A DNA stretch of 64,000 bases from Agrobacterium vitis. GTDB taxonomy: Bacteria > Pseudomonadota > Alphaproteobacteria > Rhizobiales > Rhizobiaceae. Below the pieces are notes generated by a model. The model saw only the letters and a program-made list of their open reading frames with translations. It made no database searches and was not told the DNA's origin. Location: the NCBI RefSeq assembly GCF_013426735.1, contig NZ_AP023272.1:1470501-1534500 (forward strand), written 5' to 3'. The position numbers and the translations under genes are program-made. Shown piece after piece: positions 1 to 64,000 of this stretch (its first letter is position 1; the number at the start of each line of letters is the position of its first letter).

Positions 1-1
1 C

Positions 2-367
2 GCCCATCTGACCGCCATCAACCTTGGCTTGAAAACCATCCCCGTCGATCGCCGCCGGCATCGCGATCGGGAATCGCGGCTGCTTGCCATCGTTCATGGC
101 CTGATCGCAGCCGCCGAGATCTGCATGAAGGAACATGTCAGGCTGGCTCTGGCGCGAAAAATGATGGAGCGGAGGCTAGAGGGGCGCCGGACGTCTTCGA
201 AATTGCCGGAACTGGTCGAACTGGTGATGGCTAAGCCGTTGGTGTCTGCCGGGATGGTGGCGAAGATGCTCGAGGTGACCCAGCAGGCGGCGCGGTGGAT
301 CACTTTGGAACTCGGCCTCTGGGAGATGACGGGGAGTGGGAGGTTTCGGGCATGGGGAGTTGCTTAA
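2..367 (+). CDS. DUF1612/HTH protein, C-terminal part (gene enters from the left edge)
   Basis: The reading frame is already open at the window edge, so this is the 3' end of a longer gene. The ~120 visible residues match the C-terminal part of the rhizobial DUF1612 plus helix-turn-helix family (RHE_PE00001-like), recognised by NLGLKTIPVDRRRHRDRE, then KLPELVELVMAKPLVSAG, and a terminal GRFRAWG block. Residues from LVSAGMVAKMLEVTQQAA onward look like a winged or helix-turn-helix segment. Family members are common on rhizobial plasmids and islands, but no molecular role is established, so none is assigned. The TTG at 29 is not a credible start because homology continues upstream of it. It lies 59 bp ahead of the DUF4365 gene and marks the accessory character of this end of the window. 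Confidence 0.8.
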   Translation, partial: AHLTAINLGLKTIPVDRRRHRDRESRLLAIVHGLIAAAEICMKEHVRLALARKMMERRLEGRRTSSKLPELVELVMAKPLVSAGMVAKMLEVTQQAARWITLELGLWEMTGSGRFRAWGVA

Positions 368-426
368 AAGTAAGGATGCAACGGGACGTCGTAGTAACTC
401 ACCCAGAACCATTGAGAGAAAAGAAG

Positions 427-1437
427 ATGGAACTACCTAAGGCCGGAAATACATATATGCAGGAGCGGCGCGGAATCGCAGCGGTCCAGTCCTATGCCGC
501 CAGGGCCGGCCAGATTTGGCGTGAAACCGGGACAGGCGACGTCGGTATCGACGGGCAGATCGAGTTCGTCTCGCCGGAGGGACTGGTAAATGGAAGGACC
601 GTCGCGGTCCAGGTAAAGGCCGGGCCCTCTTTCTTCAAGCATAGAAGTGAGCTTGGCTGGAAGTTTTATCCGGAGGGCAAGCACAAAACCTACTGGGAAC
701 AGTTCCCTTTGCCCGTTGTTCTGGTCCTTCACGACACCGATGTCGGCGCTAGCTACTGGATAGACGTGCGGCAATTCTTGCGGGTTCCGCGGCGTGAAGA
801 ACGCGCCTTCATTGAGGTTCCGGAAAAGAACCTCCTTGAGAAAACCGACCCGACCTTACTTTTCGAGAGCACCGGTGTGTTCAACGAGCCCTTCATCCCT
901 GCGCTGGAAGACGTGCTCGACAAGCTCGTCACGACCACATCGGCAGAAGGCACATTCCCCCTCAGCTATTTCGATCTTTTCGTCCATGGACTGACGAAGA
1001 TCTGCCGGAGCATCTATTACGGCATGGACGTCGTCTGCAACGCTGTCGAATACAATCTCGAAGCGCAAGGATCCGAGTTCGGCATGGGAATGGGATCGAC
1101 GGAACACGAGTTCGCCTTCGGCTTCGTCAGATTCCTGCTGGCACAGAACCTCGCCGAGGTTGATTATTCTGATTGCCTCATCGACTGGGTGGACCGAGAA
1201 ATGCAGCCGCATTTCGTCGCGCCTCTCACCTCCCGGGGACGGGCCCTTGTCGCACTAATCCACCGGGAAGAGAAGCGGCTGATCGCGAATGGCTCGGTGG
1301 TGCACGGTGGCGAGCTTCGTGTCGCTCAGGAAGCATTTTTCAAAATCGAAATACGGTCCTGCTTCGCGAGATTTCCAAGGATACGGGAGTTTCAAATCGC
1401 ATCACGCCACGAGAAGACTGCCGACCGCGGTTCTTGA
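427..1437 (+). CDS. DUF4365 domain protein, PD-(D/E)XK nuclease-like
   Basis: This is a 336-aa protein. The start chosen is ATG 427, which follows a purine-rich GAGAGAAAAGAAG and begins where similarity begins; the open frame reaches back to 295 but overlaps the previous gene. Residues 12-125 form a DUF4365 domain: RRGIAAVQSYAARAG, then GDVGIDGQIEF (D38, D42, E46) and VAVQVKAG (Q62, K64), which fits the acidic plus (E/Q)xK pattern of PD-(D/E)XK nucleases. The remaining ~210 residues are mostly helical and unrecognised. DUF4365 proteins are often found in defence neighbourhoods. This one sits 224 bp upstream of a DNA cytosine methyltransferase in the same direction, so it could be the nuclease arm of a restriction-like system. 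That role is inferred from fold and position only. Confidence 0.75.
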   Translation: MELPKAGNTYMQERRGIAAVQSYAARAGQIWRETGTGDVGIDGQIEFVSPEGLVNGRTVAVQVKAGPSFFKHRSELGWKFYPEGKHKTYWEQFPLPVVLVLHDTDVGASYWIDVRQFLRVPRREERAFIEVPEKNLLEKTDPTLLFESTGVFNEPFIPALEDVLDKLVTTTSAEGTFPLSYFDLFVHGLTKICRSIYYGMDVVCNAVEYNLEAQGSEFGMGMGSTEHEFAFGFVRFLLAQNLAEVDYSDCLIDWVDREMQPHFVAPLTSRGRALVALIHREEKRLIANGSVVHGGELRVAQEAFFKIEIRSCFARFPRIREFQIASRHEKTADRGS

Positions 1438-1661
1438 GCAGAACCCCCGGACAAGGGCAGGGGGATCGCTTTGGCCTTGAAAATTACATTTGTCGATCAC
1501 CCAAGGCCGGTGCTGCTTTAATGCAACTTTGAGCATTCGCTGTTGTGTCGGAACCACATCTCCGATTGACGGGAGCGGTGCTCGCAAACTAGAACTGGAC
1601 ACGGGGGAATTCACAAGAATTCATTGTCGAAGCGGCCAGCGATAGAAACGTTTAGCGGGAA

Positions 1662-2729
1662 ATGATTGGAATAGATTTATTCGCTGGCGGGGGCGGCATG
1701 ACCATGGGCGCCAGGCTCTCGGGCATCGACGTCCGGGCGGCGGTGGAAAACCATCCTTCGGCCTGCCTGACATACGCGGCCAACCATCCCGGAGCGACAA
1801 TGCTCGGAACAGACATCGCGAAGGTGGCCACGATCGATGTCGGTCCCCGGGATCAGCCCGTGGTACTGTTCGGCGGCCCGCCGTGCCAGGGATTTTCGAC
1901 GTCGAACCAGCGGACCCGTCATGCCGACAATCCGAAGAACTGGCTCTTCCGGGAATTTCTGCGCATGGTCGAGACCCTCAAGCCTGAATGGGTGGTGTTC
2001 GAGAACGTCGCTGGCATACTCCAGACCGATGGCGGCCGTTTTGCCGAATCCTTCCGGGAGCAGCTCAAGGCGATGGGATACAGGATCGCGTTCGGCATCC
2101 TGAATGCAGCCGATTTCGGATGTCCGCAGCGACGCTCGCGCTACATCGTGATCGCCGCCCTGAATTCGGATCCCGAGCTTCCGACGCCTAGCCCCGATGT
2201 CGCGGTGCCCACCCTCTGGCAGGCGATCGGGGATCTTCCCCAGCTGGTCAACGGCGCCACCGTCGACGAGCTGGAGTACGGTGGCGCGCCGCTCTCGGAA
2301 TACGCTCGACGCATGCGGTGGGACCTTGCGAAGTGCACCGGCCATCTTGTCAGCAGGAACGCGGACTCGATCGTGGCGCGATATGCCCATATTCCGCAGG
2401 GCGGAAACTGGCGGGACGTTCCCGGCCTGATGCGGGACCCTGTCACCGATCGGCGCCGTTACCACTCAGGAATCTACAAGCGGTTGGTGCAGGACGCACC
2501 ATCCGTCGTCATTGGAAACTTTCGAAAGAACATGCTGATCCATCCCACTCAGGACCGAGGCCTCTCGGTCCGCGAAGCCGCTCGCCTCCAAAGCTTCCCG
2601 GATAGCTACGTCTTCCATGGATCGATAGGATTCCAACAGCAGCAGGTTGGCAATGCCGTGCCCCCAATCCTGGCGAAGGCCGTGTTCGACAAGGTGATGG
2701 AAATGTCCAGTCAAGCGGGAGGCCAATAA
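1662..2729 (+). CDS. DNA (cytosine-5-)-methyltransferase
   Basis: A 355-aa C5-cytosine methyltransferase that transfers a methyl group from S-adenosylmethionine to cytosine in a specific DNA site. The motifs appear in canonical order: motif I DLFAGGGGM (residues 5-13), motif IV GGPPCQGFS with catalytic Cys75, motif VI FENV (113-116), motif VIII CPQRRSR (154-160), motif IX SVREAARLQSFPD, and motif X QVGNAVPP (328-335). The target-recognition region of roughly 170-290 is not assignable to a sequence. ATG 1662 is immediately upstream of motif I, as is usual, with only a weak ribosome site (AGCGGGA). The stop is one base before the HD gene's GTG, so it heads a tight operon. It could act as a protective methylase for the DUF4365 protein or as a component of a larger conflict system. 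Confidence 0.95.
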   Translation: MIGIDLFAGGGGMTMGARLSGIDVRAAVENHPSACLTYAANHPGATMLGTDIAKVATIDVGPRDQPVVLFGGPPCQGFSTSNQRTRHADNPKNWLFREFLRMVETLKPEWVVFENVAGILQTDGGRFAESFREQLKAMGYRIAFGILNAADFGCPQRRSRYIVIAALNSDPELPTPSPDVAVPTLWQAIGDLPQLVNGATVDELEYGGAPLSEYARRMRWDLAKCTGHLVSRNADSIVARYAHIPQGGNWRDVPGLMRDPVTDRRRYHSGIYKRLVQDAPSVVIGNFRKNMLIHPTQDRGLSVREAARLQSFPDSYVFHGSIGFQQQQVGNAVPPILAKAVFDKVMEMSSQAGGQ

Positions 2730-2730
2730 C

Positions 2731-3801
2731 GTGCCCGAGCTGATTTCCGTAGATTCTGCTTTGGAACAATGGTTCAAGAAATCCTTGAAACGCGGCGCCA
2801 AGCTCCCCCGCCGCGGGGGCAAGTACTTCGAGCACTACACTTCCATCAAGCAGCGTCTAGCCGACAAGTACTACTCCGTCACCGGTGCCGCCCTGGCGCA
2901 GGAAGGCGATCGATATACGAGGCACGACATCGGGCATGTGGACGATGTCATCGAGACCGCGGGGCTGATGCTCGGCTTGGACTCCGACAGCTCAACGCCA
3001 GCCACCAAAAATCTGCAGGCCTACGAGGGCTTCGTCCTGCTTGTGGCCATCCTGCTGCACGATGCTGGAAACGCGATGCGCCGCCAGGGCCACGAGAGGA
3101 AGGCTGCCGAAATCTTGCGCGAGGTGGGCGAGGCAGTGGGATTGAGTGACATCGAACGCAGGATAATTTCTTCCATCGCACAGGCGCATGGCGGGGAAAT
3201 GGAGGACGGCAGTAAGGACACGATCACAGGCCTCATGAGCGAGCCGATCCCAAACATCCAAGGCATCGAGGTTCATGCCTGGCGCCTTGCCGCCTTGCTC
3301 CGTTTTGCGGACGAACTGAGTGAAAATCACACCCGCGCCGACGAGGTCGCGATCGGGAACGCAGCGACGCCGCCTCTGTCGCTCCTAGCGAACTTGTATT
3401 GTCTCGTTATCAACAGAAGAGTCGATTTCAAAGGCAAGTCGGTGCATCTTTCGTTTACGATCGACAAACAGCTTCTTCCTCGCACGTTCAGCATCCCCGA
3501 TGGAAATGGCGGAACGCGGGAGATTATGTTTATCGACTACATCGCCGAGCGATTGGAAAAATGCGAACGCGAGCGGCGCTATTGCAACCGCTTCCTGGCA
3601 GGGTTTGCAAGCTACGACCGTATCCGCGCAAAGCTGGTTATCATGGATGGCGATCGCGAGATCGACACTGTCGCGGTCGATCTCGAAGAGGTAGGCTATC
3701 CAGGGCTGTTGAAGAAGGTCAAGGATCTCCAGCCCAGATTTGATGCTTTCAAACTGCGCGATGAGCATTGCTTGACACCGCACCAGGAGCCAATCTCGTG
3801 A
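2731..3801 (+). CDS. HD-domain metal-dependent phosphohydrolase-like protein
   Basis: A 356-aa protein starting at GTG 2731, with a clear GGAGG eight bases upstream and one base after the methyltransferase stop. An HD superfamily domain occupies roughly residues 35-200. The visible metal-ligand pattern is TRHDIGHVDD (H65/H69), LLHDAGN (H110-D111), GHERKA (H121), QAHGG (H153) and RFADELSE (D194). Such domains are usually metal-dependent phosphohydrolases acting on nucleotides or cyclic nucleotides. The C-terminal ~150 residues, up to TPHQEPIS, are unrecognised and may be an interaction module. Its stop overlaps the next gene by four bases (GTGA), implying translational coupling with the P-loop ATPase. 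The substrate cannot be read from sequence. Nucleotide depletion or signal turnover would fit a defence role, but this is inference. Confidence 0.8.
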   Translation: MPELISVDSALEQWFKKSLKRGAKLPRRGGKYFEHYTSIKQRLADKYYSVTGAALAQEGDRYTRHDIGHVDDVIETAGLMLGLDSDSSTPATKNLQAYEGFVLLVAILLHDAGNAMRRQGHERKAAEILREVGEAVGLSDIERRIISSIAQAHGGEMEDGSKDTITGLMSEPIPNIQGIEVHAWRLAALLRFADELSENHTRADEVAIGNAATPPLSLLANLYCLVINRRVDFKGKSVHLSFTIDKQLLPRTFSIPDGNGGTREIMFIDYIAERLEKCERERRYCNRFLAGFASYDRIRAKLVIMDGDREIDTVAVDLEEVGYPGLLKKVKDLQPRFDAFKLRDEHCLTPHQEPIS

Positions 3802-5639
3802 GCACAAACCCGTTCGGCGTGCAGAATCCGGAGCATGTGGATGCCGCATATATCGCTCGAAACTTCGTCGAGGTTCAGACCGACTTTCCTCGTCTTAAAG
3901 AGCACGGAAACACGTTTATCCATGGCGCGCGCGGGACCGGGAAGAGCATGCTGCTCCGCAGCCTTGAACCGCGGGTCATGATTCTTCAGGAGAAGGCCGA
4001 TAAACTGAAAGATCTTCCCTTCGTTGCGGTTCACGTTCCTCTGCGAACCGCCGACTTCGGCGCTCCCGAGTTCAACCGATACAAGGGATATGCCGTCCAC
4101 GCGATCGGCGAGCACCTTCTTGCCATGCACGTCGTACTGAGGGTGACACAGCTTCTCGACAGCTTCCACAATGAGATTTCACAAGCCTCAGCAGAGCGTT
4201 TTCGCGAAAGGTTCGAGGAGCTCTTTAGTGTAGCCGGAGGTTCTGTGGCCGAGGACGCGTCGTCGGAGCCGTTGCAAGGGGAAACTCCCTTCCAGCGCGT
4301 CGCGAACACATGCGAGAAGAACATCTTTGAGGTGCGCCAATTCCTCGTGAGGCAGTGGTTTCGTAATTCGGAGCCGGACTATGTCGGCGCTTTGGCAGGA
4401 TTTCTAGATTTTCTTGTTCCTCTCTCACGCGAGGTCAAGCGCCTCGACGGGGTTCCAAGCGTTCCACTGTTCGTGATGTTGGACGACGCCGACAATCTCC
4501 CGATTCCGTTGCAGCGGGTGCTGAATTCCTGGGTGTCGACCAGAAGCACTGGCGACATATGCCTCAAGGTCACCACGCAGCTTGCCTACGCAACGATGCG
4601 CACGCTCGATAACCGCATTATTGAAAGCCCGCACGACTATGCGGAAGTGAACTTGACCGCGGTCTACACGGCGTCCTCAGACATATACAGCCGCCGCCTC
4701 CACGAGATAGTGACCAAGCGTCTTCAGAATTCGGGCATCCTTTCGACCGTCGACCAATTCTTCCCGCTGGACAAGGCGCAGGACGAGCGGCTGAGGGTCA
4801 TCGCAGCCGAGATCACTGCGGAGCATATTGAGATGAATTTGTCGTCCGAGGTTCCGGTCGGCTCGGCTCGTAGTCGCGACGAGGTGAGGCGCTACACGGT
4901 GCCCCAATTCATGCGGGAAATTGCGGGATCTTCGAAATCGGCCCACACATATAGCTATGCAGGGTTCCGTTCTCTGGTCGACCTGTCGTCCGGCGTCGTA
5001 CGCTGGTTTCTAGAACCGGCGAGCCGAATGTACGATAGGATGATAAGCGAGGGACTGGGGGACGGAACAGTCACCGAGATTCCAGTCAGCGTCCAGGACG
5101 CTGTCATCAAGGACTGGTCTGCTGAGTTCCTTGAGCCGCTGACTCGCCAAACGACGGAAATCTCCGATGCTCTGACTGATCTGAGCGAAGGAATCGAGAG
5201 TCTTCATGCCGACGGTCATGAAACCATACTCTACGAACAGCTTGGGAACCTGATAGAAGGACTGGGAAGATTGTTCCGAGGCAAGCTTCTCGATCAGAAT
5301 GCGAGCGAGCAGCGGGTGTTCTCGGTCGTGCTGAGAGACCGGCCGAAGCCAGAGCTGGAGCGCGTCCTGAATCTTGGCGTCAGGCTGGGCTATCTGCAGA
5401 GATCCGACTATGCCGCAAAGGAGGCGCTGGGGGGAAGGCGACCGCGATATATTCTGGCGAGACGTCTTGGGCCGCACTACAAGCTCGACATTTCAGGATA
5501 TGCCGCTCATCTGTCGATCATGTCGAAGGATCTGGAGCTGGCCATGCGAAGCCCGGGAGACTTTGTGAAGACCCGTCTGAAGCAGGACGGATCGGCTGAC
5601 AGCCAGTTTTCGTTGGACCTTGATGGAGCCAGGTTTTGA
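3798..5639 (+). CDS. ORC/CDC6-like P-loop ATPase
   Basis: A 613-aa protein. The start is taken as GTG 3798, which overlaps the HD gene stop in a GTGA junction; a TTG or ATG-like start at 3768 would need 34 bases of overlap. The N-terminus resembles annotated ORC-CDC6-family conflict ATPases: STNPFG, then a helical lead, then Walker A GARGTGKS (residues 43-50). A Walker-B-like strand PLFVMLDDADN (about 223-232) follows, then a sensor-1-like strand ending KVTTQ (about 257-261). The C-terminal third contains helices and a likely winged-helix segment around LNLGVRLGYLQRSDYA. No transmembrane segment is seen. It overlaps the next gene by four bases (TTGA). It is probably the regulatory or sensing motor of the operon; what it senses is unknown. 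Confidence 0.75.
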   Translation: MSTNPFGVQNPEHVDAAYIARNFVEVQTDFPRLKEHGNTFIHGARGTGKSMLLRSLEPRVMILQEKADKLKDLPFVAVHVPLRTADFGAPEFNRYKGYAVHAIGEHLLAMHVVLRVTQLLDSFHNEISQASAERFRERFEELFSVAGGSVAEDASSEPLQGETPFQRVANTCEKNIFEVRQFLVRQWFRNSEPDYVGALAGFLDFLVPLSREVKRLDGVPSVPLFVMLDDADNLPIPLQRVLNSWVSTRSTGDICLKVTTQLAYATMRTLDNRIIESPHDYAEVNLTAVYTASSDIYSRRLHEIVTKRLQNSGILSTVDQFFPLDKAQDERLRVIAAEITAEHIEMNLSSEVPVGSARSRDEVRRYTVPQFMREIAGSSKSAHTYSYAGFRSLVDLSSGVVRWFLEPASRMYDRMISEGLGDGTVTEIPVSVQDAVIKDWSAEFLEPLTRQTTEISDALTDLSEGIESLHADGHETILYEQLGNLIEGLGRLFRGKLLDQNASEQRVFSVVLRDRPKPELERVLNLGVRLGYLQRSDYAAKEALGGRRPRYILARRLGPHYKLDISGYAAHLSIMSKDLELAMRSPGDFVKTRLKQDGSADSQFSLDLDGARF

Positions 5640-6580
5640 GCATTCCGCTGACTGATCTTCCCGCGCGGCTTTGGACTAAATCCAGGCCGATTGTCGCACG
5701 AATGAGTTTTGAAGAACGGTCGGCTGTCGTAGCGCGCACCGCCCCGCCCGGTATGCTCCGCAAGGGCATTCTCTTCGCGTCTGAAGGCCGGAGCGATCTC
5801 GCAGAGGCGAGGTTGAGCGAGGTTAGGAGGCTGCATCCCAACCTCCGCGTCGTCGAGATTCGAACGAGCGACCCGCTCGGGACCGCTGAGGGGATCCACA
5901 AAGCGCTGAGCTCGATTAGCTTAGTGGATTCCGTGATCGACGTGACCGCGTTTCGCCGCGAGGAGCTTCTAATGCTCCTCGAAGCTCTCCGGGGCATCGA
6001 CAGCTCGAAACGCCGGAACTGCGAACTGGTTTACGTGAGCGCGGGCGAGATGGCGGATCCGTTGTCAGGAAAGGTAACGCAGTGCCGATCGGTCGTCGGC
6101 TACGCTGGCGCCATGTGGCCATCACGTCCGACCCGGCTCGTGGTGCTTATGGGTTTCGAGATTCCGCGCGCACGCGCGATCATCGAGGCATTCGAGCCCA
6201 AATATTTGGTGCTGGGGCGAGGTAGGCGGTCGGAATCAATCAGTCATTCCCTTTCGGATAAGAACGACAGGTTCTTTAAGGAACTTGCCTCCAACTACGC
6301 CAACGTAGAGTCGACCTTTGAGTTCTCAGCCCGAGATCCGCTGGCCGTGGTGAAGGAGTTGGAGCGCTCGATCTCACAATCCGAGAAATCGAATGTCGTT
6401 CTCGCGCCTTTGCACACTAAACTGTCAACGATTGGAGTAGGCCTCTACGCCCAGGGTCACCGCGACGTCCAGGTGTGCTATGCTCAGGTAGGTGCATACA
6501 ACGAAGAAACCTATTCGACCGTAGGAAGCTCCGCATATGTGCTATCGCTAACGCAGCTGTTCTCGCAGCGGGCCCCGTGA
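5636..6580 (+). CDS. Unrecognised Rossmann-like protein, last gene of the methyltransferase-HD-ATPase operon
   Basis: A 314-aa soluble protein that I do not recognise. The start is TTG 5636 inside a TTGA overlap with the ATPase stop, typical of translational coupling. Visible features are a strand-turn KGILFASEGRSDL (residues 43-55), a second strand VVEIRTSDPLGTAEG, and a strand-helix unit VIDVTAFRREELLMLLEAL (100-118). Later strands are LVVLMGFE (168-175) and NVVLAPLHTKLSTIGVG (253-269), then YAQVGAYNEETYS. The alternating hydrophobic strands and helices suggest one or two Rossmann-type folds. The IDVTAF element recalls the IDxTGG strand of CARF-like ligand sensors, but this resemblance is by eye only. 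It could be a sensor, a nucleotide-binding effector or a scaffold. Its stop is 8 bp from the convergent thyX stop. Confidence 0.6.
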   Translation: MSIPLTDLPARLWTKSRPIVARMSFEERSAVVARTAPPGMLRKGILFASEGRSDLAEARLSEVRRLHPNLRVVEIRTSDPLGTAEGIHKALSSISLVDSVIDVTAFRREELLMLLEALRGIDSSKRRNCELVYVSAGEMADPLSGKVTQCRSVVGYAGAMWPSRPTRLVVLMGFEIPRARAIIEAFEPKYLVLGRGRRSESISHSLSDKNDRFFKELASNYANVESTFEFSARDPLAVVKELERSISQSEKSNVVLAPLHTKLSTIGVGLYAQGHRDVQVCYAQVGAYNEETYSTVGSSAYVLSLTQLFSQRAP

Positions 6581-6588
6581 TTGAAACC

Positions 6589-7539
6589 TCACAGTACCTT
6601 CAGCGAAGGTAGATTAAGGGCCCCACTTAGTTCCTGCCACTCCCGTGCACTCAGCCCGCTGTTCTCCTGATTGACCGTGTCTCCGGCTATCATCCGGCGG
6701 ACCGCCTTCACGGCCGTGCCCGATAATTGAACTGCTTCCATCCGGTATTCCTTGAATGCGGAATGGGCGATCGGAACCCAGGCCTGCATGATTTCCAGCA
6801 TGATGTCTGCATAAGCGCGTATTTCATACTGCGCGTGCGCATCGGCCCTCAGACGCAGGAAGTTCATAAGGTTGTGAAGATCGGTCTTCCAGTACCATTG
6901 GGTATAGAAGTTAAGCGAAAGATTCATGCGGGCAAGTTCGCGGGCAAGCCCGGAGTGGTCTTCGCGGTGGTCAGGGTTGCTAGGGTCGTTCAGCATCGTT
7001 GAGTAGTCGTCGTACGCCTGCTTTGCGTCGCGGCGCAGCAGCGACAGAACTTCCGCCGCCTCATCTCCCTCCAGAACGGCCCCACGCCCCTGGCGGTTGG
7101 ACGTCGATTGCGCGGCAAGGTGTTCAGGCTGGGGGATGTAGAACTCGTTATCGAGTACTGAATACCGGGCCGAATATTCATTCACACTTGCCGTGCGGTG
7201 GCGGATCCATTGCCTCGCGACGAAAATCGGCAGCTTTACATGGAATTTAATCTCGGCCATCTCAAAAGGAGTCGTGTGGTGATGGCGGAGAAGGTACCGG
7301 ATGAGCCCGCTGTCTTCCTGTGTCCGTTTCGTGCCTCGGCCGTAGGATACTCGCGCGGCCTGGACGATCGCGCTGTCGTCGCCCATGTAATCGACCACCC
7401 TGACGATGCCGTGGTCCAAAACTGGGAACGACTTGTGTAGGATATCTTCAAGGCCGGGCGACACCGGTCGCAGGGTACTCGACGGCGCTGACCTGATGGA
7501 TTCGATTTCGGCGGCTTGCTCGGTCGTTAATCCAGTCAA
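6589..7539 (-). CDS. thyX: FAD-dependent thymidylate synthase ThyX
   Basis: A 316-aa flavin-dependent thymidylate synthase, which makes dTMP from dUMP using methylene-tetrahydrofolate and reduced FAD. The ThyX signature RHRX7S is present as [11 protein letters not shown] (residues 113-123), and [17 protein letters not shown] and [10 protein letters not shown] are further family blocks. The length matches rhizobial ThyX of about 300-315 aa. The start is TTG 7539, supported by a strong GGAGG eight bases upstream. It converges on the unknown operon gene with only 8 bp between stops, unusual for a housekeeping gene next to an island. Rhizobiaceae use ThyX as the chromosomal enzyme, so this may be either the sole copy or an island-borne second one. 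The window cannot decide. Confidence 0.95.
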
Positions 7540-7839
7540 CGGTGTAACCTCCAGAGTTCGTACGTCAGATTCCTCCGGTATAGATCGGGACTGTTAAAAC
7601 ATCTATGGACTTGGCGCGAACGAGCGCAATAAAAGCTCGAATGATTGCAGCGTTTGACGCTGGTCCCGTGTTAACGGGGTCGGTGCAACAGTTGCCCCGT
7701 CCGCGGCAGCCTCTGCATCTCTCGCTGATGCCAGCGGCGCAGCACGAGACATAAACCTCAGATTCAGTCTAGCGTCTTCTTTATCGGAGATCTAGCAAGT
7801 GTCGAGCGGAAGCTGACGTTCATCATTCCGTCGACGTCA
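7540..7839. other. Intergenic region upstream of thyX
   Basis: About 300 bases between the TTG start of thyX and the 3' end of the DUF3800 gene. The thyX ribosome site GGAGG lies next to the start. I see no ORF, tRNA or clear hairpin here. It presumably holds the thyX promoter, which I could not place. Confidence 0.5.
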
Positions 7840-8458
7840 TCAGCGCTTCGGCTTCGGACCAATGCGCTCCCGCTCATGCCGCAGAAGATGAGCATGGACG
7901 ATCAACTCGGACATGCGCCGGCATAGCTGGAAGTCATCCGTCTTGGATTTGATCCTGGCTTTTAGGACAGCCAACTCTTTTGACTTGGGCTTCCGCTGCG
8001 CCACCCAGAGTAGCATGTCTGTCGCCTGAAGTCCGGCATTGTCTTTTGATGACAGCATTTCGAATTTCGCGAGATCATACTCCGCAATTTTTGCCTCAGG
8101 GAAACGGCTATCATCGAAGTCTTGGAAAATAATGCGGCCAAAATGCTGGTAGCTTTCCGCCAAGGCTTTTCGAAATTCATCCTGTTGGTCGTGAATTAAC
8201 CTTTCTGGCAGGCTCTCTTCCTTCTGAGCGAAATCGTGAATCGCTTGGAACAATTGGGTAAAGGCAACCACGTTCGGCGAACTCGCCTGATAGCCCTTTT
8301 TCTTTGATGTATCGCTGAGCGTGAATGCCCTGGGATTTTCCCGAGTGAAGTCGAATGCCGCCGCGATCACTTCACGGATCTGGGGCGCGCAATCCACTCT
8401 TTTGAGGGCTCTATCGACCTCTTCAAGTGCTGCAACTACCCCCTCGATATCGTCAACC

Positions 8459-8488
8459 TGGACTTGCCCGAAAAAAGTGGAGAGCGAA
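8459..8488 (+). repeat. IS3 terminal inverted repeat, orfB-side end
   Basis: Thirty bases starting TGGACTTGCCCGAAAAAAG. It matches the complement of 9699-9728 at 28 of 30 positions; the differences are two A-to-G changes at positions 13 and 16. The flanking ACC (8456-8458) is one copy of the target duplication. Confidence 0.92.
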
Positions 8489-8495
8489 GGCTTCT

Positions 8496-9365
8496 TCAGG
8501 GTGTCAGCTTGAGAGGGATGCTCTCGAACTGAATTGGGCTTTTGTAGCCCAAGGAGGAATGTCTTCTTTTTGGATTATAGAAGGCGTCGATGTATTGTCC
8601 AATGGCGATTTCAGCTTGGGTCCTTGTTTTGAATACAGTTCGCCAAACCAGTTCTGACTTGATTGTCTTGAACACGGTTTCCACCATGGAATTGTCATAG
8701 CAATTGCCCTTGCCGCTCATCGACAGGATGAACCCGTGAGCTTTCAGAAGCTTTTGGTAGTCGGTCGCGCAATATTGACTACCACGGTCGGAGTGGTGAA
8801 TGACATCCTTCGGCGGTCTGCGGATGGCTATGGCCCGTCGTAATGCCGTCAATGCCAGGTCCTGCTTCATTCGATCACTGGTGGCCCAGCCGATAATACG
8901 TCGAGAATAGAGATCGACAACAATGGCCAGATAGAGCCAGCCTTGCGTCGTCCAAACGTAGGTGATGTCAACACCCCACTTCTGATTTGGACCTGTGGCG
9001 GCAAAGTCCTGATCCAGAATATTGGGGGCAACAGGCCCTTTGTGATCGCTGTCAGTTGTTCTCTTGAATCGGCGTTTCTGCAATGCCTTCAAACCATTGT
9101 CATGCATGATGCGAGCAACCCTGTGGCGACCGACGCAAACCCCGTCTTCCTTCAGTTCCACCGTCATGCGTGGGCTTCCATAGGTTTCATGTGAGGTGGT
9201 GAACTGAGCCCGGATATGAGCCAAAAGAACCATGTCCGTCCTTTGCCGCAGGCTTGGTTTGCGTATGTCCCAAGCGTAATATCCGCTTTCACTGACACCC
9301 AGAAGCGTGCAGGCACGCTGAACAGGAACATTGGCCTTCTCTGCCGCAATGACCTTGAATTTCAT
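8496..9365 (-). CDS. IS3-family transposase OrfB (DDE integrase domain)
   Basis: A 289-aa catalytic part of the IS3 transposase. An N-terminal HTH_21-like segment (VPVQRACTLLGVSESGYY) precedes an rve integrase core. The DDE residues are visible as WGVDITYVWT (first D), HHSDRGSQY (second D) and CYDNSMVETVFKTIKSE (E). The C-terminus has the usual YNPKRRHSSLGYKSP block. The ATG at 9365 overlaps the orfA stop, but the active protein is normally the OrfAB fusion made by -1 frameshifting. The length and all motifs are intact, so it is likely functional. Confidence 0.95.
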   Translation of the reverse strand: MKFKVIAAEKANVPVQRACTLLGVSESGYYAWDIRKPSLRQRTDMVLLAHIRAQFTTSHETYGSPRMTVELKEDGVCVGRHRVARIMHDNGLKALQKRRFKRTTDSDHKGPVAPNILDQDFAATGPNQKWGVDITYVWTTQGWLYLAIVVDLYSRRIIGWATSDRMKQDLALTALRRAIAIRRPPKDVIHHSDRGSQYCATDYQKLLKAHGFILSMSGKGNCYDNSMVETVFKTIKSELVWRTVFKTRTQAEIAIGQYIDAFYNPKRRHSSLGYKSPIQFESIPLKLTP

Positions 9366-9670
9366 TTCATGGTTTCCTTTGCAAAGAAGGCGGCTGCTTT
9401 TTTTAATAAATCGCGCTCCTGACGCAGAATTTCATTTTCCTTGCGAAGACGCGCCAGTTCCTTGGCAGTATCTTCGTGTGGTCCAGAAAGCAGGTCGGCT
9501 TCCTTGTGGGCGCTCACCCATTTCCCAAGCGTCGAGAGCCCAACGCCAAGATCATCGGATATTGCACGCAACGGCCTGCCGCTGGTGCGCGCAAGTCGGA
9601 CAGCCTCAGCTTTGAAAGCATCTGTGAACTTGGCGTGGCGGCCGGGTGAATTCTTCTTCGTGTTCGTCAT
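9362..9670 (-). CDS. IS3-family transposase OrfA (HTH DNA-binding)
   Basis: About 102 aa from ATG 9670 (MTNTKKNSPGRHAKFTDAF). The frame is open to 9688, but that codon lies next to the terminal repeat. Residues 12-55 are a helix-turn-helix of the HTH_Tnp_1 type (FKAEAVRLARTSGRPLRAIS, then LGVGLSTLGKWV). A leucine-zipper-like coiled coil follows (ELARLRKENEILRQERDLLK). The region after LLKKAAAFF overlaps a poly-A slippery stretch that would shift ribosomes into orfB. Confidence 0.93.
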   Translation of the reverse strand: MTNTKKNSPGRHAKFTDAFKAEAVRLARTSGRPLRAISDDLGVGLSTLGKWVSAHKEADLLSGPHEDTAKELARLRKENEILRQERDLLKKAAAFFAKETMK

Positions 9671-9698
9671 AGGGCGAAATCCTATCAAAGGTTAGGGA

Positions 9699-9728
9699 TT
9701 CGCTCTCCACTTCTTCCGGGCAAGTCCA
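9699..9728 (-). repeat. IS3 terminal inverted repeat, orfA-side end
   Basis: On the complement it reads TGGACTTGCCCGGAAGAAG and onward, the partner of 8459-8488. The second ACC target copy follows at 9729-9731. The outward part of this repeat is read through by the truncated DUF3800 frame. Confidence 0.92.
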
Positions 9729-10165
9729 ACCAGATACGAGGCCCAGAACTGCCTTGCTGTTTCCAGCGACATAGCCTGGTCAATCGTGAGGCACAGGACG
9801 TGGCGATTGAGTTCGTCCCAGTACCAGTGACCTGGAACCTCTTTGTTTTCCCCCGCGTCGAAGATGACATCGACGAATTTTGTGGGGGCCATGTACGGTT
9901 TGTGGATCTCAGTAAGGTTGAAAGTCCACACCGCCGATCCTTCGATTGCATCAATGACCTGATGGGCTAGAGCTATGATCTGTCCCTCCGGCCATTCATG
10001 GGCATGGACCCGATCCGCTCCCTTCTCTTTGAGAAAGGGACGCAAGACCTCATCTACCAGAGGCGTAATATCAGAGGTCGCAAGGATCGCGCCAAGCCGA
10101 AAATATTCGTTATGATCAAAAATGTTGCGCCCCGAGTTGCCAGTTTCATCAGCGTAGATGATCAT

Positions 10166-10703
10166 ACTTACTCCGGGAGAAATGGCCCTCTTAGGCGGCT
10201 ACACATTTGGATGGTGCAGTAAATGCAGGGTGCTTTCTGTAATTTAAGCGTTCAGGGGTGAAACGCAACACCTTCAATTTTGATGTGAATCCAGCACGGT
10301 TGGTTCCGCGGCCGCTATTAAATATTGTTTCCACTGTGCCCTCCTGTGCAAGCATTTACCCGAATTCAGTGACAGGTCGGCGGTTCAAATCTCTTCAAGG
10401 CGGGCGTTGTGAGGAGCACTCTTCGTCAAGGTGCACTTATCAAGGTGCTTGGAAACCTTGAAACTGCACACTTGAGCTGCAAACGCTGCATCTCTGCTCC
10501 TTCGAATAATAGGAAGCCAGGCCGATGATCTGAAAAAATGCCCGACCCCGTAAGCCCAGGATCTACCATTGGTGTTCCAACAGGCTGCATGACGGTGTCG
10601 AGCTCCACCATGCAGCCGATTGCAGTGGTCGCGCTGCTCTTAGGATGCGTGCGGAGCCCAGCAGGTCTGTGGTCCTACCACCGCATAAAGCCGCGGTGGA
10701 ACG
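10166..10703. other. Gene-free stretch between the DUF3800 gene and the GNAT gene
   Basis: About 540 bases with no credible ORF on either strand. The DUF3800 ribosome site (GGAG) lies at the left end. An imperfect hairpin CCACCGC/GCGGTGG at about 10677-10699 lies just downstream of the GNAT stop and could terminate the decarboxylase-GNAT transcript. The rest has no structure I can name; it may be the scar at the island edge. Confidence 0.4.
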
Positions 10704-11279
10704 TCAGCGTGTGGATAACGGCGGCGGGGGAGGTGGCGTGGTTGCACCTGTCCCCAGCGAACGTTGCACCATGACGCTGTCCGCCCAGCGGCCGTAGCGA
10801 TATGCGACGGCCGGCAACAGGCCGACTCGCACGAAGTTGAAACGATCGTGCAGGGCAAGCGAAGCCACATTGTCGGCGTCGATGTAGCCGATGATCTGCC
10901 GGAATCCCGCTGCAGCACAGGCGTCAATCAGACCGCGCAGCAACTGGCTTCCGACCCGCTTGCCGATATGGTCGTGATGCACATAGATCGAGTGTTTGAC
11001 CGTATAGCGATAGGCCGGTCGCTTGCGAAACAGAACCACATAGGCGTAGCCCACGACCGTGCCGTCGATGGTTGCGACAATATGGGGAAAGCGTTTGCTC
11101 TTGAGGTTCTTGCGCCGCTCCCGCAGGTCGTCCGGTTCGGGGGTGTCGCTGTCGTCCACGCCCTCATCGAGGCCGCGGCGGATATGCCGTCGATAAATCG
11201 CTAGCATCGCTTCCACGTCTGCGTCGCGCGACGGCCGGATGACCATCCGGTTGTCCTGGTCCATAATTTGTTCCGACAT
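10704..11279 (-). CDS. GNAT-family N-acetyltransferase (phosphinothricin acetyltransferase-like)
   Basis: About 191 aa from ATG 11279 (MSEQIMDQDNRMVIRPSRD); the longer frame to 11333 would overlap the upstream decarboxylase. The GNAT fold is visible: IRPSRDADVEAMLAIYRRH at the start, VVGYAYVVLFRKRPAYRYT, then the acetyl-CoA loop region IGKRVGSQLLRGLIDACA and a terminal GFVRVG-like strand (FNFVRVGLLPAVAYRYGRW). The pattern resembles the PAT/Bar subgroup, which acetylates phosphinothricin, methionine sulfoximine or related amines. A proline-rich tail (TTPPPPPPLS) ends the protein. It starts 7 bp after the decarboxylase stop, so the pair is one operon. A polyamine or amino-acid acetyltransferase role would fit the partner but is only inferred. 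Confidence 0.85.
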   Translation of the reverse strand: MSEQIMDQDNRMVIRPSRDADVEAMLAIYRRHIRRGLDEGVDDSDTPEPDDLRERRKNLKSKRFPHIVATIDGTVVGYAYVVLFRKRPAYRYTVKHSIYVHHDHIGKRVGSQLLRGLIDACAAAGFRQIIGYIDADNVASLALHDRFNFVRVGLLPAVAYRYGRWADSVMVQRSLGTGATTPPPPPPLSTR

Positions 11280-11286
11280 GGCCAGA

Positions 11287-13644
11287 CTACTCCGCAACGA
11301 CGTAGGTATAGAGCCGCACGCGCCCGGCGGCATCCGTTTCGCGATAGACGCCCTGGATTTCCACTTCGAACCCGGGGAAGGTGTTGAAGCAGGATTCGAA
11401 CATCTTGAGATAGTCGATCATCGGCTGCGCCAGATCGGTGAGCCGCTCACCCGGAACGATGGTGGCGATGCCCGGCGGATAGACCACGAAGGGGGTTGTC
11501 GCGATGCGTCCAGTAATCTCGTCGATCGGCAGGTAATCGACGTCGTTGCGCACCAAGCTGCGTGCCGCGTCATGCGGAGACATCGCCATTGGTGGTAGGT
11601 GCGCAGCAGAAAACTGCTTTGCCTGCAACGCGCTGACGTTGGCATCCCGAAAGAAGCGGTGCAGATCGCCGCAGAGATCGCGCAGGCGCACGCCGGCATA
11701 GCGGCCCGGGCGCCGACGGTAGAATTCCGGGATCACTTCTTCCAGCAATGCATTGTCGTCATGCAGCTTCTTGAAGGCCACGAGGCCGCTTATCAGGGTG
11801 CCGGCCTTGCTTGCCTCGACCCCAGGCGTCAGCAGGAAGAGCAAGGAGTTGAGGTCGTTCTTCTCGGCAACAATGCGGTTTTCGCGAAGATATTGCGCTA
11901 CGATCGGGGCAGGAATGCCATGTTCGGCATAGAGACCGGTCTTGCGGTCGAAGCCCGGCGTCAGCACCGTCAACTTGTTGGGATCCGTCATGGCGAACCC
12001 CTGTTCCATGCCGCTGAACCCATGCCAGGATGCATCGGGGGTGAGGTGCCAGAAAGCCGGGTTTGTCGCCAGCTGGTCGGTGGCAATGCTCTCCCATGGC
12101 ACGTCGTGCGAGGCGCCGGGGCTTGCAACATCAGGGATCAAGACGCGATCCGGCACGAAGGGCTCGAAGAACCAACGGCGCTCTGCACGCGGCTCCTTGT
12201 CCTCGAATTCCCTGCGCACGGCGCGCATCTTTTTTCTGAGTTCGATCCCGAGGCGGATCGTATCGTCCCACAGCACCTCGCCGGAACGACCCTTCATCAT
12301 CTGCGCGCCGACATCGAGCGAGGCGAACAGGGGATAGAAGGGCGAAGTGGAGGCATGCTGCATGAAGCTCTCATTGAAGCGCCGGTGCTCTACGCGCCGC
12401 TTCTGGCCGGTAATATGGCGATCCTTCATGTGGATCTGCGACGCCTGCGAAAAGCTGGCGAGCTGCTTGTGCGTGGACTGGGTGGCGATGATGCCGGGGG
12501 AATCCGGGCCGAGATTAGCGAGCCCCATGGCGAATCGCCCCGCATAAAGCGGGTGAAACTTCATGAAGCCGGCCCAGGCCTCGTCGAAGAGGATATAGTC
12601 ACAGAGATGACCGATCGATTTCAGGATCATCTCGGCATTGTGGATCGTGCCGTCATAGGTGCACTGCTCGACGACGGCAACACGGAATGGCCGCGGCTTC
12701 TGCCAGGCGTCAGGATCCTTCACCAGGGGATTGGCGCGAATGCGCGCGCGCAGCGCGGTCTCGTCCAGCGACGCGTAGTCGATCGGGCCGATGAGACCAT
12801 GCGCGTTGCGGGTGGTCGGGAGGTAGATGGGAATGCCACCCGATATCATCAGGGCCCCATGGTGCGCGGCCTTGTGATTGTTGCGGTCGAACAGCACGAG
12901 GTCGCCATCTGTGACAAGGGCGGAAAGCGCGACCTTGTTGGAGGTAGATGTTCCGTTCAACACGAAATAGGTCTTCTCGGCGCCGAAGATCTTTGCCGCT
13001 TCCTTCTGTGCCGCAAGCGCCGGCCCCTCATGAGTGAGGAGGTCGCCGAGGTCGAGCACGGAATTGTCGAGGTCGTCGCGGAAGACCGCTTCGCCGAGAT
13101 GCTCCATGAACACGCGACCGATCGGGCTGCGGCTGTAGAACACGCCGCCATTGTGCCCGGGACAAGTCCAGAGATGGTTGCCTTCCTCTGCGTAATCCAC
13201 GAGCGCGCCGAAGAACGGCGTTTTCAGCGTTTCCGCATATTGCTTCAGACGGCTGATGAGGTTCTTCGCGATGAAAGCGGGCGTTTCCTCCGACAGGAAA
13301 ACGTAACCATCAATGAAGTCGAGCACCTCGACCGGCACGTCCTCGAAACGCTTTCCACGGATCAGGAGGATGATGGGGAAATCCAGCCCGCGGCGGCGCA
13401 TCAAGTTTATGAGGTGAGAGGTCTTGCCTTCAAGCCCCTTTTTTCCCCAATCGACCATCATACAGCCGATGGCGGCATCAGTCTGAACAACGATCTCTGC
13501 GTCGTCCAGATTGCGGGCACGCACCACTTCAAAACCGGAACGCTCGATCTCTTGAATGATCTGTTTGTAACGAACGCCCTCCAAATCCTCGCTGTCGAAC
13601 GAGGGTGTGGCGAACAAGAAGTTGAAGCGTCTGAAATAATCCAT
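11287..13644 (-). CDS. Orn/Lys/Arg decarboxylase, PLP-dependent
   Basis: About 785 aa from ATG 13644 (MDYFRRFNFLFATP). It is a fold-I (aspartate-aminotransferase type) basic amino-acid decarboxylase. An N-terminal receiver-like wing domain (to about residue 125) comes first, then the PLP domain containing WTCPGHNGG, FVLNGTSTSNK and FDEAWAGF. The PLP lysine is in QSTHKQLASF (K393). The C-terminal Orn/Lys/Arg domain includes VYPPGIATIVPGE. The protein decarboxylates ornithine, lysine or arginine to a polyamine precursor; the exact substrate is not readable. Rhizobia also carry a fold-III decarboxylase elsewhere, so this is likely the larger enterobacterial-type enzyme. It is followed by the GNAT gene in the same operon. 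Its length is typical, with no damage seen. Confidence 0.93.
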   Translation of the reverse strand: MDYFRRFNFLFATPSFDSEDLEGVRYKQIIQEIERSGFEVVRARNLDDAEIVVQTDAAIGCMMVDWGKKGLEGKTSHLINLMRRRGLDFPIILLIRGKRFEDVPVEVLDFIDGYVFLSEETPAFIAKNLISRLKQYAETLKTPFFGALVDYAEEGNHLWTCPGHNGGVFYSRSPIGRVFMEHLGEAVFRDDLDNSVLDLGDLLTHEGPALAAQKEAAKIFGAEKTYFVLNGTSTSNKVALSALVTDGDLVLFDRNNHKAAHHGALMISGGIPIYLPTTRNAHGLIGPIDYASLDETALRARIRANPLVKDPDAWQKPRPFRVAVVEQCTYDGTIHNAEMILKSIGHLCDYILFDEAWAGFMKFHPLYAGRFAMGLANLGPDSPGIIATQSTHKQLASFSQASQIHMKDRHITGQKRRVEHRRFNESFMQHASTSPFYPLFASLDVGAQMMKGRSGEVLWDDTIRLGIELRKKMRAVRREFEDKEPRAERRWFFEPFVPDRVLIPDVASPGASHDVPWESIATDQLATNPAFWHLTPDASWHGFSGMEQGFAMTDPNKLTVLTPGFDRKTGLYAEHGIPAPIVAQYLRENRIVAEKNDLNSLLFLLTPGVEASKAGTLISGLVAFKKLHDDNALLEEVIPEFYRRRPGRYAGVRLRDLCGDLHRFFRDANVSALQAKQFSAAHLPPMAMSPHDAARSLVRNDVDYLPIDEITGRIATTPFVVYPPGIATIVPGERLTDLAQPMIDYLKMFESCFNTFPGFEVEIQGVYRETDAAGRVRLYTYVVAE

Positions 13645-13973
13645 GCCAGCATCCAAAGTTGATCGAACGAAAGCTGTCGCCTTATTTTATGACGGGGCTG
13701 TGACAACGGCGATGCGCTACCACTGGCGTTCGTTCAAAAGGTCAATGGAGAGCAAAGCCTGAACACGGGAATGCGTGAATAGTCTGCCGAGAGGGCTACT
13801 GGATCTCACGAAGACCGGAGACTGATCAGGCCGTCGCGGCAGGAAAGGGAGGACTCTGTCGCGATCGGCATGCAGTTGCACGTTAGGCGTTCTTAACTTA
13901 GACCCAAAATGCTCCATTATGATTGAACTGCCGGTCCCACCGTGTTTGAACGGCGGCAACCGGCGACGAAGTG
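13645..13973. other. Divergent intergenic region (decarboxylase / exonuclease)
   Basis: About 330 bases between two divergent starts. It must hold both promoters. I see no ORF or RNA gene, and no convincing -35/-10 pair. Confidence 0.4.
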
Positions 13974-14966
13974 ATGGCGATAGAAATGGCAGAACAGTTT
14001 GACATGTTTTCGGGAGAGGTTTCGCGCGATCGGCTCGTTGTTCGTGCCAAATCAAGACCCGTGAAGCCTGAGCAACCGGTCGCTTCCATGAGTGAAGAGG
14101 AGATGGTTCGCCATTTGTCGGAGACGGGCCGCTACCGCATCCTCACAAAACTTATGCCGCGGGAGGTCGTACCGTTCCCACGCCCGGAATTCCCGCTCAA
14201 AGGCATCATCCTCGACACCGAGACCACGGGCTTGAATTGGCGCAAGGATGAGATCATCGAGATCGGGCTGATCGTGTTCACTTTCGATTCCAATGGAAAC
14301 ATCGGTGACGTGACCGAGGTCTATGGCGGGCTTCAGCAGCCAAGCATGTCTATTCCCGCTGACATCACGACGCTCACCGGCATCACCGACGAGGTGGTCG
14401 CCGGTCAATCGATCGATATGGAGGTCGTCCAGGCCCTGATCGAACCCGCGGATTTGGTGATCGCCCACAATGCCGGTTTTGACCGTCCATTCTGCGAGAT
14501 GTTGTCTCCGATGTTTGCGGGCAAGGCCTGGGCCTGCTCGAATGCTGAGATCGATTGGTCGTCACGGGGATATGAAGGCACCAAGCTTGGCTATCTCATC
14601 GGGCAGGCGGGTTTCTTCCACGAGGGCCATCGTGCGGTTGACGATTGTTTCGCGCTCCTGGAGGTTCTCGCAAGGGACAATGATGGAACGGCCTCCACCG
14701 CTTTTGCTGAACTTTATCAAGCAAGCCAGCGATCGCGTGTCCGGATCCTTGCCGAGAATAGCCCCTTTGACATGAAGGACCACCTGAAAGCGAGAGGCTA
14801 TCGTTGGTCTGACGGAAGCGACGGCCGTCCGAAATCCTGGTGGGTCGAAGTCGATGAACAGGCGCTAGACGAGGAACTCTCATATCTGCGAACCGAAATC
14901 TACTGCTATCCCGAGGCAGATCCACCGATCAAACGCCTGACTGCCTTCGACCGTTTTAGGGCTTGA
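13974..14966 (+). CDS. DnaQ-like 3'-5' exonuclease
   Basis: About 330 aa; ATG 13974 is taken (GTG 13971 and ATG 13986 are alternatives). The DEDDh exonuclease core spans about 75-245: LDTETTGL (Exo I), VIAHNAGFDRPFC (Exo II), and HRAVDDCFAL (Exo III with H and D). An ~80-residue N-terminal extension and a C-terminal domain (FDMKDHLKARGYRWSDG, then SWWVEVD) distinguish it from the PolIII epsilon subunit. The C-terminal unit occurs in stand-alone rhizobial exonucleases and may bind nucleic acid. It likely trims or proofreads DNA or RNA ends. It stands alone, followed by a small DUF1127 gene 170 bp downstream. Confidence 0.9.
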   Translation: MAIEMAEQFDMFSGEVSRDRLVVRAKSRPVKPEQPVASMSEEEMVRHLSETGRYRILTKLMPREVVPFPRPEFPLKGIILDTETTGLNWRKDEIIEIGLIVFTFDSNGNIGDVTEVYGGLQQPSMSIPADITTLTGITDEVVAGQSIDMEVVQALIEPADLVIAHNAGFDRPFCEMLSPMFAGKAWACSNAEIDWSSRGYEGTKLGYLIGQAGFFHEGHRAVDDCFALLEVLARDNDGTASTAFAELYQASQRSRVRILAENSPFDMKDHLKARGYRWSDGSDGRPKSWWVEVDEQALDEELSYLRTEIYCYPEADPPIKRLTAFDRFRA

Positions 14967-15137
14967 TGCCATCGCTTTGATCAGTTTCCGAGAAGACCAA
15001 TGCTTTGAGTGCATGGCTGACCTCAGACCTTGTGTCTTATCGACGGGCGGGCAAGGGCCTATATTCCAATTATCGAAACGACGTTGGAACCAAGGCAAGG
15101 TTGCTGGCGTCAAGAGACCTCACGAAAGGGGATCATC

Positions 15138-15284
15138 ATGAACGTAGCACGCACTTTCAACAATTGGCGCAAGTATCGTCAGACCGTTACCGAACTGGGT
15201 CGCATGAGCACACGTGAGCTGCAGGATCTGGGCATCAATCGCGCTGACATCAACAGCGTTGCCCGCCAGTCGGTTGCTCGCTAA
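15138..15284 (+). CDS. DUF1127 small protein
   Basis: A 48-aa protein starting at ATG 15138, preceded by AAAGGGGATC. It shows the DUF1127 pattern: aromatic/basic start FNNWRKYRQTV, then ELGRMSTRELQDLGINRADI. Short DUF1127 proteins in Agrobacterium and relatives are linked to phosphate, carbon and RNA metabolism, and their arginine-rich surface suggests RNA binding; that comes from family knowledge. A good rho-independent terminator follows at 15318. Confidence 0.88.
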   Translation: MNVARTFNNWRKYRQTVTELGRMSTRELQDLGINRADINSVARQSVAR

Positions 15285-15317
15285 GCGGCTTTTTCCCAAG
15301 CTATTGAATTGATACTA

Positions 15318-15343
15318 CGCCCGCTGATGACGCGGGCGTTTTT
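15318..15343 (+). terminator. Rho-independent terminator after the DUF1127 gene
   Basis: Stem CGCCCGC (15318-15324), loop TGATGAC, stem GCGGGCG (15332-15338), then a run of T. Confidence 0.88.
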
Positions 15344-15472
15344 GTATGTGGCCCACCACGGAACCTCAGCTCGATACTTCTGACGCCGCAAAAGGGCATT
15401 GCGCTTCTCGCATAGCTGCACTGCAGCAATGTCTGTTTCGTGTGCGGCGGAAACTGGTATCTGATTTTCATC

Positions 15473-15595
15473 GAAGCGATGCACCTCCTCCCGCAGAGCT
15501 TCGAATTCAGACGGCCCACTCCTCCTCCCAGCCGTTGTTCGGTTCTTTTCGGAAAGCCTGCCGCACCTCCTCCCGCGGCAGGCTTTTTCGTTTTT
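15473..15595 (+). ncRNA. Alpha-r14 family (NfeR1-like) small RNA
   Basis: Three consecutive hairpins each expose a C-rich anti-Shine-Dalgarno motif. Hairpin 1 is GAAGC (15473) to GCTTC (15502) with CCTCCTCCC in the loop. Hairpin 2 is ACGGC (15511) to GCCGT (15535) with a second CCTCCTCCC. Hairpin 3 is AAGCCTGCCGC with a third CCTCCTCCC loop and GCGGCAGGCTT, followed by T-rich sequence that acts as terminator. This architecture, about 120 nt with three unpaired CUCCUCCC motifs, is the hallmark of rhizobial alpha-r14 trans-acting sRNAs such as NfeR1, which repress mRNAs by pairing with ribosome sites. The 5' end is estimated from hairpin 1. It lies between DUF1127 and dinB, whose 3' end is 12 bp away on the opposite strand. 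Confidence 0.85.
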
Positions 15596-15607
15596 AGGGC
15601 CGTCGCA

Positions 15608-16732
15608 TCAGAGTTCGAGCGCGAGCTGCGGTGTCTGCTCGCTTTCTTCGGTGTTCAGCGATGACAGGGTGATCCCAAGCAGCCGCACCGGATGTTTGAA
15701 CGGGAATACTGAAGTGAGCAGGGGCTCCGCTATCCCGAGGATCATGTCGATGTCCGACACGTATCCTGCCACGGTCCTGCTGCGTGTCGCCTGGCTGAAA
15801 TCTGAATATTTGATTTTGACGGTTACCGTCTTTCCTTTGATGTCGTGCGCCTCGCAATAGCGCCAGACTTTTTCGGCCAGGGGCCGCAGCTCCGCCCTGG
15901 CCGGATCGAGATCATCGATGTCCTCGACAAACGTATCCTCAGCACCAACAGATTTGCGGATGCGATCTGCTCTGACCTGCCGGTCGTCGATGCCCCGCGC
16001 GATGCCATAGAAGTAAGATCCGGACTTGCCGAAATGCGTCTGAAGAAACTGAAGCGACTTCGATTTCAGATCGAGCCCGGTTTCGATCCCATGGCGTTGC
16101 ATGCGCTCGGCCGTGGCGGGCCCCACGCCATGGAATTTCTTGACGGGGAGGGCCTCGACAAACCCTGGCCCGTTTTTTGGCGTGATGACAGCCTGGCCAT
16201 TCGGCTTATTCAGGTCGCTCGCCATCTTTGCCAGAAACTTGTTGTAGGAAATGCCGGCTGAGGCGTTGAGACCTGTGGCTGCCTTGATCTTTGCCCGGAT
16301 TTCCAGCGCGATCTCGGTGGCGATCTCCATGCCCTTCAGATTTTCTGTGACATCGAGATAGGCTTCGTCCAATGACAGCGGCTCGATCAACGCCGTGTAT
16401 TCGGCGAAGATCTCGCGTATCTGGTGAGAGACCTGCCGGTAGACGTCAAAGCGGGGTGGTACGAAGATCAAATCCGGGCACTTGCGCTTGGCGGTCATGG
16501 AGGGCATCGCCGAGTGGACGCCAAAGGCGCGTGCCTCATAACTTGCGGCCGCCACCACGCCACGGGCCGCGGACCCGCCAACGGCGACGGGCTTGCCGCG
16601 CAGCTGCGGATTGTCGCGCTGTTCAACAGAGGCATAAAAGGCGTCCATATCGACATGGATGATCTTGCGCACAGAGACGCCGTTCGAACGATCTGGGCTC
16701 ATGGCCGTCTCAGGCCCTACCGAACTCGTCAT
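15608..16732 (-). CDS. dinB: DNA polymerase IV (Y-family, DinB)
   Basis: About 374 aa from ATG 16732 (MTSSVGPETAMSP); ATG 16702 is also possible. The longer open frame to 16870 is excluded because it would run through the LexA box. The Y-family catalytic residues are present: IIHVDMDAFYASVEQ (first D), steric residue region YEARAFGVHSAMPS, and PLSLDEAYLDVT (catalytic DE). HhH DNA-binding segments and the little-finger domain follow. The C-terminus QTPQLALEL provides a beta-clamp-binding motif (QLALEL). It carries out error-prone translesion synthesis. The SOS box upstream indicates LexA control. Confidence 0.96.
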   Translation of the reverse strand: MTSSVGPETAMSPDRSNGVSVRKIIHVDMDAFYASVEQRDNPQLRGKPVAVGGSAARGVVAAASYEARAFGVHSAMPSMTAKRKCPDLIFVPPRFDVYRQVSHQIREIFAEYTALIEPLSLDEAYLDVTENLKGMEIATEIALEIRAKIKAATGLNASAGISYNKFLAKMASDLNKPNGQAVITPKNGPGFVEALPVKKFHGVGPATAERMQRHGIETGLDLKSKSLQFLQTHFGKSGSYFYGIARGIDDRQVRADRIRKSVGAEDTFVEDIDDLDPARAELRPLAEKVWRYCEAHDIKGKTVTVKIKYSDFSQATRSRTVAGYVSDIDMILGIAEPLLTSVFPFKHPVRLLGITLSSLNTEESEQTPQLALEL

Positions 16733-16810
16733 GGCGTGATCCCTCGGATGTGTTTTATCGCGCATGAATAAAACTGCCTGACATCCCGACTGCCGCATAA
16801 AAGCATTTGG

Positions 16811-16825
16811 AACAAATAATGAACA
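16811..16825 (-). promoter_or_regulatory. Alphaproteobacterial LexA (SOS) box upstream of dinB
   Basis: The direct repeat GTTC-N7-GTTC (complement of GAACAAATAATGAAC) matches the alphaproteobacterial LexA operator exactly. It lies 79 bases upstream of the chosen dinB start, the right place to repress it. Confidence 0.88.
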
Positions 16826-17324
16826 TAGCATCGGCAAAGAGAGCTGCAAAGCCCTGAAAGAGCAGTTCATGAACCGCCCCAGACTGCTGTAAATCCCGTC
16901 ATCCGGGAAAGTTAGTTGTCGTCGGCCAACACCATGAGAGAAACAAGGAAGAACGCCGCATTTTGTTCTCTACATATGGCTTCTGGAAACGCCTCAGGCG
17001 CAGGCATGCCCGGCGGCGTGCGGCTAATATTTACCCCTGCTGTTCAATAAAATTCAGTCGTAAGTAGTCCATTTCGTGCGATACAAAATGAGATATAAAC
17101 TGCGATACAAATGAGAATTTTTACGAGCAAAAAAAGAAGTTTAATAATATAAATCATATGTTTATTGTTTTATGATTCTTCGTGTCGAATCCTGTCGGGT
17201 GCGCCATTTTCATTAAATCTTCAAATTCTAACCGCGCTGTAAATGCTTCGGACCTTTTCCTCTGCCTCCTCGCTCCGCCAGACGCAGACGCGGAGATGAT
17301 CCTACGCGCCGGCTATTTCAAGGG
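16826..17324. other. AT-rich intergenic stretch with a tRNA-like fragment
   Basis: About 500 bases that become strongly AT-rich after 17040, with no credible ORF. The only recognisable item is the tRNA-Arg 3'-end-like fragment at 17185-17206, listed separately. Confidence 0.5.
17185..17206 (+). other. tRNA-Arg 3'-end fragment, possible attachment-site remnant
   Basis: TCGAATCCTGTC followed by GGGTGCGCCA reads as the T-loop end, T-stem, acceptor strand (CGGGTGC), discriminator G and CCA of a tRNA. The acceptor strand would pair with GCACCCG, the 5' end typical of rhizobial tRNA-Arg. No 5' half, anticodon or D-arm is present upstream, where the sequence is AT-rich. Such 3' fragments are left where integrases insert elements at tRNA genes. 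No integrase gene is in the window, so this is a remnant or a distal end. Confidence 0.6.
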
Positions 17325-17726
17325 TCAGCTTATTTGCGCGACGATTTTCATGAGGTTTAGAATGCCCCAATGCGCGGTAATGAACTCGCCTTCGACCTTC
17401 AGCACATCGATAACGTCGAATGTTATGCGCCGTCCGGTTGGTGGAATGCCGTTAAAGGCGCCAGTGTGGGTAACGGAATAGATCTTGCGGGTGGTGACGA
17501 GGTCGCCTTCGGCGGTCTGAAAATCGATCTCGCAGACCGGTTCGGAGAAGGAGGCGTGGAAGGCGCGGTAGAATGCCCGCACGCTGTCCCGATCCGATGC
17601 GAAGCCGGGCGTGGGCGTGTGGTCGATGAAATCAGGATGCATCAGGGCATCGAAGACGGCGTAATTGCCGCCGACTTGAACCTCTTCAATGAGTTTTCTG
17701 ACAATCGCCTTTTTATGGTCGTTCAT
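17325..17726 (-). CDS. SnoaL-like/ester cyclase family protein
   Basis: About 133 aa from ATG 17726 (MNDHKKAIVRKLIEEV), chosen because GGAG stands 9 bases upstream; an ATG at 17741 lacks such a site. The sequence has the SnoaL-like NTF2 fold pattern: HPDFIDHTPTPGFASD, VRAFYRAFHASF, and TRKIYSVTHTGAFNGIPPTG, ending in HWGILNLMKIVAQI. Polyketide-cyclase-like SnoaL proteins of this size are widespread with diverse and mostly unknown substrates. It lies 20 bp downstream of the nitroreductase, so both probably form one operon controlled by the divergent HxlR regulator. Confidence 0.85.
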   Translation of the reverse strand: MNDHKKAIVRKLIEEVQVGGNYAVFDALMHPDFIDHTPTPGFASDRDSVRAFYRAFHASFSEPVCEIDFQTAEGDLVTTRKIYSVTHTGAFNGIPPTGRRITFDVIDVLKVEGEFITAHWGILNLMKIVAQIS

Positions 17727-17746
17727 GACTTTCGTCTCCATTCAGT

Positions 17747-18346
17747 TCAAAGGGGAAATGTGCCGTGGAAAGCGGAGGTGTTGACAGGGCGGCGCGGGCT
17801 TGGTGTCTCGCGTCCGCGCAGCGCCTCGGGAAGCTGGTCGGAACTTGCGCGTCGTCCAATCGCGATGACCACCTGCATGGCATATCCCTCGGGCATATTT
17901 ACCGCTTCGGCGGTCTTTATCGGGTCAATGCCGCCCATGGCATGGGTGGACCAGCCCTTCAGATGGGCCTGGAGCGCGAGATAGCCCCAAGCTGTTCCCG
18001 CGTCGAAAGTGTGGCCGGGATTGGGAACCTCCGCATCGCTGCCCGGTGGAATGAGAGTTGTCTTTGTGGTGATGACGATCAGCGCCGCCGCATGTTGCGC
18101 CCAGACCCGGTTTCCTTCCCAGAGCGCCGCGATGACCCCATCAAATTGGGTTTCTCCACGAAAGCTGTAAATAAAGCGCCAGGGTTGGGCGTTCAGGCCG
18201 GAGGGTGCCCAGCGCGCCGCCTCCAACACGCCGAGAAGCTCCTGTTCGGAAATTGTCTCTTCGGTGAAGGCGCGCGGAGACCAACGATCCAGGAAGAAAT
18301 CTTCGATCGGGTGGTCCGCTGTACGGGAGATTGTCTTTACATCCAT
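17747..18346 (-). CDS. Nitroreductase-family FMN oxidoreductase
   Basis: A 199-aa NAD(P)H-dependent FMN oxidoreductase. Hallmarks are the N-terminal RWSPRAF FMN-phosphate block, ARWAPSGLNAQPWRFI, a middle DAGTAWGYLALQAHLKGW, and a C-terminal IGR (VVIAIGRRASSDQLPE). The family reduces quinones, nitro-compounds or flavins; the natural substrate is not evident. It is divergent from an HxlR regulator, a common arrangement for electrophile- or quinone-responsive nitroreductases. The SnoaL-like gene follows in the same operon. ATG 18346 starts the only frame with homology. Confidence 0.92.
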   Translation of the reverse strand: MDVKTISRTADHPIEDFFLDRWSPRAFTEETISEQELLGVLEAARWAPSGLNAQPWRFIYSFRGETQFDGVIAALWEGNRVWAQHAAALIVITTKTTLIPPGSDAEVPNPGHTFDAGTAWGYLALQAHLKGWSTHAMGGIDPIKTAEAVNMPEGYAMQVVIAIGRRASSDQLPEALRGRETPSPRRPVNTSAFHGTFPL

Positions 18347-18427
18347 TATTGAACCTGCTCTCTTCTCGTTACCAGTCGCGCCAGGCTATGGCGCGGCGGT
18401 CAGCGGCGCAAGAAAGGGAGCGAGAAA

Positions 18428-18438
18428 TTACCTGGTAA
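18428..18438. promoter_or_regulatory. Candidate HxlR operator between nitroreductase and regulator
   Basis: The inverted repeat TTACC-T-GGTAA (18428-18438) is followed by a second GGTAACC at 18445-18451, and another GTTACC lies at about 18368. The cluster sits about 30 bp ahead of the HxlR start in the divergent intergenic region. Autoregulation and control of the nitroreductase operon would be typical; binding is inferred. Confidence 0.5.
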
Positions 18439-18469
18439 CCCCGAGGTAACCGGGCTATCGTTTAACGTG

Positions 18470-18850
18470 ATGGAAACTCTGGAAAACAACCTGGAAAATT
18501 GCCCCATACGCGATGTGCTTCACCGCGTATCCGACCGCTGGAGCATGCTGATCGCTCTGCACCTCGAAGGGGGGACGCTGCGGTTTTCAGAGCTCAAGCG
18601 ATGCATTCCCGATATTTCTCAGCGGATGCTGTCGCAGACGCTTCGGCGACTGGAACTGGATGGCCTTGTCGAACGCCGGGTCTATCCGGTTGTCCCGCAG
18701 CGGGTGGAATATGACCTCACACCACTTGGGCGTTCCTTGTTGGTGCCGTTTCATCTGATGAAAAATTGGGCCGAGGCCAATCATGCAACGATCCGTAAAT
18801 CCAGATCATCGGGACGTGATCGCCAAAAAAAATCGGCTTTTGGTGAATAG
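18470..18850 (+). CDS. HxlR-family transcriptional regulator
   Basis: About 126 aa from ATG 18470 (a GTG directly precedes it). It is a MarR-like winged helix of the HxlR type: CPIRDVLHRVSDRWSMLI near the N-terminus with the redox-sensing Cys position (C12 in NCPIRD), then LRFSELKRCIPDISQRMLSQ (recognition helix), and RRVYPVVPQRVEYDLTP (wing). HxlR regulators commonly respond to aldehydes, quinones or disulfide stress through this cysteine. It is divergent from the nitroreductase operon, which it most likely controls. The C-terminus ends in a basic tail. Confidence 0.92.
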   Translation: METLENNLENCPIRDVLHRVSDRWSMLIALHLEGGTLRFSELKRCIPDISQRMLSQTLRRLELDGLVERRVYPVVPQRVEYDLTPLGRSLLVPFHLMKNWAEANHATIRKSRSSGRDRQKKSAFGE

Positions 18851-19294
18851 ATCGATTAAGCGATGGGTTGCCGTTCTCTAGGTTTCATGCGCCGTATGAC
18901 CTGTTGAATGCGCCGCTAAAAGCTTGGGACCATCGCTCATCAAGGGCTGCTCGGTATGGGCGCGGTGGATCTGAAGCCGATTGCGAAAACGGTCGATTGC
19001 GGTGCGGAGCCTCGCGCTGCCTTGCCGCCTGCTGTTGCAGCTTCTTCTAAGAAATCACATAACATATTGTTCTTGCTTATGTATCACCAAGGCTAGCTCT
19101 TGGAGATCATGAAGCTCGCGCCATGTGCCGTCGGCAACATCCTAACGTCTCTGTCCTTACGGCGCCGAATGACTTTTTTTGGGTTGAAAAAAACAATCAA
19201 AAATTACAGTTACAATTTAGGGTAGTTTTAGAATTTACTGACTGCTAATTCTCGCGCGCAGTCCTTAAACCTCCCAGGATTAACGAGGCGAATT
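18851..19294. other. Intergenic region ahead of the SHMT-like gene
   Basis: About 440 bases, increasingly AT-rich towards 19294. No ORF with family similarity is seen. A ribosome site AACGAGG stands just before ATG 19295. The promoter of the SHMT-like/GMC pair must lie here. Confidence 0.45.
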
Positions 19295-20470
19295 ATGAAT
19301 GAAATTGTAAAACTTATTAGCAAGCATAATGATGTGAGAACGGGTGCTATTAACCTGATCGTCAGTGAAAACCGTATGTCTCCGGCCGCGTTGGCGGCCC
19401 TGAGTTCCGACCTTGCGTCCCGCTATGCGGCGCCATTTTATGCCGGCACCGATATTTCCCAGGAAATCGTCGCGATTACCGAGCAGAAGGCCAAAAAACT
19501 TTTTAACGCCGAGTATGTGAATATTTCCCCGATTTCCGGTAGTGCGAGCCTGATGGCCGTTGTATTCGCGCTGACCTCACCGGGCGACAAGGTCGGGCGT
19601 GTCCCGCCTTTCTTTCCAGGTGGCGGATATCCCTTCAATTACGAAGTGTTTGACCGGGTTTCCTTGCCGCTTCCGTTCGATGACGAAGAGTGGCAGCTCG
19701 ATCTCGAAGCCACTCTGGAGCTGCTTGAGCGGGAAAAGCCGAAGCTGGTCATTCTTGGCGCGTCGATCTTCACCGTTCCCATGCCGGTGCGCGAAGTGGC
19801 CGATCTGGTGCATAGCTATGGCGGCATCGTCGCCTATGATGGCTCCCATAGTCTGGGCCTGATCGTTGGCAAGCAGTATCAGGACCCGCTCAACGAGGGC
19901 GCCGATATTCTGTTTGGCTCGACCCACAAGACATTCCCCGGTCCGCAGGGGGGCATTATCGTTACCAACAGCAAAGAATTGAACGATCGCATCGACATCG
20001 TCTCCAATTTCACGCCGTTGAATGGACCGACGATGATTTGCAATCCGCATCTGGCGCGCATTGCCTCGCTGGGCATCGTCATCGATGAAGTGCCGTGGGA
20101 GCGTTATGCCGAGCAGGTGGTGAAGAATTCCCGCGCCTTCGCCAACACGCTGCAAGCCAAGGGCTATGAGATGCGGGGCCAGTCCACCAAGAAATTCTCG
20201 GAATTATCCTATTGCCATCAGGTGCTGCCCAAGCTCGACCGGCAGATGGGTCAGGGATATCGCGACAAGCTGAAGCAGCATAACATTCATGTGGATGGCT
20301 TTATGCGGGTCGGCACGGCGGAAATTACCCGTCTTGGTTATGTCGAAGCCGATTGCACCCGCATTTCTGAAATCATGGCCGAGATCGTCTCCAGTAATCA
20401 GGATGTCATTCCCTCGCTTCGCCATGAAGTCGTCGAGATGAATGCCAACCACCAGCACATTGTCATGTGA
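19295..20470 (+). CDS. Serine hydroxymethyltransferase-like PLP enzyme
   Basis: A 391-aa fold-I PLP enzyme. Similarity to SHMT is seen in NLIVSENRMSPAALAAL, the Y/GS region, AYDGSHSLGLI (PLP-binding Asp and His), and the Schiff-base lysine in GSTHKTFPGPQGG (K212), where GlyA has TTHKTLRGPRGG. It is shorter than GlyA (about 415-430 aa) and diverges in the C-terminal third, so it may not be the housekeeping one-carbon enzyme. Threonine-aldolase-like or transaldolase variants belong to the same group. The gene precedes a GMC oxidoreductase in the same direction after 156 bases, suggesting a joint pathway. The AT-rich upstream region hints at transfer. Confidence 0.8.
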   Translation: MNEIVKLISKHNDVRTGAINLIVSENRMSPAALAALSSDLASRYAAPFYAGTDISQEIVAITEQKAKKLFNAEYVNISPISGSASLMAVVFALTSPGDKVGRVPPFFPGGGYPFNYEVFDRVSLPLPFDDEEWQLDLEATLELLEREKPKLVILGASIFTVPMPVREVADLVHSYGGIVAYDGSHSLGLIVGKQYQDPLNEGADILFGSTHKTFPGPQGGIIVTNSKELNDRIDIVSNFTPLNGPTMICNPHLARIASLGIVIDEVPWERYAEQVVKNSRAFANTLQAKGYEMRGQSTKKFSELSYCHQVLPKLDRQMGQGYRDKLKQHNIHVDGFMRVGTAEITRLGYVEADCTRISEIMAEIVSSNQDVIPSLRHEVVEMNANHQHIVM

Positions 20471-20537
20471 GTTTGATTTTCCCTTCCTGTCGAACGGGGG
20501 GAAACAAGTTTTCCCGAAAAACAACCATGAAACGTAA

Positions 20538-20574
20538 CAGGTCTGTCCGGTGCGATCCGGACCGGACAGGCCTG
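20538..20574 (+). promoter_or_regulatory. Strong hairpin between the SHMT-like and GMC genes
   Basis: Stem CTGTCCGGT (20543-20551) pairs perfectly with ACCGGACAG (20561-20569), with an outer CAGG/CCTG. No T-tract follows, so it is less a terminator than a possible processing or attenuation element 52 bases ahead of the GMC start. Confidence 0.5.
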
Positions 20575-20626
20575 CTCTGAACCTCATATTTCTTCCGAAC
20601 CCAATATTTTCTAGGGGGTCTTTATC

Positions 20627-22849
20627 GTGTCTTCGAAAAAAGTTTCGGCGTCAGCCAAAGAAATTGTCATTCCCGAAAATGGCGGTCCGCCGGTTTATGA
20701 AACGATCATTATCGGCTCCGGCTTCGGCGGCAGCGTCGCCGCGCTCAGGCTGTGCGAAGCCTTCCAGAAAGCCAATTATTCGGCTACCGCGGGCAAGCCC
20801 GTGCTGCTTTTGGAGCGCGGCAAGGACTGGTGGGGCAATCTGACAGGCCAGCCCACTACCGCGCCGCCGTTCTGCAACTATCGCCAGCCGGATGGCCGCG
20901 CTGGTTGGATGGTGGATGTCGAGCCGTTCGGCACGCCGCAATCCCCACCGGATACCTATGGCCAAGCCGAGGATTTGGGTGACGAGACTGCCAACTTCAA
21001 TACGATGACCACCTATGCGCAGCGTCCTATCCCGGTCTATCCCGGGCTGGTCGAGACGCTCACCGCTTTCCAGGGTCCGGTGCCGACCATGACCGCCATT
21101 GTCGGCGCGGCGCTTGGCGGTACCTCGCAGGTCTATAACTCGTTCTTCCAGAAGCCGTCGCAACTGGCCTTCACTCTGGCCTTCCGCGATCCAGAGCATC
21201 TGGATTCCTACAAGGATGTACTGCTATCCTACGACAAACTGGCGCAGCATTACGACACCGTTGAGCAGATGATGGGGCCGAAAACCATCGATGCCAAGGA
21301 AAACAAGGTGTCGGTGACGGTGCCGGTCAGCAGCGATGCGGACCTGACGGTCTCCTATCCGCTCAAGGACAGCCCGCCCTATCTTTCTACCCGTAGCTTC
21401 AGGGCGCAGGTCGCGAAGATCGATGAGGTCGTCAAGTCGGGCGCCGTCGAAACGCCGATCCAGTCAGTCACGCTGGAATATACCAAGCTGGCGCTCGACT
21501 GGGGCGTGGTCTGCAAGGAAGTCAACGCCGAAATGCTGCCGTCCGCCATCATCGGCGAAATGTGGTATGGCATGAACAGCTATTCGATCTCGACCAAGCC
21601 ATTGGGGAAAAAGGAATTGCTGGGCGTCAAGAAGGCGCTGGACCAGAACTACCTGAAACAGGCCAAGGAAACCGGCCTGCTTGACATTCAATGCCTGAGC
21701 AATGTCACCAATGTCTACCAGGATCTGAGCTCCAACAGTGTGAGCCCGGTCTATGTCGTCACTGTCGAGGAGATCTCGCCAACCGATGTCGCCAACCCGA
21801 CATCGGTGACCTATCGGGCGAAGAACGTGATCTTCTCGGCTGGCTCCATGCATACGGCACCGATGCTGCTGGAATATTCCAACAATCCCAATCCGCAAGC
21901 GCCTGACACCAATGGCCTGCCAGCGCTGAGCAAATATGTTGGCCAGTTCTGGGGCCAGAATGGCGATGTCACCGGCACCCAGGACATGAGCTGCAAGACG
22001 CGTCCTTCGGATGGCGGTCCCGGCTCGACAGATGCCTCCTTCTACTTCGTCAAGGACGAAAGCGTGGATGGCACCGTCCTTTCGGACGACAAGCTGGAGG
22101 CGGCCTTCAATCAGTCGATCGACTACATGAAAAGCAATAATTCGGCGTCTTTCATTCGCCTCATGCTTTATCCTGCCTGGTTTGACGAAGCCGACAATCT
22201 GCAAAACACCTATAATATGTCGGTTTGCTACGACCCGGCGCCGGGCTATTTTGACGTGAATTCGGCAGCGACCAACACTTCGGGCCGCAAAACCTATAGC
22301 CTGTATTATCCCAATACGCCTGTGGCGGGTTCGAAGCCTTCCCAGTTTGGTGCCAGCAGTTCCGGCGTGCTGGATTCGGTCAATGCGCTTACCACGGTGC
22401 TGACCGAATGGGGTGAGATCAATGCCAGCACGGAGGGTGAAAGCCTGATCCGGCGCAACGGCCCTCTCTCCTATCGCGGTGCACTGCCGGCACTGGCATC
22501 GACCGAGCAGTATCACGCCCGAAGCTTGGAAAGCTGGGACCCCAACCGCGTGCCGGAGGAGTTCGTGGTGGCCTATGGCGTCACGGCCCATCCGCTCGGC
22601 GGCTGCGTGCTGGGTAAGGCCTGCAACGAATTCGGGCAGGTCTTGGCAGTTGAGGACGCGAAGGAGGAACCAGACGTCAAGAAGGATGAACCAGAGGTCA
22701 AGAAGGTGGTACCAGGCCTCTATGTGGTTGATGGTTCTCTGATTCCCGGCTCCACCGGTGCCGCTACCCCGGCCTGGACCATTGCCGCCGTGGCCGAATA
22801 TTGCATGACGAAAATCGCCGAGAAGATCGTTGGCACCAAGCAGCAGTGA
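20627..22849 (+). CDS. GMC oxidoreductase, cholesterol-oxidase-like
   Basis: A 740-aa flavoprotein from GTG 20627, preceded by AGGGGG. The N-terminal FAD-binding motif is ETIIIGSGFGGSVAAL, with LLLERG closing the Rossmann unit. The C-terminal signature AHPLGGC (A654-C660) and GLYVVDGSLIPGSTGAATPA match the cholesterol oxidase/GMC group, where His is the catalytic base region and the last part contacts FAD. At 740 aa it is longer than cholesterol oxidases (about 550). An acidic-basic repeat (EEPDVKKDEPEVKK, about 681-694) is inserted between the two C-terminal motifs. No signal peptide is evident. It would oxidise an alcohol to an aldehyde or ketone; the substrate is unknown. The neighbouring SHMT-like enzyme suggests an amino-alcohol or hydroxy-amino-acid pathway, which is inference. 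Confidence 0.85.
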   Translation: MSSKKVSASAKEIVIPENGGPPVYETIIIGSGFGGSVAALRLCEAFQKANYSATAGKPVLLLERGKDWWGNLTGQPTTAPPFCNYRQPDGRAGWMVDVEPFGTPQSPPDTYGQAEDLGDETANFNTMTTYAQRPIPVYPGLVETLTAFQGPVPTMTAIVGAALGGTSQVYNSFFQKPSQLAFTLAFRDPEHLDSYKDVLLSYDKLAQHYDTVEQMMGPKTIDAKENKVSVTVPVSSDADLTVSYPLKDSPPYLSTRSFRAQVAKIDEVVKSGAVETPIQSVTLEYTKLALDWGVVCKEVNAEMLPSAIIGEMWYGMNSYSISTKPLGKKELLGVKKALDQNYLKQAKETGLLDIQCLSNVTNVYQDLSSNSVSPVYVVTVEEISPTDVANPTSVTYRAKNVIFSAGSMHTAPMLLEYSNNPNPQAPDTNGLPALSKYVGQFWGQNGDVTGTQDMSCKTRPSDGGPGSTDASFYFVKDESVDGTVLSDDKLEAAFNQSIDYMKSNNSASFIRLMLYPAWFDEADNLQNTYNMSVCYDPAPGYFDVNSAATNTSGRKTYSLYYPNTPVAGSKPSQFGASSSGVLDSVNALTTVLTEWGEINASTEGESLIRRNGPLSYRGALPALASTEQYHARSLESWDPNRVPEEFVVAYGVTAHPLGGCVLGKACNEFGQVLAVEDAKEEPDVKKDEPEVKKVVPGLYVVDGSLIPGSTGAATPAWTIAAVAEYCMTKIAEKIVGTKQQ

Positions 22850-22900
22850 GCCGCTCCGTCAACACTGAAAGCTGACGGGTAAGCAATCTCAATGAGATAT

Positions 22901-22936
22901 AAGGGCCGTGTGTTTGATGAAACACACGGCCCTTTT
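22901..22936 (+). terminator. Terminator downstream of the GMC gene
   Basis: A perfect 15-bp stem AAGGGCCGTGTGTTT / AAACACACGGCCCTT with loop GATG and trailing T. Confidence 0.88.
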
Positions 22937-22975
22937 GCCATTTTCAGCCTTGTTTCATCTGTTCTGGTCAAAGAA

Positions 22976-23000
22976 AAAGGCCGGAAAAACCGGCCTTTCG
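22976..23000 (-). terminator. Terminator downstream of the DEAD-box helicase gene
   Basis: On the minus strand AAAGGCCGG, loop TTTTT, CCGGCCTTT, followed by TTTC. It lies 18 bp past the helicase stop. Confidence 0.8.
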
Positions 23001-23018
23001 TAAATTCACAGAGGACGC

Positions 23019-24428
23019 TTAACGCTCGCGGCGCTGGCCGCCTGCGCCGGCGCGGGCCGGGCCGTCCTGGCGTGGACGGTCGGGGCGGCGGGCCGGGCGA
23101 CCGTTGGCTGGCTTGTTGCGGTTGGCCGGGCGTGCCGAACGCTGTTCGCCACCATCACCTTCTTCGCGTGGGCCACGGCCTTGCGGACGGCCATCCTTGC
23201 GGGCCGGGTTGCCATGGTTGCGGTTGCCGGCACCAGCGCCTGCACCGCCACCACCACCTGCGCGGCGGGTCGGACGGGCAGGGCGGCCACGGTCAGCCGG
23301 AGCCTCGCCGCTGGCAACCGCGATTTCGATACCCATCAGCCGCTCGATGTCGCGCAACAGGCGGGCTTCGTCTGGACCACAGAAGGCAATGGCGATGCCG
23401 TCGCGGCCAGCACGGGCGGTACGGCCAATGCGGTGGACATAGGCGTCAGGCACTTCCGGCAGGTCATAGTTGAACACATGGCTGACAGCCGGAATGTCGA
23501 TGCCGCGGGCGGCAACGTCGGTGGCGATCAGCGTGCGGATCGACCCATCGCGGAAACCCTTCAGGGCGCGCTCGCGCTGGCCCTGGCTCTTGTTGCCGTG
23601 AATGGAGGCAACCGAGAAACCGGTGATTTCCAGATGCTTCATCAGCTTTTCCGCACCATGCTTGGTGCGCAGGAAAACGATGGAGCGGCCATCGGGATGA
23701 TCGGCAAGGGTCTTCTTTAGCAGTTCGGTCTTGTGGTTCTGGCCATTGACGAAGTGAACATACTGTTCGACCTTGTCGGCTGCCTTGCCCGGAGGCGAGA
23801 CTTCAACGGTGACCGGATTGTTGAGGAAGCTACCGGCCAGATCGGCAATCGCCTTCGGCATGGTGGCCGAAAACAGCAGGGTCTGGCGCTTGGCCGGAAC
23901 CATCTTGGCAATCTTGCGCAGGTCGTGGATGAAGCCCAGATCCAGCATCTGGTCGGCTTCGTCCAGCACCAGATGGGTGACGGCGCGCAGCGAAATCGCA
24001 TTGCGGGAAATCAGGTCCAGCAACCGGCCCGGAGTAGCGACGAGAATGTCGGTGCCGCGTTCCAGCTGAAGTTGCTGCTTGTTGATCGATGCGCCACCAA
24101 CCACCTGGTTGATCTTGATCGGGGTCTTGCGAATGAAGGACCGCAGATTGTCGCCGATCTGGTTGACGAGTTCGCGGGTCGGGGCAAGAATCAGCGTGCG
24201 GGTGGTGCGATTGTCGGGACGGCGTTCGTCCTTCATCAGCAACTCGATGATCGGCAGGCCAAAGGCAGCGGTCTTGCCGGTGCCGGTCTGGGCAAGGCCA
24301 ATCAGGTCGCGACCGGCCATCACCACCGGAATGCCCTGCGCCTGGATGGGGGTCGGGGTCTCGAAGCCAAGCTGGGTCAGCGTGGCGACAACAGTCGGCG
24401 AGAGGCCAAGTTCGTTAAAACTGGTCAA
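23019..24428 (-). CDS. DEAD-box ATP-dependent RNA helicase, RhlE-like
   Basis: About 469 aa. The start is likely TTG 24428 (reading MTSFNELGLSP) with GAAAGG upstream; an in-frame TTG at 24452 is less likely. All helicase motifs are present: Q-motif FETPTPIQAQGIP, motif I AQTGTGKT, Ia PTRELVNQ, Ib TPGRLLD, II DEAD (VLDEADQ), III SAT, IV region SIVFLRTK, V ATDVAARGIDIP, VI HRIGRTARAG. The C-terminal ~90 residues form a basic, Gly/Arg/Pro/Asn-rich tail typical of RhlE-type proteins that tether to RNA. It unwinds RNA in ribosome assembly or mRNA decay, often at low temperature. It is a core gene in rhizobia. Confidence 0.94.
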   Translation of the reverse strand: MTSFNELGLSPTVVATLTQLGFETPTPIQAQGIPVVMAGRDLIGLAQTGTGKTAAFGLPIIELLMKDERRPDNRTTRTLILAPTRELVNQIGDNLRSFIRKTPIKINQVVGGASINKQQLQLERGTDILVATPGRLLDLISRNAISLRAVTHLVLDEADQMLDLGFIHDLRKIAKMVPAKRQTLLFSATMPKAIADLAGSFLNNPVTVEVSPPGKAADKVEQYVHFVNGQNHKTELLKKTLADHPDGRSIVFLRTKHGAEKLMKHLEITGFSVASIHGNKSQGQRERALKGFRDGSIRTLIATDVAARGIDIPAVSHVFNYDLPEVPDAYVHRIGRTARAGRDGIAIAFCGPDEARLLRDIERLMGIEIAVASGEAPADRGRPARPTRRAGGGGGAGAGAGNRNHGNPARKDGRPQGRGPREEGDGGEQRSARPANRNKPANGRPARRPDRPRQDGPARAGAGGQRRER

Positions 24429-24708
24429 TTCATAAACCTTTCGGGGCGCCAAGACGAGAGAGCCACGATCGCCTCATTGCGATTATAGCGGTCTTTGGCG
24501 TCAAGAACCCCGCGTGAATTGGGAACTTGTAAGTTGGAAACGACTTTCGGTGCGTTTGACCGCTGATGCGGCCATATATGAAGCACCCATACCTTTTTTG
24601 CATGACAGTGCCGAAATAGGCAAAGCCGGAATGCAGTGGCGCGCTCACGCGGCGGCCGGAAGGCTGAAAGCTTGCGCCGCTTTTGCGCGTTTTGCGGCCA
24701 AATGTCAA

Positions 24709-24737
24709 GCGCCCGCCCATCATGGACGGGCGGGCGC
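24709..24737. terminator. GC-rich hairpin between the helicase and a small exported protein
   Basis: GCGCCCGCCC (24709-24718) pairs with GGGCGGGCGC (24728-24737). It lies downstream of the small exported protein gene (minus strand), in a 357-base stretch without ORFs that also carries the helicase promoter. There is no clear T-tract, so factor-independent termination is uncertain. Confidence 0.5.
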
Positions 24738-24785
24738 TGAATATTTCTACTATAATCCCCGTCTGGGTGACGGGCGGCAGATCAT

Positions 24786-25109
24786 TTACCGGGGGCAGAC
24801 CTGAACGCGGTAGCTGTCGCCCCATTCATCGTAGCGCCGCTCGAAGTGGCAAGGTGCCGCATAAACCGGTCGATAATAGGTCCGATAAACCGGTGGGGGT
24901 GGTGGTGGTGGGTCGTAGGACCGGTAATAGCGCGGCCCCCCATCTATTCCGTTGACGATGGCGCTACCGACGATGCCACCGACGGCACCGGCTGCGACGC
25001 CACCCCAGAAACGGTCGTCGGCCTTTGCGGCAGGTGCCGTCGCCATCAGCGATGCACCTACGAGAGTGGCGACAAGGCCCGCAGACATACTCATGCGAAA
25101 TACGGACAT
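24786..25109 (-). CDS. Small exported protein with glycine-zipper-like and proline-rich segments
   Basis: 107 aa. A signal peptide is clear: MSVFRMSMSAG start, hydrophobic core LVATLVGASLMATAPA and cleavage after AKA. A glycine-zipper-like segment GGVAAGAVGGIVGSAIV follows, then a proline run (DPPPPPPPVYR) and Tyr/Pro-rich tail with two Cys (CHFERR and VQVCPR). Many rhizobia encode similar short periplasmic or outer-membrane-associated proteins of unknown function. It is a single gene, convergent with nothing and separated from the hybrid kinase by a 375-bp divergent region. Confidence 0.8.
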   Translation of the reverse strand: MSVFRMSMSAGLVATLVGASLMATAPAAKADDRFWGGVAAGAVGGIVGSAIVNGIDGGPRYYRSYDPPPPPPPVYRTYYRPVYAAPCHFERRYDEWGDSYRVQVCPR

Positions 25110-25483
25110 GGCTTGATCCTTTCAGAACTTTTTCTCCGAGGAGAATGGTATGAAGATGATCCTGAAAACGGGCATATTGATGATGGAATTGTGGAGCCAA
25201 GATTAAATTATCGTCATTTAAAACGATCAACGCCATAAGAGTAAATGCCATAAGATATTAAACTTAAAAGATATTTTATAAGATTTCCGGTTGGTGTGCC
25301 GCGTCTCCGCCACAAAGACTGGGCGCTCGGTCCTGCCTTGCGCACGGTGCTGCCCCTGCCGGTAAAAAGCTTTGTGAAACAGGAGATTGACAGGATTTTT
25401 TCAGTCAGGCGCTTTGTTTTGTGTTTTGCCTGGTGATAGGGTTGTTTCCACGGCGGAAAAGGGCACAGAGAGGTTCATCCGTG
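25110..25483. other. Divergent intergenic region before the hybrid kinase
   Basis: About 370 bases, AT-rich in 25190-25290, with no credible gene. It must hold the promoters for the small exported protein and the hybrid kinase. The frame extending back to 25421 from the kinase lacks a ribosome site and family similarity. Confidence 0.4.
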
Positions 25484-28400
25484 ATGCAGGCGGCTCGGGC
25501 AACAAAGGGGATACCATTGCCGATAGAAGGCGGATTGCTCACCATAGCGTGCGAGAAAATCGCCAGGCTTGATGTGCCCGCTTTCATCAAGGATAGCGAG
25601 CTTCGTTTCGTTGCCGTCAATCCCGCCTTTGTCGCATTTTTTGGAGCGGATCTCGAAGACCTTCTCGGACGCAGGGCAGGGGAACTGACGGACCGTCCGG
25701 AAGATCTGGCCTGGGAGGATGTCGAGCGCCGGGCGCTTGTGTTTGCGGAAGAACATTTGGCCCTGTGTTTCGATCATAGCGGTCGCCAGCATTGCCGGGT
25801 GCAGATCGAGCGCTTCATCACCGAAGACGAGATGCCCTATGTGTTCGGGGTGTTTCGCGAGCGGCCTGGCCGGATCAAGAGCCGGGGCTGGAAGAAAGAG
25901 CCGCCGCTGTCAGGCGCCCAGATGCCTTCTGCCATGGCTGAAATCTCCAGAGATGCCGCGTCTCAAGTTAGGAGCGCTGGTATTGGAAATGGGGCGCCTG
26001 GTGCCTGCCTGCCAGCCGATTATGCGATGCTTCTCGATCTCATTCCGCTTGGTGTGCTGCTTCTCGATCCGCAGCTCGATATTGTCTATTTCAATACCAG
26101 TTTTTCCAGGATGTTGGGTGAGACAACGGTCGAACTGAAGTTCGGCATGAATTTTCAGGCGGTTCTCGACGTTATCGGACGTGCGGGGCGGGATGGGAGT
26201 GATGAGGATATATCCGGCCAATTGCTTGCCGCGTCGATAGACGAACCAGAGCCATGCCAGATCGCCATGCCGAACGGCCGGGTGATTTCGGCCCGGGGCA
26301 ACCGATTGGAAAACGGTCAGTTTCTGCTGCTTTATACCGATGTTACCGAGGCGCAGACCTATGAGCGCGAAAGCACTCTTTACCGTGCAGCGTTGGAAAA
26401 TGTACCGGAGCCGGTTTTTCTGCGCGATGGCGACCGGCGACTGGTGTTTGCCAATGCCGCTTATGAACAAATGCTGGGTGGCGACCGGACCCGCTTTTAT
26501 GGCTTGCGGGAAGACGAGATGTTTCCTGCCGAAGGCGAGGCCCTGCGCCAGGAGAATATCGAGGTCCTGGAAACTGGATGCGCGACGGAGCGCGAACAGC
26601 TGATCATCATGCCCAATGGCGACACCGTGCCCTTGCTGACCAGCCTGAAGCGGATCGAGACCAAGGATGGCGCGCCTTATATCGTCGGGACTTTGGCGGA
26701 TGTTTCGCTGCTGAAGATCGGCGAACGACAATTGCGCGAAGCCAAGGCGCATGCCGAAAAGCTCTACGACGATATAGAGGCCATCCTGCGCACCATGCCG
26801 GTCGGAGTAATCATCCTCGATGCGGATCAGAGTTTAAGTTTTTCCAACCTCATGGCGCGCAATATGGTGAATTGGCCTGAGGACCAGGCCATGACGGGCA
26901 CAAGTTTCGCGGATTATCTGCGCCATGCCCATGCCAATGGCTGGCCACTCAAGACTGGCGATGACGCCAGCCCCACCCCTGATAGCCCCAATCCTGATAG
27001 CATCGGCCCTGAAAGCCGGATCGCCGCCTATAGTCTTGAATTGCGGACGTTGACGGCGGCGCGGCAAACCGAGGTGACGCTTTCGGATCGCCGGCATATC
27101 GTGGTGACGGCATCGCCGCTGGACGATGGCCAGATCATGCTGACTTTCTCTGACTATACCGAGCAGCGGTTGCGCGAGCGTGAGATAGACGAGGCCCGTG
27201 CCCGGCTGCAGGATGTCGGCAAACTGTTGGAGGAGGCCACCCAACACATGGCCCAGGGGCTCTGTGTCATCCAGACGGACCGTATCCTTTACCGCAACGA
27301 TAAATTGGCGGAAATATTGAACGTGTCGCCGCATCTGGTGCGCACAGGGGCGGATTGGCGCCAGCTTTTCGATTACTGCGCCGAGCGAGGCGATTTCGGC
27401 GACAATCCAACGGCGTTTCTTGACCGGATGCGATCAAGGTTGTCCGTTGACACCTCTGCCAGCGTCGTGGTGCAACGGCGCGATGGCGCCTGGCGCAGTA
27501 TCGAGGCGATTGTCAGCGCCGAGGACCGCTGGCTGTTCGTGATCAGCGATGCCAGCGAGGCAAAGCAGCGTGAGGTGGAACTGACCACGCTTGCGGCGCA
27601 GGCCGAAGCGGCCGACAAAGCCAAATCGCGGTTCCTGGCCAATATGAGCCATGAAATCCGCACGCCGATGAGCGGCGTGCTGGGCATGACGGAATTGCTG
27701 CTGTCTTCCAATCTCGATGCCCGGCAAAAGACCTTTGTCGATGTGATCGTCAAATCCGGGCGCTCGCTGCTGACCATCATCAATGACATCATCGATTTCT
27801 CGAAGATCGATGATGGTAGCCTGTCCTTGCGGTCGGCCCCTTTCGATCCGCTGGCGGCGGTGGAGGATGTGGTGACCTTGATGGCCGGGCGTGCCGCGGA
27901 AAAGGATGTGGACATTCTGGTGCGCGGTCAGGGCGCGCTGACCCATATGCTGGCGGGCGATGCGGGTCGGTTCCGCCAGATTCTCACCAATCTTTTGGGG
28001 GAGGCAATCCGGGCCACCGACAGAGGTCATGTGCTGGTCGATCTCGGTTTGCGCCAGGAAGAGCCGGACCTGGACGTCACGCTCCAAAGCCACGGAGATC
28101 CTATTTCGGAAACGAATGCCGAGGAGAGTGACCGCGCCCGTGCATGGCTGGTCCTGCGGATCGAGGATACCGGCCACGGCATGACGCCGGAGCAATGCCT
28201 GATGGCCTTTACCAAGTTTTCCCAAATGAATGACGGGGCTTTGCATCACCGGGATGGGGCGGGTCTGGGGTTTTCGATCGCCGGTGGGCTTGTTCATCTG
28301 TTCGGCGGGACGATCGGGGTGGAAAGCGCGCCCGGTCGAGGTGCCACCGTGACGGTCAATCTGCCCTTTGCAATGGCGGCTGAAAAACTGCCGAGCCTTG

Positions 28401-29347
28401 CCGGCTTTCAGCTGCGCGGCGCCCGGGTTCTGGGTTTCGAAAGCAATGATATCAGCTGCGGCATTCTCAATGACCAGCTTTGCCGTTGGGGCTTCGATGG
28501 CGTGGCGGTTAACGATCCGGCGCTGGCGCTGGCTGTGCTGGAACAGGCAGAGAGCCAGAGAAGCCCGATTGAGGTGGTTGTGATCGATTGCTGCCGGCGT
28601 AGTGGCGGCGGGCTGGATCTGGTCCGTAAGATCCGAGGTGATCAAAGGTTCGATCCGCTGTCGATCATCCTGTTGGCGGCGGATGCCCCCTTCAATCTCG
28701 ACAGAATGGCCGATGGACTGAATATTCAGGCGCAGCTTACCAAGCCTGTGGGTGAAAACCTGCTGCGCAATGTTGTGATCGACGTGTTGCGCGGCGCGCG
28801 GCGCGGCGCTGTCTCATCACCCAGGGCAGAACCGGAGGCCGAGGCGCCTCTGATCTCGGACGCAGAGCAAGCGGATCTGATGCCGTCGAGCGTGATGCGG
28901 CAAGAGCAGATCGATCTGCTGGTGCTGGATGCTGGTGAAGCGGAGCGTCATTTTTTCCATCAGGCCTTGCAGGTGCTGGGGGTTGGCCATGCCTGCGTGG
29001 AGGGCGAAAGCGAGGCACTTGACCTCTGGCGCCAATGGCAGCCGGGCATGATGCTGATCGATCTCGTTGAAGATCGGGCGCGGGTGCTCGATATGGTCAG
29101 GCAGATCCGCGCCGAGGAAAGCCAGCGGCCACAGGCCGCGCCGACCGTGCTGATCGGTCTTGCGGGCGATCTTTCCACCTATGACAAGGCGGCCTGCCAT
29201 AAAGCCGGTCTTGATGATCTCGTCCTCAAGCCTGTCAGTCCCGATCGTCTGCAGGACTGCATTGCCTATTGGTTAGGGGGCGCCGCAGCGCAGACGCAGC
29301 CACAGACCCTGGCAGAGGACCTCGGTGCGAGGCTGACGGCACTGTAA
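25484..29347 (+). CDS. PAS-domain hybrid sensor histidine kinase/response regulator
   Basis: About 1287 aa from ATG 25484. There are no transmembrane segments, so it is a cytosolic sensor. Several PAS units are recognisable: about 25-125 (LDVPAFIKDSELRFVAVNPA), about 180-290 (MLLDLIPLGVLLLDPQLDIV), about 305-425 (YRAALENVPEPVFLRDGD) and about 440 on (ILRTMPVGVIILDADQ). HisKA carries the H-box FLANMSHEIRTPMSGVLG (H723). In HATPase_c the N-box reads NLLGEAIRAT where NLLGNAIKFT is usual, so the Mg-binding Asn is Glu. The G1 (EDTGHGM) and G2 (GAGLGFSIA) boxes are present. Two atypical receiver domains follow, with acceptor candidates in VVIDCC and MLIDLV and Lys in TKPVG and LKPVS. It stands alone, with MnmD convergent downstream. 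Confidence 0.9.
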   Translation: MQAARATKGIPLPIEGGLLTIACEKIARLDVPAFIKDSELRFVAVNPAFVAFFGADLEDLLGRRAGELTDRPEDLAWEDVERRALVFAEEHLALCFDHSGRQHCRVQIERFITEDEMPYVFGVFRERPGRIKSRGWKKEPPLSGAQMPSAMAEISRDAASQVRSAGIGNGAPGACLPADYAMLLDLIPLGVLLLDPQLDIVYFNTSFSRMLGETTVELKFGMNFQAVLDVIGRAGRDGSDEDISGQLLAASIDEPEPCQIAMPNGRVISARGNRLENGQFLLLYTDVTEAQTYERESTLYRAALENVPEPVFLRDGDRRLVFANAAYEQMLGGDRTRFYGLREDEMFPAEGEALRQENIEVLETGCATEREQLIIMPNGDTVPLLTSLKRIETKDGAPYIVGTLADVSLLKIGERQLREAKAHAEKLYDDIEAILRTMPVGVIILDADQSLSFSNLMARNMVNWPEDQAMTGTSFADYLRHAHANGWPLKTGDDASPTPDSPNPDSIGPESRIAAYSLELRTLTAARQTEVTLSDRRHIVVTASPLDDGQIMLTFSDYTEQRLREREIDEARARLQDVGKLLEEATQHMAQGLCVIQTDRILYRNDKLAEILNVSPHLVRTGADWRQLFDYCAERGDFGDNPTAFLDRMRSRLSVDTSASVVVQRRDGAWRSIEAIVSAEDRWLFVISDASEAKQREVELTTLAAQAEAADKAKSRFLANMSHEIRTPMSGVLGMTELLLSSNLDARQKTFVDVIVKSGRSLLTIINDIIDFSKIDDGSLSLRSAPFDPLAAVEDVVTLMAGRAAEKDVDILVRGQGALTHMLAGDAGRFRQILTNLLGEAIRATDRGHVLVDLGLRQEEPDLDVTLQSHGDPISETNAEESDRARAWLVLRIEDTGHGMTPEQCLMAFTKFSQMNDGALHHRDGAGLGFSIAGGLVHLFGGTIGVESAPGRGATVTVNLPFAMAAEKLPSLAGFQLRGARVLGFESNDISCGILNDQLCRWGFDGVAVNDPALALAVLEQAESQRSPIEVVVIDCCRRSGGGLDLVRKIRGDQRFDPLSIILLAADAPFNLDRMADGLNIQAQLTKPVGENLLRNVVIDVLRGARRGAVSSPRAEPEAEAPLISDAEQADLMPSSVMRQEQIDLLVLDAGEAERHFFHQALQVLGVGHACVEGESEALDLWRQWQPGMMLIDLVEDRARVLDMVRQIRAEESQRPQAAPTVLIGLAGDLSTYDKAACHKAGLDDLVLKPVSPDRLQDCIAYWLGGAAAQTQPQTLAEDLGARLTAL

Positions 29348-29385
29348 CCGTGGGGCCGATCCCGCCGATGACAGCGTATCCGACA

Positions 29386-30129
29386 TCACGACGGCTCCGT
29401 CTTCGTCCCGCATAGCATCTCTCGTTTGCCGGCAAAGCCCGGGCGTCGCTCAACGGTGAAACCTGCGGCGATCAGATTGCGGCGTACGAAACCGGCGGCG
29501 GCATAGGTGGCGAAGCGGCCGCCGGGCGTTGTCAGCTGGTAGAGCCGGGTCATCAGCTCCAGCGACCACATGGCGCTGTTGCGGGATGGGGCAAAACCAT
29601 CGAGATACCAGGCGTCGAATGGTTCGGCCCAGGCTTGCAGAGAGGCCAGCGCATCGCCGCAAACCACGATCAGCCGGGTCTGGGCGTCGAGATCGAGCTG
29701 GACTTGACCTTGCGGATCATCCGGCCAGAGTGCCAGCAAGCCTTGCCGCTCTGCATCGATTTGCGGCCAGCGCGACAGGGCGCGGTCGATATCGGCGCGC
29801 GCCATCGGATAAAGCTCAAAGGATATGAAGGTCATATGCCCGCTGGGAGGGCGCGTTGCCTGCCATTGACGCCAGGTTTCCATGGCGTTCAGCCCGGTGC
29901 CGAAACCCAGTTCGCCGATGCGGAAAGAAGATGCGTCGATCCAGCGCTGCGGCAATTCATTGCCTGCAAGGAAAACATGGCCGCATTCCAGGCGTCCATC
30001 GGTCTGGCAGTAAAAATGGTCGCCAAAGGCGGTGGAATAGGGCATATCGCCGTCCTGCCAGCTCAGCGGCTGGGTATCCGCCGTTTCGGCGTCAGGCATC
30101 GGATCGGGATTGGAAGTGGAGTGGGTCAT
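29386..30129 (-). CDS. mnmD: tRNA 5-methylaminomethyl-2-thiouridine methyltransferase MnmD
   Basis: A 247-aa SAM-dependent methyltransferase equivalent to the N-terminal half of bifunctional MnmC. It converts nm5s2U to mnm5s2U at tRNA wobble position 34. The family blocks are SWQDGDMPYSTAFGDHFY, the SAM motif GELGFGTGLNAMETWRQW, and DAWYLDGFAPSRNSAMWS, and it ends with RRNLIAAGFTVERRPGFAGK and KREML. It is the stand-alone type (about 230-250 aa). Its ATG at 30129 shares two bases with the ATG of the divergent FAD oxidoreductase, which resembles the other MnmC half. Confidence 0.92.
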   Translation of the reverse strand: MTHSTSNPDPMPDAETADTQPLSWQDGDMPYSTAFGDHFYCQTDGRLECGHVFLAGNELPQRWIDASSFRIGELGFGTGLNAMETWRQWQATRPPSGHMTFISFELYPMARADIDRALSRWPQIDAERQGLLALWPDDPQGQVQLDLDAQTRLIVVCGDALASLQAWAEPFDAWYLDGFAPSRNSAMWSLELMTRLYQLTTPGGRFATYAAAGFVRRNLIAAGFTVERRPGFAGKREMLCGTKTEPS

Positions 30130-31381
30130 GAAGACAGGCGATAGGACGGCTTCGGTCTCCGGTCAACTCTTGTCCCCAAAAGGCGCGTCCCATAGCCTCG
30201 CGGCAGATCTGCTGGTGGTCGGCGGCGGCATCATGGGCCTGTGGGCGGCGCGCTTTGCAACTCTGGCTGGGCTGAATGTGGTTCTGGTGGATGGCGGTCG
30301 GGTGGCGGGTGGCGCCAGTGGCGGGCTGCTGGGCGCACTCATGCCCTATATGCCGGACAAATGGGATCGCAAGAAACAGTTTCAATTCGATGCGCTGCTG
30401 GCGCTGGAAACGGAAGCAGCGTTGCTTGAGGCGGAGACCGGCATTGGCGTAGGGTATCGCCGGTCTGGGCGGCTGATGCCCTTGCCCAAACCGCATTTGC
30501 GGGTGATTGCCAAGCGGCATGAAAAAGACGCCGAAACCGCCTGGAAAACCGGTGACCGGCAATTTGCCTGGAAGGTTATCGATCACTCCCCCGCTGGCGA
30601 TGGCTGGCCGGATATGGCTGTCACGCAAGCGGGTCTGGTGCATGATACGCTGGCGGCGCGGGTGTCGCCGCGTGGTTTGACGGCGGCGCTGAAGGCGGGC
30701 CTTGTCGCATCACCGCACTGCCGGATCATTGAGGGGGTGGCAGTCAGGGCCATCGATCCGGTCCAGCAATGGGCAGACTTGGCGGATGCAAACCGGATTG
30801 CCTTCGGCCATGTGATCGTTTCAGCCGGTGTGGGGAGTTTTCCACTGCTGGACGGGTTTAGCCCGACCGGAGTGCTGCCGCTTGGCATGGCGGTCAAAGG
30901 GCAGGCGGCATTGCTGAAGGCCGATGTCGATCCTGCGCTGCCGCTGGTCTATCTGGACGGCATTTATGCGGTGCCGCATGAAGGTGGGCATGTGGCGATT
31001 GGCAGCACCAGCGAAAACCGCTGGGATGCGCCCCTGACCACCGACGACCAGCTTGAAACCCTGATTGCCAAGGCCCGCCGACTGGTGCCGATGCTGGGCG
31101 ACGCCGCGGTGGTGGAGCGCTGGGCCGGGTTGCGGCCCAAGTCGATAGACCGCGATCCCATGGTGGGGCCACATCCCGATCATCCCAGGTTGATTGCGCT
31201 GACCGGCGGCTTCAAGATCAGCTTCGGGCTGGCGCATAGCCTGGCGCAGCAGGCATTACGGCCGATTTTTGGTGGAGAGCTTGATATGCCTGATGGTTTT
31301 ACGCTTGCCCATCATCTGCAGATCGCCTCCCGTATTGCTGATAAAGCCGTGGAACCGCCGTTGGAAAACCCGGTCGGTTGA
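30128..31381 (+). CDS. FAD-dependent oxidoreductase, MnmC C-terminal-domain-like
   Basis: About 417 aa from ATG 30128. It is a DAO-family flavoprotein: LLVVGGGIMGLWAARFA is the FAD-binding motif, then LVDGGRVAGGASGGLLGALMPYMPD, and the C-terminal ALTGGFKISFGLAHSLA closes the FAD site. The GALMPYMPD block and the close link to MnmD make it the likely equivalent of MnmC(o), which oxidatively removes carboxymethyl from cmnm5s2U34 to give nm5s2U34. A general amino-acid oxidase role cannot be excluded. The two genes are divergent, not fused as in enterobacteria. Confidence 0.82.
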   Translation: MKTGDRTASVSGQLLSPKGASHSLAADLLVVGGGIMGLWAARFATLAGLNVVLVDGGRVAGGASGGLLGALMPYMPDKWDRKKQFQFDALLALETEAALLEAETGIGVGYRRSGRLMPLPKPHLRVIAKRHEKDAETAWKTGDRQFAWKVIDHSPAGDGWPDMAVTQAGLVHDTLAARVSPRGLTAALKAGLVASPHCRIIEGVAVRAIDPVQQWADLADANRIAFGHVIVSAGVGSFPLLDGFSPTGVLPLGMAVKGQAALLKADVDPALPLVYLDGIYAVPHEGGHVAIGSTSENRWDAPLTTDDQLETLIAKARRLVPMLGDAAVVERWAGLRPKSIDRDPMVGPHPDHPRLIALTGGFKISFGLAHSLAQQALRPIFGGELDMPDGFTLAHHLQIASRIADKAVEPPLENPVG

Positions 31382-31512
31382 TAAACCGGTCTTGATATTG
31401 CTTTTAAAAATATTTCAAGCGTCGAGCCTTGCGTAATCCGAGGTCGCTTCTCATCACCCTCCTGTGATCTCGCGTAAAAAGTGAACCTGATGCTCGGTCA
31501 CTTTCGTCATAG

Positions 31513-31585
31513 TGTCATGCAAATCCCCTATCTGACTGCGCATGCGGGCTGTCGGTCATGGTCGATTCGATTGTTTTGCATGACA
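31513..31585. promoter_or_regulatory. Spaced 11-bp inverted repeat upstream of DUF1045
   Basis: TGTCATGCAAA (31513-31523) and TTTGCATGACA (31575-31585) are perfect inverted copies about 51 bases apart, inside the 400-bp gene-free stretch between 31382 and 31782. They could be paired regulator sites or the stem of a long hairpin. The rest of the stretch has no ORF. Confidence 0.5.
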
Positions 31586-31782
31586 GCGCCATGCGTTTGG
31601 CAGAATGCAGGCAAGGCGTTGTATCGATTTGAATGCGTTGCATAAATCTACAAATCCATCGGGTTTAAGGATGCGTGTGACAGGATCAGTTTGGTCGAGC
31701 ATGCCGTAATGCAGTCATTATAAGATTTGCAGCGTTCCTGGCGCGTCTTTGCAGACGCTCGTCGCTGCCGGAGGTCACCCGC

Positions 31783-32490
31783 ATGCGATATTCAATTTGC
31801 TATACACCCTCTGCGCGTGACCCGCTGTCGCTTGCAGCCGCCAGCTGGCTGGGACGCAATGTCTATTCCGATGAGCCGGTCGAACATCCGGGGCTGGCAG
31901 GGCTTGGCCTGCACGAGATTGCCTTTCATACGGCCTTGCCGCGTCGAAATGGGTTCCATGGCTGCCTGAAAGCGCCGTTTGCCCTACATTCTGAGGTCAG
32001 CGAAGCCCAGTTGCTGCGTGAACTGATGCATTTCGCCGGCATTGTCGAACCTTTCACGCTGCCGGGACTGGAAGTAGCGAAGCTCGGTGATTTCTGCGGT
32101 CTGACTTTGACACATCCGTCCAACCAGCTGGACCGGGTGGCCGCGCTGGTGGTACAGAATTTCGACCGGTTCCGCGCGCCACTCAGCGATGCCGAAATTG
32201 AACGCATGGCGCCCGAACGGCTCAGCGCGCCGCAATTTGCCAATCTTTACCGCTGGGGCGATCCGCATGTGCTGGACGAATACCGTTTCTACATGCCCTT
32301 GACCGGGCCTTTGCCGCTCAGCCACCGCGATCGCCTGCATCAGGCGGCGGCTCACTATTTTGCGCCGCTGCTGCAAAACCCTGTCGTGTTTGCCAATCTG
32401 GCGCTGTTTATCGAGCGTGAGCCGGGTGCGCCACTGGTGGTGCATTCACTGCATCCGATGGGGCGGGTCTCGGCGCGCAAGATCGCCTGA
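31783..32490 (+). CDS. DUF1045 protein (2H phosphoesterase-like, degenerate motifs)
   Basis: A 235-aa DUF1045 family protein, beginning MRYSICYTPSARDPLSLAAA. This family belongs to the 2H phosphoesterase superfamily and usually accompanies phosphonate genes. Typical members carry YGFHATLKAPF and RFHMTLTG, the two HxT motifs. Here they read NGFHGCLKAPF and RFYMPLTGP: the first keeps H but has C for T, and the second lacks both H and T. Catalysis by the normal 2H mechanism is therefore unlikely. It sits 82 bp ahead of puuE and may be cotranscribed. No phosphonate gene is in the window. Confidence 0.85.
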   Translation: MRYSICYTPSARDPLSLAAASWLGRNVYSDEPVEHPGLAGLGLHEIAFHTALPRRNGFHGCLKAPFALHSEVSEAQLLRELMHFAGIVEPFTLPGLEVAKLGDFCGLTLTHPSNQLDRVAALVVQNFDRFRAPLSDAEIERMAPERLSAPQFANLYRWGDPHVLDEYRFYMPLTGPLPLSHRDRLHQAAAHYFAPLLQNPVVFANLALFIEREPGAPLVVHSLHPMGRVSARKIA

Positions 32491-32571
32491 TCTCACGATG
32501 CTGCATGCCCTCTCGACAAAAAGGGCAGGGTTGCTTACCGTTTCTTGTCACAAGACGAGAAGGTAGCAGCT

Positions 32572-33492
32572 ATGAAGACTGAAACTTACCCCCGCGATCT
32601 CATCGGCTATGGTCGCCGTACCCCCGATCCACGCTGGCCGGGAGAGGCGCGTGTGGCGGTGCAGTTCGTCATCAATTATGAGGAAGGTGGGGAGAGTTGC
32701 ATTCTCGACGGCGACCCGGCCTCCGAAAATCTGCTGTCGGAAATTGTCGGTGCGGCGGCATGGCCCGGCCAGCGCAACCTGAACATGGAATCCATCTATG
32801 AATATGGGTCGCGTGCTGGCTTCTGGCGTCTGCTCCGGATGTTTACGGCCCTCAATATACCGGTGACGGTGTATGGCGTTACGCTGGCCATGGCCCGCAA
32901 CCCGGACGCGGTGGCGGCGATGAAGGAGGCGGGGTGGGAAATCGCCAGCCACGGCTATCGCTGGCTGGAATATAAGGATTTCCCTGAGGAGATTGAACGC
33001 CAGCACATTCTGGAAGCGGTGCGCCTGCATACCGAGGTGGCGGGGGAGCGCCCCTATGGCATGTATCAGGGCAAGCCTTCCGACAACACGCTGCGGCTGG
33101 TGATGGAGGAGGGCGGTTTTCTCTATTCCTCCGACAATTATTCCGATGACCTGCCTTTCTGGGTGCCGGATCTGAATGGCAAACCGTTTCTGATCATTCC
33201 CTATACGCTGGAAACCAATGATATGCGGTTTGCCACGCCGCAGGGCTTCAATTCCGGCGACCAGTTTTTCACCTATCTGAAGGATGCCTTCGACACGCTC
33301 TATCAGGAAGGCGCGGAGGGCGCGCCGAAAATGATGTCCGTCGGTCTGCATTGCCGGCTGGTTGGCCGTCCGGGCCGGGCGGCGGCGCTGAAGCGTTTTC
33401 TGGATTACGTGCTGTCCCATGACAAGGTCTGGACGCCGACCCGCCTTGATATTGCCAAGCACTGGCACGCCCATCACAAGCCTGAATGGTAG
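32572..33492 (+). CDS. puuE: Allantoinase PuuE
   Basis: About 306 aa from ATG 32572 with GAGAAGG upstream; the frame extends to 32545 but that codon has no ribosome site. It is a metal-independent allantoinase of the polysaccharide-deacetylase fold, hydrolysing allantoin to allantoate. Family blocks include YPRDLIGYGRRTPDPRWP, FVINYEEGGESCILDGD, EYGSRAGFWRLLRMF, WEIASHGYRWLEYKDF, DNYSDDLPFWV and a C-terminal HCRLVGRPGRAAALKRF. Its length (about 300-316) is standard. Pathway partners uraD (38.3 kb), uraH and allA (46 kb), and puuD (57-58 kb) lie in other blocks of the window. Confidence 0.94.
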   Translation: MKTETYPRDLIGYGRRTPDPRWPGEARVAVQFVINYEEGGESCILDGDPASENLLSEIVGAAAWPGQRNLNMESIYEYGSRAGFWRLLRMFTALNIPVTVYGVTLAMARNPDAVAAMKEAGWEIASHGYRWLEYKDFPEEIERQHILEAVRLHTEVAGERPYGMYQGKPSDNTLRLVMEEGGFLYSSDNYSDDLPFWVPDLNGKPFLIIPYTLETNDMRFATPQGFNSGDQFFTYLKDAFDTLYQEGAEGAPKMMSVGLHCRLVGRPGRAAALKRFLDYVLSHDKVWTPTRLDIAKHWHAHHKPEW

Positions 33493-33597
33493 CAGGGACA
33501 ATAACAGAACAAGTTATGGAAGATGCCCATGCATCCTCGACTTGAATGCCCCGCATGCATCAAAGGCCCAAGATATCCAAAATGAGTCGCGACGGTC

Positions 33598-35478
33598 TCA
33601 GGCCGCCGCGGCTGACAAATTCTCATCGAAAGAGACGACTTTATTGCGACCGGAGTTTTTGGCCGTGTAGAGGCATTGATCGGCTTTCACAAACAGAGCT
33701 TCATCTGTCTCATCATGCACAGGTGATTGTTCTGCAACGCCGATGCTGACGGTCACATGACCCCAGGGCAGGTTTTTCTGGTGGATTATCTCCAGGGCGG
33801 CGATCCGTTGGCGGATCTCCTCGCCCACTTGGTGTGCCTGGCTTGCGGTTTTTCCCGGCAGCAGGATGACGATTTCCTCTCCACCGTAGCGCGCGGCAAG
33901 ATCCGTTCCGGGACGGATTGCAGCGGCGATTTCGGTCGAAATTTTCCGCAGGCAATTATCACCCGGCAGATGACCATAGGTATCGTTGAACAGCTTGAAT
34001 TTATCGACATCGACGACAAGCAGTGACAGGGGCGTACCCACTGTCCGTGCCTCGGCGGATAGACTTTTCAGCTGTCTGTTGAAGTGACGTTTGTTGGAAA
34101 GCTGTGTCAATTCATCCGTATTGGCAAGCCGATCCAGCTCTTCCTGCAAAAGTCTTTGACTTGTAACGTCCCTGGTTACGGCAACCATGCCGCTGCTGAT
34201 ATCGAAGCTGCGAACCCGGGTTATCACGGTTTCCAGCCAGGCGATCTCACCGGTTTTTTTAATCCTCGGGAATACAAGCCGTTCGATTGATGAACCGGCG
34301 GCAATGTTGGCGAGCGCCTCTGACCAGTATTGCCGGGCCTCGGCATCGTATTCGTCCAACACGCTGCGTCCGACAATCGTATCGGCCTCCACGCCGAGAA
34401 CAGATTTGGCGGCTGCGGAAACATATTCGCGGATACCGTTGTCATCCAGTTTTTCGATCAAGTCGGATGAGGCATTGGCAATCAGGCGAAACTCCGCTTC
34501 CCGTGCGGCAATAATCATCTCGTCGCGGCGCTTCAACGCCCATTGCCGTCTCAAGCGGATGCCCAACGCGCATGCGACCATCAATGCAACGATAAAACAG
34601 ATCCATCGGGGTTTGCTGATGTCTATCCAATACCACAGAATAGCTTTTTTGGAGACAGCGACAAGTACGGTGATCTGTGTATTGCTGCTTCTATAATAGC
34701 CAGAGGTTCTCAATATGCCGTCAAATCGCGATGTATATTGAAAATTTCCAATGTTGCTTGTCGAAATAGCGTTTCGGTACAAAGCTGAATCGGCGATGCT
34801 GGTGCCCATGGCCGTCGCATCCAGGGGCGCACGGACCAGAACCCGCCCGGCGCCATCCATCATCGCGAAAGCGCTGTTGTCCAGCATGTTGAAGCTGCGG
34901 AAAAACCGGATGAAGCTTTCGACATCAATGGTCGCCACCATGATGCCGGCAAATTGTCCCCGATCATCATTCATCCGCTGGGACAAGGTGATGAACCAGT
35001 CTTTGGCCAATGGACTTTGATAGGGTCCATCGACAAGCGGTTGCAGTTCCGTGGATGTTTGATGGGTCTTGAAATAACTGCGGCTGGAAAGATCGAGACC
35101 CGATGAAAACGGATCGGAGGTCGACTCAATCAGCCGACCATCCGGGCCGATATAGGCCAAACTGCGCAAATAGGGTGACGTCTTGATAAGCTCACGCATC
35201 CTGCGAACCAGGTCCAGGCTCTGCAAAACGCTTTTGCTGTTGTTTTCCTGCACTTCGAAGACCAGCCCAGCCAGAGGTTGCTTGGCCACTTCGATCACAT
35301 CGTCCGTATGCTGGGCAATCGCTCTTGCTGTTTGCGCAAGATAAGAATTCATCCGCGACACCTGGGCCGTCCAGTTGGCAACCTCGGACCAGATCGTCAA
35401 TGCCAGAAATATTGCAAGTCCACCCGCGATAACCAGATGTTGGGCGGGATTTTTCGATGCGATATGCATGACATTCAT
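33598..35478 (-). CDS. Membrane diguanylate cyclase (Cache-PAS-GGDEF)
   Basis: A 626-aa membrane sensor. A first transmembrane helix (about 15-30, LVIAGGLAIFLALTIW) is followed by a periplasmic dCache-like domain (about 35-280; SYFKTHQTSTELQPLVDGP). A second helix (about 290-310, WICFIVALMVACALGI) leads to a PAS domain (about 330-450; FRLIANASSDLIEKLDDNG) and a GGDEF domain whose active site reads RYGGEEIVILLPG. GGEEI keeps the GG(D/E)E core, so cyclic-di-GMP synthesis is likely. The Cache domain should sense a small periplasmic ligand. It is a single gene, convergent with puuE. Confidence 0.93.
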   Translation of the reverse strand: MNVMHIASKNPAQHLVIAGGLAIFLALTIWSEVANWTAQVSRMNSYLAQTARAIAQHTDDVIEVAKQPLAGLVFEVQENNSKSVLQSLDLVRRMRELIKTSPYLRSLAYIGPDGRLIESTSDPFSSGLDLSSRSYFKTHQTSTELQPLVDGPYQSPLAKDWFITLSQRMNDDRGQFAGIMVATIDVESFIRFFRSFNMLDNSAFAMMDGAGRVLVRAPLDATAMGTSIADSALYRNAISTSNIGNFQYTSRFDGILRTSGYYRSSNTQITVLVAVSKKAILWYWIDISKPRWICFIVALMVACALGIRLRRQWALKRRDEMIIAAREAEFRLIANASSDLIEKLDDNGIREYVSAAAKSVLGVEADTIVGRSVLDEYDAEARQYWSEALANIAAGSSIERLVFPRIKKTGEIAWLETVITRVRSFDISSGMVAVTRDVTSQRLLQEELDRLANTDELTQLSNKRHFNRQLKSLSAEARTVGTPLSLLVVDVDKFKLFNDTYGHLPGDNCLRKISTEIAAAIRPGTDLAARYGGEEIVILLPGKTASQAHQVGEEIRQRIAALEIIHQKNLPWGHVTVSIGVAEQSPVHDETDEALFVKADQCLYTAKNSGRNKVVSFDENLSAAAA

Positions 35479-36068
35479 GGTCTAGTTTTCTCTTGCAGTA
35501 GATCAATATTATATTAAGAGAGCAATTATTAAAAAAATATTTCGCATTCTTTTAAACGTATAAAATGATAAAAATTTGAAATTTACACTTGGAAAATCAT
35601 TTAAAAGCCAAAAATGTTAAAACAAGTTCAAGCAATTTCTGCGGGGAGAACCGTCCTGCGCTTACGGCATCATGCATTTTGCAAGCCGCATATGACGCTT
35701 TTAATATTTTGAAAATAATAGATAATTTCCTCCTTAAACCGCAATTGGTTCCGGGAATTATCCGGTGTTCTGCATGTGGCCGCGATCATAGCTTTCAAGT
35801 TTTGGATTTGATCCACAATCCTTCCTTCTTCATTCAAGATATAGTCTGTAAGAGATCGCCGCTTTCCCTATGGTTATGTTCAAACTCAACTTGTACATCG
35901 AACAGATGTGTCTGCATCCAACGGTAGGATCTGTACTATTTTACCCGCCTATAGCGAGCCAAACAATCTCAATTTCTTTTAATGACTGGTGAACAATTTT
36001 TCCGGCCGCACGTTTCACTGCCGGAACACCAACAACGGTCTTCCTTAATCAAGAGAAGGACGAAAACT
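35479..36068. other. AT-rich intergenic stretch
   Basis: About 590 bases between the divergent diguanylate cyclase and csbD-like genes, AT-rich near 35500-35750. An open frame at 35589-35927 has no ribosome site, no family similarity and unusual composition, so I leave it out. Promoters must be here. A GGAAC motif at about 36021 resembles an ECF -35 element, but I see no matching -10. Confidence 0.4.
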
Positions 36069-36236
36069 ATGGACAAGAATCGCATCGAAGGTGCCGCCAA
36101 GGAAGCCAAGGGCAGCGTCAAGGAAGCCGTCGGCAAGGTAACGGGCAGCAAGAAGCTCGAAACCGAAGGCAAGATGGACAAGGCCGCTGGCAAGATTCAG
36201 TCCACCGTTGGCAAGGCCAAGGATGCCTTCAAGTAA
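36069..36236 (+). CDS. CsbD-family stress protein
   Basis: 55 aa from ATG 36069, preceded by GAGAAGGACG. It shows the CsbD pattern: MDKNRIEGAAKEAKGSVKEA, VGKVTG and KAAGKIQSTVGKAKDAFK. CsbD-like proteins are small hydrophilic lysine- and glycine-rich proteins, abundant under general stress; their biochemical role is unknown. In alphaproteobacteria they are commonly under the EcfG/PhyR stress response. Confidence 0.92.
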   Translation: MDKNRIEGAAKEAKGSVKEAVGKVTGSKKLETEGKMDKAAGKIQSTVGKAKDAFK

Positions 36237-36312
36237 ACGAATTATCATGCTCGAAGTCTCACGGGTTTGAAGATGCGCAGCATCATCGCCCGCAGGCGTT
36301 GTACGATAATAA

Positions 36313-36337
36313 CGGTAGCCACGCCGCGTGGCTGCCG
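36313..36337 (+). terminator. Hairpin downstream of the csbD-like gene
   Basis: AGCCACGC (36317-36324) faces GCGTGGCT (36326-36333), extended outward by CGG/CCG. There is no T-run, so its role as terminator is uncertain. Confidence 0.4.
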
Positions 36338-36419
36338 GTGAAACACATTCGGTCAAGGTGGATTAACACCTTGCGAAAGGGGACCGGAAACGGTCCGCAA
36401 CAGCGGAAAGGAATGTTCG

Positions 36420-36944
36420 ATGAGAACAGTTTTTGCTCTGGTCGCGGTGGCGGCGATGGGGGCGGCTTCGGTCGCCAATGCAGCAAATACCCATCACAAT
36501 AGCACGCGTCACCCTGCCTCCCAGATGACGGCGACCCAGCCGAAGGAACGTTTGGGCACATTGTCTTGTGAGGTTGCAGGCGGCATCGGCATGTTGATCG
36601 GCTCGAGCCGAACAGTGACCTGCGATTTCCAGCAGCGTTCTGGCAAAGTCGAGCGCTACAGCGGTTCTATCGGCAAGCTGGGCCTGGATGTCGGTATTAC
36701 CGGCAAGAGCTACATCCGCTGGATCGTTTATAACATTAATCCGACCACGACGCGCCAGGGCGCTCTGGCTGGTACTTATGTCGGCGCATCGGCACGGGCA
36801 TCGGTGGGCGTCGGCCTTGGCGCCAATGCTTTGGTTGGCGGTAGCAACAAGAATTTTGGCTTGCAGCCGCTCAGCGCGGAGGCCGGAACGGGTCTGAACG
36901 TCGCAGCCGGGATTTCACGCCTGCAACTGAAGCCTGCTCGCTGA
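36420..36944 (+). CDS. DUF992 exported protein
   Basis: A 174-aa protein with a signal peptide (MRTVFALVAVAAMGAASVANA). The mature part is a DUF992 domain: RLGTLSCEVAGGIGMLIGSS, then CDFQQRSGKVERYSGSIGK and a long Gly/Ala-rich strand region GTYVGASARASVGVGLGANA. Two Cys (TLSCEV and VTCDF) could form a disulfide. DUF992 proteins are alphaproteobacterial, periplasmic or outer-membrane-associated, and of unknown function. ATG 36420 follows GAAAGGA. A terminator is at 36975. Confidence 0.9.
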   Translation: MRTVFALVAVAAMGAASVANAANTHHNSTRHPASQMTATQPKERLGTLSCEVAGGIGMLIGSSRTVTCDFQQRSGKVERYSGSIGKLGLDVGITGKSYIRWIVYNINPTTTRQGALAGTYVGASARASVGVGLGANALVGGSNKNFGLQPLSAEAGTGLNVAAGISRLQLKPAR

Positions 36945-36974
36945 TCTGATATTCATTTGATGCGAGGTTTTGTG

Positions 36975-37005
36975 CATCCCCCGGTCTTGGCCGGGGGATG
37001 TTTTT
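36975..37005 (+). terminator. Rho-independent terminator after the DUF992 gene
   Basis: Stem CATCCCCCGG (36975-36984), loop TCTTGG, stem CCGGGGGATG (36991-37000), then TTTTT. Confidence 0.92.
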
Positions 37006-37018
37006 GTTCGCCGTTAGA

Positions 37019-37063
37019 GTTTGTCAGGGAAAAGTGGCCAGTTGGTTTCCCGAAAAGACAAAC
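37019..37063. repeat. 45-bp GTTTGTC/GACAAAC palindromic repeat, copy A
   Basis: It begins GTTTGTCAGGGAAAAGTGG and ends TTTCCCGAAAAGACAAAC, so the ends are inverted repeats. A second copy of identical length is at 38893-38937, differing at a few central positions. Related short palindromes are frequent between rhizobial genes. Confidence 0.8.
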
Positions 37064-37077
37064 TGCAACAAGGGCGC

Positions 37078-38124
37078 CTAGGCGGCCAGCGTCGCCATAT
37101 CGATGACGAAACGATAACGCACGTCGCTTTTCAACACCCGCTCATAGGCCGTGTTGATATCCTTGATGTCGATCAGTTCGATATCGGAGGTGATGCCGTG
37201 CTTGCCGCAGAAATCCAGCATATCCTGGGTTTCCTTGATCGACCCGATCATCGAGCCGGCCAGATTGCGGCGGGCGGGGATGAGCGAGAAGGCATGCACC
37301 GGAACCGGCTTTTCCGGCACGCCAAGCAGAACCATGGTGCCATCGACCTTCAGCAGGTTGAGATAGGCATTCCAATCGATATCGGCGCTGACGGTGCAGA
37401 TGATCAGGTCGAAGGATCCGGCCAGCGTCTCGAAAGTCTTGGCGTCGCTGGTCGCATAGTAATGGCTGGCGCCGAGACGCAGGCCATCCTCTTTCTTCGA
37501 CAGGGTCTGGCTGAGCACGGTGATTTCCGCGCCCATGGCCGCGCCGATCTTGACGCCCATATGGCCGAGACCGCCCATGCCGACGATGGCAACCTTCTTG
37601 CCCGGGCCAGCCTTCCAGTGGGCCAGCGGCGAATAGAGCGTGATACCGGCGCAAAGCAATGGGGCAGCCTTGTCGAGTGGCAGATTGTCCGGGATCGACA
37701 GGACATAGCCTTCCTTGACGACGATCGTGTCGGAATAGCCGCCCTGAGTTGCCGTCTTGCCGTCGCGGTCTACGCCGTTATAGGTCTGGACGAGGCCGGG
37801 CAGATATTGCTCGATATCCACATCGCGTTCCTGGCAATGAACGCAGGAATCGACGAAACAGCCGACGCCGACATGATCGCCGACCTTGAATTTCGACACG
37901 TTTGCGCCAACGGCGGTGACGACACCGGCAATTTCGTGACCGGGCACCATGGGGAATGCGGAATTGCCCCATTCATTGCGGGCCTGGTGGATGTCGGAAT
38001 GGCAGACACCACAATATTTGATAGAAATCACCACGTCGTCATCATTGGGTTCGCGACGCTCAAAAGTGAAGGGTTCCAGCGGCTTGCTGGCGTCGGTTGC
38101 GGCATAACCTCTTGCGATTGGCAT
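37078..38124 (-). CDS. Zinc-type NAD(P)-dependent alcohol dehydrogenase (YahK/AdhA-like)
   Basis: About 348 aa from ATG 38124 ([16 protein letters not shown]). It is a medium-chain dehydrogenase. The catalytic zinc site is intact: [26 protein letters not shown] and later the Cys in [13 protein letters not shown]. The nucleotide motif is [14 protein letters not shown]. The structural-zinc loop is altered: it reads [20 protein letters not shown], while relatives have further Cys where ER and YL stand, so two of four ligands are missing. It likely reduces aldehydes with NADPH. It is convergent with the DUF992 gene and divergent from uraD. Confidence 0.9.
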
Positions 38125-38347
38125 GCGGCGCTCCTTTTTTGTCATGGGGAGGAATGTGTAGAGAACAGTTTTGTAATTGGGAAGGGCACGAAAAAGCCGT
38201 TGGGAACGGCAGCCCGCTCCTTAGATAGGTGTCCGGCGGGTGTGTTCAACATCTACCGCGAATATTCGGCGGGCCTTGCGAAAATCCGGCTCTTTCCAAC
38301 CCGTTGCATATTGGCTATCGATTGCAGATCAAAACAGGGGTGAGCCG

Positions 38348-38857
38348 ATGCAGCGACAGGATTTCATTGAGCAATTCGGCGGAATATTCGAACATTCACC
38401 GTTCATTGCCGAGCGCGCTTTCGATGCCGGTTTTATTGACGAGCCCCTGACCGCCCTTGGCGTTCATGATGGAATGAGCGCGATATTTCGCACAGCAACT
38501 CAAGCCGAGCGGCTCGATGTGCTGCGGGCGCATCCGGATCTGGCTGGAAAATTGGCCATTGCAGGTGAATTGACAGAGGAAAGCCGCAGCGAACAGGCTG
38601 GCGCCGGGCTCGATCGCCTGTCCGAGGCTGAACATCAACGTTTTACAGCGCTCAATAGTGCTTATATGGAAAAATTCGGCTTTCCATTCATCATCGCCGT
38701 GAAGGGCCTGACGAAAGACGACATTCTGGCCGCATTTGAGGCCCGTATCGACAACAGCGTCGAAACGGAGTTCTCAACCGCCTGCCTTCAAGTCGAAAAA
38801 ATCGCCCTCCTTCGGCTCGAAGCAATGCTGCCAGCCGAAAGTGTCGGTCAAGAGTGA
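38348..38857 (+). CDS. uraD: OHCU decarboxylase UraD
   Basis: 169 aa from ATG 38348 (MQRQDFIEQFGGIFEHSPFI); the open frame upstream to 38240 lacks similarity. It is 2-oxo-4-hydroxy-4-carboxy-5-ureidoimidazoline decarboxylase, the last step to (S)-allantoin. The family blocks are VLRAHPDLAGKLA with the catalytic His (AHPDL), LTEESRSEQAGAGLDRLS, and FGFPFIIAVKGLTKDDIL. Length is typical (about 165-170). It is separated from the other urate genes, unlike the usual uraD-uraH-puuE clusters. Confidence 0.93.
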   Translation: MQRQDFIEQFGGIFEHSPFIAERAFDAGFIDEPLTALGVHDGMSAIFRTATQAERLDVLRAHPDLAGKLAIAGELTEESRSEQAGAGLDRLSEAEHQRFTALNSAYMEKFGFPFIIAVKGLTKDDILAAFEARIDNSVETEFSTACLQVEKIALLRLEAMLPAESVGQE

Positions 38858-38892
38858 GTGCCGGGCAGGAATGAGTGGGCCGCGCGTTTAAA

Positions 38893-38937
38893 GTTTGTCA
38901 GCGAAAAGTGGAACCCGGTTTTCCCGAAAAGACAAAC
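38893..38937. repeat. 45-bp GTTTGTC/GACAAAC palindromic repeat, copy B
   Basis: It begins GTTTGTCAGCGAAAAGTGG and ends TTTCCCGAAAAGACAAAC. It lies between uraD and the DUF2735 gene and is the partner of 37019-37063. Confidence 0.8.
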
Positions 38938-39063
38938 GAAAACAAGACAGCTGAAGTATGTCTGGTTCACTGTGAACCTGACATACTCTGGCGCGCAGCC
39001 GAAACAGGGTCATGCAGCATGATCCTGCTGATTGTGGTGTTGCCAAACGTCACTGCCCAAGCG

Positions 39064-39243
39064 TCACTGCTTGAGCGCGTCTTCCGCCTCGCGGATCGCT
39101 GCCTCGTGATACCAGCTGGCGGCTCCGCTTTCGAGGATCACCTGCTTATGGAGAGTGCGCTCACGCATTTCACGCAGTCTTTGCGTATTATGTACTGGGA
39201 ATTCGTAGATTTTTGCCGATTCCCGACCAAGGCCCGTTGTCAT
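39064..39243 (-). CDS. DUF2735 small protein, divergent partner of glnII
   Basis: About 59 aa from ATG 39243 (MTTGLGRESAKIYEFPV); the open frame to 39294 is not supported by the family start. DUF2735 proteins characteristically begin MTT(G/x)xxRESAKIYxFP and sit beside glnII in rhizobia. The rest is charged and helical (LREMRERTLHKQVILESG, then WYHEAAIREAEDAL). Their function is unknown. It shares a 400-bp intergenic region with glnII that holds an NtrC site, so nitrogen control is likely. Confidence 0.88.
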   Translation of the reverse strand: MTTGLGRESAKIYEFPVHNTQRLREMRERTLHKQVILESGAASWYHEAAIREAEDALKQ

Positions 39244-39313
39244 CGCTACTGCCCTTCGTTGTTCCTCGAGCTCCTCCGCCCGGATGAATCTCATAGCATT
39301 TTTTCAGCTAAAA

Positions 39314-39330
39314 TGCACATAGAAAGTGCA
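39314..39330. promoter_or_regulatory. NtrC-type binding site upstream of glnII
   Basis: TGCACATAGAAAGTGCA is a palindrome matching GCAC-N7-GTGC, the NtrC enhancer consensus. It lies about 215 bases upstream of the sigma-54 promoter of glnII, a usual enhancer distance, and 71 bases from the DUF2735 start. Confidence 0.75.
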
Positions 39331-39541
39331 GTTTGCCCAAAAATAAATCATCTTGGGCTGCTTTTTCACGCCATCGCTGCTATCCACCGGGCATTGCTGC
39401 CTTTTATTTTGCAAATGCGCATTGAGAAGGCGGTGGCATGTCGGTCAATCTGACACAAAACCGTTAAAAACCCGTGGCTTTTAAGGTGTTTTGAATATGC
39501 CTGGCGTTTTTTCTTCGGGTCGCAAGGTGGTTTTTGCGGGT

Positions 39542-39558
39542 TTGGCATGGTTCCTGCT
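39542..39558 (+). promoter_or_regulatory. Sigma-54 promoter of glnII
   Basis: TTGGCATGGTTCCTGCT contains GG (39544-39545) and GC (39556-39557) separated by exactly 10 bases, the sigma-54 -24/-12 arrangement. It lies about 85 bases upstream of the glnII ATG. Confidence 0.85.
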
Positions 39559-39642
39559 TGTTATTTATCGACTCCCGGACCGCCGGAGAATCACCCCCAG
39601 GGTGCGCCCGATGCGAGGCGCTGGACTTATGAGAGATCGACA

Positions 39643-40677
39643 ATGACCAAGTACAAGCTCGAGTATATCTGGTTGGACGGCTATACGCCGGTCCCGAACC
39701 TGCGCGGCAAGACGCAGATCAAGGAATTCGCTGAATTTCCGACCCTCGAACAGCTCCCCCTCTGGGGCTTCGACGGCAGCTCCACCCAGCAGGCCGAAGG
39801 CCATAGCTCGGATTGCGTGCTGAAGCCTGTTGCTGTTTACCCCGACCCGGCCCGCACTAATGGTGCACTGGTCATGTGCGAAGTGATGATGCCCGATGGC
39901 GTCACCCCGCATAGCTCCAACAGCCGCGCCACCATTCTGGAAGACGAAGGCACATGGTTCGGCTTTGAGCAGGAATATTTCCTCTATCAGGACGGCCGTC
40001 CGCTGGGCTTCCCGGAAAATGGCTATCCTGCGCCGCAGGGTCCTTATTACACCGGCGTCGGCTTCAAGAACGTCGGCGATGTCGCGCGCGAAATCGTCGA
40101 AGAGCATCTGGATCTTTGCCTGGCTGCTGGCATCAACCATGAAGGCATCAATGCCGAAGTGGCCAAGGGTCAGTGGGAATTCCAGGTTTTCGGCAAGGGC
40201 TCCAAAAAGGCCGCTGACGAAATCTGGCTGGCCCGCTACCTGCTGCTGCGTCTGTGTGAAAAATACGGCGTCGATGTCGAGTTTCATTGCAAGCCGCTTG
40301 GCGATACCGACTGGAACGGTTCCGGCATGCACTGCAACTTCTCGACCAAGTTCATGCGCGAAGTGGGCGGCAAGGACTATTTCGAAGCGCTTATGGCGGC
40401 TTTCGCCAAGAACTGGAAAGAGCATATCGACGTTTACGGTCCCGACAACCACCTGCGTCTGACCGGCAAGCACGAAACCGCTCCGTGGAACAAGTTCTCC
40501 TACGGCGTTGCTGACCGTGGTGCATCGATCCGCGTTCCGCACTCCTTCGTCAACAATGGCTATCGTGGCTACCTGGAAGATCGCCGCCCCAACTCGCAGG
40601 GCTGCCCTTACCAGATCGCTTCCCAGGTCTTGAAGACGATTGCAGAAGTTCCGGTTGCAAAGTCTGAAGCCGCCTGA
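39643..40677 (+). CDS. glnII: Glutamine synthetase type II
   Basis: 344 aa from ATG 39643 (MTKYKLEYIWLDGYTPVPN); the frame back to 39547 runs through the sigma-54 promoter and is excluded. This is the eukaryotic-like GSII found in rhizobia, which makes glutamine from glutamate, ammonia and ATP. Blocks include LPLWGFDGSSTQQAEGHSSD, FGFEQEYFLY, GHSSD-type substrate loop, EFHCKPLGDTDWNGSGMHCN, LTGKHETAPWNKFSYGVADR and the C-terminal YLEDRRPNSQGCPY. Upstream NtrC and sigma-54 elements show nitrogen-limitation control. A perfect-stem terminator follows. Confidence 0.97.
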   Translation: MTKYKLEYIWLDGYTPVPNLRGKTQIKEFAEFPTLEQLPLWGFDGSSTQQAEGHSSDCVLKPVAVYPDPARTNGALVMCEVMMPDGVTPHSSNSRATILEDEGTWFGFEQEYFLYQDGRPLGFPENGYPAPQGPYYTGVGFKNVGDVAREIVEEHLDLCLAAGINHEGINAEVAKGQWEFQVFGKGSKKAADEIWLARYLLLRLCEKYGVDVEFHCKPLGDTDWNGSGMHCNFSTKFMREVGGKDYFEALMAAFAKNWKEHIDVYGPDNHLRLTGKHETAPWNKFSYGVADRGASIRVPHSFVNNGYRGYLEDRRPNSQGCPYQIASQVLKTIAEVPVAKSEAA

Positions 40678-40686
40678 TCCTCTCTG

Positions 40687-40724
40687 CTTGCGCCCAGATT
40701 TGATCCATCGGATCTGGGCGCAAG
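40687..40724 (+). terminator. Terminator-like hairpin after glnII
   Basis: A perfect 13-bp stem CTTGCGCCCAGAT / ATCTGGGCGCAAG with a 12-base loop. The following bases are not T-rich. Confidence 0.7.
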
Positions 40725-41867
40725 CGCTCTTGATATCGTGTACCAGGACACTGTAGGCGCCGATGGTTCCTTGTCTTGAAGATGGTGTGAATATCTCAAG
40801 CCATTGATGTATTTGATTTTTCCTGAAGGGGAAGATGTGGGAGCATCTTCGGGCCTTCGTATAGGTGAATATCGGTGTGGTCTTCTGTGACCCTCGATTA
40901 TTCGGTCAAAGCGCCGTTACGTGCTGTAATCAGTATTCAACGCTCAAGTGAATACGGTCGGGCGATTTTAAAATGAAGACTGCATCATTCCCCGATCCAG
41001 TACAGATTTAGCTCAATCTGTATCCACTTTAGATTATAGTGTTGTCTTGGAATCCCGGATTAACCCTAGAATTTTTAAGGCTTTGGCCTCTGTTGATGCA
41101 TTAATAATATCAATCCTGTCTATATTGCTCGTGTATCGATCGAATATCGTGCTTGGTTTTTATTTTAAAATATCGTAATTTGATATATGCTAATAACGCA
41201 TGAATTAGCTTTTGTGAAAATTGGCGAAAGAAATTGTTTTACTATTTAATATGAGGGGTTTTTACGTATAATAATTATCTTATGTCAAAAAAGTGATATT
41301 CTAACGCATTTAATTCCTGTCTATGTTTGTTTATGTAGATTTTGTGTTATTTATCTCTTTTTGAAGCACTATATCTGTCCGTTAGAGTGTCAAAATTGTT
41401 TCATCTTCGGTCTGTATACTTAATTGGATAGAAATAGAAATTTAAACGCGCATTTGTTGAATTTTCTACTTTTTGGCGATTAATTCGGCATTAAGTGCAA
41501 AGTCCATCCCCGTTCTGTTTCGTTGATTTTTACGGGTTATTGCAAGTCGGACACTTTACAAACGTGCCGTGTGCTGTTTTCATTGTCTCACGTTTTCAGG
41601 CTTGGGTGCCTGATTTGTATATAGTTTGTGAATTTTATAGCAAAATCTGTGTTCTTTTTATTCGTGATTGTATCGTTTTGCGACAATTTGGTTTTATTGC
41701 TTTGTATTTAAGTATTTCTAATTTGTGTTGAGCAGTTGAATTCATGACATGCTGATGTGCTTTATTTTGAGTGGCAGTTTTTGCGTTTCCTAGCATCGTA
41801 ATCGTTTGATTGTGCTTGCTTTTTGATTGTTTTCTGGTTTTGGCCGATATTTCAGTGAGGTTTTTCA
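40725..41867. other. 1.1-kb AT-rich leader of the NRPS gene
   Basis: More than 1.1 kb without a credible gene. From about 40980 the composition is far more AT-rich than the rest of the window, with runs such as TTTTATTTTAAAATATCG. Open frames at 41495-41731 and 41635-41868 have no family similarity and track the base composition. The region probably holds the NRPS promoter and may be a target of H-NS-like silencing (MucR/Ros type) or a scar of transfer. No specific site could be defined. Confidence 0.5.
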
Positions 41868-44800
41868 ATGTCTTTTGTAGGCAGACATGAGCAGGTTTTT
41901 CCGGTTTCTCTTGCGCAGGCAGGCTTGTGGGTCAAACAAAAGGTAGCTCCCGCCGATCTGAGCTTTGTCCTTGCTGAATCCATCGAAATTCACGGTCCCG
42001 TTCATCCAGGACTGTTCTGCCAGGCGTTGCGCCGCTTGTCAGATGATGTTGCTGTCACACGGTCTCGCATCAAGGAAATCGAAGGGCAGCCGCATCAGGT
42101 TGTCATGGCGGCCTATTGCGGCGTCTTTGACGTGATCGATTTCAGCGGTGCTGACAATCCTGGCGCAAGCGCCATGGACTGGATGCGCAAGCAGATGTCT
42201 AAGCCGCTCGACCTTGCCAATGACAATCTCTGGGGGTCTTCACTTTTGAAGCTCGGGGCCACAGAATGGGTCTGGTATCATTGGGCACATCATATCATCA
42301 TGGACGGGTTCTCTGGCGGCTTGCTGGCCCGGCGGCTGGCCGATATTTATTCGGCGCTGGCCCAGGGCAACCAGCCTGAGCCCTATGATTGCGGTTCTCC
42401 GCAGGAATTGCTGGAGCTTGAGCGCACCTACCGCGATTCGGTGCATTTCCAGCGCGACAAGGCCTATTGGTCGGAGCAGATGAAGGGTCTGCCGGAGCCG
42501 GTGACCTTGATGAAGAAGAAAGGCGAGCCATCCGGTGGCCTGTTGCGCCATACGACGGTCATCGATCGCCAGACGGTCAAGGCGCTTGCTGAGATCAGCC
42601 GTGGCTTTGGCGCCAGCGTGCCACAGGCCTTGATTGCCCTTGTCGCGGCCTATTACGCCAAGGCGACCGACTGCGAAGAGCTGACCATGGTCACCATGGT
42701 GACGGCCCGGATCAGCCAGACGATGCGCCGCATTCCGGGCATGACCGCCAATGCGGTTCCTCTGCGGTTTTCGATCACGCCGGACCTGTCCTGGCGCGAA
42801 TTGACCGGTCAGGTTTCCCAGCAGATGAGCCGGGCGCTGCGCTATCAGCGCTATCGCTATGAGGATATTCGCCGCGATCTCGGCATGGTCCGCCAGGATG
42901 CGCAGATTGCCTGGCTGGGCGTCAATATCGAGCCTTTCGACTACGATCTACGCTTTGATGGACAGCCAACCACCGTGCACAACCTTTCGAATGGCACGAT
43001 GACGGATTTCACCATCTTCGCCTATGACCGTGGTGACAATGGCGACCTGCGCATCGATTTTGATGCCAATCCGGCGCTCTATACGCTGGAAGAGCTGGCC
43101 GATCACGAGGCGCGGTTCACCCGCATGTTGAGAGAGATCCTCGCGACGCCTGAACAGCCCCTGCGCGATTTCAGCCTGCTGTCGAAGTGGGAGCGGCAGG
43201 AAATTCTCACCGACTGGAACGATACGTCCCATAAACTGCCGGATCAGACCTGGCCGGAATTGTTCCGAGCGCAGGCAGCCCGCACGCCGGATGCGGTAGC
43301 GCTATCCTTTGGCGGACGCCAGATGACCTATGGCGAACTGGATGCGGCCTCCGATCATCTGGCTGGCTATCTGATGGAAAAGGGCGCGGTACCCGGTTCT
43401 CTGGTGGCTGTGGCTGTGCCGCGGTCTGAAAACATGGTTGTGGCGCTGCTGGCAGTGCTCAAAAGCGGTGCCGCCTATCTGCCGCTCGATCCGGCTGATC
43501 CAGCCTCGCGGGTGGCGATGATCCTTGAGGATGCGCAGCCAGCCTGCGTTATCACGACAGAGGAAGTGGCGGGTAACCTGCCTGAGGCCACCGACAATCT
43601 GATCTTCCTCGACAAGCCCCTCGAGCGACAGGGACGCGATCTGCCGAAGGGGCCGTCGCTGACCGACACGGCCTATATCATCTTCACATCCGGCTCGACC
43701 GGTCGGCCCAAGGGTGTGGAAATTCCGCATCGCGGCCTGATGAACTTCCTGTTGTCGATGCAGGATCTGTTGAAACTGGACAGTGAAGACCGTTTGCTGG
43801 CCGTGACGACGATCTCCTTCGATATTGCAGCCCTTGAGCTTTATCTACCGTTGCTGGCAGGCGCGCGCACGGTGATCGCGCTGCGCTCGGAAGTGCGCGA
43901 TCCGGCAGTGCTGCATGGGTTGATCCGCAGTGCGGGTATCACCATCATGCAGGCGACGCCGTCTTTGTGGCGGGCCTTGCTGGCCGATCATCATGAGGGT
44001 CTGACGGGATTGCGCAGTCTTGTCGGTGGCGAGGCGCTTCCTGCAGACCTCGCGCATAAAATGGCGCGGCTCGGCCATCCCGTTCTGAATGTCTATGGAC
44101 CGACGGAAACCACGATCTGGTCCACCAACATGCCGCTTTTGGGCAGCGATCTCGACAGCGCGCCGATTGGCCGGCCAATCTGGAACACCCGCGTCTATGT
44201 CCTCGATCGGCATTGCCAGCCAGTGCCGCCCGGCTTTATCGGGGAGCTGTATATCGGTGGTGCGGGCGTGGCGAAGGGCTACCTGAACCGCCCGGACCTG
44301 ACGGCGGAAAAATTCATGGCTGATCCTTTCGCAGGCGAAGGCGAGCGGATTTACCGGACCGGCGATCTGGTGCGCTGGCGGCGCGATGGCGTGCTGGATT
44401 ATCTCGGTCGCAACGACCACCAGATCAAGATTCGCGGCTTCCGGGTGGAGCCGGGCGAAATCGAGGCGGCGCTTTCCGCCCTGCCGCAGGTGCGTGAAGC
44501 GGTGGTTATTCTGCGCGATGATCCGGGCCGCGAAAAGCGACTGGTTGCCTATGTTGTTCCCAGAGAGGGTGCGATAGGCGAGGGTGTATCGTTGGATGCT
44601 GCTGATCTTTCGGAGCGACTGGGCAAGGTGCTGCCCGTTCACATGATCCCGGCGGCCTATGTGGTGCTGGACGCTATTCCGTTGAATTCCAATGGCAAGA
44701 CCGACCGTCACGCGCTGCCGGTACCGCAATGGACGGTGACGGAAGGCATTGCCCTGCCAGGGACCGATGCTGAAAAGCGGCTTGCTGCCTTGTGGTGTGA

Positions 44801-45872
44801 GATCCTCGGTCTGGAGCAGATCGGCATTCACGACAGTTTCTTCGTGCTGGGTGGTGACTCGCTGGCTGCCGCTGGAATGATTTCCGCCGTTCGCAGCCGA
44901 TTGAAGGGCGAAATTCCCCTCGGTGCCGTGTTCGAAACGCCAACCATTGCCGCCTTGGCCGTGCATCTGGATGAGGCAAGCTCGGGTTCACCACTGATCG
45001 AGCCGGTGCTGGCCATCCGCGCCAAGGGCGAGCGCCCGCCGCTGTTCTGCATCCATCCGGTGCTGGGCCTGGGCTGGAGCTTCTTCTCGCTCGCACAACA
45101 TTTGAGCGAGGATGTCCCGGTTTACGCCCTGCAATCGGATGGGTTGCATGATCTCACTGCCCTGCCTCGCTCTATCGAGGATATGGCTGCGCTCTATGTG
45201 CAGCGGATTCGCAAGATCCAGCCCCAGGGGCCATATCATCTGCTGGGCTGGTCATTGGGTGGGTTGATTGCCCATGAAATGACCCGGCAATTGCAGGCGG
45301 AAGGCCAGGCTGTGGCGTTCCTGGGCATGATGGACAGCTACCATTTCAAGCCTGCTGCCCAATTGCAGGACGATGCGACACTGGCGCGGGCAGCCCTCGG
45401 CTTCCTCGGATTTGATGAAAAGGCAGCGGGCGACAAGCCATCGCTGGCCGAGCTTGGCGATTTCGTGCTGAAAATGTTCGATACGGATAACCATGTTCTG
45501 CTGGAGCAGGTTCACCAGTTCGATCCGGATTTCGTCGAACGTGCCAAGGCGACCATCTTGCACAATCTGGAAATTGCCCAGCGCTTTACACCGGGCAAGA
45601 TCGATGCCGATGTGCATTTCTTCCGTGCCGAACCAAGCGCGGGCAGCGATGCGCTGAACACCATCCTCAACTACGATGCGGAAACCTGGTTGCCGCATGT
45701 GGAGGGCAGGGTTTACCTGCGCGACATGACCTGCAACCACCACGACATGCTGAATATCGAACCGGCATCCCATATCAGCGCGGTTGTTCAGGCAGAGCTG
45801 CTGCGTGAATTCCTGGTCCTGCGTCGGCCCCAGACTGAGGTCAAGATTGAGCGTGTGTCGCGGTTTGCCTAA
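41868..45872 (+). CDS. Single-module nonribosomal peptide synthetase, C-A-T-TE, predicted glycine-activating
   Basis: 1334 aa with the EntF-like order. The condensation domain (about 10-440) has the catalytic HHIIMDGFS. The adenylation domain (about 460-960) has A3 IFTSGSTGRPKGV, A4 SFDIAALELYLPL, A5 NVYGPTETTIW, A7 YRTGDLVRW, A8 GRNDHQIKIRGFRVEPGEIE and A10 NSNGKTDRHAL. The specificity positions, aligned by eye to GrsA, read D-I-L-Q-V-G-V-I-W-K, close to the glycine code DILQLGLIWK. The carrier domain has GGDSL with phosphopantetheine Ser998. The thioesterase (about 1050-1330) shows GWSLGG (S1129), an Asp in MMDSYHF and CNHHDML for the His. It likely condenses an acyl or aminoacyl donor with glycine and releases it. 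No PPTase, MbtH or transporter is adjacent, so the partner must lie elsewhere. Confidence 0.93.
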   Translation: MSFVGRHEQVFPVSLAQAGLWVKQKVAPADLSFVLAESIEIHGPVHPGLFCQALRRLSDDVAVTRSRIKEIEGQPHQVVMAAYCGVFDVIDFSGADNPGASAMDWMRKQMSKPLDLANDNLWGSSLLKLGATEWVWYHWAHHIIMDGFSGGLLARRLADIYSALAQGNQPEPYDCGSPQELLELERTYRDSVHFQRDKAYWSEQMKGLPEPVTLMKKKGEPSGGLLRHTTVIDRQTVKALAEISRGFGASVPQALIALVAAYYAKATDCEELTMVTMVTARISQTMRRIPGMTANAVPLRFSITPDLSWRELTGQVSQQMSRALRYQRYRYEDIRRDLGMVRQDAQIAWLGVNIEPFDYDLRFDGQPTTVHNLSNGTMTDFTIFAYDRGDNGDLRIDFDANPALYTLEELADHEARFTRMLREILATPEQPLRDFSLLSKWERQEILTDWNDTSHKLPDQTWPELFRAQAARTPDAVALSFGGRQMTYGELDAASDHLAGYLMEKGAVPGSLVAVAVPRSENMVVALLAVLKSGAAYLPLDPADPASRVAMILEDAQPACVITTEEVAGNLPEATDNLIFLDKPLERQGRDLPKGPSLTDTAYIIFTSGSTGRPKGVEIPHRGLMNFLLSMQDLLKLDSEDRLLAVTTISFDIAALELYLPLLAGARTVIALRSEVRDPAVLHGLIRSAGITIMQATPSLWRALLADHHEGLTGLRSLVGGEALPADLAHKMARLGHPVLNVYGPTETTIWSTNMPLLGSDLDSAPIGRPIWNTRVYVLDRHCQPVPPGFIGELYIGGAGVAKGYLNRPDLTAEKFMADPFAGEGERIYRTGDLVRWRRDGVLDYLGRNDHQIKIRGFRVEPGEIEAALSALPQVREAVVILRDDPGREKRLVAYVVPREGAIGEGVSLDAADLSERLGKVLPVHMIPAAYVVLDAIPLNSNGKTDRHALPVPQWTVTEGIALPGTDAEKRLAALWCEILGLEQIGIHDSFFVLGGDSLAAAGMISAVRSRLKGEIPLGAVFETPTIAALAVHLDEASSGSPLIEPVLAIRAKGERPPLFCIHPVLGLGWSFFSLAQHLSEDVPVYALQSDGLHDLTALPRSIEDMAALYVQRIRKIQPQGPYHLLGWSLGGLIAHEMTRQLQAEGQAVAFLGMMDSYHFKPAAQLQDDATLARAALGFLGFDEKAAGDKPSLAELGDFVLKMFDTDNHVLLEQVHQFDPDFVERAKATILHNLEIAQRFTPGKIDADVHFFRAEPSAGSDALNTILNYDAETWLPHVEGRVYLRDMTCNHHDMLNIEPASHISAVVQAELLREFLVLRRPQTEVKIERVSRFA

Positions 45873-45901
45873 TCCGACAAATTTTAGCATCGACAATTGA
45901 A

Positions 45902-45935
45902 TTATCCCGCCCCGCGCTATCGCGGGGCGGGATAA
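45902..45935 (+). terminator. Terminator after the NRPS gene
   Basis: A 15-bp stem TTATCCCGCCCCGCG / CGCGGGGCGGGATAA with loop CTAT. A short A-rich stretch follows, so it can also act on the other strand. Confidence 0.85.
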
Positions 45936-46061
45936 AATATGGAAATCAGGTTTGCTGATTTGCTCCAATGGGTTACTGCTATCGAGATGAGCGGCATATG
46001 TCCGGGGCTCTAATGCTCATTATGACAATACCGCTGGCCCACCTCGTTTGCGGATCTTGCC

Positions 46062-46571
46062 ATGACCCAGCCATTCCTTCCCCTTGCCATCCGCCCGTTA
46101 ACCCCTGAAGCCTTCGCTCCCTTCGGCGATGTTATCGAGGCCGACCCCGCCCGGATGCGACTGATCAATGGCGGCACGACCGAGCGGTTTCATGCTCTGG
46201 CCAGCCCCGATGTGCTGGGTGAGGGCGCCCGTGTGGTTCTCAATATCTTTCGCGGTCAGCCACGCCGTTTTCCCTATGAAATTGGCATGATGGAACGGCA
46301 TCCGCTTGGCAGCCAGAGCTTTACGCCGCTGTCCGGCCGCTCGTTCCTGCTGGCGGTTTCGCTGGACGAGGGTGGCCGTCCGGGCGTGCCGCAGGTATTT
46401 CTGGCCGAGCCGCAGCAGGGGGTGAATTATCACCGCAATGTCTGGCACCATCCTTTGATGGCAATCGGTGAGGTCAGCGATTTTCTGGTTGCGGATCGCG
46501 ATGGTCCGGGAAACAATCTGGAGGAGTTCTTCTTCGACCAGCCTTACCTGATTCTGGAGCCACGCCCATGA
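46062..46571 (+). CDS. allA: Ureidoglycolate lyase AllA
   Basis: A 169-aa protein converting ureidoglycolate to glyoxylate and urea. Family blocks: [38 protein letters not shown] split over several strands, [16 protein letters not shown] and a C-terminal [16 protein letters not shown]. Its cupin-like fold has the metal-site His pair in YHRNVWHHP. It overlaps uraH by four bases (ATGA), so they form one operon. A start at ATG 46062 gives the family length. Confidence 0.93.
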
Positions 46572-46924
46572 CCGGCCTGACCACCCATGTTCTCGATACC
46601 GCCCTGGGCCGCCCGGCGTCCGGCCTGCGCATCCAGCTGATGCGGATGAACGGTGAGGAGGCGGACCTGATCAAGACCGTGTTCACCAATGCCGATGGCC
46701 GGGTGGATGGCGGTCCGATCCTGGCGGGCGAAGAATTTCGTGTCGGCCAATATGAATTGCTGTTTCATGCCGGTGACTATCTCAAGAGCCAAGGGGCGGA
46801 ACTGACCGATCCGCCATTTCTGGATGTCATTCCCATTCGCTTCGGCATTGCCGATCCGCAGGCGCATTATCATGTTCCGCTGCTGCTTTCGCCTTACGGC
46901 TATTCCACCTATCGCGGGAGTTGA
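46568..46924 (+). CDS. uraH: 5-hydroxyisourate hydrolase UraH
   Basis: A 118-aa transthyretin-like hydrolase converting 5-hydroxyisourate to OHCU. It starts [19 protein letters not shown] (N-terminal His and Asp region), has FFHAGDY-type block [13 protein letters not shown], and ends [19 protein letters not shown] with the YRGS C-terminal catalytic tetrapeptide. ATGA overlap with allA and a 3-base gap to the next gene indicate a single operon. Confidence 0.96.
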
Positions 46925-46927
46925 CCG

Positions 46928-47674
46928 ATGCGATTTGCCGCCATAGCCGATATTCACGGCAATTGTCTGGCTCTGGAAGCGGTGCTGGTCGATATTGCCG
47001 CTCAGGGCATTGGCTATGACCATGTGGTCAATCTCGGTGATTGTTTTTCCGGGCCGCTGGAGGCGGGGCGCACCGGCGATCTGCTGCTGTTGCTGGATCT
47101 CGTTACCGTCAGAGGCAATCATGACCGCTACCTGATCGAGCAGGACAGGGCAGCGATGCATTCTTCCGATGCGCAAGCCCATGACCAGCTTTCGCCTCGG
47201 CATTTGCAATGGCTGCAACGCCTGCCCGTCACCACGGTCTGGCGCGAGGAGGTGTTTCTCTGCCATGCCACGCCAAAAATCGACGATCTCTACTGGCTGG
47301 AAAGCGTCAGCCCCGAAGGCCTGGTGCATTTGAAAGCCCGCGCCGAAATTGAGGCACTGGCCGAGGGCGTCGGGCAGGAGCTGATCCTCTGCGCCCATTC
47401 GCATCTGCCGCGTGCGGTGCGGCTTACCGATGGGCGGCTGATCGTCAATCCCGGTAGCGTCGGTTGCCCGGCCTATGATGATGACGTGCCGTTTTATCAC
47501 CGGGTGGAAGCCGGAACACCGCTCGCCTCCTACGCCATTCTGGAAAAGGGTGAGGCAGGCTGGACGGTGACGTTCCGGCAGGTGCCTTACCGTCATCTCG
47601 AAATGGCCCGACTGGCGGCGGACAGGGGCCGGGACGATTGGGCAAGCGGGCTGGAAAGCGGCTGGCTCGCCTGA
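46928..47674 (+). CDS. Metallophosphoesterase (YfcE/calcineurin-like)
   Basis: A 248-aa calcineurin-like metallophosphoesterase. The metal-binding motifs are AAIADIHGNCLAL (D-x-H), VNLGDCFSGP (GD), TVRGNHDRYL (GNHD), LCHATPK and a C-terminal GRLIVNPGSVGCP with AHSHLPRAV (GHxH-like). The substrate is unknown; members hydrolyse phosphodiesters or nucleotides. It follows uraH by 3 bases and is probably cotranscribed, though a link to purine breakdown is not established. Confidence 0.9.
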   Translation: MRFAAIADIHGNCLALEAVLVDIAAQGIGYDHVVNLGDCFSGPLEAGRTGDLLLLLDLVTVRGNHDRYLIEQDRAAMHSSDAQAHDQLSPRHLQWLQRLPVTTVWREEVFLCHATPKIDDLYWLESVSPEGLVHLKARAEIEALAEGVGQELILCAHSHLPRAVRLTDGRLIVNPGSVGCPAYDDDVPFYHRVEAGTPLASYAILEKGEAGWTVTFRQVPYRHLEMARLAADRGRDDWASGLESGWLA

Positions 47675-47773
47675 CGATCAATGCCAAAAATAATCTGTTG
47701 CAACACTCTTTCCGCGACCTTTTTGATCGGCGGCGCTGTATGATAGGTACGGGAAGAGGATGAATGAACCATC

Positions 47774-48439
47774 ATGCGATTGCTGATCGTTGAAGACAAT
47801 CATGAATTGGCCGATTGGCTGGCCAAGGCGCTGACCCAGGCGCATTACACCGTGGATGCCGCCCATGATGGCGAGGAGGCCGAGGATTTTTTAAACCTCG
47901 CCGATTATGCCGCCGTGATCCTCGATCTGTCCCTGCCGAAGATTGATGGAATGACCCTGCTGAAGCGCATTCGCCGCAGTGGCCGTAAAGTGCCGGTGAT
48001 TATTCTGACTGCCAATGCCTCGCTGGACGGACGGGTTGCGGGGCTGGATTCCGGTGCTGACGACTATCTCGCCAAGCCCTTCGAAATGGCCGAGCTGGAA
48101 GCCCGGCTGCGAGCGCTGATCCGGCGCGGGCATGATCTGGCCAGCCCGGAAATTGCCGTGGCTGATCTGGTGCTCAATAGCGCGACACGGCAGTTTTCCC
48201 TGAAGGGCGAGGTCTTGTCGCTGACGCCACGCGAACATTCGGTGCTGGAATATCTCATACTGAAGGCGGGCAGCACCGTGACCAAGGCGGCGCTGTCGCA
48301 AAGCGTGTTTGGCTTCGACGCCGAGACCGATCCGAGCGCCATTGAGATTTACGTGCACCGGGTGCGCAAAAAGCTGGAAGGCGGGGCGGTGCAGATCGCC
48401 ACCCTGCGTGGCCTCGGCTATATGCTGCGGGCCGCGTGA
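47774..48439 (+). CDS. OmpR-family response regulator (TctD-like)
   Basis: 221 aa. The receiver domain (1-115) has acidic pocket residues EDN at the N-terminus, phosphoacceptor in VILDLSLPKIDGM and Lys in LAKPFEMAELEA. A winged-helix Trans_reg_C domain (about 125-220) follows with SLTPREHSVLEYLILKAG and DPSAIEIYVHRVRKKLEGG. It pairs with the sensor kinase starting 16 bases after its stop. The TctD/TctE type usually governs tricarboxylate uptake, but no such transporter is nearby. Confidence 0.94.
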   Translation: MRLLIVEDNHELADWLAKALTQAHYTVDAAHDGEEAEDFLNLADYAAVILDLSLPKIDGMTLLKRIRRSGRKVPVIILTANASLDGRVAGLDSGADDYLAKPFEMAELEARLRALIRRGHDLASPEIAVADLVLNSATRQFSLKGEVLSLTPREHSVLEYLILKAGSTVTKAALSQSVFGFDAETDPSAIEIYVHRVRKKLEGGAVQIATLRGLGYMLRAA

Positions 48440-48454
48440 GATGGGGAGCGTGAT

Positions 48455-49876
48455 ATGGGCGGGCGCGGCATGAATTTTGGTCGTGTCCGGCCCTTGCTGC
48501 GGCTGCGCCACAGCCTGAGGGCGCAGCTTCTGGCCTGGGTGATGGTGACGCTGGTCGGCGTAATCGGCTTTAATCTCTATTTCGGGCTGGTCATGGCCCG
48601 CAGCACCGCCAATCTTGTAACGGATAATATGCTGCTCGGCTCAGCACGAATGATTGCCGAGGCGGTGCGGGTTGATCAGGGCGGCAATGTCGAGGTGGAT
48701 ATTCCACCCGCGGCACTGGAAATCTTCGATACCGGCTTTGGCGACCGGGTCTATTACCGGGTCACGACCGCCTGGGGCAATCTGGTGTCCGGCTATGCCG
48801 ACCTGCAAGCACCGGCCCATGAGCGCCAGGGCGAGGACATGGTGTTTCGCAATCTCAATGTCCGCGCCTTGATGCTGAACCACCCGGTGGTTGGGGTTGA
48901 TTCCAGTGTAGGCACGGAGGGCGCTGGCGTTACGGTGACCGTGGCGGTGACGCGCTATAGCCAGCAGGCGATGCGCACCCATCTATGGTTTTCGAATTTT
49001 AACGGTCAGGTCCTGCTGGTTCTGGTTGCCGGGGTGGTCACGGTGCTGGGGCTCCAGCGCGGGCTTGGCCCCGTCTTGCGGCTGCGGGATGCGGTGCGCG
49101 CCCGCCGTCGTGATCAGCTGGAACCTTTTGATGAGACAATTGTCCATACCGAGCTTCGTCCGCTGGTACGGGCGCTGAATGATTATATGAACCGCGTGCA
49201 GCGCCAGATGGCAGCGCAAAAACGCTTCGTTGCCAATGCCGCCCATCAATTGCGCACGCCGCTGACGCTGATTTCGACGCAGGCCAGCTTTGCCGCCCGC
49301 GAAACCGACCCGGCCCGGCGCGACGAAGCGCTGCACGCGCTGATCCGCAGTACACGGCAAGTCACCCGGCTGGCCGAACAGCTGCTGACCCTGACCCGCG
49401 CCGAACCCGGCAGCCGCGCACCCCGCGCCGACCGCGTCGATATGGCCGACATCGCCCGTCAGGTGTTGGAAGCCCAGGCCGAAGACGCATTGCGGCGCGG
49501 CATCGATCTCGGCCTGGAGGCGGAAGGGGCGGCCCCCGTCACCGGCGACGCCACCATGCTACGCGAAATGGTCGTCAACCTGGTCGATAACGCCCTGCGC
49601 TACACGCCTTCCCCCGGTGTGGTGACGGTGACAGTGGAGACGCTTGCCGACACCGTACAACTCACCGTCGAAGACAGCGGCCCCGGCATCGCCCCCGCAG
49701 AACACGAACAGGTCTTCGAACGCTTCTACCGGATCATCGGCACCCAACCCGAAGGCAGCGGCCTCGGCCTCGCCATCGTCCGCGAAGTGGTAGAAGGCGC
49801 AGGCGGCAAGGTCACGTTGGGGAGTGCTGCGGAGGGTGGTCTGAAGGTGGTGGTGCGGCTGCCGAGGGCGGGGTGA
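48455..49876 (+). CDS. Sensor histidine kinase (TctE-like)
   Basis: 473 aa from ATG 48455, preceded by GGGGAGCG; ATG 48470 is the other option. A transmembrane helix is at about 28-48 and a second at about 185-205 (VLLVLVAGVVTVLGL), bracketing a ~140-residue periplasmic 2CSK_N-like sensor. A HAMP-like linker, HisKA with FVANAAHQLRTPLTLI and HATPase_c with VNLVDNALRYTP (N-box), DSGPGIAP (G1) and GSGLGLAIVREV (G2) follow. All catalytic boxes are intact. It forms an operon with the response regulator upstream. Confidence 0.94.
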   Translation: MGGRGMNFGRVRPLLRLRHSLRAQLLAWVMVTLVGVIGFNLYFGLVMARSTANLVTDNMLLGSARMIAEAVRVDQGGNVEVDIPPAALEIFDTGFGDRVYYRVTTAWGNLVSGYADLQAPAHERQGEDMVFRNLNVRALMLNHPVVGVDSSVGTEGAGVTVTVAVTRYSQQAMRTHLWFSNFNGQVLLVLVAGVVTVLGLQRGLGPVLRLRDAVRARRRDQLEPFDETIVHTELRPLVRALNDYMNRVQRQMAAQKRFVANAAHQLRTPLTLISTQASFAARETDPARRDEALHALIRSTRQVTRLAEQLLTLTRAEPGSRAPRADRVDMADIARQVLEAQAEDALRRGIDLGLEAEGAAPVTGDATMLREMVVNLVDNALRYTPSPGVVTVTVETLADTVQLTVEDSGPGIAPAEHEQVFERFYRIIGTQPEGSGLGLAIVREVVEGAGGKVTLGSAAEGGLKVVVRLPRAG

Positions 49877-49896
49877 AGTTCAAGGGGGTGGGCGGT

Positions 49897-50220
49897 TCAG
49901 CCAAAGCCGAAAAACACAGCCAGCGAACGGGTCACGGACAGCATTGTGTCATCATCCAACCGACCGAATGCGGGGCCAAGCCGCTCTCGCCTGATCGACA
50001 TCGCTTTGTTCACCATGATCTGTGACGGTTTTTTCAAGTCATTGGCGGGCGACGGTTGCACGGTCACCCGCAGCAGCGGCGCATCGACGAGCGTGGAGGA
50101 GATCAGCAACACGGTTGCGGTGCCGGTTTCAGAGAAAAAGTCCGATTGAATGATGATGGCAGGGCGTGGCTTACCAAAGTCGCCGGGCACGGCGACTGTC
50201 ACCAGATCGCCCCGCTTCAC
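49897..50220 (-). CDS. mazF: MazF/PemK-family toxin (endoribonuclease)
   Basis: 107 aa. It begins MKRGDLVTVAVPGDFGKPRPAI, the MazF/PemK fold with the RGD and KPRPA blocks, and continues with VLLISSTLVDAPLLRV, SQIMVNKAMSIRRERLG and a C-terminal LAVFFGF. Family toxins cleave mRNA at short sequences. Its ATG overlaps the antitoxin stop by four bases. The unit is a complete type II toxin-antitoxin pair. Confidence 0.9.
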   Translation of the reverse strand: MKRGDLVTVAVPGDFGKPRPAIIIQSDFFSETGTATVLLISSTLVDAPLLRVTVQPSPANDLKKPSQIMVNKAMSIRRERLGPAFGRLDDDTMLSVTRSLAVFFGFG

Positions 50221-50441
50221 TCGGGATACTCGTTATCGAGATCGACCAGAGCATCATCCATGAAAGCCAGAACATCACCATCAGCCCCATCGACAGCCGC
50301 GACCGCCATGGATTGACGATGGCATTCCTCGATAAAACCAGGCCGCCGCGTATCCGGCACCCAGATTTGCACAGGTCGCAACCCCGCAGCACGCAAGGCA
50401 TCGCGCCGTTTTTGCACACGATGATTGTCGGGTGTCGGCAT
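50217..50441 (-). CDS. mazE: MazE-family antitoxin
   Basis: A 74-aa antitoxin. It contains VQKRRDALRAAGLRPVQIWV, a pattern typical of rhizobial MazE-like antitoxins, and an acidic C-terminus (DDALVDLDNEYPE) that would bind and neutralise the toxin. It is the first gene of the pair and overlaps mazF by four bases. Autorepression is usual for the family. Confidence 0.88.
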   Translation of the reverse strand: MPTPDNHRVQKRRDALRAAGLRPVQIWVPDTRRPGFIEECHRQSMAVAAVDGADGDVLAFMDDALVDLDNEYPE

Positions 50442-50553
50442 GAGGTCTCCTTTCGTTACATGTAACCTAGGGATTATGGGTGTTTATCAGGTTTGTGAAG
50501 TGGAGCGACTTAAACAAACCAGCCGCGATCATTCGCCATGCGTTCGACCCTTC

Positions 50554-51021
50554 TCATCCTAATGGCAATTCGAAGCTCTGTTTCAGTGTCTCCATCGGCA
50601 CGTCCGTTTTCACGCTGAGGACGCTTGGTATTCGGGTGAGGTGGTCGGCCTGGAAGCGCCAATAGCTATGCAGATCGGCGGTGGCGATGCGCAGAATAGC
50701 GTCGCATTCGCCTGTCGTCAGATAGCATTCGATAACTTCTGGAAATTTCCTGATTGCCTCGGCAAATTGCAGAGTGAGCTGCGCGTCCTGTGTCTTGAAC
50801 CACACCCGCGCAAACACAGTCAGCCCGGCGCCAACCTTTGCCGGGTTCAGCACCGCAACATAGCGGTCGATAATGCCTGCCTCTTCCAGCAATCGCACGC
50901 GCCGCAGACAGGGAGAAGGAGACAGCCCGACCTGCTGGGCCAGATCGACATTGGAAATACGTCCGTTTTTTTGAAGTGCCCGCAAAATGCGGCGATCTAT
51001 ATCGTCCAAAGTGTGAGGCAT
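50554..51021 (-). CDS. Lrp/AsnC-family transcriptional regulator
   Basis: 155 aa. The N-terminal HTH (DDIDRRILRALQKNGRIS, then LAQQVGLSPSPCLRRV) is followed by the RAM ligand-binding domain (about 70-150), with VIECYLTTGECDAILRI and ADLHSYWRF. It is divergent from argG with a 126-bp intergenic region; Lrp regulators commonly control a divergent neighbour in response to an amino acid. Control of argG by arginine, citrulline or a related ligand is inferred. Confidence 0.93.
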   Translation of the reverse strand: MPHTLDDIDRRILRALQKNGRISNVDLAQQVGLSPSPCLRRVRLLEEAGIIDRYVAVLNPAKVGAGLTVFARVWFKTQDAQLTLQFAEAIRKFPEVIECYLTTGECDAILRIATADLHSYWRFQADHLTRIPSVLSVKTDVPMETLKQSFELPLG

Positions 51022-51147
51022 TTTCCATCTTCCAGTCGGATAATATTGAAATTATATGCCAATATATCGGATTTTTGTAGCCTTTTCGCAACCATATTGC
51101 GCGGGGATTGACCTATTCTTTCAGTTATCAATCTGGAGACTGGAACG

Positions 51148-52377
51148 ATGGCAAGGGAAATCAAAAAACTGGTACTGGCTTATTCCGGCGGCCTGGATAC
51201 GTCCGTGGTCCTGAAGTGGTTGCAGGTGACCTATAGCTGCGAGATCATCACCTTTACCGCTGATCTTGGGCAGGGCGAAGAGCTTGAACCGGCGCGCCTC
51301 AATGCGCAAAGGCTGGGCATTGAGGATATTCGCATTGTTGATCTTCGAGAAGAATTCGTTCGCGATTTCGTCTTCCCGATGATGCGTGCCAATGCGCTCT
51401 ACGAAGGCCAGTATCTTCTGGGCAGTTCGATTGCCCGACCCTTGATCGCCAAACACCTTATCAGCATTGCTCAGGACGTCGGGGCCGATGCCATTGCCCA
51501 TGGTGCGACTGGCAAGGGCAATGATCAGGTCCGCTTCGAACTGGCCGCCAATGCGCTTGATCCGTCAATCAGTGTCATCGCTCCTTGGCGCATTTGGAGT
51601 ATCCAGTCACGCACGCAGTTGATTGAATACGCGCAGACGCATCAGATCACGATCCCTCACGACAAGCTCGGAGAGGCGCCTTTCTCCACCGATGCGAACC
51701 TGCTGCACACCTCTACCGAAGGCAAGGCTTTGGAAGATCCGTCCGTGGTTGCTCCAGCTCATGTCTATCAGCGGACGGTTGATCCTCTACATGCTCCCGA
51801 TGTGCCCGACATCATCACAATCGGCTTTGAAAAGGGTGATGCCATCTCTCTAAACGGCGAGCATTTATCTCCAGCCGCCTTACTGACAAAATTAAACAGT
51901 TTGGGTGGGCGGCATGGAATTGGCAGGCTCGATCTTGTTGAAAATCGCTTCATCGGCATGAAATCCCGTGGGATCTACGAGACGCCGGGCGGTACCATCT
52001 TGCTTGCTGCGTATCGCGGTATCGAGTCCATTACCCTCGACCGGGCAGCAGCGCATTTGAAGGATGAGATCATGCCCCGGTATGCCGAACTGGTTTACAA
52101 TGGTTTCTGGTTTGCGCCGGAACGGGAGATGTTGCAGGCCTTGATCGACCGAAGCCAGGATTATGTTGCCGGGGAGGTGACAGTGAGCCTCTACAAAGGT
52201 CAGGCGCGCGTCATTGCCCACAAGTCACCCTATTCCCTCTATTCGATGGATCTGGTGACGTTCGAAGAAGGATCGAGCGGCTACGATCACCACGATGCCG
52301 AAGGCTTTATCCGGTTGAACGGACTACGTTTGAAAAGCTGGGGCGCTCGAAACAGAAGCGTTATGCGGTCGAAATGA
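51148..52377 (+). CDS. argG: Argininosuccinate synthase
   Basis: 409 aa, condensing citrulline and aspartate with ATP to argininosuccinate. The PP-loop is [19 protein letters not shown]. Other blocks are [29 protein letters not shown] and [13 protein letters not shown], and the length is that of the family. ATG 51148 follows GGAGACTGG. It has its own divergent Lrp regulator rather than an arginine operon, which suggests a second, specialised copy; rhizobia normally carry argG elsewhere. A RIME-like repeat lies just downstream. Confidence 0.95.
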
Positions 52378-52428
52378 GATTTGCGCCAATCGCAGGTGTA
52401 TCCTGTTGTGAAAGATCGCGTCCTCTTC

Positions 52429-52532
52429 CGTCATCTTTGGGCTTGTCCCAAGGGTCTGCTGCCGCCCGCCCATGGTTGACTCTACAGGATATCCCACTGT
52501 GGTTAGATGTCCGGCACAGGGCCGAGCATGAC
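52429..52532. repeat. RIME-like palindromic intergenic repeat, copy 1
   Basis: It begins CCGTCATCTTTGGGCTTGTC and ends GGCCGAGCATGAC, with internal palindromes and GTTAGATG in the middle. It matches the organisation of copy 2 at 55638-55742. It occupies most of the 255-base gap between argG and the ABC permease. Confidence 0.75.
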
Positions 52533-52632
52533 AAAGAGGCGCAATGACGCGTTATTAAAATATCAAAAGCCGCCCGCACCATCAGTTGCGAGCGGCTTGC
52601 CGGGAGGAGCATTTACCTTCCGTCAACGCGCC

Positions 52633-53520
52633 TCAATGCGTGTCGAGGCTCTGCTGCGGGCGCCATTTGGCTAGGCGGTTTTCGACCAGTGTCATCACAT
52701 ATTCGGCGGCCAGCGTGATGATCATGACGAGGACGATGGCGGCGAACATGCCGGCGGCGTCGAAGGTGCCTTTGGCAATCGAGATCAACTGACCGATGCC
52801 GTAGCGGGCGCCGACGAATTCGCCGACGATGGCACCGATGATCGCAAAGCCGAAGGAGACGTGCAGGCTGGCGAAGATCCAGCTCATCGCCGATGGCACG
52901 ATCACCGCCTTGGTCACTTGCCAGTCGCTGGCGCCGAGAATGCGGGCATTGGCAATCATGTCCTGGTCGGCTTCACGCACGCCCTGGAAGGCATTGGCGA
53001 ATACGACGAAGAACACCATGATGAAGGCCAGCGCCACCTTGGAGGCAAGGCCGAGGCCCATGATCATGATGAAGATTGGCGCCAGAACCACGCGGGGGAT
53101 AGAGTTGATCGCCTTGATATAGACGGAGAAAATGTCGGACAGCAGCTTGTTGCGGCCAAGGCCGATGCCGACCACCACACCGGCAATCGAGCCGGAGAAG
53201 AAGCCGATCAGCGCCTCTTCCATGGTAATGCCGAGATTGTACCAGAGCGAGCCTTCCGTGGTGCCATTGACGGCCCAGTCATAGATCCGCTCCACCACCG
53301 CATAGGGGCTGGCATAGAAGAACGGGTCGATCCAGGTCTGGTCGGAAGCCACCTGCCAGAGCGTCAGCACGCCTACCAGAATGGCGATCTGCCAGAACAG
53401 CACGATCTGCTTGCGGCGCTTGACGGATTTCAGCGCTGCGGCCTCTATTTCCTTGTCGGATGTGCCGGCGCGAAAGGTGGCCGCAGGGGTGGCCGGGCTT
53501 TGCATACTAATGTCTGCCAT
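52633..53520 (-). CDS. ABC transporter permease (NitT/TauT family)
   Basis: About 295 aa from ATG 53520 (MADISMQSPATPAAT). Around six hydrophobic segments are visible. The BPD_transp_1 EAA-type loop is FQGVREADQDMIANARILGA, and ASKVALAFIMVFFVVFANA is one of the helices. It forms a complete importer with the ATPase (13 bases upstream) and the solute-binding protein. The substrate is discussed under the binding protein. Confidence 0.93.
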   Translation of the reverse strand: MADISMQSPATPAATFRAGTSDKEIEAAALKSVKRRKQIVLFWQIAILVGVLTLWQVASDQTWIDPFFYASPYAVVERIYDWAVNGTTEGSLWYNLGITMEEALIGFFSGSIAGVVVGIGLGRNKLLSDIFSVYIKAINSIPRVVLAPIFIMIMGLGLASKVALAFIMVFFVVFANAFQGVREADQDMIANARILGASDWQVTKAVIVPSAMSWIFASLHVSFGFAIIGAIVGEFVGARYGIGQLISIAKGTFDAAGMFAAIVLVMIITLAAEYVMTLVENRLAKWRPQQSLDTH

Positions 53521-53533
53521 AATTCTATCCTCC

Positions 53534-54352
53534 TCAGGCGGCTTCGCTGGCGCGGCGGTAGCTGGTTTCCACTTCCTGGCGCATGTCTTCCCAGATCGTC
53601 TTGCAATATTCGACGAATTCCGGCTCGTAGCGGATCTCGGAGACAACACGCGGGCGCGGCAGCGCGATGGGGTAGACGGATTTCACTGTGGCCGGACCGG
53701 CGGTCAGCACATAGACCTTGTCGGCCAGCGCCACGGCTTCTTCCAGATCGTGGGTGACGAAAATTACCGAGGCCTTGCGCTCGGCCCAAAGCTTCAGCAA
53801 TTCCTCATGCATCACGGTACGGGTCTGCACGTCTAGCGCCGAGAAGGGCTCGTCCATCAGCAGGATTTCCGGCTCGTTGATGAAGGTTTGGGCCAAGGCC
53901 ACCCGCTTCCTCATGCCGCCTGAGAGCTGGTGGGGATAGTGATGCAGGAACTTGCCAAGGCCGACGCGGGCCAGCCAGTCTTTCGCCAGCTTTTCTGCTT
54001 CGGTTTTGGATTTGCCGCGAAACAGCGGGCCAGCCATGACATTGTCGATGACATTCTTCCACGGAAACAGCGCATCCTTCTGGAAGGCGAAGCCGACGCG
54101 CGGGTCGATGCCGTTGACCGGGCCGCCCATCAGCCGCACTTCGCCAGCGCTGGGCTTTGCAAGGCCGGTGACAAGGTTAAGCGTGGTGGATTTGCCGCAG
54201 CCGGTCGGGCCGACGACGGCAACGAATTCGCCGCGCTCCACCGCCATGTTGAAATCTTTCAGCGCGGTCAGCGTCTTGCCGGTGGGGGAGACGAAACGGC
54301 GCGTCACATTGATGAGTTCAATAGCCGGGGTCCGGCTCTGATCTTTGGCCAT
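53534..54352 (-). CDS. ABC transporter ATP-binding protein (NitT/TauT family)
   Basis: 272 aa. Walker A is VGPTGCGKSTTL, Q-loop GFAFQKDALFPWKNV, signature LSGGMRKRVALAQ, Walker B ILLMDEPFSALD and H-loop VTHDLEEAV. It energises import through the adjacent permease. The signature has MRKR where QRQR is common, a frequent variant in this family. Confidence 0.95.
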   Translation of the reverse strand: MAKDQSRTPAIELINVTRRFVSPTGKTLTALKDFNMAVERGEFVAVVGPTGCGKSTTLNLVTGLAKPSAGEVRLMGGPVNGIDPRVGFAFQKDALFPWKNVIDNVMAGPLFRGKSKTEAEKLAKDWLARVGLGKFLHHYPHQLSGGMRKRVALAQTFINEPEILLMDEPFSALDVQTRTVMHEELLKLWAERKASVIFVTHDLEEAVALADKVYVLTAGPATVKSVYPIALPRPRVVSEIRYEPEFVEYCKTIWEDMRQEVETSYRRASEAA

Positions 54353-54445
54353 GGGACATCCTTCCGGCGAGCGTCAGGCCCGCAGAGTGTGATCGTTAAA
54401 GGAGAGGAAAGGGCCGCCCGGCCAAGTGACTGGCGGCCCTGAAAA

Positions 54446-55465
54446 TCAGAACTTGGCGTTCTTGACGAATTCGGTCGTATAGGTCTTGGACAGGTCGATC
54501 TTCTTGCCCTTGACGTTCTTGGAAAATTCCGAGAGCACGGCCAGAACCGTCGGCGGGCCATCTTCCGGCATCACGCCATCGGGGGTGAACATACCCTTGC
54601 CAGCGTCTAGAGCCTTGATATAGCCCTCCTTATCGCCAACGTAGAAATCCTTCGGCATTTTTTCAGCGATTTCAGCCGCCGAATGGGTGTTGATGAATTT
54701 CAGCGTCTTGACGAAGGCGTTGGCAAGCTTCTGTACCTCTTCCTTATGCTCCTTGACCCAGGCGGTTTCCATATAGAGAGAGGCGGCCGGATAGGTGCCG
54801 CCCAGTGCTTCGCGGGTCTTGTCCACAGTGCGCAGATCGACCAGAACCGAGGCTTCACCGGTCTTGACCATGCGCGAAATCGTCGGCTCGGTGGTCATGC
54901 CGCCCTGGATGCTGGCCTGCTGCATGGCGGCAATGAACGTGCCGCCCGCGCCGACCGGAATAGTAACGATCTCGCCCGGCTTCAAGCCTGCCTTGGAGGC
55001 CATGTAAAGGGTGAGGAAATTGGTGGAGGAGCCAAGCCCGGTCACACCCAGCGTCTTGCCCTTGAAATCGGCAAAGCTCTTGATTTCCGGGTTCTTGGTC
55101 GAGACCAGCTCGACTTCGCCCGGCGCCTGGCTGAACTGTACGACCGATTCGACGAACTTGCCCTTGGCTTGCAGATCGACGCAATGGTCATAGAAACCGA
55201 CCACGCCGTGCACGGCGCCAGCCAGAAGCTGGTTTTCGGCATCGACGCCAGCCGCTTCGTTCAGCAGCTCGACATCAAGGCCTTCTTCCTTGAAATAGCC
55301 AAGGCTCTCGGTCAGTTTGGCGGGCAGATAGATCTGCTTTTCAAAACCGCCGACCATAATGGTGATCTTTTCGGCAGCCTGCGACAACGCGGTGCTGGCC
55401 GTCAGGCTGGCAGCAGCGACAGCGCAAAGCGAAATGGCGCGGAACAATTGGCGTGTGGAACGCAT
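54446..55465 (-). CDS. ABC transporter substrate-binding protein (NMT1/SsuA-like)
   Basis: 339 aa from ATG 55465, preceded by GAGGAGGATA. The signal peptide is MRSTRQLFRAISLCAVAAAS with cleavage near SQAAEK. The mature part is an NMT1/SsuA-like periplasmic binding protein: ESLGYFKEEGLDVELLNEAAG, GKTLGVTGLGSSTNFLTLY and QQASIQGGMTTEPTISRM. The NitT/TauT class carries nitrate, sulfonates, bicarbonate, pyrimidine precursors or other small compounds. Lying next to guaD and puuD, an imported purine or its breakdown product is likely, but this is context only. Confidence 0.92.
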   Translation of the reverse strand: MRSTRQLFRAISLCAVAAASLTASTALSQAAEKITIMVGGFEKQIYLPAKLTESLGYFKEEGLDVELLNEAAGVDAENQLLAGAVHGVVGFYDHCVDLQAKGKFVESVVQFSQAPGEVELVSTKNPEIKSFADFKGKTLGVTGLGSSTNFLTLYMASKAGLKPGEIVTIPVGAGGTFIAAMQQASIQGGMTTEPTISRMVKTGEASVLVDLRTVDKTREALGGTYPAASLYMETAWVKEHKEEVQKLANAFVKTLKFINTHSAAEIAEKMPKDFYVGDKEGYIKALDAGKGMFTPDGVMPEDGPPTVLAVLSEFSKNVKGKKIDLSKTYTTEFVKNAKF

Positions 55466-55637
55466 GGATATTATCCTCCTCTGGGTCAATCTCCGTGGCG
55501 CGCTCCCCGGCGCGTCTCCTCCACGGGATGGTGGAGCGTTTGTAGCAGTGCTAGCTTTCAGTCAGCTTTCAGAGGGCGAAAAAATCAATGGATTGTTAAA
55601 TCTGCCAGTTGATTGACAAACCCCGATCTCGGCATTT

Positions 55638-55742
55638 CGTCATCCTCGGGCTTGTCCCGAGAATCTGCTGTCGCTGAATAAACCATTGACGTTGTTGGTT
55701 AAATTAACGTGCTTAGATGCTCGGCACGAGGCCGAGCATGAC
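55638..55742. repeat. RIME-like palindromic intergenic repeat, copy 2
   Basis: CGTCATCCTCGGGCTTGTCC, then internal palindromes CTCGGGCTTGTCCCGAG and GCTCGGCACGAGGCCGAGC, and the closing CATGAC. It aligns in order with 52429-52532. It sits in the 320-base gap between guaD and the binding-protein gene, where no ORF is seen. Confidence 0.82.
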
Positions 55743-55784
55743 GTCGAGGATAAATACAGGGTTTGTCAGCAGTCTGCTGTATTG

Positions 55785-57092
55785 TTAAATCCGCGGCTTC
55801 GAAGCCGCGCCCGCCACATAGGTTTCCACCACCACCCGGTCGTCGCCGAGCGTCTGCATCAGGAACAGTTCCTCGGTCAGCGAGGTTACAGCTTCCATTT
55901 TCAGTGCCATGGCCGGGGTGGCATGGGCGTTCAGCACCACCAGATCGGCCTCGGTGCCGGGTTCTAGCGTGCCGATCCTGTCGGAGAGTGACAGGGCCTC
56001 AGCATTGCCCAGCGTCATATGGTAGAAACTGTCGAGCGGGTTCAGCCGTTCGCCCAGCAATTGCTGGATCTTGTAGGCCTCATCAAGGGTGCGCAGCATC
56101 GAATAGCTGGTGCCGCCGCCGATATCGGTGGCAAGGGCAACGCGCACCGGCTTGTTCCGCCGCTGGATGGCTTTCAGCGGAAACAGGCCGGAGCCGAGGA
56201 ACAGGTTTGACGTTGGGCAATGCACTGCGACCGAACCTGACTCTGCGAGAGCATCGGCTTCACGCTCCGAAAGGTGGATCGCGTGACCGAACAGAGTTTT
56301 ACGCCCAAGCAGGCCGTAGCGGGCGTAGATATCCGTATAGTCGGTTGACTCAGGGTAAAGACTGGCGGTGAAGTCAATTTCCTCGCGGTTCTCAGAGAGA
56401 TGCGTCTGGATATGGAGATCAGGGAATTCATGGGCCAGCGCCTGGGTCCGCTCCATCTGCTCGGGCGTCGAGGTGATAGCAAAGCGCGGGGTGATGGCGA
56501 CGAGGTTGCGTCCGCGTCCTTGCCAGCTTTCGATCAGCTCCTTGGTCTCGTCATAGCCGCTTTGCGGCGTGTCCAGCAGGCCCTGCGGCGCATTGCGGTC
56601 CATCATCACCTTGCCGGCGATCATCCGTGTGCCGCGCCGGGCGCTCTCGGCAAAGAAGGCATCCGCCGAGGTCTTGTGGACCGAGCAATAGGCCACCGCC
56701 GTCGTCGTGCCTTGGCGCAGGAATTCATCGAAGAAATGGGTGGCGATCCGCGCCGCGTGGGCGGTTTCAACGAAGCGGCACTCCTCCGGGAAGGTATAGG
56801 TGTTCAGCCATTCCAGCAGATTGGCGGCATAGGAGCCGATCACCTGCATTTGCGGAAAATGCACATGGCAGTCGATAAATCCGGGCAGAATCAGATGCGG
56901 GCGATGGTCAATCTCCACGGTCTGCGCGTCGGCCTCTGCCTTGACACTGTCATAGGCACCGGATGCGAGGATCAGGCCGTTTTCCACCAAGACTGCGCCA
57001 TCGCTTTCATAGATGTAGCTGGCGGTATCGGTGATGTCGCGGGGCTGGCTGCGGAAGGAGAGCAGGCGTCCACGGATCAGGGTCTTTGTCAT
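55785..57092 (-). CDS. guaD: Guanine deaminase
   Basis: 435 aa, an amidohydrolase that converts guanine to xanthine. The zinc ligands are in LPGFIDCHVHFPQ (H-x-H), IQTHLSENREE, LFGHAIHLSE and LATDIGGGTSYSML (Asp). GuaD-specific blocks include FPEECRF and CPTSNLFLGSGLFPL. Length is typical (about 430-440). It overlaps the end of puuD by one base, forming an operon, and feeds the xanthine dehydrogenase encoded at 62-64 kb. Confidence 0.95.
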   Translation of the reverse strand: MTKTLIRGRLLSFRSQPRDITDTASYIYESDGAVLVENGLILASGAYDSVKAEADAQTVEIDHRPHLILPGFIDCHVHFPQMQVIGSYAANLLEWLNTYTFPEECRFVETAHAARIATHFFDEFLRQGTTTAVAYCSVHKTSADAFFAESARRGTRMIAGKVMMDRNAPQGLLDTPQSGYDETKELIESWQGRGRNLVAITPRFAITSTPEQMERTQALAHEFPDLHIQTHLSENREEIDFTASLYPESTDYTDIYARYGLLGRKTLFGHAIHLSEREADALAESGSVAVHCPTSNLFLGSGLFPLKAIQRRNKPVRVALATDIGGGTSYSMLRTLDEAYKIQQLLGERLNPLDSFYHMTLGNAEALSLSDRIGTLEPGTEADLVVLNAHATPAMALKMEAVTSLTEELFLMQTLGDDRVVVETYVAGAASKPRI

Positions 57093-58324
57093 TACGGGCT
57101 TTTGCCTTTCACAGCACTTTCATACCAGGCAACCAACAGGGCGCGTTCCTGAGGCGTGACCTCCGAAACATTGCCGGGCGGCATGGCGTGGCTTCGTCCG
57201 GCCTGGATATAGATCTCCCGGGCATGCGCCGCAATCTCGGCATCGGTTTCGAATTTGACGTTCTTGGGCGCAAATGTCAGCCCGTCCCAGACTGGCTCCG
57301 CCGCATGGCACATGGAACAGCGCGCCTGGACGATATCGCGGGCGCTGCCAAAATGTGCATCCGCCATGAATTGCTGCTGCATGGGAGACAGGGCGGCATG
57401 CTCGCCAGTATCAGGTTTCTGCACGGTGGAAAGCCACATGATGATGATGAAAATCACCGTGGTCAGCATCCAGGTCCAGATCGGGCGGCCTTTGCGGGCA
57501 TGGGTGGTGTTGAACCAGTGGCGGATGGTGACGCCCATCAGGAACACAAGCGCGGCGATAATCCAATTATAGGCGGTGGCGAAGGCCAGCGGATAATGGT
57601 TGGACAGCATGAAAAACACGACGGGAAGCGTCAGGTAGTTGTTGTGCAGCGAGCGCTGCTTGGCAATCATGCCGTATTTCGGGTCGGGTTTACGCCCCGC
57701 AATCAGGTCGGCCACCACGACGCGCTGGTTGGGCATGATGATGAAGAACACATTGGCGGTCATGATCGTCGCGGTAAACGCGCCCAGATGCAGGAAGGCG
57801 GCACGCCCGGTAAACACCTGCGTATAGCCCCAGGCCATCGCGACCAGCAGGATATAGAGCAGGACCATCAGCCCCCAGGTATTCTTGCCGATCGGGGATT
57901 TGCACAGCAGGTCGTAGCAGATCCAGCCGATGGCAAGCGAAGCCATCGACAGGCCGATGGCCTGCGGTTGGGTAAGGTCGAGCACGCTACGGTCGATCAA
58001 AAACAGATCGGCCCCGCCGTAATAGACCACGCAGAGCATGGCAAAGCCGGAGAGCCATGTGGCGTAGCTTTCCCATTTGAACCAGGTCAGATGCTGCGGC
58101 ATCGAGGCAGGTGCCACCAGATATTTCTGCACATGGTAAAAGCCGCCGCCATGCACCTGCCATTCCTCGCCATAGACACCTTCCGGCATGCCTGGGCGTT
58201 TGACGAGCCCCAGATCCAGCGCGATGAAATAGAAGGAAGAACCGATCCAGGCGATGGCGGTGACGACATGCAGCCAGCGGACCGCAAAAGCCAGCCATTC
58301 CCAGGCGATGGCGAATTCATACAT
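57092..58324 (-). CDS. puuD: Urate hydroxylase PuuD (membrane-anchored, cytochrome c fused)
   Basis: About 410 aa from ATG 58324 (MYEFAIAWEWLAF). The frame extends upstream to 58495 but into the non-homologous region next to the LysR gene. An N-terminal membrane domain with about eight hydrophobic helices (DUF989, for example FAVRWLHVVTAIAWIGSSFY) is followed by a C-terminal cytochrome c domain with the haem-binding CSMCH (about 320). PuuD oxidises urate to 5-hydroxyisourate without producing H2O2, passing electrons to haem. UraH and UraD complete the route to allantoin. LysR regulates from upstream. Confidence 0.94.
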   Translation of the reverse strand: MYEFAIAWEWLAFAVRWLHVVTAIAWIGSSFYFIALDLGLVKRPGMPEGVYGEEWQVHGGGFYHVQKYLVAPASMPQHLTWFKWESYATWLSGFAMLCVVYYGGADLFLIDRSVLDLTQPQAIGLSMASLAIGWICYDLLCKSPIGKNTWGLMVLLYILLVAMAWGYTQVFTGRAAFLHLGAFTATIMTANVFFIIMPNQRVVVADLIAGRKPDPKYGMIAKQRSLHNNYLTLPVVFFMLSNHYPLAFATAYNWIIAALVFLMGVTIRHWFNTTHARKGRPIWTWMLTTVIFIIIMWLSTVQKPDTGEHAALSPMQQQFMADAHFGSARDIVQARCSMCHAAEPVWDGLTFAPKNVKFETDAEIAAHAREIYIQAGRSHAMPPGNVSEVTPQERALLVAWYESAVKGKSP

Positions 58325-58448
58325 GGTTGACCTCTTTGACTCTCCCGACCAGAAACATTGCAAAATACTGGCGGCCAAGGGAAGGGCACATTTTCGCAGA
58401 TGTGCAAAAATATGTGCATGCGTATGTTTTAGGCAGATTGGGCGGGGA

Positions 58449-59366
58449 TCAGGACGTATGGACACCGTTCCGTTCGAAGGGCGGCAGGCTTGCAATCAGC
58501 CATTGGTGAAAGGCTTTGACCTTCGGCATGGTCCGGCGCGATGCCGGGTAAACCAGCCAATAGATCTGGTCATCACCCAGCAGCAGGTCGAAGGGCTGGA
58601 TTAGGCGGCCGGATGCGAGTTCTTCCTCGACATAGAAGGGGCTGAGAATGGCGACGCCATGTCCGGCCATAGCCGCACCGGCTTGAAGGTCGAGGGCGCC
58701 CTGCGCGTCGAGGCCGATAGAGGCTGGCAGGGGAGAGGCAATGCCAGCGCTGTGAAACCAGTCCGCCCACCAATCCTCGCAACTGCTCACGCGCGGCAGT
58801 TTGAGTAGATCTGCGGGTTCGCGGATGCCGCCAATGCTGTCGGCCAGCGCCGGACTGAGCATGGGCGCATAATCCAGCTTCAAAATCGGATGACAGATCA
58901 ATCCGGGCACCGGCTCCTTGCCGATATGAATGCCGACATCGCCACCGTCACGGGCAAAATCCCGCTGCTTCCCATCGCTTCGCAGCAACCGCACGGCAAT
59001 ACCCGGATGCAGGAGTTGAAAGCTGCCGAGATGGCGCGCCAGCCAGTGGGAGGCGAAGGTCGGCGTGGAATGGATTTCCAGAACTTCGCTTGCCTCATGC
59101 CGTGCCAGTGCCACGGCCTCGCGCAGCAACTCAAAGCCTTCCCGCGTTTTCGGCAGCAGCCGCTCCCCGGCCTCGGTCAGGCTAATCTGCCTTGATGTCC
59201 GCAGAAACAGTAGCGCACCGAGATTATCCTCCAGCAACTTGATCTGGTAGCTCACCGCCGTCTGCGTCATGCCTAGCTCTTCAGCGGCGCGGGTAAAGCC
59301 ATTGTGGCGGGCGACGGCCTCGAACACCCGCAGCGCATTGACGGGAAACTGTTTCGACAATTTCAT
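58449..59366 (-). CDS. LysR-family regulator (GcvA-like), likely of the purine genes
   Basis: 305 aa from ATG 59366 (MKLSKQFPVNALRVFEAVAR). The N-terminal HTH is FTRAAEELGMTQTAVSYQIK, and the LysR substrate-binding domain spans about 90-300. This resembles GcvA-type regulators. It is on the same strand and directly upstream of puuD (124-base gap), so it probably controls puuD and guaD; a purine or urate effector is inferred. Confidence 0.9.
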   Translation of the reverse strand: MKLSKQFPVNALRVFEAVARHNGFTRAAEELGMTQTAVSYQIKLLEDNLGALLFLRTSRQISLTEAGERLLPKTREGFELLREAVALARHEASEVLEIHSTPTFASHWLARHLGSFQLLHPGIAVRLLRSDGKQRDFARDGGDVGIHIGKEPVPGLICHPILKLDYAPMLSPALADSIGGIREPADLLKLPRVSSCEDWWADWFHSAGIASPLPASIGLDAQGALDLQAGAAMAGHGVAILSPFYVEEELASGRLIQPFDLLLGDDQIYWLVYPASRRTMPKVKAFHQWLIASLPPFERNGVHTS

Positions 59367-59523
59367 CGGATAAGCTCTCTTTATGGATGAGCATCGTAAT
59401 CCGATTGGATTGTTGAGGCAATTGCCGCCAATATTCACATATCAAGCCGGGTGTGGCTGCTGAATTTATGCCTCTTCCCGCCCGGTCTCATACATCAATA
59501 GATTTTAGGGAGCGCGGAGCATT

Positions 59524-59742
59524 ATGCCATCTGCGAAAGCATTGTCATGCCTCGTTGCGAGGCTTTTTAGCACGATGATGAGCGGTCTTTCTGGTCCGAA
59601 ACACCATCGTCGAAGCCAAGATTTGCCAGAGGATCTGAGGCGGGATGTCGGCCTTGACGATAGGGTGCCGGAGCAGGTTGCCGATGGCGTCTGGTTGCCC
59701 GCCAGCAGGCTCAGGCATTTGCTGCAAGGCGCTCTTCGTTGA
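59524..59742 (+). CDS. Small DUF1127-like basic protein, overlapping the sulfotransferase end
   Basis: A 72-aa ORF preceded by GGGAGCGCGGAGC at ATG 59524. The middle, SQDLPEDLRRDVGLDD, resembles the LxDIGLxR region of DUF1127-type small proteins in rhizobia. The last 31 bases overlap the convergent sulfotransferase gene. Identification rests on this short pattern and a plausible ribosome site only. Confidence 0.5.
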   Translation: MPSAKALSCLVARLFSTMMSGLSGPKHHRRSQDLPEDLRRDVGLDDRVPEQVADGVWLPASRLRHLLQGALR

Positions 59743-61447
59743 TCAATCCTGCCTGAGTCAACCCCGCGATCATCTCGCCTAGCCTATGGCGGTAATGGGC
59801 GGTCTTTTTATCGACGCCGCTATAGAGGCCCTGGCGGACCTGGGCGCTGCTGAGTGTCATCACCGCTCGTTCAGCCTTATGGAAGTCGAGGCAGTTTGCG
59901 TCCCAGGGCAGACCGCAAAAGGCAAGCAGACGGCGGGTTTCGGCTTCCTGGTCGAGCGTTAGCTGCTCATAGCCAAGCTCCAGTACATCATCAGGAAATA
60001 GCGTTTGCCAATGGGCGCAGAGCCGCCGCTGGGCGGCGATATAGCGGGCGGTCTCGGCCTGATCGTAGCTATATTGCATGCCGTCGCTGGGAAAATAGCT
60101 GGAATAAAGCGCAAAGCCGCTGGCCAGCGGATCGCGCTTCATGATGACGATTCTTGCGTCAGGAAACATCAGTTTGATAAAGCCGACCCAGAGGAAATTA
60201 ACCGGCATCTTATCAACGACATGGGCGTCTCCAGCCTTTTCCCGGACCGGGACGATATAGCGCCGGGCCGCATCGGCCAGGGCTTTGGGCGTCACGCTAT
60301 CGAGGCCGCGCAATGTCTGGCGGTCTGGCTCGAAGAAGGCGTCGGTAATCGCATAGCTCAGCGTTTCCAGCTCACCGGCACCGTAGACATCTGCGTGGCT
60401 GGCAAGGATCTGCTCCGTCAGGCTGGTGCCGGAGCGGGGCAGGCCAACCACGAAGATCGGCCGGTCTGGTTGGACATATCCCCCCTTGGTGATGCTGTCT
60501 TGCGTTGAGCGGATGAAGTCGGGGGTGAACCGAGCTTCCAATGCCTGCATCAGGTCAAGATCCTGATCGATGGTATAGGCCGTGAATTGCCGCCGCCGTT
60601 CACGGTTGGCGTCTTCGAGATAGCTGAAGGCGTCGTCGTATCGGCTGACATCGTTCAGCGCCTTGTAAAGCGCAAAGCCGACTTTCAGCCGTCGGGCAGG
60701 TTCCTCTGCCAGCGTTGCATGCAGGGCCTGCATGGCGGCGATATCTGGATCATCCGGTCGGGCGCGGCTCAACATGCCCAGCAGCAGATAGCTATCGACA
60801 TGGGTGGGATCGAGGTTCAGTACCTTGCGATAGGCGGCTTTTGCCTCATCCATCCTCCCGACGCCCTGCAACGCCTGTCCCAGGTAAAAATGCGCCGTGA
60901 GATCACCGGGATGAGCGCTCACCGCCCGTTCCGCCAGCGCCAGACCCTGCTTGAAATCGCCAGCAATCAGGCTGCGGAAACTTTTGTCACTCAGCGCGAC
61001 CAAATGGTTCGGGTCGTGGTTGAGGGTTAGATCGTAGGCCTCATTGGCCTCCAGATGGCGGCCCGCCTGTTTGAAGCAATGGGCAAGGGCGCTGTAGAGC
61101 GTGGCATTCGGGCCGCCTGCTGCTATCGCGGCCTGATAATGGGCGATTGCGTCCGGCCAGCGCCCGTTGATCTGGGTCAGATCGGCAAGCCGGCTATGGG
61201 CGGATGGGTCGGCGTGGATCAATAGGACCGCTTGTAGAAGCTCTGCTGCCCCGGCATGGTCATGAAGATGGATCGAAATTTCGGCCAGATCGCGTGCGGC
61301 CTTGCAGGCCATCTGTTGCAGATCCTCGGCCTTGCGGCGGGCTTCTGGCGGCAATTTGGCCAGATCGGCTGGCTTATACTGGCGCGCCATAGCCAGCAGC
61401 GGTTCCAGTTTCTGGCGCTGGGCCTGTAGCTTTTCCAGGGCGCTCAT
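59711..61447 (-). CDS. TPR-repeat sulfotransferase-family protein
   Basis: A 578-aa protein. The N-terminal half is tetratricopeptide repeats (about 55-230; FKQAGRHLEANEAYDLTL, HFYLGQALQGVGRMDEAKAA). The C-terminal half (about 330-570) is a sulfotransferase fold: the PAPS 5'-phosphosulfate loop is PIFVVGLPRSGTSLTEQIL, with further blocks GELETLSYAI and VDKMPVNFLWVGFI. It would transfer sulfate from PAPS to an unknown acceptor. TPR-sulfotransferases are widespread in alphaproteobacteria, with no assigned substrate. It is a single gene next to xdhC. Confidence 0.92.
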   Translation of the reverse strand: MSALEKLQAQRQKLEPLLAMARQYKPADLAKLPPEARRKAEDLQQMACKAARDLAEISIHLHDHAGAAELLQAVLLIHADPSAHSRLADLTQINGRWPDAIAHYQAAIAAGGPNATLYSALAHCFKQAGRHLEANEAYDLTLNHDPNHLVALSDKSFRSLIAGDFKQGLALAERAVSAHPGDLTAHFYLGQALQGVGRMDEAKAAYRKVLNLDPTHVDSYLLLGMLSRARPDDPDIAAMQALHATLAEEPARRLKVGFALYKALNDVSRYDDAFSYLEDANRERRRQFTAYTIDQDLDLMQALEARFTPDFIRSTQDSITKGGYVQPDRPIFVVGLPRSGTSLTEQILASHADVYGAGELETLSYAITDAFFEPDRQTLRGLDSVTPKALADAARRYIVPVREKAGDAHVVDKMPVNFLWVGFIKLMFPDARIVIMKRDPLASGFALYSSYFPSDGMQYSYDQAETARYIAAQRRLCAHWQTLFPDDVLELGYEQLTLDQEAETRRLLAFCGLPWDANCLDFHKAERAVMTLSSAQVRQGLYSGVDKKTAHYRHRLGEMIAGLTQAGLINEERLAANA

Positions 61448-61510
61448 CGTGTCCGTTCTTTCATGTCCATTCCGGACCTGAATGGCAGATCAGCCCTGCG
61501 TGAGGCTGGC

Positions 61511-62314
61511 TTACAGCAGGCGGTTGACCAGTTCGGCGGCGACCAGCGCGGCGATGACAGGCGGGCGCTTGTCCTTGATGGCGCTTGCGCCGATTGGCAG
61601 GATCAGACGCGACAGGCTGGCCGGATCGCCGCCTTCTCGCGCCAGCCAATGGGCAAACGTGGCGCGTTTGGTGGCAGAGCCGATCATGCCGATATAGGCG
61701 AGATCGTCGCGGGCCAAGGCTTCGCGGGCAATCAGGAAATCCAGCGCATGGTCATGGGTGACGATGACAACAGCACCGCCGGGGGCGATTTGCGCCACAT
61801 GGCTTTCCGGCATGGCCGTGCGGTCAAGCGGAATACCGGTCGGCACCTCGCCATCGATTGCGTCGCGTGCATCGATCAGCCTAGTGCGAAACGGCAGCGG
61901 CGCCAAGGCGGCGGCCAGCGCCAGCCCGACATGGCCTGCGCCAAAAATGAAGACCTGCGGCCAGGTCCGGCGTGCCTGATCCTCGCCAGCCAGCAGAGCC
62001 TGCCGGCGGTCCGGTGTCATCAGGGCAAGCGTCAGCGTCACCCGTCCACCACAGCATTGGCCGATTTCCGGACCCAGTGGCACGGTCATTAACACGTGGT
62101 CTTCGCCTGCTGCCAGCATGGCGCGGGCTTTTTCAATCGCCAGATATTCCAGCTGTCCGCCGCCGATGGTGCCGAATACGCTGTCGCGCGCCACCACCAT
62201 CAGCGCACCCGCGTCGCGTGGGGTTGAGCCTTTGGCTTCAGTGACAGTCACTGCCACACAGTCAGCGTGGTGCGATAGGAAGGCGGCAAGCACTGCGCCG
62301 GGAAGATCGGTCAC
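61511..62314 (-). CDS. xdhC: Xanthine dehydrogenase accessory protein XdhC
   Basis: 267 aa from GTG 62314, in a GTGA overlap with the xdhB stop; the frame extends to 62620 only inside xdhB. XdhC inserts the sulfurated molybdenum cofactor into xanthine dehydrogenase. Features are VTVTEAKGSTPRDAGALMVV (family start), GTIGGGQLEYLAIEKAR, IGQCCGGRVTL (conserved Cys pair) and a Rossmann XdhC_C domain VFIFGAGHVGLALA. The C-terminal LILPIGASAIKDKRPPVIA closes the family. It is cotranscribed with xdhB. Confidence 0.95.
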   Translation of the reverse strand: MTDLPGAVLAAFLSHHADCVAVTVTEAKGSTPRDAGALMVVARDSVFGTIGGGQLEYLAIEKARAMLAAGEDHVLMTVPLGPEIGQCCGGRVTLTLALMTPDRRQALLAGEDQARRTWPQVFIFGAGHVGLALAAALAPLPFRTRLIDARDAIDGEVPTGIPLDRTAMPESHVAQIAPGGAVVIVTHDHALDFLIAREALARDDLAYIGMIGSATKRATFAHWLAREGGDPASLSRLILPIGASAIKDKRPPVIAALVAAELVNRLL

Positions 62315-64000
62315 GCGCGCTGTGCCTCCTTCAAACGCTCTACTGCCATCAATACCCGTTCTGGTGTGGCGGGCGTATCGAGGCGCGGGCAGTGGCGGTA
62401 ATCGGCCACGCTTGCCACCGCCATGGAGATTGCCTCCAGCACCGAATTGGCCAGCATGAAGGGCGGCTCGCCAACCGCCTTGGAACGGCCAATGGTGAGT
62501 TCGGTATTTTCCGCCCAGTCCGCCAACTTGACGTTGAAAATCTTCGGCCGGTCGGAGGCAAGCGGGATCTTGTAGGTGGAGGGTGCGTGGGTGCGCAGCC
62601 GGCCCTTGCCGTCCCACCACAACTCCTCCGTGGTCAGCCAGCCCATGCCCTGCACGAAGCCGCCTTCGATCTGGCCGATATCGATGGCCGGATTGAGCGA
62701 TTTGCCGACATCGTGGAGAATATCGGTACGGTCAACAATATATTCACCGGTCAGCGTGTCGATGGACACTTCGGTGCAGGACGCGCCATAGGCATAGTAA
62801 TAGAACGGCGTGCCGCGCCCGGTTTCTCGGTTCCAATGGATTTTCGGCGTCTTGTAGAAACCGGCAGCCGACAGCTGGACGCGGGCGAAATAGGCCTGAC
62901 GGATGAAATCGGGGAAGGCAATCTCTTCTCCGCCAACCCTGACACGATTGGGCAGGAACACCACGTCTGCCTGCGACACGCCCCATTTTTCCGCGGCAAA
63001 TGCCACCAGCCGCTCCTTGATCTGGCGCACGGCATCATAAGCCGCCATGCCGTTCAGGTCCGAGCCGGAGGAGGCGGCGGTGGCCGAGGTATTCGGCACC
63101 TTGCCCGTCGTGGTGGCGGTGATCTTTACCTTGTCGATATCCACCTGGAAGCCATCGGCAATCACCTGGGCGACCTTGGTATAAAGGCCCTGGCCCATTT
63201 CGGTGCCGCCATGGTTGAGATGGATGGAGCCGTCCTGATAGACATGCACCAGCGCGCCCGCCTGGTTGAAGGCGGTCATGGTGAAGGAAATGCCGAACTT
63301 GATCGGGGTCAGCGCAATGCCTTTTTTGATCACCGGGCTGGTCTTGTTGAAGCCGATGATCGCGGCGCGCCGTGCCTGATAATCGCAGGAGGTTTCCAGC
63401 TCCTCGACCACACGGGCGATGATATTGTCGGTGACCTGCTGGTGATAGGGCGTTAGGTCGCGGCCAGAGCCGGTCTCGCCGTAGAAATTGGCCTTGCGAA
63501 CCTCCAGCGGGTCTTTACCCAAGGCGTAGGATATTTCCTCGATCACCCGTTCGGCCCCCAGCATGCCCTGCGGTCCGCCGAAACCGCGATAGGCGGTGTT
63601 GGAAACCGTATGGGTTTTCAGCGGTTGTGAGGTCAGCTTCACATGCGGGTAGAAATAGCTGCTATCGGCGTGAAACAGTGCCCGGTCGGTGACGGGGCCG
63701 GAAAGATCTGAGGAATAGCCGCAGCGGGCGGCGAAGTTTGCTTCTATCGCATGGATACGGCCATCGCCATCGAAGGCAACGTCGAAATCCATTTTAAAAT
63801 CATGGCGTTTGCCGGTAACGCTCATGTCCTCGTCGCGGTCCGGGCGAAACTTCACAGCCCGGTTGAGCTTCTTGGCGGCCAAGGCCGCGAGCGCCGCAAA
63901 CTGATTGCCCTGGGTTTCCTTGCCGCCGAAACCGCCGCCCATGCGCCGCACATTGACGGTGATCGCATGCGAGGAAATATCCAGCACATGGCCGACGATA
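62311..64000 (-). CDS. xdhB: Xanthine dehydrogenase molybdopterin-binding subunit XdhB (3' part, continues past the right edge)
   Basis: The frame is open at the window end and gives about 560 visible residues, the C-terminal part of a subunit of about 780 aa. The Mo-co and substrate pocket is seen in VRRMGGGFGGKETQ, RFRPDRDEDMSVTGKRHDF-type region (FRPDRDEDM), AYRGFGGPQGM, HLNHGGTEMGQGLYTK and, near the C-terminus, KAVGEPPFMLANSVLEAIS, which contains the catalytic Glu. It oxidises hypoxanthine and xanthine to urate. The N-terminal portion and the FAD/Fe-S subunit XdhA lie beyond the window. xdhC overlaps its stop. Confidence 0.96.
   Translation of the reverse strand, partial: IVGHVLDISSHAITVNVRRMGGGFGGKETQGNQFAALAALAAKKLNRAVKFRPDRDEDMSVTGKRHDFKMDFDVAFDGDGRIHAIEANFAARCGYSSDLSGPVTDRALFHADSSYFYPHVKLTSQPLKTHTVSNTAYRGFGGPQGMLGAERVIEEISYALGKDPLEVRKANFYGETGSGRDLTPYHQQVTDNIIARVVEELETSCDYQARRAAIIGFNKTSPVIKKGIALTPIKFGISFTMTAFNQAGALVHVYQDGSIHLNHGGTEMGQGLYTKVAQVIADGFQVDIDKVKITATTTGKVPNTSATAASSGSDLNGMAAYDAVRQIKERLVAFAAEKWGVSQADVVFLPNRVRVGGEEIAFPDFIRQAYFARVQLSAAGFYKTPKIHWNRETGRGTPFYYYAYGASCTEVSIDTLTGEYIVDRTDILHDVGKSLNPAIDIGQIEGGFVQGMGWLTTEELWWDGKGRLRTHAPSTYKIPLASDRPKIFNVKLADWAENTELTIGRSKAVGEPPFMLANSVLEAISMAVASVADYRHCPRLDTPATPERVLMAVERLKEAQRA

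What the first reader, a model, noticed from the sequence alone, without database searches (positions are those of the whole stretch)
427..6580. Five-gene, probably undescribed defence-like cassette: DUF4365, cytosine methyltransferase, HD protein, ORC/CDC6-like ATPase, Rossmann-like unknown
Seen: the last four genes are translationally coupled (1-base gap, then GTGA and TTGA overlaps), and a DUF4365 gene with PD-(D/E)XK-like residues is 224 bp upstream on the same strand. Known: C5 methyltransferases, PD-(D/E)XK proteins, HD phosphohydrolases and P-loop ATPases are recurrent parts of anti-phage systems. I know of no named system with this set and order. Inferred: the methylase marks self DNA, the ATPase senses or moves along DNA, and the HD or nuclease protein executes.
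Basis: partly seen in the sequence, partly recalled or inferred. Interest (0 to 1): 0.85.

Follow-up and report, generated by a model that had tools for sequence, protein, structure and literature searches.

The report
Mobile methylase–HD–ATPase–CARF defence cassette
A four-gene mobile bacterial cassette pairs a DNA-marking enzyme with a probable sensor, an ATPase and a probable nucleotide-destroying enzyme, and most likely acts as an anti-virus shutdown switch; its parts are known families, but this methylase-linked form seems little studied.

Summary
The genes are real and placed as described. The conserved unit is four genes, not five: C5 methyltransferase, HD-CE, ORC-CDC6-like ATPase, CARF6. 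DUF4365 was found in 3 of 18 loci. The "unknown Rossmann" gene is an internally duplicated CARF protein.

In 17 of 18 distinct loci with a complete HD-CE–ORC–CARF6 triplet a C5 methyltransferase lies directly upstream; the 18th has two a few genes away. Hosts include Alpha-, Beta- and Gammaproteobacteria, Magnetococcales and a Bacteroidota plasmid. Two loci sit beside Tn5053/Tn7-type genes, two beside tyrosine integrases, four are in plasmid records. Key catalytic residues are invariant in the 17 methylase-linked copies.

The ORC–CARF6 pair also occurs with PRTase-CE or a metallophosphatase instead of HD-CE, and as one kinase-like–ORC–CARF chain. In six rhizobial loci a ThyX gene abuts the cassette; this host also has ThyA.

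Best reading: a mobile anti-phage system in which methylation marks self DNA, ORC plus CARF6 detects infection, and HD-CE hydrolyses nucleotides. Defence is well supported; trigger and substrate are inferred. HD-CE, PRTase-CE and ORC-CDC6-like are already Pfam families (source paper recalled, not held), so: new variant of a known kind.

The parts
1662..2729 (+). C5 cytosine DNA methyltransferase (355 aa); core gene 1
   Evidence: PF00145 204.6 bits; P74, C75, E114, N115, R158 invariant in 17 of 17; cassette-specific clade
2731..3801 (+). HD-CE phosphohydrolase-type effector (356 aa); core gene 2
   Evidence: PF24391 85.7 bits, cut-off 27; H65, H69, H110, D111, D194 invariant in 17 of 17; fold nearest Ppx/GppA
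3798..5639 (+). ORC-CDC6-like AAA+ ATPase (613 aa); core gene 3
   Evidence: PF24389 331.1 bits; K49 and D229-D230 invariant in 17 of 17
5636..6580 (+). CARF6 tandem-CARF protein (314 aa); core gene 4, probable sensor
   Evidence: PDLC01917 E=1.5e-117; model pLDDT 92.4; halves homologous by hhalign; Foldseek to Can2, Cam1, Csm6, Card1
427..1437 (+). DUF4365 protein (336 aa); accessory, found in 3 of 18 loci
   Evidence: PF14280 97 bits; tblastn in fetched loci: only L045, L059
6589..7539 (-). ThyX (FAD-dependent thymidylate synthase), convergent, 8 bp after CARF6; travels with rhizobial cassettes
   Evidence: PF02511 195.9 bits; 6 of 18 loci; only ThyX of the host, which also has ThyA elsewhere
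29..367 (+). C-terminal remainder of a DUF1612/HTH_13 (RHE_PE00001-type) gene, shorter than its homologues; flanking cargo
   Evidence: homologues upstream of the cassette in L045, L059, L060
7840..10165 (-). DUF3800 gene in two pieces (7840-8397, 9692-10165) interrupted by an IS3-type element (8496-9688); block shared with L045 runs to about 10399

Best explanation
A mobile anti-phage cassette. The C5 methyltransferase marks resident DNA at its site. The ORC-CDC6-like AAA+ protein, with the tandem-CARF protein CARF6, forms the sensing complex: the ATPase engages DNA, and CARF6 binds a nucleotide ligand. Foreign unmethylated DNA, together with or read out through that ligand, switches on HD-CE, which hydrolyses nucleotides and halts replication or the cell. 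In rhizobia ThyX travels with it, perhaps to refill dTMP. Shown here: gene content, order, coupling, intact active-site residues, correlated divergence, mobile setting, swapping of the effector slot, and a kinase-like-ORC-CARF single chain. Inferred: complex formation, the self-mark role of methylation, the ligand, the HD substrate, anti-phage activity and the ThyX role.
For: Methylase directly upstream in 17 of 18 distinct complete triplets, two C5 methylases a few genes upstream in the 18th. Of 48 junctions in 16 loci, 47 lie between -26 and +32 bp; one is -71, as annotated in its record (some starts were picked by hand). Distance matrices of the four proteins correlate (Spearman 0.60-0.90; 0 of 1000 permutations reach any of the six values; 17 loci). 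No flanking family is nearly as constant: the most frequent, ThyX, is in 6 of 18. Cassette methylases are a clade of their own: of 1088 matching plasmid records the top four (94, 59, 48, 45%) are the four cassette plasmids, the next is 38%; in 398 genomes of the phylum, of four genomes with hits at E<=1e-60 the two above 50% are cassettes, the other two 41%. Effector swap with constant ORC+CARF6: PRTase-CE (L032, L037, L038, L040), metallophosphatase (L034, L035); kinase-like-ORC-CARF6 in one chain, L039. DNA methylases also near L032 (N6) and L039 (two C5). Mobility: TniA-like/TniB/TniQ/resolvase in L045, TnsA-like/TniB/TniQ in L053, tyrosine integrases in L048 and L056, plasmid records L059-L062. 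The ATPase was in none of the 99 relatives searched besides the host.
Against: No direct evidence of phage resistance, methylation or nucleotide hydrolysis. In the PRTase-CE/HAD/PfkB and metallophosphatase variants (L034, L035, L037, L038, L040) no protein matched the window's methylase by BLASTP (the other neighbours were not all profile-scanned), so methylation seems not to be needed by the ORC-CARF6 module as such. The methylase correlates less tightly with the other three (0.60-0.69) than they do with each other (0.85-0.90). Shared descent of hosts could also give such correlations. No standard CARF-ligand maker (SMODS, Cas10 palm2) was found in the host, so the ligand is unknown. HD-CE's nearest solved folds (Ppx/GppA) do not fix a substrate; TM-scores on the query are 0.27-0.36 for the top 16 and only the first has E<=0.001.
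Confidence: 0.42

Rival explanations
1. The system senses a nucleotide, not DNA methylation: CARF6 binds a phage-made or phage-altered nucleotide, ORC is an NTP switch, HD-CE executes, and the methylase has a side role, such as shielding the element from other restriction systems.
For: CARF fold and duplicated motifs; ORC-CARF6 occurs in operons where no methylase was seen; neighbouring genes of nucleotide metabolism: ThyX here, dUTPase and an HD/HD_assoc gene by L032, NADAR and PfkB by L037, L038 or L040. Clover shows an HD dGTPase switched on by dTTP (abstract and passages, PMC12265719).
Against: A C5 methylase accompanies every one of 18 HD-CE-ORC-CARF6 triplets, more than a side role predicts.
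Confidence: 0.3
2. A selfish addiction or retention module: the methylase is the antidote and the other three genes kill cells that lose the element.
For: Methylase always linked in the 18 loci; plasmid and transposon setting; tight coupling. Type II restriction systems can act this way (established knowledge).
Against: Needs no CARF sensor; the PRTase-CE and metallophosphatase variants without a visible methylase would have no antidote. Not exclusive with defence.
Confidence: 0.18
3. HD-CE is the off-switch that destroys the CARF6 ligand, and another part (DUF4365 or CARF6 itself) is the executor.
For: HD proteins include phosphodiesterases (established knowledge; trypanosome and human PDEs are among the weaker fold matches); DUF4365 has nuclease-like residues by eye and PADLOC REase-type matches.
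Against: DUF4365 found in only 3 of 18 loci, 16 of them judgeable; the HD slot is occupied by PRTase-CE, a metallophosphatase or a kinase-like domain in sister operons, as an effector slot would be.
Confidence: 0.07
4. Not defence: a replication or metabolic operon of plasmids and transposons.
For: ORC-like protein and thymidylate synthase side by side.
Against: ATPase in none of 99 relatives besides the host; effector swapping and CARF link; the window copy lies on a 3.77-Mb contig.
Confidence: 0.03

Closest known systems
HD-CE / ORC-CDC6-like / PRTase-CE families (Pfam PF24391, PF24389, PF24390); recalled source Nicastro et al. 2023, doi 10.1093/nar/gkad879
   Same: Both the HD and the ATPase gene pass the Pfam cut-offs; sister operons carry PRTase-CE in the effector slot. 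Title seen in the reference list of PMC12265719; abstract recalled.
   Different: Paper not held, so whether it lists this methylase-linked, CARF6-containing form, or ThyX, is unknown to me. Of 17 genomes of the phylum sample with HD-CE over cut-off, only three also hold an ORC-CDC6-like hit over cut-off.
CARF6 clade of the CARF superfamily (PADLOC CARF6 models; recalled source Makarova et al. 2020, not held)
   Same: PDLC01917 at 1.5e-117; PDLC01925 is a CARF-kinase-AAA model, matched over its length by L039.
   Different: No CBASS or type III CRISPR ligand maker found in the host; tied here to an ORC-type ATPase and a DNA methylase.
Clover (CloA/CloB)
   Same: HD-superfamily nucleotide hydrolase as effector under nucleotide control (PMC12265719, abstract and passages).
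   Different: No nucleotidyltransferase over a cut-off here; ATPase, CARF and methylase instead. CloA itself was not compared with HD-CE.
Type II restriction-modification and BREX/Ssp-type systems
   Same: Modification systems with an ORC/CDC6-clade ATPase are also described for BREX and Ssp (passages, PMC10853773 and PMC12839542).
   Different: No constant restriction nuclease among flanking genes; no PglZ, BrxC or phosphorothioate names among the hits of the six proteins scanned.

Membership tests
HD-CE (PF24391) | score over curated cut-off | tested here: met
   85.7 bits, cut-off 27
HD-CE (PF24391) | H/HD/D residues kept | tested here: met
   invariant in 17 of 17
HD-CE (PF24391) | hydrolyses nucleotides | not testable with these tools
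   prediction only (recalled)
ORC-CDC6-like (PF24389) | score over curated cut-off, Walker A/B | tested here: met
   331.1 bits; K49, D229, D230 in 17 of 17
CARF6 | match to CARF6 profile | tested here: met
   PDLC01917 1.5e-117; in the phylum sample all 10 genomes with long ORC-CDC6-like matches have a CARF6 gene or domain next to or in it
CARF6 | CARF fold | tested here: met
   Foldseek probability 1.00 to Can2, Cam1, Csm6, Card1 over 121-167 columns, but TM on the query 0.27-0.33 since only about half aligns; the two best E-values are non-CARF entries with rmsd 20.8, and the RdmB methyltransferase also reaches probability 1.00
CARF6 | binds cyclic oligonucleotide | not testable with these tools
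   no ligand test possible
CBASS or type III CRISPR signalling | CD-NTase or Cas10 source of the ligand | tested here: not met
   no SMODS, no Cas10-Cmr2 palm2 hit in the host genome; other makers not sought
Type II restriction-modification | C5 methyltransferase | tested here: met
   17 of 18 directly upstream
Type II restriction-modification | constant partner endonuclease | tested here: not met
   no flanking family in more than 6 of 18 loci, and that one is ThyX; DUF4365 in 3
Clover | HD dNTPase plus nucleotidyltransferase | tested here: not met
   no nucleotidyltransferase over a cut-off among the six proteins scanned
Druantia / DISARM / BREX | signature proteins besides the methylase | tested here: not met
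   DruM/DrmMII models match only the methylase; other PADLOC hits of the cassette are CARF6, and weak or REase-type ones (best 25 of 63 shown for the methylase)

The most novel reading that the evidence does not exclude
A methylation-gated nucleotide-depletion immunity: an ORC-type ring tests DNA for a cassette-specific C5 mark, and a single-chain, pseudo-symmetric tandem CARF adds a nucleotide checkpoint before an HD hydrolase is released. ThyX is a built-in recovery enzyme that refills dTMP by a route independent of the host ThyA. ORC-CARF6 would then be a general immune chassis with exchangeable effectors (HD, PRTase, metallophosphatase, kinase) and exchangeable self-marks (C5 or N6 methylation).
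Probability: 0.2. Interest if true: 0.8.

Novelty: new variant of a known kind. Interest (0 to 1): 0.55.

Why it matters
If right, it joins two immune logics usually seen apart, DNA self-marking as in restriction-modification and nucleotide-depleting shutdown under CARF control, on one ORC-type platform with swappable effectors. It makes two open questions testable: what CARF6 proteins bind when no known cyclic oligonucleotide maker is found, and what ORC/CDC6-like immune ATPases recognise. The ThyX link would be the first clue I know of (recall; one literature search) that an immune cassette carries its own recovery enzyme.

Tried and rejected
Five-gene cassette: rejected. DUF4365 was found only in the window, L045 and L059 by tblastn over the fetched cassette loci and by flank clustering; L044 and L052 have too little upstream DNA (151 and 70 bp) to judge.

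ThyX as a native gene at the insertion site: not supported for this genus. ThyX profile hits in 3 of 63 genus genomes, all over cut-off: the window's; one in G059, 45% identical and among genes that look like prophage by eye; and a weaker one in G035 (35.7 bits), also in a phage-looking stretch by eye.

Phage-borne homologues: none in IMG/VR by the pattern scan (32 pattern matches, none confirmed); one partial hit in a 6.96-kb phage record. E. coli genomes were not searched.

Transposon ends: no inverted repeat of 17/22 or better between L045 1-430 and 15151-15600; ends not found.

A promoter and terminator scan gave no more than shuffles (1 against a mean of 2.6; 6 against 7.9); no repeats in the 226-bp spacer.

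Sequence search of solved structures gave no convincing relative for CARF6, HD-CE or ORC. CARF6 did return matches to designed proteins at E down to 4.5e-6, but over 18 profile positions only, which I took as spurious. The VIA second look was not on the machine.

Rows dropped: of 15 loci, L057 (ORC cut by the contig end) and L058 (short match) were left out of all counts. L033 equals L047 and L036 equals L055; each counted once. L055 was left out of the distance test because its methylases are of another clade. G456, one of the 14 genomes over the ORC cut-off, was not read.

Papers: Makarova 2020, Burroughs 2020 and Nicastro 2023 are not held. Searches gave no listed paper on this cassette; I saw listings only, and in part (20 of 160, 15 of 23). 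That is no proof of absence from print. Passages were read in PMC8195603, PMC10853773 and PMC12839542; abstract and passages in PMC12265719.

Full report
Observation. The spacing is 224 bp, then +1, -4 and -4. Profiles give DUF4365, C5 methylase, HD-CE and ORC-CDC6-like. The last protein has no Pfam or NCBIfam hit but matches the PADLOC CARF6 model PDLC01917 at 1.5e-117 over residues 2-310.

Distribution. The ATPase was found in the host and in none of the 99 relatives searched with it. One genome-contig scan with a three-sequence ATPase alignment returned 15 loci, of which 13 hold a complete triplet; PLSDB gave four plasmid records. With the window that is 18 distinct complete HD-CE–ORC–CARF6 triplets. 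Hosts by record title include Rhizobium, Agrobacterium, Mesorhizobium, Methylocystis, Pelagimonas, Yoonia, Magnetococcales, Gamma- and Betaproteobacteria and Spirosoma (Bacteroidota). A C5 methylase is directly upstream in 17 of 18. In the 18th (L055) two C5 methylases and a Vsr gene lie upstream, with three further genes between them and HD-CE. Because the loci were found through the ATPase, the presence of the other three genes is the independent observation. As a control, 228 flanking ORFs of the same 18 loci were clustered: no family recurs in more than 6 loci. The most frequent is ThyX (6), then a PAS/response-regulator-type group (by eye) and the DUF1612 gene (4 each), DUF4365 and an IS3-type transposase group (3 each). 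The scan patterns favour near relatives, so the true range is probably wider.

Coupling and co-inheritance. In 16 loci, 47 of 48 junctions lie between -26 and +32 bp; one is -71, as annotated in its record (some start codons were picked by hand). Pairwise distances of the four proteins over 17 loci correlate with Spearman 0.60 to 0.90; none of 1000 permutations reaches any of the six values. Identity to the window falls to 23-34% for HD-CE, ORC and CARF6 in the five farthest loci (L053, L054, L056, L061, Spirosoma), while the methylase stays at 45-57% in all but the four nearest relatives. Its target-recognition stretch (residues 201-270 by my placement) has a mean commonest-residue frequency of 0.65, against 0.55 for 121-170 and 0.78 for 271-355: compatible with one shared site, no proof. 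The cassette methylase is a clade of its own: in plasmids the four best of 1088 matching records are the four cassette plasmids, then a drop from 45% to 38%; among 398 genomes of the phylum only the window genome and G147, both cassettes, exceed 50%, and two others reach 41% without an ORC-CDC6-like hit.

Anatomy. In 17 aligned cassettes the HD residues H65, H69, H110, D111 and D194, the ATPase K49, D229 and D230, and the methylase P74, C75, E114, N115 and R158 are invariant. CARF6 was modelled at mean pLDDT 92.4; its strands and helices fall into two successive (beta-alpha)4-beta-beta halves. A profile of one half aligns to the other with hhalign probability 82-85%. Foldseek returns Can2, Cam1, Csm6 and Card1 with probability 1.00 over about half the chain. 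Other Rossmann-type and unrelated entries rank among them with poor superposition, and the RdmB methyltransferase also reaches probability 1.00, so the CARF call rests on profile and fold together. A pseudo-two-fold pocket in a single chain is an inference from this duplication. HD-CE was modelled at pLDDT 85.4; its 16 best folds are Ppx/GppA proteins, which does not tell the substrate.

The wider family. In 398 genomes of the phylum, 14 pass the ORC-CDC6-like cut-off. I read the window and 12 regions; G456 was not read. In the 10 genomes with long matches the partner is CARF6 each time: window, L032-L038 and L040 as a separate gene, L039 in the same chain. Three loci outside that sample (L056, L061, L062) and two (L049, L053) agree. 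The effector slot holds PRTase-CE in L032, L037, L038 and L040 and a metallophosphatase in L034 and its sister-genome locus L035. L039 encodes a kinase-like part (24.6 bits, below Pfam's cut-off of 31.7), ORC and CARF6 in one 1239-residue chain that matches PADLOC's CARF_STK_AAA model with 1470.9 bits. That chain has the same order as the separate genes here, effector then ORC then CARF, and suggests one complex. L032 has an N6 methylase after CARF6, and L039 is flanked by two C5 methylases on the other strand. Of three loci with a short ORC match, the one neighbour tested in L042 and in L043 has no CARF6 hit; in L041 no neighbour was tested. HD-CE is over cut-off in 17 of 398 genomes, three of which also hold an ORC-CDC6-like hit over cut-off.

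Mobility. L045 has TniA-like, TniB, TniQ and a resolvase upstream; L060 a resolvase and plasmid replication genes; L053 TnsA-like, Mu-transposase-type, TniB and TniQ genes; L048 and L056 tyrosine integrases. The block shared by the window and L045 starts 766 bp left of the window and runs to about 10399, broken by an IS3-type insertion. No terminal repeats were found.

ThyX. In six loci (window, L044, L045, L046, L059, L060) a ThyX gene converges on CARF6, from an 11-bp overlap to 32 bp apart. Three of the twelve others (L048, L049, L055) end 102-529 bp after CARF6, too soon to judge. Methylocystis (L056), also of the order Hyphomicrobiales, lacks it in 9 kb. The host's only ThyX is this one and it has a separate ThyA. 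ThyX may be a recovery enzyme, a modulator of a thymidine-nucleotide signal, or passenger cargo such as antifolate tolerance; the data do not choose. Clover, whose HD dGTPase is activated by dTTP (PMC12265719, abstract and passages), shows that thymidine nucleotides can matter to such systems.

Interpretation. The defence reading rests on rarity among relatives, mobility, effector swapping, CARF and methylase coupling, and intact catalytic residues. The methylation-gated reading rests on the constant methylase. The main result against it is that ORC–CARF6 occurs in other operons where no methylase was seen (not all neighbours profile-scanned). No SMODS or Cas10 palm2 was found in the host, so CARF6 is probably not reading a standard cyclic oligonucleotide in this cell, although other makers were not sought.

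Standing. HD-CE, PRTase-CE and ORC-CDC6-like are consecutive Pfam entries (PF24389-24391) and, by recall, come from Nicastro et al. 2023, whose title I saw in a reference list but whose text is not held. I therefore file this as a new variant of a known kind; searches listed no paper on it, in a library that lacks the key papers.

Noticed in passing
L039 6130-14205: One 1239-residue protein (8494-12213) joins a kinase-like part, ORC-CDC6-like ATPase and CARF6, with a C5 methylase on either side on the other strand.
   Followed up: partly
L032 5345-12030: PRTase-CE-ORC-CARF6 operon with an N6 DNA methylase downstream and, just upstream, a dUTPase and an HD/HD_assoc (dNTPase-like) gene.
   Followed up: partly
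L037, L038, L040: PRTase-CE operons joined by a protein with a HAD-like part (L037, L040), a PfkB kinase (L038, L040) and a NADAR protein (L037, L040): a second recurring layout of ORC-CARF6.
   Followed up: partly
L034 1510-4911 and L046 1-3404: Metallophosphatase-ORC-CARF6 (L034) and HD-CE-ORC-CARF6 (L046, Mesorhizobium) lie on opposite sides of the same 3.4-kb segment (84.5% identical): a possible insertion hot spot.
   Followed up: partly
L046 19464-21826: Proteins similar to the repC and repB of the L060 plasmid lie about 7 kb from the L046 cassette, so that contig may be a plasmid or hold an integrated one.
   Followed up: no
window 7840-10165: A DUF3800 gene is split by an IS3-type element; the homologue in L045 (14035-15207) is in one piece.
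   Followed up: partly
L063 3689-14725 (just upstream of the window): A VgrG-like gene (Phage_GPD, gp5 domains) and a 1522-residue RHS-repeat protein, a type VI secretion-type locus, lie beside the cassette; an IS4/5-type transposase lies between.
   Followed up: partly
L055 1395-8864: A run of C5 methylase (740 aa), Vsr, C5 methylase, two proteins without Pfam hits and a DUF6339 protein precedes HD-CE-ORC-CARF6, possibly a merged restriction-type locus.
   Followed up: no
L069 8569-9267: A second kind of ThyX in a genus relative, 45% identical, among prophage-looking genes.
   Followed up: no
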